In this document: positions 1-39,117 of the stretch, in pieces
Layout: each line of letters starts with the position of its first letter
How positions within the stretch are numbered: position 1 is the first letter of the stretch
Source: Propionibacteriaceae bacterium
GTDB taxonomy: Bacteria > Actinomycetota > Actinomycetes > Propionibacteriales > Propionibacteriaceae
DNA: 39,117 nucleotides
Assembly: GCA_031272195.1 (NCBI GenBank)
Contig: JAISUF010000061.1
Span: 1 to 39,117, forward strand
Direction of reading: 5' to 3'
Translations under genes and position numbers: made by a program
The notes under the pieces: generated by a model
Databases searched by the model: none
What the model was told of the DNA's origin: nothing
What the model saw: only the letters and a program-made list of their open reading frames with translations

Positions 1-1225
1 CCCCAGCGCCGCCCGGTGACGCCCACGCCGCAGAACGGGGAGAGCCATCCGCCAACCCGCCACCGCTCGGGGAGGCCGCTTCGCCGCCGGCCACGGGCGC
101 GTCCCACAGGGCCAGCGCCAGCGGGACGACCCAGACGTAGTGGTGCGACCACGAGACGGGCGAGCCGAGCAGCGACGTCAGCCCGGCCAGGCAGAAGCCC
201 AGGGCCGGGAAGCGCCGCCCCACCCGGATCGCGCCGACCAGGCCGAGGACGATCAACGCCACGCTGAGCGCCAGCGCGATCGCCGACGGGCTGCCCGACA
301 GGCGCGTCCAGACGCCCATTACGGTTTGGTTGGTGGCGAATTGGATGCGGTCGTTGACGCCGGAGTTGCCGGTGGCCAGGGCCGCCCAGTAGTACAACGA
401 CGGTTGCCAGAGGGCGAATCCCAGCGCGGTGCAGACCAGGAACGAGCAGAAGGCCACCACGCCGACGCGGCGCCTCCCCGAGAAGAACTCGTAGACGGCC
501 AGCAGCGCCGGGGTCAGCTTGACGGCCGTCGCCAGGCCCGTCAGCCAGCCCTCCCGCCGCCTGACCCGCACGGTGCGGAAACCGCTCGTTCCCCCGGAGC
601 GCTGGACCGCACGTCCAACCGTTTCAGGGCTGGACACTCCGCCACGGCCTCCCGGCCCGGATTCGCGTCGAGAGGCGTCAACGGGTGGGAGCGTCGGTGA
701 CGCGGGCGACAGCCCACCTGGTCCGCCCGCCTTGGATCGTCCGAAGCGCGCCCGCATCCTGGGCAGCGAGTCGAGGCAGGCCAGAGCCACCAAGAAGACG
801 CCCATTTGGCCGAACCCCAACGTTTCGCGCACCGGTTCGACGAACAACACGCAGACGGTGGCGGCCGCCGACAGCGGCCAGCCGTGGAAGCCGCAGCGGC
901 GAAGCAGCAGCGCCAACGCCAGCACGCAACCGGCCAGCCACGCCGCCGCGGCGACGTCGACCGGCAGCCACGCCCACCCGACGCTCACCACAGCCGCGCA
1001 CGGTGGAGAGCTCCACGGCAGTTGGTCGGCGGCGACGTGGAAGAAGTCGGCCCCGGCCAGCACCAGCCGCCCCGTGCGCTGGTAGACCTCGAGGTCCATC
1101 ATGCCGCCCGGATGCCACGGCCACAGCGTTCCGCCGGGGATCAGCCGCGCCCCCACCACCAGCGCGGCCACCAGCGGCGGGGCCATCAGCCCGGCCCCCC
1201 GCAGCAGTCGCCGCCCAAGTCTCAC
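1..1225 (-). CDS. GT87/DUF2029-family polyprenyl-linked mannosyltransferase-like membrane protein, C-terminus beyond window edge
   Basis: Manual minus-strand translation from GTG at 1225 is open to position 1: VRLGRRLLRGAGLMAPPLVAALVVGARLIPGGTLWPW...MMDLEVYQRTGRLVLAGADFF...GWLTGLATAVKLTPALLAVYEFFSGRRR...LYYWAALATGNSGVNDRIQFATNQTVMGV...SPVSWSHHYVWVVPLALALW. The TGLATAVKLTP and SPVSWSHHYVW motifs with multiple TM segments are typical of this family. Not in the supplied ORF track because it runs off the edge. Confidence 0.85.
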   Translation of the reverse strand, partial: MRLGRRLLRGAGLMAPPLVAALVVGARLIPGGTLWPWHPGGMMDLEVYQRTGRLVLAGADFFHVAADQLPWSSPPCAAVVSVGWAWLPVDVAAAAWLAGCVLALALLLRRCGFHGWPLSAAATVCVLFVEPVRETLGFGQMGVFLVALACLDSLPRMRARFGRSKAGGPGGLSPASPTLPPVDASRRESGPGGRGGVSSPETVGRAVQRSGGTSGFRTVRVRRREGWLTGLATAVKLTPALLAVYEFFSGRRRVGVVAFCSFLVCTALGFALWQPSLYYWAALATGNSGVNDRIQFATNQTVMGVWTRLSGSPSAIALALSVALIVLGLVGAIRVGRRFPALGFCLAGLTSLLGSPVSWSHHYVWVVPLALALWDAPVAGGEAASPSGGGLADGSPRSAAWASPGGAG

Positions 1226-1363
1226 GCGCCCCAGCCTATTGCCTTGAGTCTTGACGCAGGTCACGGCCTGGGCGGCGCGGACGCGGCCGGAGCGTTGCCT
1301 GAGATGGGACATGGTTCCCATCCCAGGCTCAGTCGCCGCCTGTTTGGGTATAGGCTTCCGGGC

Positions 1364-2806
1364 ATGAATGGCACATTTTCGAGGGCTGCCGCAGGCGTTC
1401 TGACCGTCGCCCTCGTTTTCGGGGGAACTGTCTTGAGCGGTGGAACGCCGGCGGATGCCGCCTCGAAAACTGCCACATTGAAAGTCGGCACCTTCAACGT
1501 GCGCCAATACACCGTCGGCTTGGACGCCATCAACGCGGCCAAGAAGGCCGGCAAGAAGACCAATGAGAAGCCGTGGGAGACCAGGCGGACTGTCATCGCC
1601 GCACAGATCAACGCGGCCGGGCTGGACGTCGTCGGCATCCAGGAGGCGTCACCCTTCGGCAAGACGAAGGGCTGGACGGCTGTCGCACCTCAGGCCTGCA
1701 AGAATGGCGCGTCCACGGTCGGCGTCGTCACACAGCCGGCCTACACCCGCCCCGCCTACCAAGACGTCCGCTTCTTCGTCTACGACTATTACGAATCGAA
1801 ATGGACTTGGGACGAAACGACTCAGACATCAGTCGAGACGCAGACGCTGGTTCCAGGCCACTACGACGAGGACATCGAGGGGCAAGAGGGCTACTGGAAC
1901 GGCGATTGGGTGGAAGGCTATCTAGACAGCAAAGGCGTCTACTATGCCTCGCACGAGGAATACAAGACTTGGGTGCCACCGAAACCCAATAGCAGGACGA
2001 CCGACTATGACGGAAATCCCGGCTTCTGGGAATATGGTGCCTACGTCAACGGCGTCTGGACGCCGAGCGCGTGGAATCCCGAGCAGGCCTTCCCCGAGGC
2101 CACCGAACAGTGGAAATGCAGCAACTACACCTTCTGGACTATTATCAGCCAGCGGCAAGACCTCGTGAACCAGCTAGGCGGCACCTGGAAAGACACCGGC
2201 GGCAACGGGGCTGATTTCTTGGTCTACAAGTCCAACAAGTTGGAGGTTGTGAAACAGGGTTGGAAGGATATCGCCACCGAGAAGATCAAGAGCCAGCAGT
2301 TGGCCCGCGGCGTCTCGTGGGCGGTGTTCCGCCAGAAGGCGACAGGCCGACAGTTCTTCGTCATCTCGACGCATCTGAATCCGTACAAGTCGGCCAAGAT
2401 CCGCAAGCAGCGCGTCAAGCAGGCCAAGCAGATCCTGGCGTTGATCAAGAAGAACAACACCGGCAACCTGCCCGTCATCTTGACCGGAGACCTCTCCGAG
2501 ACCGCCCGAACGCATGCCGACGACGCGGCGCACATGTTGATCAGCAAGCTGAAGTGGACCGACGCCATCAGCAAAGCGAAGAAGAAGGTCAACCCCAATC
2601 TCTGCTCGGTGCAGGACTGGCGGCGCAAGCCTTGGAGCTGCGGCAATCAAGGCCATGTCGACTACGTGCTCTACAAGAAGGGCAACGCGAAAACGGTGAC
2701 CGTCCTGAAGTGGGCCAACGTCATGAATCTGAAGAACGGCAAAGTTGTCGGCGTAATTCCGTCCGATCACACGCTGATCACGGCGACGCTGAAGTTCAGC
2801 TACTGA
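1364..2806 (+). CDS. Secreted endonuclease/exonuclease/phosphatase (EEP) family protein with aromatic-rich insertion
   Basis: ATG at 1364 gives a signal peptide (MNGTFSRAAAGVLTVALVFGGTVLSGGTPADA), then EEP motifs KVGTFNVRQ, DVVGIQEAS, FFVISTHLNP, LPVILTGDLSE, HVDYVLYKKG and SDHTLITATL. The track start at 806 is too far upstream. Confidence 0.9.
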   Translation: MNGTFSRAAAGVLTVALVFGGTVLSGGTPADAASKTATLKVGTFNVRQYTVGLDAINAAKKAGKKTNEKPWETRRTVIAAQINAAGLDVVGIQEASPFGKTKGWTAVAPQACKNGASTVGVVTQPAYTRPAYQDVRFFVYDYYESKWTWDETTQTSVETQTLVPGHYDEDIEGQEGYWNGDWVEGYLDSKGVYYASHEEYKTWVPPKPNSRTTDYDGNPGFWEYGAYVNGVWTPSAWNPEQAFPEATEQWKCSNYTFWTIISQRQDLVNQLGGTWKDTGGNGADFLVYKSNKLEVVKQGWKDIATEKIKSQQLARGVSWAVFRQKATGRQFFVISTHLNPYKSAKIRKQRVKQAKQILALIKKNNTGNLPVILTGDLSETARTHADDAAHMLISKLKWTDAISKAKKKVNPNLCSVQDWRRKPWSCGNQGHVDYVLYKKGNAKTVTVLKWANVMNLKNGKVVGVIPSDHTLITATLKFSY

Positions 2807-2819
2807 CCGCCGCCTGACA

Positions 2820-2861
2820 ACGACGGCCTCCCGCTGCGATCAAGCTCCGGGAGGCCGTCGT
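2820..2861. terminator. Candidate bidirectional terminator hairpin between convergent genes
   Basis: Perfect 13-bp inverted repeat ACGACGGCCTCCC (2820-2832) / GGGAGGCCGTCGT (2849-2861), 16-nt loop, between convergent stop codons. No strong T-tract. Confidence 0.7.
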
Positions 2862-2937
2862 CATTCAGCGCGTTGGAGAACCGCCTGGCAAGTCCCAATC
2901 GAAGTCGGCCGGCCAGCGCCAATCGCTGGCCGCAGCG

Positions 2938-4200
2938 TCATTTCTTGATCGTGATGGTGCCCCCAGCCAGGGTGCGGGGGGCGTCGCCGCGAACATTGCC
3001 GCTCAGCTTGCACTTGACCATCGTCACCTTGGCGCCGGTCTGCGATTGCAGGCCGTACCACGAGTTCTTGGTGATCTTGACCGATTTCGAGATGGTCGCC
3101 GTCGTGCCCTTGTTCTGGAAGAACAGGCCGTGGTTCTTGTTCTTGGTGACGACGTTGCCCGAGCCGGTCACCTTGAATTTGGAGCCGTTGGAGACGATGA
3201 TGCCTGTCTTCTTCGACCCACTGACGGTGTTCTTGGACTTGAGCGTCAGCGTCGAGGCGTTGGCCGTCAAGCCCTCCTGGCCGGAGTTCTTGACCGTCGA
3301 ATGGTCGAGGACGCCGGTCGCCTTCTTGGAGAAGGCCACGCCGTAGCCTTTGGGCGCCGAAATGGTGGAGTCGTTCAAAGTCAAGGTGGAGCCCTTGTCG
3401 AAAACCGACGCGCCGTTGCCTTTGGCGCCGCTGACGGTCGTCTTGCCGAGGGTGGCCTTGGAGCCTTTCGAGACGATCAGGCCTTGCAGGCCGGTCTTGG
3501 ACAGTTTCACCTCGTCGGTGGTCAATTCGCTGGCGTCGGTGACGAGAATGCCGTATTTCTTGACGTCCGACAGCGACAGCTTGGCCAGTTTGACGCCGGT
3601 GGCGTCCTTCAGCATGACCAGCGGGACGTCGCCGCCCGAGCCGTCCCAGTCGCCCTGGTAGACGCCCGCGCCGGACAGCGAGGCGATGTTGATCATGGCC
3701 GCACCCTTGCCCTTCCAGGTGACAGTCGCGCCGTCTTCGGCGACAACGTAGACCGACGGCTGGGCCAGCCGCAGCGGGGCGGTCAGCTTGTAGGAGCCGG
3801 CCGCCAGGTGGACGACCAGCGGTGTCAGAGTCTTGCGCTGCTTGACGGCCTGGGCCACCTGGGCCGACAGCTCGGACTTGGCCTTGACCTCGACCACCGT
3901 GTAGTCGCTGATGCCGAAGTAGGCGGCTGCGGCGGTGAGGGCGTCGACGGGTTCGGTGGTCTCGGTGGTCTCGCCCGTGGCCGTGCCAGTGGCAGTGGGC
4001 GAGGCCTGCGGCGTCGCCGTTGCGGCGGCTGTGGGTGTGACCGTGGCCGTTGGCGACGCCCCGGCGGTGACCGTCACGGTCACCGTCACTGTGGGAGTGG
4101 CGGTGGCCTCCGTCTCGCCCCAAGCCTGGCTGATGGGCACCAATCCGGCGGCCAGCAGGCCGACCAGTGCGGCAGTGGCCCCAATTTCGAATTTGCGCAT
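2938..4200 (-). CDS. Secreted right-handed parallel beta-helix (pectate-lyase-like fold) repeat protein
   Basis: Signal peptide MRKFEIGATAALVGLLAAGLVPISQAWG, Thr/Pro/Ala-rich linker, then recurring turns such as YGILVTDASELTTDEVKLSKTGLQGLIVSKGSKATLGKTTVSGAKGNGASVFDKGS typical of beta-helix repeats. Confidence 0.75.
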   Translation of the reverse strand: MRKFEIGATAALVGLLAAGLVPISQAWGETEATATPTVTVTVTVTAGASPTATVTPTAAATATPQASPTATGTATGETTETTEPVDALTAAAAYFGISDYTVVEVKAKSELSAQVAQAVKQRKTLTPLVVHLAAGSYKLTAPLRLAQPSVYVVAEDGATVTWKGKGAAMINIASLSGAGVYQGDWDGSGGDVPLVMLKDATGVKLAKLSLSDVKKYGILVTDASELTTDEVKLSKTGLQGLIVSKGSKATLGKTTVSGAKGNGASVFDKGSTLTLNDSTISAPKGYGVAFSKKATGVLDHSTVKNSGQEGLTANASTLTLKSKNTVSGSKKTGIIVSNGSKFKVTGSGNVVTKNKNHGLFFQNKGTTATISKSVKITKNSWYGLQSQTGAKVTMVKCKLSGNVRGDAPRTLAGGTITIKK

Positions 4201-4381
4201 GATTTCCCCTTAGAGATTGGCGATACCGGCAGGCTAGCTCTGCCCAGAGTCCGCCAGGGGGAGGCTTGACGCGGGCCGCGTGTCCCTCAATGACACCTTG
4301 AGAGATAAGCCAGGCGTGCGACACGGCGGTGTCGAGGCCCAGTCGGACCGTCACCGGAGTGGCGGGCAGTACAGTGGACGG

Positions 4382-8089
<3,708 letters not shown>

Positions 8090-8169
8090 GAGACTGGGGT
8101 GGGCAACCCGGCGGACGCGGGGCACGCCCCAGTCACGCTAAGATGGCTGGCGGACGAGAGGGGTCGACG

Positions 8170-8709
8170 ATGAGACGAGTCTTGGGCGTTGCGCTGGCGG
8201 CGGCGGTGCTGCTGTTGACCGGCTGCTATGGCAACGATCAGAATATGGCCGCGAAAGTCGGCCAGACCGTCATCACCGAAACCGAGGTGACGCAGGTGGC
8301 GCAGAACTTCGTCGACGCCATGCCCGACTCCGGCTACACCGTCGAGCAGCTGCGCACGACCGTCGTCAACTGGGAGGTCGGCATCCAACTGGTCAAGCAG
8401 TCGCTGGGCTCCAACGAGACGCTCGACGCAGCCGTCACCGACGACGCCAAAGCCAGCTTCATCGCCCAATACTCCGACGTGACGGCCCTGTCGACCAACC
8501 CGGAGACCGCGTCCTGGACCCAAGACCTGGCCGCCTACGGCGTCGGCTCGGCGGCCCTCGGAGCCACCGGCATGAACGAGCTGGCCCAAGAGCTCGGCGT
8601 CGAGCTCAACCCGCGCTACGGCGAGTGGAATCCGGCCACCGGCCAAATCACCGGCACCGGATCGCTGTCGACACCCTTCCCGACCGCCACCGCGGCCACC
8701 GCTTCGTGA
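8170..8709 (+). CDS. Lipoprotein with SurA N-terminal-like domain
   Basis: Lipoprotein signal MRRVLGVALAAAVLLLTGC, then AAKVGQTVITETEVTQVAQNFVDAM resembling SurA_N; no PPIase domain. Lies between mfd and mazG. Confidence 0.65.
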   Translation: MRRVLGVALAAAVLLLTGCYGNDQNMAAKVGQTVITETEVTQVAQNFVDAMPDSGYTVEQLRTTVVNWEVGIQLVKQSLGSNETLDAAVTDDAKASFIAQYSDVTALSTNPETASWTQDLAAYGVGSAALGATGMNELAQELGVELNPRYGEWNPATGQITGTGSLSTPFPTATAATAS

Positions 8710-9521
8710 GCCGGACGCCTGATCTTCGCGCCAAGTCGGCTGGGGCCAACTGCCCTGCTGAGGAGGCGCCGACTGGTTCTGATCGCTCTGACCGCACGGC
8801 CACAGCCGGGACGCTGAGCAGCGCAACGGCATCTGCGACCGGCGGCAACTCTGGGGAGACTGCCGCGCAGCGGACTTCGTACCCCCAAGTGGCGCGGCTG
8901 TTGGGCGTCATGCGCCGACTGCGCCGCGAATGCCCGTGGGACGCCGAGCAAACCCACCTGACGCTGGCCAACTATCTGGTCGAGGAGACCGGCGAGCTGC
9001 TCGACGCCATCGAGGCCGGCAATGACGCCGACCTGGTCGAGGAGTTGGGCGACGTGCTGCTGCAAGTCGCCTTCCACTGCGAGATCGCCAGCCAACAGGG
9101 TCGTTTCGACATCGAGGACGTGGCTCGCGGCGTCGCCGACAAGCTGATCTCACGGCATCCGTACATCTACGCCGACGGCGACGTGCCCGCCGACCTGATG
9201 GTCACTTGGGAGCAGAACAAACAAGCCGAGAAGCGGCGCACCTCGGCCCTCGACGGCATCCCCGAGCGAATGTCAGCACTTGCCCGCGCCCACAAGGACT
9301 TCAGCCGCGCCGTCAACCACGGCCACGACCTGGCCTGCCTGGGCGTCGTCGCCGCCGACGCCGACCCAGCCGAGATCGGCCAACGCATCCTCGCCCTGGT
9401 GGCCCTCGCCCGCGAGACCGGCGTCGACCCCGATCAGGCCACCCGCCAAGCGTTGCGCGCCTTCGAGACCCGCCTGGTGAACGCCGAGAGTGACGCCGAT
9501 CCCGCCAAGGCGGCCCGCTGA
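8706..9521 (+). CDS. mazG: Nucleoside triphosphate pyrophosphohydrolase MazG
   Basis: MRRLRRECPWDAEQTHLTLANYLVEETGELLDAIE...DLVEELGDVLLQVAFHCEIA...RHPYIYADG...WEQNKQAEKR. GTG at 8706 overlaps the upstream stop; a later start is possible because the N-terminus is low complexity. Confidence 0.92.
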   Translation: MSRTPDLRAKSAGANCPAEEAPTGSDRSDRTATAGTLSSATASATGGNSGETAAQRTSYPQVARLLGVMRRLRRECPWDAEQTHLTLANYLVEETGELLDAIEAGNDADLVEELGDVLLQVAFHCEIASQQGRFDIEDVARGVADKLISRHPYIYADGDVPADLMVTWEQNKQAEKRRTSALDGIPERMSALARAHKDFSRAVNHGHDLACLGVVAADADPAEIGQRILALVALARETGVDPDQATRQALRAFETRLVNAESDADPAKAAR

Positions 9522-9552
9522 CGAGGACCGTGGCGGCTCGGCTTGGGCGGGG

Positions 9553-9615
9553 CCAATCCCGTAGCGGTCTTGCTTGAGCAGGACCAAGCCCGTAGCAGTT
9601 TGGGCTTGAGCGAGG
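9553..9615. repeat. Imperfect tandem direct repeat, about 31-bp period, between mazG and dnaE2 3' ends
   Basis: CCAATCCCGTAGCGGTCTTGCTTGAGCAGGA followed directly by CCAAGCCCGTAGCAGTTTGGGCTTGAGCGAGG. Confidence 0.6.
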
Positions 9616-9681
9616 CGTCTCGGGCCTGGCTCGCCTGGCTGGGCTGTCTTGATTCGGCCCGCCTGGCACGGCGAGACTGCG

Positions 9682-12600
9682 TCAGCTTGCGACCGAATGG
9701 CCGAAACGCTGGCGCCACAGCTCTTTGAGATCCCAGGCGTTGTCGGCCTGCACGCTGACGCCTTTCGCGCCGGTGCGCCTTGTCTTACCCGCCACGACCA
9801 GCAGTTTCGTGCCGAACAGCAGCGGCCCGGCCCGCTGTTGGGCCTCGTCGAAGAAGGCGCAGTCGGCGCAGCCCGTGCCGTCGTCCAAACTCAGGAAGAC
9901 GACCCGCTTGCCCGAGCGCGTCGGCGGGGTCTGCGTGGCCACCCGGACGCCCGCCACCAGCACCTCCGTTTGGCTGCGCACAGACAGCAGCTCGTCGGCC
10001 GGCGTCACGCCCAGTTCGTCCAACAAGGGGCGGTACAGCTCGACGACGTGCTCGTCGATCTCGGTCGAGAGGACGTCCAACTCCGAGCTGACCCGCTCCA
10101 GGCGGCTTAGCTGGTGGCCGGTCTCCAGCCGGTCGGCGGCAAACAGCGGCAGCGGCGGCTCGTCATCCGCCCGGGGACGGGCCGGGCTGGCCGTCAAACG
10201 CCGCACGTAGGCCACCACGTCGCCCCGGCTGGCCCGCTCGTCCACCAGCGAGTCCAACGCCCCGACCGCGCCCAGCCGCGTCAACAAGCGGCGTGACGGC
10301 GCCGCCCGCAGGTAGAAGTCGCCAATCGAGCGGTAGGGACGCCGCTCGACGATCCGCTCGACCTCGGCCGCCGTGATGCCGTGGACGTCCCGCAGCGACA
10401 GCCGTATGCCCTTGGCGGGACCGCCGATCTTGAGCGTTGGCGGCGAGTCGGCGTCGGCGGGCTTGGCCCATCCGCCGGGCTCTGCGTCGACGCCGCGCTT
10501 TGCCGTTGACCAAGCCTGTCTGGTCGTGGCGTGGGCGTCAGCCATGCGGGACGAGGGGTAGGCATTGCCAGAATCGCCCACTGCGGTGCTTGGCAGATCC
10601 GAGTCGGCGGGCAGCAGTTCGACGCGATACTCGTCTTGGGAGGCGTTGACGTCCAACGGCAGGATGCGCACCCCCAGGCGGCGGGCCTCGGCCACCAGCA
10701 GGCGTTTCGGATACATGCCGGGGTCGTGTTCGAGCAGGCCGGCCATGAACTCGGCGGGGTAGTGCGTCTTCAGCCAGGCCGACTGGTAGGTGGCGACGGC
10801 GAAAGCGGCGGCGTGCGCCTTGCAGAAGCCGAAGCTGCCGAAGCCCTTGACGACCTCCCAAATCCGGGCCACCTGGCGCGGCGCGAACAGCGGCCGCCCG
10901 TGCTGGTCGGTTTGGGCCGCCGCCCTGGCCTTGAAGACCGCCTCGAGCTGGTCCGTGCCGTCGGCCATGGAGCGTCTGATCTCGTCGGCTTGGGCCAAGC
11001 TGACGCCCATGCACAAGCTCAGAATCCGCAGCAGGTGCTCGTGGTAGATGACCACGCCGAACGAGTCGCCCAGGAAGCCTCGAAACAGCGGGTGCAGATA
11101 GTCGGGCGGTTTGAGGCCCAGCTTGGCCTCGACGAACGGCGTCACCAAATTGGCTTTCATCGGGCCGGGGCGGAACAGCGAGATGTCGGCGATGAGATCG
11201 GCGAAGCGGTCGGGCTGCATTTTGCCGACCAGTTCGCGTTGGCCCGGCGACTCGATTTGGAACATGCCGAGGGTGTGGGTGGTGCGGATGTTGGCGAAGG
11301 TCGGCTCGTCGTCGTGCGGCAGGGAGTCCAAGTCAATCTCGCCCTCGGGGGAGACGTAGGGCGCGTCCAGCGGCAGGCCGCCGACCAGCGCCGCCGTCGG
11401 CCCGTTGACGCGGACGATTTCGCGCACGGCGTGGGCCATCGCCGACTGCATGCGCACCCCGAGGACGTCCAGCTTCAGCAGGCCCATGTCGTCGATGTCG
11501 TCTTTGTCGTATTGGCTCATCGACAGGCCCAGGCCGGAGGGTTGGACGGGCGTCACCGAGAAAAGGTCGGCGTTGCCCAAGATGACGCCGCACGGATGCA
11601 TGGAGATGTGGCGGGGCAGGCGGTCGAGGCGTCCGGCCAGCTCGACCAGGCGGGCCAGGCACGGGTCGGCGGCGATTTCGGCGGCGGTGTCGCGCAGTTC
11701 GGGGCCGGATTCGAGTCGCCCGGCGATGTCGCGGGCGTTCAGCCGCCACAGGGACGACGCCAGCTTGTCGATTTGCTCCGGCTCCAAGCCGAGGGCCAGG
11801 CCGGCGTCGCGGACCGCGCCGCGGGCCCGGTAGGTGTTTTGCATCGACAGCAGCGTGACGCGGTGCTCGCCGTAACGGGCGAAGATTCGGCGGTAAATCT
11901 CGTGGCGGCGGGCCGATTCCACGTCGATGTCGATGTCGGGCAGGGTGGATCGGCGCACCCCAAGGAAGCGCTCGAAGAGGAGGTCGTGTTCGAGAGGGTC
12001 GACGTTGCTGACGCGCAGCAGGTAGTTGACCAGCGAGCCCGCCCCCGAACCGCGCGCCTGCACGCGCACGCCCATGTCGCGGATCAGTTTGGCGACGTCG
12101 GCCACCGTCAGGAAGTAGCTGGCGAAGCCGAATGCCGCGATGACGGCCAGTTCGTCGCGCAGACGGTCGTCGATGGCGTCGCGCTGTCGCCCAACGGCGT
12201 CTGGATAGCGCTCGGCCAGGGCGGCTTGGCAGGTTTGCGACAGGACCTGTTGCGGGTTGCCGCGCACGCCCAGCACGGACAGCTCGGGCACCTTGGGACG
12301 CCGCCAGCCCAGGTCGGCGGCCGGGTCGAGGCAGCAGCGGGCGGCCACCCGTGAAGTCTGCGCCAACAACTCGTTGACGGCGACTTTCCCCAGCCCAGCG
12401 AAACTGGCCACCCGTGCGGCTGTCTTGGCCATCTCCAAGCCGGGTTTGAGCCAGGCTTGGGCGTTCGGCTGCGGCTCGAAAGCGCCCAGGGGCAGCAGCA
12501 GGCCGGCGGCGTCCAGCACGTCGCCGGTGTAGGCGTCGTCGGGACGCAGGTAGCGCGCCTGGTTGGCCAGCACGGCGGGCACCTCGGCTCGTCGGGCCGC

Positions 12601-13347
12601 CTGCCACAGCGCTGCCGCGTCGGGCAGGGAGCGGGCCGTTCCGGGTTTGGTGTAGTGGCAGACGACTTCCACCACAACCTGCCCCGGCAGGCGTTGCCTC
12701 CAGTCCAGCAGCAGTTTGTGGGCGAGGTCGGAACGCCCGGCGGTGACGGCCCGGCCGACGTCGGAATCCGGCCCCAGCAGGACCGTCGCGCAGCCGCCGC
12801 CTTCGCCATCGCCGCCGTAACCGCAGCCTTCGCCTTCGCCGTCACCGCCGTCGCCACCCCGCAAGAGCCTTGCCGGATCATCGGGCCGCAGCACGGCCTC
12901 GCGGTGGGCCGAGCCTGCCCGCCGCCTGCCCGCCGGCCGCCGCTTGGGCGACCATGCCGCCGAGATCAACCGGCACAGCGCCGCCCAGCCCCGCCCGCCG
13001 TTGCCCCCGTGCGCCAACACCGTGATCGACGCCGGGGTGGCCGGGCTCGACGCCCCACCACCGGCCAGTCTCGACGCCACACCACCGGCCAGGCTCGACG
13101 CCACACCACTGCCAGCCCCGTCCCCGCCTGACGGGGCGATTTGCAGCTCGACGCCGGCTATCGGCTTGACGCCGGCCTCCAGACAGGCCCGGACGTGTCG
13201 GACGATGCCGTAAAGCCCGTCGCGGTCGGTTAGCGCCGCCGCTGGCGCACCCTGCTCGGCGGCCGCCCGCACCAACTCCTGCGGCGAGGCCGTCCCGTAG
13301 TGCGCCGAGAACGCGCTGGCCACCTGCAAATGCACGAATCCATCCAT
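9682..13347 (-). CDS. dnaE2: Error-prone DNA polymerase III alpha subunit DnaE2
   Basis: [91 protein letters not shown]; C-terminal [35 protein letters not shown] typical of DnaE2 rather than DnaE1. Start placed at MDGFVHL (13347); the track start at 13362 overlaps the candidate operator. Confidence 0.9.
   Translation of the reverse strand: [1221 protein letters not shown]
13046..13117. repeat. Three tandem 24-bp units in the dnaE2 coding region
   Basis: CTCGACGCCCCACCACCGGCCAGT / CTCGACGCCACACCACCGGCCAGG / CTCGACGCCACACCACTGCCAGCC, encoding about 8-aa repeats [16 protein letters not shown] on the minus strand. Confidence 0.8.
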
Positions 13348-13354
13348 CTCCCCT

Positions 13355-13408
13355 TCGTTCATATGTTCGATTATGTGCTATTATAATCACACCCTTAGAC
13401 AAGAGCAA
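13355..13408 (-). promoter_or_regulatory. dnaE2 promoter with a possible degenerate LexA/SOS box
   Basis: Minus strand: TTGCTC (13408-13403), exactly 17 bp, TATAAT (13385-13380), then TCGTTC-ATAT-GTTCGA on the plus strand (13355-13370), 14/16 match to TCGAAC-N4-GTTCGA. Confidence 0.45.
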
Positions 13409-13645
13409 GGAGTAGCCGCCCGTCAAGGTTGTCCCAAGGTTGCACGCGCCAACCATGCTGCAGCCATCGGCGCAAGAAGACCAGGCCCCCGTGCCGCGGC
13501 GCGGCCAAGAGGCGGCCGACGTATCGGTGAATGCCTACGTCTGGCCCACGAGGCCCTCGTGGCGCGCAGTCGAGAGGGGCAAGCGTCATTGCGTGAGGCG
13601 CCGCGCTGCAACGTGGCTGGCGCAAGTTCGCGCCACCACCAGCCC

Positions 13646-14179
13646 TCAGGCTTCGAGGATCAGCGTGACGGGGCCGCGATTGACCAGTTCGACGTCCATA
13701 GTGGCCCCGAAACGGCCGGTCTCGACGTCGGCTCCGAGGCGGCGCAGGGCCTCGGCGAAGGCCTCCACCAAGGGCTCGGCCTCGGGGCCGGGGGCGGCTG
13801 CCGACCAGCTTGGGCGGCGGCCCTTGCGGGCGTCGCCGTAGAGCGTGAATTGGGAGACGACGAGGATCGGCGCGCCCAAGTCGGAGGCCGACAGCTCGCC
13901 CTTGGGCGGCACTGGCCCGTCACTGCCGACCCCACCCGATCCCCCCGCACCAGGGACAGGCTCCGACGCGACGCCTTCGGGAGGATCAGCCGCCGCGAAA
14001 TCAGCGGCGTCGAAGACGCGCAAGCCCCACACCTTGTCGGCCAGCTTCTCGGCCTGGGCCGGGCCGTCCCCGCGGGCGACGCCGACCAGCAGCACCAGCC
14101 CCGGCCGCGACAGCCGTCCGACGACTTCCCCGCCGACGCGGACCTCGGCCCGCGCGGCCACCTGCAACACGACGCGCAT
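13646..14179 (-). CDS. dtd: D-aminoacyl-tRNA deacylase (DTD) with low-complexity insertion
   Basis: [38 protein letters not shown]...[12 protein letters not shown]...[31 protein letters not shown]...[29 protein letters not shown]. Confidence 0.93.
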
Positions 14180-14248
14180 TCCGGGCAGTCTACGCCGTTT
14201 GGCCGACCACTCATAGCGATGAAGCATCGCCCCGGCCGTCGGGCGACG

Positions 14249-14689
14249 TCAAAGTTGAACCTGGCGACCGCCCTCGGCGCTCGCTGGAGCGAGCCAGTCT
14301 TCAACCGACAGGCCGTCAACGCGCGAGAACTCCCTGACGTTGTTCGTCACCAACACCGCGCCCAGGGCCAGGGCGTGCCCGGCGATCTCAGAGTCGTAGG
14401 GGCCGATCTCCAACCCGGCCTTGATCAGCCGCGCCCGCACCTCCCCGGCAACCCGAGCCGCCGCCTCGTCGAACGGCCAGATTTGCAGGCGCGCCAGCAC
14501 ACGGTCCACCTTCGACACGGTCGCCGCCGGCGAGCCGGACAGGAACACCCCGGTCTGCAGCTCCATGACGGTGACGGCCGAGACGCCCAACTCGCCGCTG
14601 TGCTGGTCCATCCGACGGGCCAACCAGGCGCCGGCCCGCCCCCGCATGATCGCGACCAGCACGTTCATATCTAAGAGGTAGCCCGCCAA
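14249..14689 (-). CDS. vapC: VapC-family PIN-domain toxin
   Basis: LLDMNVLVAIMRG, VSAVTVMELQTGV, IGPYDSEIAGHALALGAVLVTNNVREFSRVDGLSVEDW; TTG start 3 bp after the VapB stop. Confidence 0.92.
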   Translation of the reverse strand: MAGYLLDMNVLVAIMRGRAGAWLARRMDQHSGELGVSAVTVMELQTGVFLSGSPAATVSKVDRVLARLQIWPFDEAAARVAGEVRARLIKAGLEIGPYDSEIAGHALALGAVLVTNNVREFSRVDGLSVEDWLAPASAEGGRQVQL

Positions 14690-14692
14690 GGC

Positions 14693-14926
14693 TCACCACT
14701 GCCTGGCGTCCGGAACGCCTTGGCGGCGATCGGGCAGGAAACCGTCATCGACCGGCAGGTCGGCCAGGAAAGACTCCCACGACAGGCCGGGCTCGTCCAC
14801 CGGCGTCAGAATCCGCGTGTCGCCCAACACCGACACCGTCACATGCTTGACGCCGGACGGCAACGCGACCTCTTTGGGCAGACGGACAGCCTGGCTGCGA
14901 TTGTTCTTGAACACGGCCGCCAACAT
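14693..14926 (-). CDS. vapB: VapB-family antitoxin (AbrB-like)
   Basis: MLAAVFKNNRSQAVRLPKEVALPSGVKHVTVSVLGDTRILTP...SWESFLADLP; directly precedes vapC. Confidence 0.9.
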   Translation of the reverse strand: MLAAVFKNNRSQAVRLPKEVALPSGVKHVTVSVLGDTRILTPVDEPGLSWESFLADLPVDDGFLPDRRQGVPDARQW

Positions 14927-15239
14927 CCAGCCCCCCAACGTAGTTACCGTCAAGTATATACGCATGACGCAGACCAAGCGCCGCCCCGACCTCGCCGCTG
15001 CCGCCCGCCGGGAAGACGCCCGCCGAATTGGCCGGGCAGCGCCGACTTGGCCGGGACTCTGCGCCCCTGCGCACCCAGCGGCCCTCGCTCAATCGTCCAA
15101 CTGGAGTAGGGGCGCTCATCCCACGGAGGCAGGGCCTCGCCCGGGCAGTCGCCCCGGCGGGCCGAATCCGTCCCGCCAGCCACTGACTCGTCCCTGAAAA
15201 CCCGCCACGCCAGTCCCGCGCGCCCGTAATCTCTAAGGC

Positions 15240-16016
15240 ATGACACACGCAGGGGACAGCATGGTGAAAACAGTCAGCACGGCGCCGACGGTCGACGTGA
15301 TCGTGGCGGCCCACGATTTGGTGAAGGTTTACGGCGACGGGGACGCCGCTGTGACGGCTTTGGACCGCGTGCGGGCCGAGTTCCATCGCGGCACGTTCAC
15401 GGCCATCATGGGGCCATCCGGCTCGGGCAAGTCCACCCTGATGCACTGCCTGGCGGGGCTGGACGCCGTGACGTCGGGACGGGTGTACCTGGGCGGCGTC
15501 AAGTTGACGGGCCTGCCGGATCGCAAGCTGACCGCCATCCGGCGCGACCAGGTCGGCTTCATCTTCCAGCAGTTCAACCTGTTGCCGACCTTGACCGCCC
15601 AGCAGAACATCCTGTTGCCGCTCGACCTGGCCGGCAAGCGCGTCGACAAGGCGCAACTGCAATCGATCGTCGACTCGCTGAACCTGTCGCAACGCCTCAA
15701 GCACTTGCCCTCCCAGCTGTCGGGAGGCCAGCAGCAGCGCGTCGCGGTGGCCCGCGCCCTCGTCACCAATCCGCAGGTGATCTTCGCCGACGAGCCGACC
15801 GGCGCCCTCGACTCGCGCAACTCCCAACAACTCCTCGCCTACCTGCGCCACTGCTCGAACGATTTGGGCCAGACGATCATCATGGTGACGCACGACCCGA
15901 ACGCCGCCGCCTACGCCGACCGGGCGCTGATCCTGTCCGACGGCCACATCGTCGGCGACATCGACCGTCCCAACGCCGACCAGGTGTTGGCCGCCCTGCG
16001 GGGGTTGGGCGCATGA
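15240..16016 (+). CDS. ABC transporter ATP-binding protein (LolD/MacB type)
   Basis: Walker [25 protein letters not shown] signature, Walker [21 protein letters not shown]. Confidence 0.95.
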
Positions 16017-18454
16017 TCGCCACCGGGGAACTCCGACACCACAAGGGGCGTTTCGTCGCCACGCTGCTGGCGGTGGCCATCAGCGTCGGATTTATGGCGT
16101 CGGCTTCGATCATCGTCGCCACTATGCAGGAGTCGATGGCCCAACGCCAGACGGCCTACCTGGCCCACGCCCAGGTGGTCGTCGAAGCCTACCGGGAGAC
16201 GGACGCGCCCGTCTCGGCCGAGCAGTTCGCCAAGGTGTTGCGGGCCATCCCCGGCGTCACCGCCACCCAGCAGCTTCGCGATATGACTGACGCGGTGAAG
16301 TTCGGCGACCGCTCGACGATGGTCGATTTCCAAGCCTTGCCCGAACCCGAGTTCCGTTGGTCGAAGCTGGTCGAGGGCACCCTGCCACACTGGAGCGGAG
16401 AGGCGGCCCTGTCGCAGAAGGCGATGGCCGAATTGGGCGCGCATGTTGGCGACACGTTGCGGCTGACGGGCTACGCGTTGGACGTCAAGGTGGTCGGCGT
16501 CACCGACGACCCCAGCACGCTCTATTCGGCGGTCGGCTACGTCAGCGCCGAAGGCTTCGCCAAAGCATTCCAGGTCGACGACCAACTCGACGGCCGCTGG
16601 CTCGTCCGGACCGACGCCGGCGCGGCCGAGTCCGTCGTCAAAGTCGTCAAGGCGGGCTTCGCGGGCATGGACTTGAAGCTGTCGGCCAAGACCGCCCAAG
16701 CGGCCATCGACGCCTCGCGGCAAAGCTTCCTGGGGCAGTACCAGGTCTGGAAATGGATCTTGTGGACGTTCGCCGGGATCGCAATGGTCGTCGGCATGAT
16801 CACCATCTCGAACACGTTCTCCATCTTGTTGGCCCAGCGCCGCCGCCAGATCGGCCTGCTGCGGGCCATCGGGGCCAGCGGGGCGCAGGTGCGCCACTCG
16901 GTGTTCGCCGAGGCGGCCGTGTTGGGCGTCGTCGGCAGCGTTGGCGGAGTGTTGCTGGGGGCGCTAGTAGCGCTGGTTGGCTGCGCGGTGTTGGACGTCT
17001 TGTCGGTCGGGCTGCGCGTGCCCTGGTCGGAGGTGGCGACGGCGGCCGCGCTGGGCGTCGTCATCACGCTGGCGGCGGCCGTCCTGCCGACGCTCCGCTC
17101 GACGCGGGTGGCCCCGTTGGAGGCGCTTCGCCCGGTGGCGGCCGCCTCGCAACAACGCGCCTCGGTGCTGCGCGGCGTGGTTTGCGGTCTGCTGTCGCTG
17201 CTCGGCGCGGCTCTGATCTACTTGGGGCTGTCCGGCACCGAGAACGTCCTGTTGACGGCGGTGGCCGGCTCGGCGCTGCTGGCCGTCGGCGTGCTGTTCG
17301 CCGCCCCGCTGTTCGTGCCCTGGCTGCTGCGGGCCGTCGCGGCGCTGGTCGGCCTGTTCGGGCCGACGCCCCGGCTAGCGGCCAAGAACGTCACGCGCAA
17401 TCCGAAACGGGCCGCCGCCACGGCCACGGCGTTGATGCTGGCCATGGGATTGATCGTCACGCTGCAAGTCGGCTCGGCGTCGGTCCGCCAGACCGTCATG
17501 GACCAGATTTCCACCAACTACCCGATCGACATCCAGGTGACGGGATCCGAGGCGTCCGCCGAGGGCGCCCTGACGAAAGCCGTCCAGGCTGAGGCCCGGC
17601 AACTCGACCAAGTCGAGGCCGGCGTCGTCCTGCAAGGCGGCAACGCCAAGGACGCCGACGGCGATACGCGCACCGTGTTGCGCTACGATCCGGCGATCCC
17701 CTCAGTCGTGCGCTCGGCGCCGGGCAGCATCCCCGACGACGTGGCGCTGGTCCGCTCCGGCGTCGCCAAGAACGGCGAGACGCTGACGCTGGGCGGGGTG
17801 AAGCTGACTGCGCAGGTCAGCGCGATGGCCCAGGCGGCCGACGCCATCGTCAGCCCCGCCGTCTTCGACAGGATCGTCAACAAGGCCTATGACAAGGTGA
17901 TTTGGCTGTCGGTGCGGGATCAGGCCAACGTCTCGGCGGCCTATCTGGCCGAGCAGGAGTTCGCCGCCGCGCATCCCCAGTTGGCCGTCGACGGGTCGCT
18001 GATGATGTCGGCCGGAATCGAGGAGGCCATCTTCATGGTGATGGCGTTCGTCTCGGCGCTGCTCGGGGTGGCCGTGCTGATCGCGTTGGTCGGCGTGTCG
18101 AACACTCTTACGCTGTCGGTGTTGGAGCGCAAACGCGAGTCGGCCCTGATGCGGGCCCTCGGCTTGCAGAAGTCGGGCCTGCGCCTGATGCTGCTGGTCG
18201 AGGCGCTGCTGCTGGCCGGAGTCGGAGCGCTGGTCGGCGTCGTGGCGGGCTCCTTCTACGGCTGGGTCGGCGTGACGGCTCTGTCGCGCGACTCGCTCTC
18301 GGCCGGCGGCGACGCCAAAGCCGTCTTCAGCGTCGATTGGGGCTGGACGCTGACGCTGATCGCCGCCGCCGTGTTGGTGGCCGCGTGCGCCTCGATTCTG
18401 CCGGGACGCCGGGCCGCCGCCGCCCCGCCCGTCCAAGCCCTGCAAGACATCTGA
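16013..18454 (+). CDS. FtsX-like ABC transporter permease (two FtsX modules)
   Basis: ATGA overlap with the ATPase; TISNTFSILLAQRRRQIGLLRAIGASGAQVRHSVFAEA and VGVSNTLTLSVLERKRESALMRALGLQKSGLRLMLLVEALLL. Confidence 0.95.
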   Translation: MIATGELRHHKGRFVATLLAVAISVGFMASASIIVATMQESMAQRQTAYLAHAQVVVEAYRETDAPVSAEQFAKVLRAIPGVTATQQLRDMTDAVKFGDRSTMVDFQALPEPEFRWSKLVEGTLPHWSGEAALSQKAMAELGAHVGDTLRLTGYALDVKVVGVTDDPSTLYSAVGYVSAEGFAKAFQVDDQLDGRWLVRTDAGAAESVVKVVKAGFAGMDLKLSAKTAQAAIDASRQSFLGQYQVWKWILWTFAGIAMVVGMITISNTFSILLAQRRRQIGLLRAIGASGAQVRHSVFAEAAVLGVVGSVGGVLLGALVALVGCAVLDVLSVGLRVPWSEVATAAALGVVITLAAAVLPTLRSTRVAPLEALRPVAAASQQRASVLRGVVCGLLSLLGAALIYLGLSGTENVLLTAVAGSALLAVGVLFAAPLFVPWLLRAVAALVGLFGPTPRLAAKNVTRNPKRAAATATALMLAMGLIVTLQVGSASVRQTVMDQISTNYPIDIQVTGSEASAEGALTKAVQAEARQLDQVEAGVVLQGGNAKDADGDTRTVLRYDPAIPSVVRSAPGSIPDDVALVRSGVAKNGETLTLGGVKLTAQVSAMAQAADAIVSPAVFDRIVNKAYDKVIWLSVRDQANVSAAYLAEQEFAAAHPQLAVDGSLMMSAGIEEAIFMVMAFVSALLGVAVLIALVGVSNTLTLSVLERKRESALMRALGLQKSGLRLMLLVEALLLAGVGALVGVVAGSFYGWVGVTALSRDSLSAGGDAKAVFSVDWGWTLTLIAAAVLVAACASILPGRRAAAAPPVQALQDI

Positions 18455-18512
18455 GCCCCGCCGGTTCTCGACCACCGAGCGGGCCGGGCGCGTCTGCGGC
18501 GTTGGCGACGCT
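18451..18512. repeat. Copy 1 of a dispersed repeat of about 60 bp
   Basis: CTGAGCCCCGCCGGTTCTCGACCACCGAGCGGGCCGGGCGCGTCTGCGGCGTTGGCGACGCTC aligns by eye with 22468-22540. Confidence 0.5.
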
Positions 18513-18712
18513 CCTTCGCCTCGCCGCCTTGCCATCACACCCGTGCCGCTCGCCACATCGTCGGCGGGCTGAACCCCGTCGGTGCGACGTTCACGTTGCG
18601 TCACCCGCCTGGCACGCTCTCCGCCACGTAAACCACCTTGTCAGGGCATGATTGCGGAGTGTCGGGGGAGCGACTCTGGTAGCGCTTCCAGTTCTCGTAT
18701 TATGATGCGGGA

Positions 18713-19678
18713 GTGGACATCCTCTCGTTGCACAACGCGGACTTCCGCGTCGAACTCTCCCCCTTCGGCGCAACCCTGCACCGACTGATCATGCTGCACG
18801 GTCCGGGCAACATCCTCGTCTCGCGTCCCGACCCGTTCCAGACCGTCAAAGGCTACCTTGGGGCCAGCGTGGGGCGTTACGCCAATCGCATCGACGCGGG
18901 CGCCTTCGAACTGGACGGCGTCCGCCACCAGCTCGACGCCAACGAGCCGCCCAACACCCTGCACGGCGGCGCCGGGGGCTTCTCCGAACGGGTCTGGGAG
19001 GTCCGCGCCCACACCGACACAGCCGCCGTCATGGCTCTGACAAGCGATGACGGCGATCAAGGCTTCCCCGGCCGCCTCGAAGTCGAGGCCGAGTTCAGCC
19101 TGCTCGACGACGGCCTCCAAGTGGTCTACCGCGCCCAGACCGACGCTCCGACCGTCGTCAACCTGACCTGCCACCCCTACTTCAACCTGCGTGGCGGGCG
19201 CGGCACCGTCTCCGAATACGTCCTGCGCATGCCGGCCGGCCACTACACTCCCCTGCGGCCCGACGGCATCCCGACCGGCGTCGTCGCCGACGTCACGGGG
19301 ACCGCCATGGACTTCCGCTCGCCCCGGATGATCGGCACGGCGCGGTCCGAGGCCATCGCCCAGGGCATCGCCCAGAGCGGCGGCTACGACCACAACTTCG
19401 TCATCGACGGAATGGGCCTGCGCCAACACCTCGAGATGCTCTGCCCCGACGGGCCGCGCCTGCGCGTCTTCTCCGACGCTCCGGCCGTCCAGCTGTACGA
19501 CGGCGCCCACTTCGACGGGACGCTGATCGGCGCGGCCGACCTGCCCGTGCCCGAGCGCGGCGGCATCGCCATCGAACCCCAGAACTACCCCGACGCGCCC
19601 AATCACGCCAACTTCCCCAGCAGCGTCCTGCGCCCCGGCCAGTCGTACAGCCGCACCATCCAGTACCGACTGTCGTGA
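18713..19678 (+). CDS. galM: Aldose 1-epimerase (galactose mutarotase family)
   Basis: VGRYANRIDAGAFELDG, NTLHGGAGGFSERVWEV, VVNLTCHPYFNLRG, YDHNFVID, VQLYDGAHFDG, IAIEPQNYPDAPNH; GTG start. Confidence 0.93.
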   Translation: MDILSLHNADFRVELSPFGATLHRLIMLHGPGNILVSRPDPFQTVKGYLGASVGRYANRIDAGAFELDGVRHQLDANEPPNTLHGGAGGFSERVWEVRAHTDTAAVMALTSDDGDQGFPGRLEVEAEFSLLDDGLQVVYRAQTDAPTVVNLTCHPYFNLRGGRGTVSEYVLRMPAGHYTPLRPDGIPTGVVADVTGTAMDFRSPRMIGTARSEAIAQGIAQSGGYDHNFVIDGMGLRQHLEMLCPDGPRLRVFSDAPAVQLYDGAHFDGTLIGAADLPVPERGGIAIEPQNYPDAPNHANFPSSVLRPGQSYSRTIQYRLS

Positions 19679-19684
19679 GTGCGG

Positions 19685-19785
19685 ACGTGACATCGGTTCT
19701 GTTGTCACGTGCCCCAGGGTTGGCTGCCGCCGATAACCACGTGCCAAGAGAACCGATGTCACGTGGCACAGGAACCGATGTCACA
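19685..19785. repeat. REP-like intergenic palindrome cluster
   Basis: ACGTGACATCGGTTCT (19685-19700) is the exact reverse complement of AGAACCGATGTCACGT (19749-19764); a third core copy GGAACCGATGTCACA at 19771-19785. Confidence 0.8.
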
Positions 19786-19796
19786 TTGCAGGGGCG

Positions 19797-20777
19797 TCAC
19801 TGGGCTTGCTTGCAGCCGCCGCCGGGGTAGTAGTCGAAGCCGGCCAGCACCTGGAGGGTTTCGTCGTTCATGTAGGACGTCCACTCGGCCTTGTCCATCG
19901 GCATGGCCTCGACCGGCAGCAACTGCATGTCCTGCTCGACGCGGGGGGCGATCGAGGCTATGTCGAAGGCCGTCGTGCCGTCGTCGATGGTGACCGCGCC
20001 TGTGCCGACGAAGGCTATCTGCTGCAGTTTCACCGGGTCGCTGGCCACCTGCTTGAAACGCTCGACGAACGAGTCGACCAGCTCGCCCGAATAGCGGGCC
20101 CGGGCGGCGTTGCCCTCATCCTCGGTGAAGGGTATCCACTTGCCGTCGATCTTGCGCTCGGCCGTCCTAGCCCGCAGCAAGCCGAGCGCGTCGGTGCCGT
20201 CCAGCAGCTGGTGGCCGGCTTTGGGGATGTCGAGGCCCTTGTCGTCGTCGTGCATCGGGTACTCGATGTCCATCCACACCCCGCCGACGGCGTCCACCAA
20301 ATTGACCATGCCCGACATCGACACCATCGCGACGTGGTCGACGGGGATGCCCATGCCCTCGCACAGGCCGCCGATCAGCGTGTCGATGCCCGGCTTCAGC
20401 AGCAGCGTCAGGCGCTCCATGTGGCCTTCGGCGTCGTAACGGACGGTCAGGTTGCGGGGAATCGACAAGATGCGGGCCTGCCCGCCGTCGTCGGGCACCT
20501 GCACGACGATGATGACGTCGGCCCGGTCGCCGACGGTTTGGTTGGTGGCCGGGTCGATGACCGGCTTGTCGTCCACGCCGACCACCAGCCACGTCTTGGA
20601 GTACGTCGACGACACCGCTGCCGACTTGCGGACCGGTTCGCGCTGGACGCGCTGCGACAGCACGGCGATGTCGACGGCGATGGCGGCCACGGTGGCCAGC
20701 AGAATCGTGCCGACGGCTTTCAACACCGTCACAAACGGGTTGCCGCGTCGGCCGTCTTCGGGAGCCTCAGAGCGCAC
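19797..20777 (-). CDS. LytR-CpsA-Psr (LCP) family cell-envelope protein, divergent
   Basis: N-terminal TM; DRADVIIVVQVPDDGGQARILSIPRNLTV; VDHVAMVSMSGMVNLVDAVGGVWMDIEYPM; LDIPKAGHQLLDGTDALGLLRARTAER. Confidence 0.85.
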   Translation of the reverse strand: MRSEAPEDGRRGNPFVTVLKAVGTILLATVAAIAVDIAVLSQRVQREPVRKSAAVSSTYSKTWLVVGVDDKPVIDPATNQTVGDRADVIIVVQVPDDGGQARILSIPRNLTVRYDAEGHMERLTLLLKPGIDTLIGGLCEGMGIPVDHVAMVSMSGMVNLVDAVGGVWMDIEYPMHDDDKGLDIPKAGHQLLDGTDALGLLRARTAERKIDGKWIPFTEDEGNAARARYSGELVDSFVERFKQVASDPVKLQQIAFVGTGAVTIDDGTTAFDIASIAPRVEQDMQLLPVEAMPMDKAEWTSYMNDETLQVLAGFDYYPGGGCKQAQ

Positions 20778-21486
20778 GGGCGCCCTCCACGTGCAGCACC
20801 GCCACCAGGTTGTCCTTGGAGTAGCCGTTGGAATACTGCGGGCCCGCCTGGTCGCACGACACCAGCAGCAGGCGGCCCGGCGTCTGTTCGGTGATCTTGT
20901 CGGTCTTGGTGTATTCGTCCTTGGGGATGTAGAGAAGCTCGTCGACGACGTAGGTGATGACGCCGTAGTCGGTCTCGACTTCGGCCTTGTCGCCCTTCTT
21001 CAGCTTCGGCAGCTTGTCGAAGACGCCAGTGCGGGTGGTCGCCGAATGGCCGAAGAAGTAGACCGTGCCGCCGGCGTTGACGCCCGGATTCTCGCCGTAG
21101 GCGACGCCGTCGACGCCGCCGATCTGCTGGTAGACGAGGTTGAAGTCGGGCGGGTTGACGCAGCGGATGGCGCCGTCGCGATAGCAGGACTGGCCGTTCG
21201 GGTCGGTGCCCTGTTTGGCGTCGGCGGCGGTGTACGGGACGACTTCGGCGTTGACGCCGATCGAGGAGATGCGAAGCCGGCGTGGCGTGGCGCTGATGCC
21301 CGGATCGGGGGCTTCGGTGCGGTCGGGGATGGCGTAGCTGGGCTCGCCGGTCGGCAGGGCCGGCGGCGAAACTTGTGAGCCGGCGTTGACGCCTGGAAGC
21401 AGCGTGATGGCCAACCCGACCGCCAAGGCGACGGCCAGCACGGCGACGACCACCCGCCAGGTCCATTTCACAGCCCGTGTGGCCAT
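20767..21486 (-). CDS. Sortase (class E/F-like)
   Basis: N-terminal TM (WRVVVAVLAVALAVGLAITLLPG), RLRISSIGVNAEVVP, GGTVYFFGHSATTRTGVFDKLPKLKKGD, LLLVSCDQAG. ATG at 21486 preferred because GGAGGTG lies just upstream; 11-bp overlap with the LCP gene. Confidence 0.85.
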   Translation of the reverse strand: MATRAVKWTWRVVVAVLAVALAVGLAITLLPGVNAGSQVSPPALPTGEPSYAIPDRTEAPDPGISATPRRLRISSIGVNAEVVPYTAADAKQGTDPNGQSCYRDGAIRCVNPPDFNLVYQQIGGVDGVAYGENPGVNAGGTVYFFGHSATTRTGVFDKLPKLKKGDKAEVETDYGVITYVVDELLYIPKDEYTKTDKITEQTPGRLLLVSCDQAGPQYSNGYSKDNLVAVLHVEGARAL

Positions 21487-21503
21487 GCTCACCTCCACAA
21501 AGT

Positions 21504-21536
21504 CATATGGCCCCCGCCTGAGGCAGAGGCCATATG
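21504..21536. promoter_or_regulatory. Hairpin in the sortase 5' leader
   Basis: CATATGGCC (21504-21512) / GGCCATATG (21528-21536) with a small inner GCC-TGA-GGC palindrome, about 18 bp upstream of the sortase start. Confidence 0.55.
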
Positions 21537-21601
21537 TTAGTCGATCTTTCTGTTCACGCCACCCGAGGCTTGACGCTGTTGGGCTGTGGAACCAGCTCGA
21601 G

Positions 21602-22219
21602 TCAGCCGATCACGGGGAGGGCCGGGGCCACCTTCTCGCCTGTGTTGGCGGCGGGCAGACCGTAGACCGTGGTCGTCGACGTCGCCGTGGTAGTGGCGGT
21701 GTCGCTTGACTCCGGGCTGGGGGTGTCCGCAGTGCCCTCGTCGGTCGGGGTCGCAACGGTCGCGGCAGTCGTGGTGGCTGTGGTCGCGGCGGTGGTCGCC
21801 GTGGTCGCGGCGGTCGTGGCTGTGGTGGCCGCCGTGGTCTGGGTGGTGTCACCCTGGATGACAATGGTGTAGCTGGCGGTGCGACCGCTGCTGACGCCGG
21901 TGCCGACGATGGTGTGGTTGCCCGGCGTCAGATTGGACGGCAGCGTCACCGACGTCGTCACCGTGCCGGTGCCGTCGGCCACGACCGTGCCCGGTCCGAG
22001 CGGCTGCGGGTCGGAGTAGATAACCAGCCTGACCGTCTCGTTGGGGGCGAAACCTTTCAGGACGATCTGAATGGCCACGCCAGCCCTGGCCGTCGTCGGC
22101 CCGGAAATGGTGGCGACGCCGTTATAGGGCAAGTTCTCGGCACTGGCGGCTGCGGCTAGTCCAAATAGCGCGCCCAACGAGAGCGCTGCGGCCAGGACGA
22201 TGCTCGAGATTCTCCTCAT
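21602..22219 (-). CDS. Secreted Thr-rich surface protein with LPAANTG sorting-like motif
   Basis: Signal peptide MRRISSIVLAAALSLGALFGLAAAASA, one Ig-like domain (SGPTTARAGVAIQIVLKGFAPNETVRLVIYS...TLPSNLTPGNHTIVGTGVSSGRTASYTIVI), (TTAAT)n linker, C-terminus YGLPAANTGEKVAPALPVIG then stop. Confidence 0.8.
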   Translation of the reverse strand: MRRISSIVLAAALSLGALFGLAAAASAENLPYNGVATISGPTTARAGVAIQIVLKGFAPNETVRLVIYSDPQPLGPGTVVADGTGTVTTSVTLPSNLTPGNHTIVGTGVSSGRTASYTIVIQGDTTQTTAATTATTAATTATTAATTATTTAATVATPTDEGTADTPSPESSDTATTTATSTTTVYGLPAANTGEKVAPALPVIG

Positions 22220-22241
22220 GGCCCTTCCTTTCGTCTGGGGG

Positions 22242-22316
22242 TGAAACATAGTGGCCCCTTGATGTTTCAATAGCACGCTACCACACCGGTTCACCTGCGG
22301 CCAATGCGGGTGAACC
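22242..22316. promoter_or_regulatory. Two inverted repeats upstream of the Thr-rich protein gene
   Basis: TGAAACAT (22242-22249)/ATGTTTCA (22262-22269) and GGTTCACC (22288-22295)/GGTGAACC (22309-22316), each with perfect 8-bp arms. Confidence 0.5.
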
Positions 22317-22467
22317 AGTCTCAAGGGCTGGCTCATGGGTTGGCGCCGCTGCGACGACGGGCGGTGGATCGCCACCATGAGGGGCAGGCCTCGTGCTGGT
22401 GGCACGCGGACGCGCCCGACGACGCGACGAGGCGCCGCCAGGCGGCCGCCACGGCAGGCACGGCCCC

Positions 22468-22540
22468 CTGAGCCCGGATCCGCCGATTCTCGACTACCGA
22501 ATGGCCCCACACGGGCGCGCTGGCCGCGTTGGCGCCGCTC
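22468..22540. repeat. Copy 2 of a dispersed repeat of about 60 bp
   Basis: CTGAGCCCGGATCCGCCGATTCTCGACTACCGAATGGCCCCACACGGGCGCGCTGGCCGCGTTGGCGCCGCTC aligns with 18451-18512. Confidence 0.5.
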
Positions 22541-22562
22541 ACCCCTGAGCCCCCTGGCGGGC

Positions 22563-23009
22563 TCAGGCGGCGGCCACGTCCAACTCGATGTGGGCGACCA
22601 CGCCGGAGGTCAGCTTGACGCCGACGGTGTGCGAGCCGACCACCTTGATCGGTTTGGCGATCTCGACGCTGCGCTTGTCGATGGCAGGACCGCCGGCCTT
22701 CTTGACGGCCACGGCGACATCGGCCGGGGTGACCGCGCCGAACAGGCGCCCGGAGGCCCCCGCCCGCACCTGCAAGCGCACCTTCAGCGCCTCGAGCTGC
22801 TCGCGAATCTCGGCGGCGTGCTCGACGGAGCGGATCTCGCGGGCGTCGCGGGCCCGCTTGATGCCGTCGATCTGCTTCTCCGCGCCCTTGCTCCAGGCGA
22901 TGGCGTAGCCGCGCGGCAGCAAGTAGTTGCGGCCGTAGCCGTCCTTCACCTCGACGATGTCGCCGGGAATGCCGACGTGGTCGACGTTGGATGTCAAAAT
23001 GAGCTTCAT
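22563..23009 (-). CDS. rplI: 50S ribosomal protein L9
   Basis: MKLILTSNVDHVGIPGDIVEVKDGYGRNYLLPRGYAIAWSKG; in the rpsF-ssb-rpsR-rplI cluster. Confidence 0.98.
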   Translation of the reverse strand: MKLILTSNVDHVGIPGDIVEVKDGYGRNYLLPRGYAIAWSKGAEKQIDGIKRARDAREIRSVEHAAEIREQLEALKVRLQVRAGASGRLFGAVTPADVAVAVKKAGGPAIDKRSVEIAKPIKVVGSHTVGVKLTSGVVAHIELDVAAA

Positions 23010-23027
23010 CTGGATTTCCTGCCTTCC

Positions 23028-23264
23028 TCAGCGGGCCGTCGAGGCGTACGGCAAAAGGGCCCGCTCGCGGGCGTTCTTCACCGCGATGGCGACTTTGCGC
23101 TGCTCCTGGACGGACAGGCCGGTGACGCGGCGGGCGCGGATCTTGCCGCGCTCGGAGATGAAACGCCGCAGCGTGGCGATGTCTTTGTAATCGATATTGC
23201 CCACGTGGATGGCTTTGGCCTGTGGGATCTTCTTCTTGTTGATGGGCTTGCGTTGTTGGGCCAT
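23028..23264 (-). CDS. rpsR: 30S ribosomal protein S18 (cysteine-free form)
   Basis: [52 protein letters not shown]; no Cys in 78 aa. Confidence 0.98.
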
Positions 23265-23386
23265 CGTGGTGCTCTCCTTTGGATTGAAAGCCCGGCTTGC
23301 GGCCGGGATGGTTTGGTTCTCTCAGGTTTGGACGCCGACCGGCGCTTTGGCCGCTCGGGTGTGGGCGCCGACGGGCGCGGCTGGGC

Positions 23387-23872
23387 TCAGAATGGCGGCT
23401 CTTCGGCGGACGAGGAGTTGGCCCACGGATCTTGCGCGGCCGCGGCGGGCGCGGCGGCCGGAGCGGCCCACCCCGACGACTGGCCGCCGCCGTAGTTGCC
23501 GTGGCCCGAGGTCGTGCGCGTCACCTTGGCGGTGGCGTAGCGCAAGGCCGGGCCGATCTCGTCGACGTCGATCTCGAAGACGGTCCGCTTCTCGCCTTCG
23601 CGCGTCTCGTAACTGCGCGAGCGCAGCCTGCCGACGACGATCACGCGCATCCCCTTCTGCAGGGATTCGGCGACATTCTCGGCCGGCTGGCGCCAAATGG
23701 CGCAGTTGAGGAACATCGCCTCGCCGTCTTTCCACTCGCCCGACTGGCGGTCGAGGGTGCGCGGAGTTGAGGCGACGGTGAAATTGGCCACGGGCGCCCC
23801 CGAAGGGGTGAAGCGCAGCTCTGGGTCGGCGGTCAAGTTGCCGACGACGGTGATTTGGGTTTCGCCTGCCAT
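23387..23872 (-). CDS. ssb: Single-stranded DNA-binding protein
   Basis: [120 protein letters not shown]-terminal acidic tip EEPPF. Confidence 0.98.
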
Positions 23873-23962
23873 GTTGTCTCTTTTCGTTGGTGCCTGGCAT
23901 CTAGTCTGACACGCCCCGCCGACAAGAACGGCGGTGGATGTCATGCCTAGCCAGCGGGCTGA

Positions 23963-24253
23963 TCAGTGCAGATCGGGGCGAATCACCTTGGTGCGCATGA
24001 TTTGCTCGTTGAGGGTGAACTGGCGGTCCAGCTCCTTGACGACGGCCGGTTCGGCGGTCAAGCTCAAGACGGCGTAGATCCCCTCGGATTTCTTGCGGAT
24101 GTCGTAGGCCAGGCGGCGCCTGCCCCAGATGTCCGTGTTGTCGACGACGCCGCCGGCCTTGGTGAAAGCCTTCAACGGCTTGTCCAACAGCCCGGCGACC
24201 TGACGGTCGTCCACGTCGGGGTCGATGATGACCATAACTTCGTACTTGCGCAT
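23963..24253 (-). CDS. rpsF: 30S ribosomal protein S6
   Basis: [65 protein letters not shown]. Confidence 0.98.
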
Positions 24254-24265
24254 ACGCGAACTCCA

Positions 24266-24311
24266 CCTCCTCTGGTCTAGAGCGGCTATGGGCGCTTCCC
24301 ATAGCAGGAGG
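24266..24311 (-). promoter_or_regulatory. Candidate structured rpsF leader that can sequester the Shine-Dalgarno
   Basis: Minus strand: CCUCCU-GCUAUGGG-AAGCG-CCCAUAGC-CGCUCUAGACCAG-AGGAGG. Perfect 8-bp hairpin (24285-24292/24298-24305) enclosed by CCUCCU:AGGAGG, where AGGAGG is the rpsF SD. Confidence 0.6.
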
Positions 24312-24577
24312 GCGTAGCGGCCGGATAACCGACCAAGGGACCACTTTACCGCCCCGCGCCGCTTTGGCGAAATCGCTGTGCGGCGGCCACCGCCTTTCGC
24401 CGACGATGGGAAGGGAGGGGCCCGGCCGGCCCGAAGCCGAGCGGGCCAGCGGCCGCGCCCGTCACGCCTGCGTATCGTCGCGCGGGCCCAATCGAGTAGG
24501 ATCGCGGCTAAGAGCTGATTCGACGCGTATCGTCACGCCGATTGCCGAATCGTCGCCGCCACACGAAGGAGTGCCCC

Positions 24578-26167
24578 ATGGACGCCACCGCGCGAGCCAT
24601 CGCCGAAGGCCAAGCCGTCATCGGCATCGAACTGGGCTCGACCAACATCAAGACCGTCCTGATCGGCCCGCGCCTGGAGCCGTTGGCGTCGGGTTCGCAC
24701 CAGTGGGAGAACCAGTTCGTCGACCGCACCTGGACCTACGCCCTCGACGACGTCTGGGACGGCCTGCGCGACGCCTACGCCAAACTGGCCGACGATGTCC
24801 GCGCCCGCCACGGGGTCGAGCTGACAGCCGTCGCCGGGCTGGGCATCTCGGCGATGATGCACGGCTACCTGGCCTTCGACGCCGACGACCAGCTACTGGC
24901 GCCGTTCCGCACCTGGCGCAACACCATGACGGGACCGGCGGCGGCCCGCCTGACCCGGGCCCTTGGCCACAACATCCCCCAGCGCTGGAGCGCCGCCCAC
25001 CTCTACCAGGCCGTCCTCAACGGCGAGCCGCACGTCGCCGACGTCCGCTACCTGACGACGCTGGCCGGATACGTCCATTGGCGCCTGACCGGCCAGAAGG
25101 TGATCGGGATCGGCGACGCCTCCGGCATGTTCCCGATCGACACCGCCGCCAAGGATTTCGACGCCGCCATGCTGGAGAAGTTTGACGCGCTGGTGGCCGA
25201 GGCGGGGCTAGACGCGCCCTGGCGCCTGGGCGGCATCCTGCCCAAGGTGCTCGTGGCGGGCCGACCGGCGGGGGTCCTGACGCCGGAGGGGGCCGCGCTG
25301 CTCGACCCGGCGGGCCGTTTGCTGCCCGGCGCGCCGCTGTGCCCGCCCGAGGGCGACGCCGGCACGGGCATGACGGCCACCAACTCGGTGCGCCGTCGCA
25401 CCGGCAACGTGTCGGCGGGCACGTCGGTCTTCGCCATGGTGGTGCTGGAGCGTCCGCTGGCCGAGGTGCACGAGGAGATCGACATCGTCACCACGCCAGC
25501 CGGTGACGCCGTGGCGATGGTCCACTGCAACAACGGCGCCTCCGAACTCGACCAGTGGTGCGGCCTGTTCGGCGAGTTCGCCGCCGCGCTGGGCGCCCCG
25601 GCCGAGGCCCCTGTCGTCTTCGAGACGCTGTTCCGCCGCTCGCTGGATGCCGCTGGCGACTGCGGCGGCCTGCTGGCCTACAACTATCTGGCCGGGGAGA
25701 CGATCACGTCCCTGGACGAGGGCCGCCCGCTGACGCTGCGCACCCCCGACTCCGACTTCACGCTGGCCAACTTCATGCGCGCCCAAGTCTTCGGCGTCTT
25801 CGCGACGCTGGCGCTGGGCATGCGCATCCTGGACGTCGAGGGTGTCGAGGTGGACGCCATGTTCGCCCACGGCGGCCTGTTCAAGACGAAGGGCGTCGCC
25901 CAGCGTTATCTGGCGGCCGCTCTGAACACGCCGGTGACTGTCGGCGAGATCGCCGGACAGGGTGGGGCCTGGGGCATCGCCCTGCTGGCGGCCTTCGCCA
26001 GCGACGGCGGCGGCGACCTCGACGCCTGGCTGTCCGAGCGAGTCTTCGCCCAAGCCGCCCTGGAGACTGTCGCCCCCGACCCGGCCGACGTGGCCGGCTT
26101 CGCGTCCTACCTGACGCGCTACGAGGCAGGCCTGGCCGTCGAGCGCGCCGCCGTCGGCGCGATCTGA
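24578..26167 (+). CDS. FGGY-family carbohydrate kinase (xylulokinase/ribulokinase-like)
   Basis: AVIGIELGSTNIKTVLIGPRLEPLASGSHQWEN, FRTWRNTMTGPAAARLT, YVHWRLTGQKVIGIGDASGMFPID, GDAGTGMTATNSVRRRTGNVSAGTSVF. ATG 24578 preceded by GAAGGAG. Confidence 0.9.
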   Translation: MDATARAIAEGQAVIGIELGSTNIKTVLIGPRLEPLASGSHQWENQFVDRTWTYALDDVWDGLRDAYAKLADDVRARHGVELTAVAGLGISAMMHGYLAFDADDQLLAPFRTWRNTMTGPAAARLTRALGHNIPQRWSAAHLYQAVLNGEPHVADVRYLTTLAGYVHWRLTGQKVIGIGDASGMFPIDTAAKDFDAAMLEKFDALVAEAGLDAPWRLGGILPKVLVAGRPAGVLTPEGAALLDPAGRLLPGAPLCPPEGDAGTGMTATNSVRRRTGNVSAGTSVFAMVVLERPLAEVHEEIDIVTTPAGDAVAMVHCNNGASELDQWCGLFGEFAAALGAPAEAPVVFETLFRRSLDAAGDCGGLLAYNYLAGETITSLDEGRPLTLRTPDSDFTLANFMRAQVFGVFATLALGMRILDVEGVEVDAMFAHGGLFKTKGVAQRYLAAALNTPVTVGEIAGQGGAWGIALLAAFASDGGGDLDAWLSERVFAQAALETVAPDPADVAGFASYLTRYEAGLAVERAAVGAI

Positions 26168-26178
26168 GCTGCGCCCCA

Positions 26179-26219
26179 TGACAGAGGGACGGTTCTTTCG
26201 TCACGTTAGCGCGTGACGA
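26179..26219. repeat. REP-like intergenic element, second locus
   Basis: TGACAGAGGGACGGTTCTTTCGTCACGT shares CGGTTCTkTyGTCACGT with 19694-19710; TCGTCACG (26198-26205)/CGTGACGA (26212-26219) forms a hairpin. Confidence 0.6.
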
Positions 26220-26284
26220 CCATGACGAGGCCAAAGGCGGGGAGCGCACAGGGCGGGGCTGGATGGGTGGCGTAGGGTGTAGGG

Positions 26285-26923
26285 GTGGCTGAGGAGAAGG
26301 CGCGCGCCGCATTGAGCGCCAAGACTGGGAACCCCGAACGCCCGTGGTCGATTTGGCTGGCCTTGCTGGCCAGCTACGCCGCCGTCGCGGTGCTGGGCGT
26401 CGCCCTGGGGCTGTGCTACTGGACGGCCGTGGACGATTTCGCCCACGCCTCCTGGCTGATGGGGCTGTTCCCCACCGAGGTCGGATCGGCCGAGCGGGTG
26501 TTGCTGGCCGTGGCCGTCACCTTCGCCGCGCTGATTCCGGCGATCGCCTGCGTCATCAGCGGGTTTTACGGCTGGTCCGGCTACCGCTGGGCGCGCTGGG
26601 CGGCCCTCGTGACGCTGGTGCTGTCGTTCGCGGGCTGGTTGATTAACGTCTGGACGCTGGCCGCCTGCGCGCTGACGCTGCTGGCGCTGCTGGCTTTCCT
26701 GCTACCGCCGAGCGCCCGTTTCTTCCGCGCCTGGCACGCTTTGCGCCATCCCGAATCGCCCTACGCCGACGCGCCCGCAGGCGTCTATTACGGGCCGCTG
26801 CCCAAGTATCGCGAGATCGCCCCCGAGGCTGTGGCAATCAGCAGCACGGACCCGACGCGGCCCCGCCGCCAGGCCGACACCGCCGACCAGGCGGTCGAGT
26901 ACCAGGAGACTTACAGTGCCTGA
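26285..26923 (+). CDS. Multi-pass membrane protein of unknown function
   Basis: GTG start; about four hydrophobic segments (WSIWLALLASYAAVAVLGVALGLCYW, VLLAVAVTFAALIPAIACVISGFYG, WAALVTLVLSFAGWLINVW, ALTLLALLAFLLPP). Confidence 0.75.
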   Translation: MAEEKARAALSAKTGNPERPWSIWLALLASYAAVAVLGVALGLCYWTAVDDFAHASWLMGLFPTEVGSAERVLLAVAVTFAALIPAIACVISGFYGWSGYRWARWAALVTLVLSFAGWLINVWTLAACALTLLALLAFLLPPSARFFRAWHALRHPESPYADAPAGVYYGPLPKYREIAPEAVAISSTDPTRPRRQADTADQAVEYQETYSA

Positions 26924-27581
26924 CTACGCGAAACTCCTCGGCCAGGTGGCCCGGGCCGTCTTCGACGCCTACGCCAAGTCGAAGCCGTCACAAGGCGGCC
27001 GCACGACGTCCTCAACGGCCAATGCCACCGGCTCCACGACAAGCGCGACGGCCGGCGCCGCGCCGACCGCGACGCGCGGCCAAGCGCCGTCGAGCGCGTC
27101 CACGGCGGGTTCCGGCGCCTCCCAATCGACGGCCAAAGGGCGCAAGACGGCCACGCCGCCGCTGTCGATGAACTACCCCGGCGACTATCCGGGCGTGCCC
27201 CAGTTGACCTACGACCCGCATTCCGACAACCAGCCCGATCCCGGCGAGGTGGTGTGGGCCTGGATTCCCTATGAGGAGGATTACTCACAGGGCAAAGACC
27301 GCCCGGCGCTGGTCGTCGGCAAGGACGGGGCGTGGTTCTTGGCGTTGATGCTGACCAGCCAAGACCACGACCTCGACCGCGCCCAGGAGAACCGCGAGGG
27401 ACGCTATTGGGTGGAGATCGGCTCCGGCCCGTGGGACAGCCAGGGGCGCGTCTCCGAGGCCCGCGTCAATCGGATCGTCCGCGTCAACCCCAACACCGTG
27501 CGCCGCATCGGCGGGCGTCTGGACGAGGCCGTCTTCGACAAGGTCGCGGCCGGCATCCGCGCCCACCCGCCCACCGCGTGA
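26916..27581 (+). CDS. PemK/MazF-family toxin-like protein with low-complexity linker
   Basis: PDPGEVVWAWIPYEEDYSQGKDRPALVVGKDGAWFLALMLTSQDHD...VSEARVNRIVRVNPNTVRRIGGRLDEAVFDKVA; GTG start overlaps the upstream gene by 8 bp. Confidence 0.8.
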   Translation: MPDYAKLLGQVARAVFDAYAKSKPSQGGRTTSSTANATGSTTSATAGAAPTATRGQAPSSASTAGSGASQSTAKGRKTATPPLSMNYPGDYPGVPQLTYDPHSDNQPDPGEVVWAWIPYEEDYSQGKDRPALVVGKDGAWFLALMLTSQDHDLDRAQENREGRYWVEIGSGPWDSQGRVSEARVNRIVRVNPNTVRRIGGRLDEAVFDKVAAGIRAHPPTA

Positions 27582-27678
27582 CATCCACGTCGCCACCCAT
27601 CCCCGGGACTGCCGCAGGCGGGTAGTATCGAACGGGTAACACTCCCCGCTTGAGGGAAATGAATCGAAGGAGAATCTG

Positions 27679-28149
27679 ATGGCGACATTCACGGTGCCTG
27701 GGCTCAGCGCCGAACAAGGGGCCAAGGCGGCCGAAATCCTACAGGGCCGGCTGGCGGCCTACAACGATCTGCATTTGACGTTGAAGCACGTCCACTGGAA
27801 CGTGATCGGCCCGAACTTCATCTCCGTCCACGAGATGATCGATCCGCAGGTCGAGCTGGTGCGCGGTTTCGCCGACGAGGTGGCCGAGCGGATCGCGGCT
27901 CTGGGCGGCTCGCCGAAGGGCACCGTCAAGTCGATCACCGACCCGATCGATTACCCTCTGGGCATCGGCGGAGCGCTCGACCACCTGAAGGCGCTGGACA
28001 AGGTTTACACGACCGTCGTCGAGGGCAACCGCCGCGCCATCGCCGACTTGGAGTTCGACCTGCCCAGCCAGGACATCTTCATCGGCGCCACCGCCGAGCT
28101 GGAGAAGTTCCAGTGGTTCATCCGGGCCCATCTGGAATACCAGGCCTGA
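27679..28149 (+). CDS. dps: Dps-family ferritin-like DNA protection protein
   Basis: LAAYNDLHLTLKHVHWNVIGPNFISVHEMIDPQVELVRGFADEVAERIAALGGSPKGT...EKFQWFIRAHLE; GAAGGAG upstream. Confidence 0.95.
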   Translation: MATFTVPGLSAEQGAKAAEILQGRLAAYNDLHLTLKHVHWNVIGPNFISVHEMIDPQVELVRGFADEVAERIAALGGSPKGTVKSITDPIDYPLGIGGALDHLKALDKVYTTVVEGNRRAIADLEFDLPSQDIFIGATAELEKFQWFIRAHLEYQA

Positions 28150-28179
28150 GCGACGACTGACCCCGCCTGAGGGCGGACG

Positions 28180-28229
28180 CAACTGGGCTCGGCCCGCCAA
28201 GCGTTGAACTGGCGGGCCGAGCCCAGTTG
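28180..28229. terminator. Bidirectional terminator hairpin between dps and fumarase
   Basis: Perfect 19-bp stem CAACTGGGCTCGGCCCGCC (28180-28198) / GGCGGGCCGAGCCCAGTTG (28211-28229), 12-nt loop, between convergent genes. Confidence 0.88.
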
Positions 28230-28249
28230 CCGTCTGGCGCCCTGAGCGC

Positions 28250-29911
<1,662 letters not shown>

Positions 29912-30009
29912 CGCACTACTCCTTCGCATCGTTGCCGTTTTCATCTTTCCACAATCCGCCGCCGCGCGGCCCGGCGCCGGTGGAAAACCTCACCCTCCCG
30001 AAGGCCCAG

Positions 30010-30774
30010 TCACTCGCCCGCCCCCGCTTCGGCCCGCTCGCGGCGGTCGGCTCGGGCCGCCTGGGGCAGGCCTTCCTCGACGCCCGACTCGAATCCCCGC
30101 GTCTGGGGCGCGTCGCCTGGCAAGTCCGCTCCCAGCAGCGCGGCCCGCAGCCCGGCGGCGTCGTCCAGCAGTGCCAACGGCCGCTCGGCGGCCAGTTCGT
30201 CGGCCTCGCCGGCGCCGTAGGTGACGAGCAGGCAGTCCATCGCAGCGGCCCGGGCGGCTTGGGCGTCGAAGACGGAGTCGCCCACATAGACCATCTCAGA
30301 CGGGTCGGCGCCCAGCCACCTGGCGGCCGCCAGCAGCGGCTCGGGGCGCGGCTTGTGGAAGCGCGTCGACTCGGCCGTCGCCGCCAACTCGACCAACCCG
30401 TCGATGCCGACCACCCGCAGGCTGGTCTCGGAGGCGGCGCGGCGTTTCGACGTCGCCACCCCCGCCCGCGCCCCCGCCGCCCGCAAGTCTTTCAGCAGCG
30501 CCTTGACGCCGGGGAAGGGCTTCGTCATCGCCTCGGCGTTGGCCTCGTTGAACTCCAGATAGCGCGCCTCCAGCTCCCTGGACTGCTGCGGAAACTCCTC
30601 CACATAGCACTCCGTCAGCGGCAGGCCGATCCAGCTCAGGTAGGTCTCGCGCGGCAACTGGCGTCCGAGCACGGCGTCGAAGGCGTACTCATGGGAGGCC
30701 ACGATCAGGCCGATGGTGTCGGCCAGCGTGCCGTCCAGGTCGAACAGCACATAAGGCCAGCGAGGTTTGCGCAC
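30010..30774 (-). CDS. HAD-superfamily phosphatase (phosphoglycolate phosphatase-like)
   Basis: YVLFDLDGTLADTIGLIVASHEYAF, GVATSKRRAASE, KPRPEPLLAAARWLG, MVYVGDSVFDAQAARAA; GTG start. Confidence 0.92.
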   Translation of the reverse strand: MRKPRWPYVLFDLDGTLADTIGLIVASHEYAFDAVLGRQLPRETYLSWIGLPLTECYVEEFPQQSRELEARYLEFNEANAEAMTKPFPGVKALLKDLRAAGARAGVATSKRRAASETSLRVVGIDGLVELAATAESTRFHKPRPEPLLAAARWLGADPSEMVYVGDSVFDAQAARAAAMDCLLVTYGAGEADELAAERPLALLDDAAGLRAALLGADLPGDAPQTRGFESGVEEGLPQAARADRRERAEAGAGE

Positions 30775-30822
30775 CTACCAAGGATAGGGGAGGTTGCCGA
30801 CGCCTTGAGTTATGGTTGTTTG

Positions 30823-32484
30823 GTGAACACGCGCGTACCCACCACAATCGACCGACTGGCCGACGATTTCCTGGCCCGCCAGGCCGCCCTCGACCCGCTT
30901 GAGGCCACCGCCATCGGCCTGCCCGGCCACGACGACGAGCTGACGGACTTCTCCCCCGACGGCCACGCCGCCCGCGCCGAGCTTTGCCGCGCCACGCTGC
31001 GGGAGTTGGACTCGGCCTGCCCGCAAGACGCCGCCGACGAGGTGACGCTGGCCGCGATGAGGGATCGTCTGGCGTTGGCGGTCGAGGTCTACCAGGCCGG
31101 CGAGTGGGCCGCCGACTTGAACGTCATCGCCTCCCCGCTGCAGGCCTGCCGCGACTGCTTCGACCTGATGGCCTGCGACACCGACGAGGATTGGCACAAC
31201 ATCGCCTCCCGCCTGGCCGGCATCCCCGCCGCGCTGGCCGGCTACCGCCAAAGCCTGGCCGAGGGGGTGCGGCGCGGTCTGGTGCCAGCCGCCCGGCAAG
31301 TCGCCGAGGGCGTCAAGCAGGCCGCCGAGATTGGCGATCCGACAAGCTCGTTCTTCCTCGAGCTGGCCGCCAAGCGCCCCGACGACGAGGCCGTTCGCGG
31401 CCTGGCCGAGAAGGCCGCCGCCGCCTACGCCGAGCTGGCGTCCTACCTGCGCGACGAGGTGGCCGGCGCCGCCCCCGCCGAGGACGCCGTCGGCCGGGAG
31501 CGTTACGCCCTCGCCTCGCGCAACTTCGTCGGCGCCGTCGTCGACCTCGACGAGACCTACGCCTGGGGCTTGGAGGAGTTGGACAAGGTGACGGCCGAGC
31601 AGGAGGCTTTGGCGGCCGAGATCGCCGGGCCGGGCGCCGGCGTCGAGCAGGCGGCGCAGGTGTTGGACGCCGACGCCAACGGCGTCATCCACGGCACCGG
31701 AGCGCTGCGCGAATGGATGCAGGCCAAGGCCGACGAGGCCATCGCCGCCCTGCACGGCAAGTATTTCGACATTCCCGAGCCGGTGCGGACGATCGAGGCA
31801 TGCATCGCCCCGACCCAGAACGGCGGCATCTACTACACCAACCCGAGTGACGATTTCAGCCGTCCCGGCCGGATGTGGTGGTCGGTGCCGCCAGGCATAA
31901 CCGAGTTCTCGACCTGGCGGGAGTTGACGACGGTCTACCACGAGGGCGTGCCAGGCCACCACCTGCAGATCGGCACGGCCGTGGCCTTGAAGGACCGCCT
32001 CAACAGTTGGCTGCGGATGGGTTCGTGGACGTCCGGCCACGGCGAGGGCTGGGCGCTCTACGCCGAGCGGCTGATGGAGGAGTTCGGCTTCTTGGCCGCG
32101 CCGGGCGACCGGCTGGGCATGTTAGACGGCCAGCGCATGCGGGCCACCCGCGTCGTCCTCGACATCGGCCTGCATTGCGGCATGACGGCGCCCGCCAAGT
32201 GGGGCGGCGGCCGCTGGGACGCCGACAAGGCCTGGAACCTGCTGGTGTCGAACGTCCACGAGAACGAGGGCTTCCTGCGGTTCGAATACAACCGCTACCT
32301 CGGCTGGTTCGGCCAAGCCCCCAGCTACAAGATCGGGCAGCGCCTGTGGGAGCAGGCCCGCGCCCACGCCGCACAAGCCGCCGCCGCCCGAGGCGAGGCC
32401 TTCGACCTCAAAGCCTTCCACACGCGCGCCCTGGAGTTGGGCTCGGTGCCGTTGAGCGTCCTGGAGCAGGCCCTGGGCCAGTAG
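30823..32484 (+). CDS. DUF885-family protein (putative metallopeptidase-like)
   Basis: VNTRVPTTIDRLADDFLARQAALDPLEATAIGLPGHDDELTD; TVYHEGVPGHHLQIG; GHGEGWALYAERLMEEFGFL. GTG at 30823; the track start 29932 is artefactual. Confidence 0.92.
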   Translation: MNTRVPTTIDRLADDFLARQAALDPLEATAIGLPGHDDELTDFSPDGHAARAELCRATLRELDSACPQDAADEVTLAAMRDRLALAVEVYQAGEWAADLNVIASPLQACRDCFDLMACDTDEDWHNIASRLAGIPAALAGYRQSLAEGVRRGLVPAARQVAEGVKQAAEIGDPTSSFFLELAAKRPDDEAVRGLAEKAAAAYAELASYLRDEVAGAAPAEDAVGRERYALASRNFVGAVVDLDETYAWGLEELDKVTAEQEALAAEIAGPGAGVEQAAQVLDADANGVIHGTGALREWMQAKADEAIAALHGKYFDIPEPVRTIEACIAPTQNGGIYYTNPSDDFSRPGRMWWSVPPGITEFSTWRELTTVYHEGVPGHHLQIGTAVALKDRLNSWLRMGSWTSGHGEGWALYAERLMEEFGFLAAPGDRLGMLDGQRMRATRVVLDIGLHCGMTAPAKWGGGRWDADKAWNLLVSNVHENEGFLRFEYNRYLGWFGQAPSYKIGQRLWEQARAHAAQAAAARGEAFDLKAFHTRALELGSVPLSVLEQALGQ

Positions 32485-32586
32485 CCACTGGTGTCGGCTC
32501 CGCCAGCGCGGGTCTGCGTGGGCCTGGTTGCCAGCGGCGAGCCTGCGCTGACTTGGCGTTACGCCGCACGCGCCAACGCCCGACGG

Positions 32587-33057
32587 TCAGCGTTGCGGGG
32601 TCAGCCGGGGCGGGCGGCCGCGCCGGGCCTGGGAGAGCAGGTGCGTGGTGACGGCGGTGACGGCCGGAGAGCGGTTCAGCTCGGCGGCGATGAAGCTGCG
32701 CAGGTGGACGGCGCTGGGGAAAGCCGCCCACAGCGCCAACCCCTCGTCGCGGGCCAGCACGAACACCCGCAGGACCCCGTCGACGCGGGCCAGCCGTCGG
32801 GCCTCGGCGGCCGCCGCCGCCTGGTTGATCGTCCTCAGCAACAGCAGCGCTTGGACGCCAAGGCCGACCGCCGCCCAGTCCAACTCCGCGTGCACCCCCT
32901 TGACGACGCCCCGCGCCGACAACGCCGCCAGGCGGGCGTGGCAGGTCGACTCGGCCACGCAGACGCGCGAGGCCAACGAGCGGTTGGTGAGACGCCCGTC
33001 CTCCATCAACGCCTCCAGCAGGGCGCAGTCGACACTGTCCAGTAAACGTTTGGCCAT
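32587..33057 (-). CDS. Lrp/AsnC-family transcriptional regulator
   Basis: MAKRLLDSVDCALLEALMEDGRLTNRSLASRVCVAESTCHARLAALSARGVVKGVHAELDWAAVG (AsnC wHTH plus start of RAM domain). Confidence 0.88.
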   Translation of the reverse strand: MAKRLLDSVDCALLEALMEDGRLTNRSLASRVCVAESTCHARLAALSARGVVKGVHAELDWAAVGLGVQALLLLRTINQAAAAAEARRLARVDGVLRVFVLARDEGLALWAAFPSAVHLRSFIAAELNRSPAVTAVTTHLLSQARRGRPPRLTPQR

Positions 33058-33292
33058 GCCGTCGAGACTATGGCCCGCCGTCGGCCGCTGAGTACCCCTG
33101 TCGCGCCAACCGTGCGTCGCCACTGCGACCCCTGCCAGGCGCCGATGCGCCATGACAAGCGGAAGGCGGCATGTCCGCAACAGGTCGGCGGGCGCTGGGA
33201 TGCTGCCGGCTCTCCGTGACCGGCTCCCGGCGGGGCCGAGAGCGACTGCTACCCGCAGCGTCCGAACCGAGCCGACGACGGCCTGTCTTGGC

Positions 33293-34969
33293 TCAAGACG
33301 CCGCCAGGCTCTCCTTCACCTGTTTGCGCAGGACTTTGCCGAGCATCGAGGCGGGCAGCTCCGAGACGGCCTCGAAGCGGCGCGGCACCTTGTAGGCGGC
33401 CAGGCGCTCGCGGCAGTACGACCGCAGGGCGTCGGCGTCCATCGTCGCGCCGGGGCGCATCAGCACGGCGGCGACCACCGTCTCCCCGCCGCTGGGTGCG
33501 GGCAGTCCGACGACGGCGGCGTCGGCGATGTCGGGATGGCTCCGCAAGACGGCCTCGACCTCCGATGGGGCGACGTTGAAGCCGCCGGTGATGATCAACT
33601 CCTTGACCCGGTCGACGATGGTGGTGAAACCGTCGGCGTCGACCGTCACCACATCGCCGGTGCGCAGCCAGCCGCCGGGCAGCAGCGTCCGCTCGGTCTC
33701 GACGGGGTTGTTCCAATAGCCGCTAAACACCTGCGGGCCCTTGATCAGCAGCTCGCCGCGCTCGCCTTGGGCGACCTCTTTGGTCGGGTCTTCGATGTCG
33801 ACGACTTTCATGAGCGTGCTGGGGAAGGGGACGCCGATCGTGCCGGTCTTGCGGGAGGGGAAGAACGGATTGCCCAGGCAAACCGGCGAGGCCTCCGTCA
33901 TGCCGTAGCCCTCGACGAGCAGGCCGCCGGACTGGGCCTCCCAAAGCTCGACGGTGGAGTCGGGCAGGTTCATCGCCCCGGAGATGCAGAAGCGGGCCGA
34001 CTTGAGGGAGATGCCGCGCTCCTTGGCCCGGCGGGCGGTCGCCTCGAAGATCGGCGGCACGGCGTGGTAGACGGTCGGCGGGCTCTTCTTGGCGGCGTCC
34101 AGCACCATGTCGACGTCGAACTGCGGGAACAGCACGATGCGGGCCTGCTGCAGGATGCCGTAGGTGAGGAACAGCGTCATGCCGAAGGCGTGGAACATCG
34201 GCAGGATCGCGTAGAACGTCTCCTTGCGGTATTCGGCGCCGTGCATCCAGGCCATGCCCTGCCGGGCGTTGGAGTAAAGGTTGAAATGGCTCAGCATCGC
34301 GCCTTTGGGCGACGACGTCGTGCCGGAGGTGTATTGGATGACGGCCAAGTCGTGGACGTTGGGCCGGGGGTGGCTGTCGGCGATCGGCTTGGACTTCAGC
34401 AGCTCCTCCCAGGCGATGGTGCCGGGCGCGGGCTGGGTCAGTTTCTTGCGCGTCGCCCGCAGGCTGGGCACCGGCAGGGCCAGCGCCAGCCGCTTCAGGC
34501 GTGGGAAGGCCTTGAGCAGGTTGACCGCGACGATGGCGTCCACCTCGATGTCGTCGGGCTGGTGGCGCAGCTTCTCGACGGCGGCGTCCCAGGCGATGAC
34601 GACGCGGGCGGCGTGGTCCTCGAACATGTGGCGCAACTCGCGGGCGGTGTAGAGCGGGTTGTGCTCGACGACGACCGCGCCCAGCCGCAGCACCGCGTAG
34701 AAGGCGACGATGTGCTGGGGGCAGTTCGGCAGCACCAGCGCCACCCGGTCGCCGGCTTTGACGCCGAGGTTGCGCAGGCCTTCGGCGACGCGGTTGATCT
34801 GGTCGCCGAGTTGGGCATACGTCATGGTTTGGCCGAAGAACTCGGTGGCGACGCAGGTCTTGGCCTCCCGCACGCTGCGTTCGACCAGGCCGATCAGGGA
34901 TTCGGTGGGCAGTTCGATCTCTTCGGGCACGCCGGGCTGGTAATGCCGCGTCCACGGGGCAGAAGTCAT
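33293..34969 (-). CDS. Long-chain fatty acid-CoA ligase (AMP-forming)
   Basis: VIQYTSGTTSSPKGAMLSHFNL, EGYGMTEASPVCLGNP, GWLRTGDVVTVDADGFTTIVDRVKELIITGGFNVAPSEVEAVL, VPRRFEAVSELPASMLGKVLRK. Confidence 0.95.
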   Translation of the reverse strand: MTSAPWTRHYQPGVPEEIELPTESLIGLVERSVREAKTCVATEFFGQTMTYAQLGDQINRVAEGLRNLGVKAGDRVALVLPNCPQHIVAFYAVLRLGAVVVEHNPLYTARELRHMFEDHAARVVIAWDAAVEKLRHQPDDIEVDAIVAVNLLKAFPRLKRLALALPVPSLRATRKKLTQPAPGTIAWEELLKSKPIADSHPRPNVHDLAVIQYTSGTTSSPKGAMLSHFNLYSNARQGMAWMHGAEYRKETFYAILPMFHAFGMTLFLTYGILQQARIVLFPQFDVDMVLDAAKKSPPTVYHAVPPIFEATARRAKERGISLKSARFCISGAMNLPDSTVELWEAQSGGLLVEGYGMTEASPVCLGNPFFPSRKTGTIGVPFPSTLMKVVDIEDPTKEVAQGERGELLIKGPQVFSGYWNNPVETERTLLPGGWLRTGDVVTVDADGFTTIVDRVKELIITGGFNVAPSEVEAVLRSHPDIADAAVVGLPAPSGGETVVAAVLMRPGATMDADALRSYCRERLAAYKVPRRFEAVSELPASMLGKVLRKQVKESLAAS

Positions 34970-35073
34970 AGAACCATTCTGGCGGACTTTCGGCGACTTG
35001 GCTACGGTACCGTAGGTTTTTGCGCCTGTGAATGTTTCGCCGGCGTCACAGGCGGGGGGCTAGTGTGTGCCCT

Positions 35074-35997
35074 ATGCGTTCGTGGCTGCGTCAACCGATC
35101 TGGCTGGTGGTCGGCGCGATCGTGTTCGTCCAGCTGGGCGGGGTTTGGGGGAAGTGGCTGTTCGGGCTGGCCGATCCGGCGACGGTCGCCTGGCTGCGCA
35201 TGCTGTTCGCCCTGCCGGTGCTGATGCTGGTGGCCAGGCCGCGTCTGCGGGGACGCCGCTGGGTCGAGTGGCAGGCCGTGCTGGCCTACGGGACGGCGTT
35301 GGGCGTCATGAACTTCTCGATCTACCAGGCGCTGGCCCGCATCCCGGTGGGCATGGCCGTCACCATTGAATTCTTGGGGCCGCTGACGGTCGCCTTCCTG
35401 GGCGTCCGCCGCCCCCGCGACGGACTGTGGGTTGTGTTGGCCGGGACGGGTGTGGCCGTGTTGAGCTGGTCTGGGCTGGTGCTCGACTGGGCCGGGATCG
35501 GCTTCGCGTTCCTGGCGGCGGCCTGCTGGGCGGCGTACATTCTGCTGGCCGTGCCGACGGGCCGGCATTGGGACGGCGTCAGCGGCGTGGCGGTCGGCTC
35601 GCTGATCGGCCCGGCGCTGTTCGCCGCGCCCGGCGTCCTGGCCGATCCGGCGGCGCTGCTCGACTGGCGCGTGCTGGGCGGGGCGTTCATGGTGGCGGTC
35701 TGCTCGTCGGTGCTGCCGTACGCCTTCGAGATGACGGCGCTGCGGCGCATCGACTCGGCGCCCTTCGCCATCCTGATGAGCCTGGAGCCGGCGGTGGCGG
35801 CCGGTTTGGCGCTGGCCATCCTGGGCGAGGTGTTGACGCCGCTGGAGTTGGCCGCGATGGCTTGCGTGATCACGGCGTCGGTCGGCGCGACGCTGACCAT
35901 GGGACGGCCCAACCCCGAGGCGACCCGGCCGTCAGCGGGTGAAGAGGGTGCCTTGGACGGTGGTGACGAAAGCGCGCAGGCTGGCGGGCAGGTCTGA
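35074..35997 (+). CDS. EamA/DMT-family transporter (RhtA-like)
   Basis: Ten hydrophobic segments; ALGVMNFSIYQALARIPVGMAVTIEFLGPLTVAF; SSVLPYAFEMTALRRIDSAPFAILMSLEPAVAAGLALAILGEVLTPLELAAMACVI. Confidence 0.93.
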   Translation: MRSWLRQPIWLVVGAIVFVQLGGVWGKWLFGLADPATVAWLRMLFALPVLMLVARPRLRGRRWVEWQAVLAYGTALGVMNFSIYQALARIPVGMAVTIEFLGPLTVAFLGVRRPRDGLWVVLAGTGVAVLSWSGLVLDWAGIGFAFLAAACWAAYILLAVPTGRHWDGVSGVAVGSLIGPALFAAPGVLADPAALLDWRVLGGAFMVAVCSSVLPYAFEMTALRRIDSAPFAILMSLEPAVAAGLALAILGEVLTPLELAAMACVITASVGATLTMGRPNPEATRPSAGEEGALDGGDESAQAGGQV

Positions 35998-37608
35998 CAG
36001 GTTCCACGTCTCGGGGGCGTGATACCAGTAGACGTCCTCCGGGTCGGGGGCGGCGTCGTCGTCCTCGGCCGCCAGGGCGTCCAGCCAGCGGGCGGCCCCT
36101 CCCAGCACGACGGCGTACGGCAGAACCGACGAGACTTGGGCGATCCGGTTGCCCTTCGGCAGCTCGTCGACCGGCTGCGTGGCCAGCACGCCCGTCAGCG
36201 CCCCCATGCCGCCCAGGACGGCCACGCCGGCGGCGGTCCGGGCGGGCATCTCGGCGGCGACGAAGATCAAACCGAGCGACACCGCGATCAACGCCACCCC
36301 CGTCATGCCGAAGCTGCTGAAAGCCGCCAGCAGAACAGTCGCCACCAGCGAAACCCCGAGGAGCGCCCAGCCCAGTCGCGCCCACAGGCCGCGGGTCTGG
36401 TCGGGGCGGTTGGCGAACCAGCCGCGGGCGACGACCTCGTCATAAAGCTGCGACTGCACCTGGTCGATGACGCCGCCGACCGTGCCCGCCAGCGCCGACA
36501 CGGCGACCGCCTCGCCTTGGCGCGGGGCGACGGCGTCCAACAGCGTCAATTCGAAATCGGACAGTTTGGCGTCGGCGTTGCCGACCCGCTCGAACGTCCA
36601 CTCGGCGAAGGCGTGTTCGGCGGCGCGCGGCAATTCGCGGATGACGAGATGGCCGCGGACTGCCAAGTCGAGCAGGGTGGCGGTGACGTCGACCGGGTCG
36701 ACGCGCTCGTCCAGGACGGTGCCGACCAGGCCGGGGCGGATGTCGTCCAAGACGCGGAACTCGACTTGGCCCTCGCCGACCGGATGGAACTCGGCGACGC
36801 GCGTCGGCGGCACGGCGTCGACGTCGCGCCCGAAGCGGCGGTGCAGCAACAAGACGACAACACCGCCGACCACCAGCACGGCCAGTGCGGTCAGCAACTG
36901 GGCCGGGGCGACGGAGAACGCCCGGTCGAACGTCCAGCGCTCGCGGATCGTCTGGTTGGCGGCGATGCCTTGCGGGAAGCGCAAGGTGGCCCGCACCACC
37001 TGGCCGGCGGGCAGCCCGTCGTGGTGGAACTCCGGCACCGGGTCGGCCTGGGTGGCGCCGGCGTACCACGTGCAGGCGCCGGGGGACTGTGGATCGCCCG
37101 CAGCGCAGTCGACCAAGTCGAAGCCGGCCGGAACGTCGGGCGCCATCGTGCCGGTGAAGGAAGCGACCGGCACGGACAGCCCTGCCACCAGATCCCACGT
37201 CACGACGGTCGCGCCTTCGGGCGAGAGGGTGGCCGCCCCGACGACCGCGTAGGAAAGGGTGTAGGAGGTGTGGCCTTTCGGCAGCGTGACGACGAGCGCG
37301 TCGGCGGTCTGGGTGGCGGCGACGGTCTGCTCGGCGCCGTCGGCGGTCAGCGTCAGACCGGAAATCGTGTAGACGTAGTCGCGCCGGTCGGTCGTCTCTT
37401 GCAGGGTGGGTATGGCCTGCGTCAGGTCGGCGGACGCGGCGGCGTCCAGCGTCAGCGAGCCCTCGACTTGGACCGCGCCGCTGGCGTCGACGACGGCCGT
37501 GACGTCGTACTCGGCGATTTCGTCGGCGGCCTGCGCGGGCAGCGAACCCAGGCCCAACAGCGCCACGGCACCCAAACCGGCGGCCGCAATTCGACGGGCG
37601 AATCTCAT
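35932..37608 (-). CDS. DUF2207 domain-containing membrane protein
   Basis: Signal peptide MRFARRIAAAGLGAVALLGLGSLPAQA; EIAEYDVTAVVDASGAVQVEGSLTLD; GLPAGQVVRATLRFPQGI; LLTALAVLVVGGVVVLLLHRRFGRD; VEFRVLDDIRPGLVGTVLDERVDPVDVTATLLDLAVRGHLVIREL. Confidence 0.88.
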   Translation of the reverse strand: MRFARRIAAAGLGAVALLGLGSLPAQAADEIAEYDVTAVVDASGAVQVEGSLTLDAAASADLTQAIPTLQETTDRRDYVYTISGLTLTADGAEQTVAATQTADALVVTLPKGHTSYTLSYAVVGAATLSPEGATVVTWDLVAGLSVPVASFTGTMAPDVPAGFDLVDCAAGDPQSPGACTWYAGATQADPVPEFHHDGLPAGQVVRATLRFPQGIAANQTIRERWTFDRAFSVAPAQLLTALAVLVVGGVVVLLLHRRFGRDVDAVPPTRVAEFHPVGEGQVEFRVLDDIRPGLVGTVLDERVDPVDVTATLLDLAVRGHLVIRELPRAAEHAFAEWTFERVGNADAKLSDFELTLLDAVAPRQGEAVAVSALAGTVGGVIDQVQSQLYDEVVARGWFANRPDQTRGLWARLGWALLGVSLVATVLLAAFSSFGMTGVALIAVSLGLIFVAAEMPARTAAGVAVLGGMGALTGVLATQPVDELPKGNRIAQVSSVLPYAVVLGGAARWLDALAAEDDDAAPDPEDVYWYHAPETWNLSDLPASLRAFVTTVQGTLFTR

Positions 37609-37708
37609 GGTGGCAACCCTTCGCATCGGGGACCCCCTCAGCCTAGCCGAATCACTGGCCAGGCAGGGACGCCGGACGAGCCATGGGTGGCCCAAAGCGG
37701 CTACACTG

Positions 37709-37805
37709 GCTGGCGGGTTCCCCGCGCGGCGGCAACTCGCCCAACTCCCCCAGGGTCGGAAGGCAGCAAGGGTAAGCGGGCTCTACCGGGTGCGCGGGGG
37801 CCTTT
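37709..37805 (+). ncRNA. ffs: Bacterial small signal recognition particle RNA (4.5S)
   Basis: Conserved apical core GGTCGGAAGGCAGCAAGGGTAAGCGGG with flanking pairing (GGTTCCCCGCGC / GCGCGGGGGCC) and a downstream CCTTTTT; TACACT -10-like box just upstream. Confidence 0.9.
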
Positions 37806-37936
37806 TTCTGTTTCCGGGCGGTGTCTGAGAAGGAAAGCAGCCATGACCCACCGCCGCGCCAATCGACCACTCCGCCCACCACCTGCCGTGCGGCCAGGCG
37901 GAACAAGTCGACAACATCGATTCTCCCGGCCGGGCC

Positions 37937-38338
37937 GTGTCGGCGCGAACCCATGGCATACTGGTGGCGACGTGGAGCCAGCGCCCGGCCCGCCGAACGA
38001 GCGCCCCCGCCGCCCGACACCGCCCCCACCCCATCAACCTGTTCCCCATATTCGTTTCCTTAGTAATGATTGCTGTGGCGACCGTTGCCTGGCTGCCCGA
38101 TGCTGCTGCCGACGTCACCGTCACGAACGACTCGGCAATGTCCGCGAATGTGGTGCTGATCGGCGACTCGTATTCGGCTGGCAACGGAGCCTGCGCCGAC
38201 GGCGAGTACGACCCGAAATCAGATCCTGCCGATCCAGCCTGGCGCTGCAGCAAGCGGAACTGGGCTCGCCTGTACGTGGACTGGCTGCTGTCCCAGGGCG
38301 TCCACGCCACGCTCACCAACCGGTCGGCGGCACGCTGA
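37937..38338 (+). pseudogene. Truncated SGNH/GDSL-hydrolase N-terminal fragment
   Basis: Hydrophobic leader, then NVVLIGDSYSAGNGACADGEYDPKSDPADPAWRCSKRNWARLYVDWLLSQGVHATLTNRSAAR and stop; block I GDSYSAGNG present, later blocks absent before glpK begins. Confidence 0.65.
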
Positions 38339-38402
38339 GGCCGCGTCATGGGCCGTCGGGCTCGGCGGCCGCCGCCATCGGACTCGGGCCTGACCGACCG
38401 CT

Positions 38403-39117
38403 TCAGGGTTTGTCGTCCAGCCAATTCATCGACTTGGCGACGGCTTTCTTCCACAGGCGGTAGTGGCGGGCGCGCTGGGCCTCGTCGGCGGACGGCAGCC
38501 AGCGCTTGGCCTGCGACCAGTTGGCGGCCACGTCTTGCTCGCCGGACCACACGCCGACGGCGATGCCTGCGGCGTAGGCCGCGCCCAGGGCGGTCGTCTC
38601 GGCGACGGCCGGGGCGACGACTGGCACGCCGAGCTGGTCGGCCTGGAACTGCATCAGCGTGTCGTTGGCGACCATGCCGCCGTCCACCCTCAGCTCGGCC
38701 AGTTTGACGCCGGAGTCGGCCTCCATCGCGTCGACCACCTCGCGGGTCTGGTAGGCGGTGGCCTCCAGCGCCGCCCGCGCCAAGTGGGCTTTGGTGGCGT
38801 AACGGGTCAGGCCGACGATGGCGCCGCGAGCGGTCGTGTCCCAATGCGGCGCGAACAGCCCCGAGAAGGCAGGCACGAAATAGACCCCGCCATTGTCCGG
38901 CGCGGCCAGCGCCTCGACCTCGGGCGCGGAGGCGATGACGCCCAACTGGTCGCGCAGCCACTGCACCAGCGACCCGGCCACTGCGACCGAACCCTCCAGC
39001 GCATAGACCGGCGCTTGTTGGCCGATCTTGTGGGCCACCGTCGTCAACAGGCCGTGGCTGGACCAAACCGGCTCCCGGCCGGTGTTCATCAGCAGGAAGC
39101 AGCCCGTGCCGTAGGTG
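38403..39117 (-). CDS. glpK: Glycerol kinase, C-terminal half (start beyond window)
   Basis: [132 protein letters not shown]. Confidence 0.96.

Follow-up and report, generated by a model that had tools for sequence, protein, structure and literature searches.

A GspA/LcpA-type surface-glycoprotein module, with a sortase gene of its own between substrate and LCP and with the membrane anchor of its substrate lost, is probably the best description of three adjoining genes in a Propionibacteriaceae bacterium (assembly GCA_031272195.1, contig JAISUF010000061.1, forward strand; the whole stretch of 39,117 nucleotides is referred to here as the window, and its genome as G000). The three genes stay linked in relatives, the LCP is kin to LcpA of Actinomyces oris, the substrate has no membrane anchor, and across the family the type of substrate tail is associated with the state of the class E sortase. 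By analogy with A. oris, glycosylation of the window substrate is likely; its anchoring, judged from the sequence, remains unproven.

Read in the direction of transcription, the genes encode a GspA-like secreted substrate of 205 residues (P0001; 21602..22219), a divergent, dedicated sortase of 239 residues (20767..21486, with an alternative GTG start at 21498) and an LcpA-type LCP phosphotransferase of 326 residues (19797..20777). All three lie on the minus strand, side by side, and the sortase and LCP genes share an 11-bp overlap, just as the preliminary description had it. A ribosomal operon, rpsF-ssb-(rpsR)-rplI (gene names from the reading of the open reading frames), precedes them on the same strand. 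Between the substrate and sortase genes lies a hairpin not remarked upon in that description, with a 15-bp stem and a 3-nt loop (21504..21536, minus strand; z -4.6). Hairpins of unrelated sequence stand at the equivalent place in L051, L052 (after both substrates), L053 and L054 (z -5.5 to -7.1), and none follows the substrate stop codon in L050. The window hairpin is probably an attenuator or RNA-stability element, and it may lower expression of the sortase and LCP relative to that of the substrate. Two further features of the window lie outside the three genes: three copies of GAACCGATGTCAC, one of them inverted, in the gap that separates the LCP gene from an aldose epimerase gene (19687-19784), with a further copy elsewhere in the genome, on another contig (L218), and, on the plus strand at 26916-27581, a PemK/MazF-like toxin domain (PF02452, E 8e-11) that follows a long low-complexity N-terminus.

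A Pfam search with the substrate returned no domain matches, and its N-terminal region is 40-46% identical to that of the linked homologues in the relatives G020 and G319. Residues 1-27 read by eye as a Sec signal peptide, with cleavage between AAASA and EN (22139..22219, minus strand, as are all substrate features given here). Residues 33-122 (21854..22123) are modelled by AlphaFold as an Ig-like beta-sandwich domain, with pLDDT above 90 over most of its length, and the PDB structures that match it are generic Ig-like ones. There follows a linker, residues 124-187 (21659..21850), of low pLDDT and apparently disordered, whose composition of 47% Thr and 23% Ala confirms the Thr/Ala tract noted earlier. 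The composition is not conserved in relatives: the linker of the linked G020 homologue holds only 9% Ser+Thr, and the idea that the Thr tract is a conserved acceptor for sugars was rejected.

At its C-terminus the substrate departs from expectation. A LPXTG cell-wall sorting signal comprises the motif, a hydrophobic stretch and a charged tail; the window substrate has LPAANTG close to its C-terminus (residues 188-194; 21638..21658), a motif with two extra residues relative to the LPXTG consensus, but lacks the other two parts. Only eleven residues, EKVAPALPVIG, come between the motif and a TGA stop (21602..21637), and the protein ends in ALPVIG, with no positively charged tail; the AlphaFold model has no C-terminal helix. 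No membrane helix, hydrophobic stretch or charged tail is found downstream of LPAANTG in any frame. A frameshift or assembly error masking a membrane tail was considered and rejected, there being no such helix in the three downstream frames of the window or of 14 tail-less relatives; the sole helix in these frames is the N-terminus of the LCP itself, where the LCP gene overlaps. The LPxxTG-like ending of the preliminary description thus stands as a motif and falls as a complete sorting signal, and, with two of the three parts missing and the third off-consensus, the claim that the protein is anchored is left unsupported. As far as can be read from its letters, the LPAANTG end of the window substrate is not a cell-wall sorting signal. 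A search of the window genome with the LPXTG_anchor model was uninformative, its matches being weak and noisy, as they were in all 14 control genomes.

Is the motif then a mere remnant? A recent stop mutation or deletion may have removed the tail, leaving a secreted protein whose LPAANTG is a relic without a reader. We consider this rather improbable, though it is the alternative that fares best. The closest TM-bearing homologue, L051, has an NTG that aligns with that of LPAANTG and then runs on into a membrane helix and RR tail (NTGAPVNDGLPLLPIGLGALLVV..RR), and it aligns up to the very point at which the window substrate stops, at the start of the helix. The off-consensus form of LPAANTG fits decay as well, and in the sister genomes G129 and G192 the tail has been lost in one and kept in the other. 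Against simple decay stands what is seen when LcpA-type LCPs are sought across the family by protein searches and their surrounding genes are read. In 14 further family genomes, LcpA-linked substrates keep a bare LPxTG-type end with the motif at most eight residues from the stop and almost nothing after it (KPGLPRTGAAI, RPGLPSTGA and GLPHTGN are examples; one variant reads LPAAG and one MPRTG). In these loci no sortase separates the pair, and the LCP gene may come before or after that of the substrate. Five orthologues share PG[LM]P[RK]TG but differ in the linker ahead of it. In three genomes of a second genus, g24 (G194, G307 and G351, at L052, L053 and L054), all four linked substrates keep a distinct and exact ending, MP[AD]LG[ST]DVI-stop, again with no membrane helix. 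Such conservation of the motif letters argues against the absence of a reader in the bare-LPxTG genus, and the window's own motif may nonetheless be a relic.

The bare ending extends beyond LcpA-linked substrates. A 0.8 Mb sample of genome G208 contains seven proteins that end in this way (two GspA-like, three with thioester domains, one subtilase and one leucine-rich-repeat protein), as against about 0.09 terminal motifs expected from the internal LPxTG density, and it contains only two classical signals, both beside the class C-like sortase of that genome. Endings of the form '[KR]PGLP[RK]TG' with no membrane tail were recorded at L170, L181, L196 and L201 in G208 and at L255, L260 and L261 in G072, on GspA-like, thioester-domain, subtilase and leucine-rich-repeat proteins. 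MPxLG[ST]DVI, when tried as a genome-wide signal, was rejected: across 19 genomes of the genus, the corresponding DNA pattern had no occurrence beyond the four linked substrates. A search of the literature on tail-less LPxTG proteins or inactive sortases yielded nothing relevant, which is weak evidence of absence with subscription papers mostly outside its coverage; the tail-less pattern in this family has apparently not been described so far.

Whether a substrate keeps its tail goes with the state of the class E, or housekeeping, sortase. Some sortase-domain protein is present in all 20 family genomes tested. Where the class E enzyme is intact (G020, G319 and G259), the substrates are TM-bearing in all three cases. 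In twelve genomes its His and/or Cys has been replaced (G194, G351, G307, G129, G192, G094, G295, G091, G346, G064, G154 and G303), by various residues (Tyr, Arg or Asn for His; Ala, Asn, His, Gln or Ser for Cys), and eleven of these twelve “dead” class E genomes have tail-less substrates. The exception is G192, which is TM-bearing, while its sister G129 combines a dead class E sortase with a tail-less substrate; the pair would fit a sequence in which sortase death came first and anchor loss second, though a single pair proves nothing. No class E sortase was found at the search threshold in G208, G171, G072, G240, G336 or the window genome, all of them tail-less. In the window genome, a draft in 240 contigs with a completeness of 95.75%, the gene could be missing by chance. 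In total, 17 of the 18 genomes in which the enzyme is dead or not found are tail-less, and the association of class E state with tail type gives a Fisher p of 0.003, a value uncorrected for relatedness in a set drawn mostly from one genus. The dead copies retain open frames with dN < dS (ratio approximately 0.27 to 0.48 for well-aligned pairs, by a simple method and with some dS values high), and from this they appear to be maintained. Loci of this description are L162, L163, L152, L250, L151, L157, L158, L149, L150, L153, L264 and L265.

For the sortase of the window, the identification proposed at the outset is secure in that the protein matches PF04203 (E 1e-10) and its structural model matches sortases A, C and E. 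The label “dedicated” also fits, because a search of the draft genome found no second PF04203 protein. The active-site His147 and Cys211 are present, and the two are invariant in 10 of 10 linked sortases. By sequence alignment, the position of the catalytic Arg is occupied by Lys224 in the window and, in the other linked sortases, by Lys, Thr, Ala, Ser or Val. The missing Arg is not unique to the module, since the unlinked sortase-like proteins in the order include some that lack it too; sortase-like proteins with 'TCEDWNG..YLSN' endings, without the usual catalytic Arg by alignment, were noted at L011-L031 and L039-L048. None of the NCBIfam sortase class models reaches its cut-off. The best match is class F, with which the protein has in common a single N-terminal membrane helix and the active-site His and Cys, but its score is 43.3 bits against a cut-off of 166, and the Arg position differs as described. 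Pilus-type clusters of pilins and a class C sortase offer a likeness in that substrate genes lie next to a dedicated sortase; the window, by contrast, has no pilin-like substrate, its sortase is not of class C, and an LCP gene stands in the place of pilin genes.

Close relatives of this sortase are rare: a search of 397 genomes from the order gave matches, mostly weak ones, in 19 at E 1e-10. Where they occur, the linkage is maintained: substrate, sortase and LCP lie side by side in six Propionibacteriaceae genomes of two genera (G000, G020, G319, G194, G307 and G351). The same gene order is seen in the Bifidobacteriaceae MAGs L062 and L063 and in the isolate Microbacterium sp. SYP-A9085 (L064), and the same three genes, with the LCP before the sortase, in L065. 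In L062 there are two sortase-LCP pairs and several substrates; over positions 1-7522 the pairs are in tandem among several Ig-domain substrates, and the first sortase apparently lacks the active-site Cys (VLIESDH). The flanking genes differ among these ten linked loci, from which it follows that the linkage is no accident and that the three genes have held together as a unit in the course of rearrangement or transfer. No further gene recurs consistently beside them. Had relatives lost the linkage, this would have told against the module as first described; the check was made, and the trio was instead found together across these varied neighborhoods.

This same constancy bears on the possibility that the sortase is a passenger, serving other proteins and not the neighboring substrate, so that the module would consist of the glycosylation pair only. 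In favor of such a reading, genus g16 has the same substrate/LCP pair with no sortase in between, and another Thr-rich protein of the window genome has a normal-looking membrane tail, with a RRRRAR end after SHTGG. That the sortase nevertheless stays with the pair in all ten loci, where nothing else does, makes the passenger explanation improbable in our view. The preliminary description's restriction of the system to one substrate is likewise unproven, as some relatives have at least two substrates and the window genome has this further tailed, Thr-rich protein. The Thr-rich protein recorded in the window genome as L076 (G000:C48:27066) ends in SHTGGEATGASPGMAAVIAAFGLALVGLGLRRRRARQTG and is a possible second sortase substrate.

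The third gene gives the closest tie to a characterized system. Its product matches PF03816 (E 3.5e-20; 73.1 bits against a cut-off of 24.6), and its gene is linked to that of a secreted Ig-domain protein, the putative glycoprotein. LCPs normally act as transferases of glycopolymers to peptidoglycan, and the window genome has two further LCPs, three in total; that this one, too, attaches an ordinary cell-wall glycopolymer to peptidoglycan and is placed here by coincidence is nevertheless unlikely, given that its sequence resembles LcpA much more than TagT/U/V and that LcpA-type LCPs adjoin Ig-domain secreted proteins in about two dozen loci, in both gene orders.

Among solved structures, 5v8c comes nearest (E 1e-38), with the next solved LCPs at E 6e-7 or weaker. 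We take this entry for A. oris LcpA, since its length fits the published construct (residues 78-370) and all the published key residues are in register (PMC6381275). R85, R108, R226 and C139 of the window protein align with R128, R149, R266 and C179 of LcpA, and C322, which is invariant in 11 of 11 linked LCPs, matches the place of C365 to within one residue, just past the end of the alignment. The LCP had at first been called divergent on account of the segment RTAERKIDGKWIPFTEDEGNAARARYS. This does not hold up: LcpA (5v8c) has in RHPEILRDGRWVTMSQADGAQRRSQST a counterpart of the same length and layout, with R226 of the window segment aligned to R266, and the catalytic arginines and cysteines are kept.

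The A. oris lcpA gene sits immediately 3' of gspA, R149 and R266 of LcpA are required for glycosylation of GspA, LcpA has a disulfide, and GspA stripped of its sorting signal continues to be glycosylated (PMC6381275). Depletion of the sortase is lethal in that organism, presumably via glycosylated GspA accumulating in the membrane (PMC7244523), and a review calls LCP-mediated protein glycosylation 'so far unique' to A. oris (PMC7831098). The window shares with the GspA-LcpA system, which is served by the housekeeping SrtA, the LcpA-type LCP with its catalytic arginines and disulfide cysteines, the neighboring secreted-protein gene and the logic of glycosylating and then anchoring. It differs in having the sortase gene between substrate and LCP, where A. 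oris has lcpA directly after gspA, and in the incomplete sorting signal of its substrate, where that of GspA is complete; the likeness of the substrate to GspA is drawn from its locus and the LcpA kinship. The Actinomyces precedent invoked in the preliminary description is thus stronger than was stated there, because the LCP is LcpA-type by sequence, by catalytic residues and by disulfide cysteines.

For a GspA/LcpA-type module with its own sortase and a lost anchor, the following course of events is suggested. Sec would export the Ig-domain protein, and the LCP, if it acts as LcpA does, would move a lipid-linked glycan onto it. In what may be the ancestral form, the linked sortase would then join the substrate to the cell wall by way of a membrane-anchored C-terminal signal; this form is represented by G020, G319 and the Bifidobacteriaceae and Microbacterium relatives. 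With the anchor lost in the window organism and the protein ending shortly past LPAANTG, the product would either serve the linked sortase as a soluble substrate or be released as a glycoprotein. Anchor loss here would belong to a trend seen across the family, which accompanies the loss or inactivation of the housekeeping class E sortase. It could plausibly be explained by toxicity: a glycoprotein left unsorted in the membrane would be harmful, like GspA in sortase-depleted A. oris, and shedding the anchor would spare the cell this harm whenever sorting fails. A bolder proposal, which we put forward as speculation and think quite unlikely to be right, is that the bare C-terminal LPxTG (MPxLG[ST]DVI in some relatives) could function without a membrane helix as a signal for sorting or retention. 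In genomes where the class E sortase is dead yet retained under purifying selection, that protein would bind the LPxTG end as a receptor without cutting it, and in modules of the window type the Arg-lacking linked sortase would play the corresponding role for LcpA-glycosylated substrates.

The linked LcpA genes would, on the strength of the A. oris analogy, extend LCP-mediated protein glycosylation beyond that species to relatives in which it can be tested. The part most worth following is the tail-less LPxTG ending and its tie to sortase state. A family that keeps the terminal LPxTG letters and sheds the membrane anchor in parallel with the reader sortase makes the role of the anchor directly testable, and the pattern bears on why loss of the sortase is lethal in A. 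oris.
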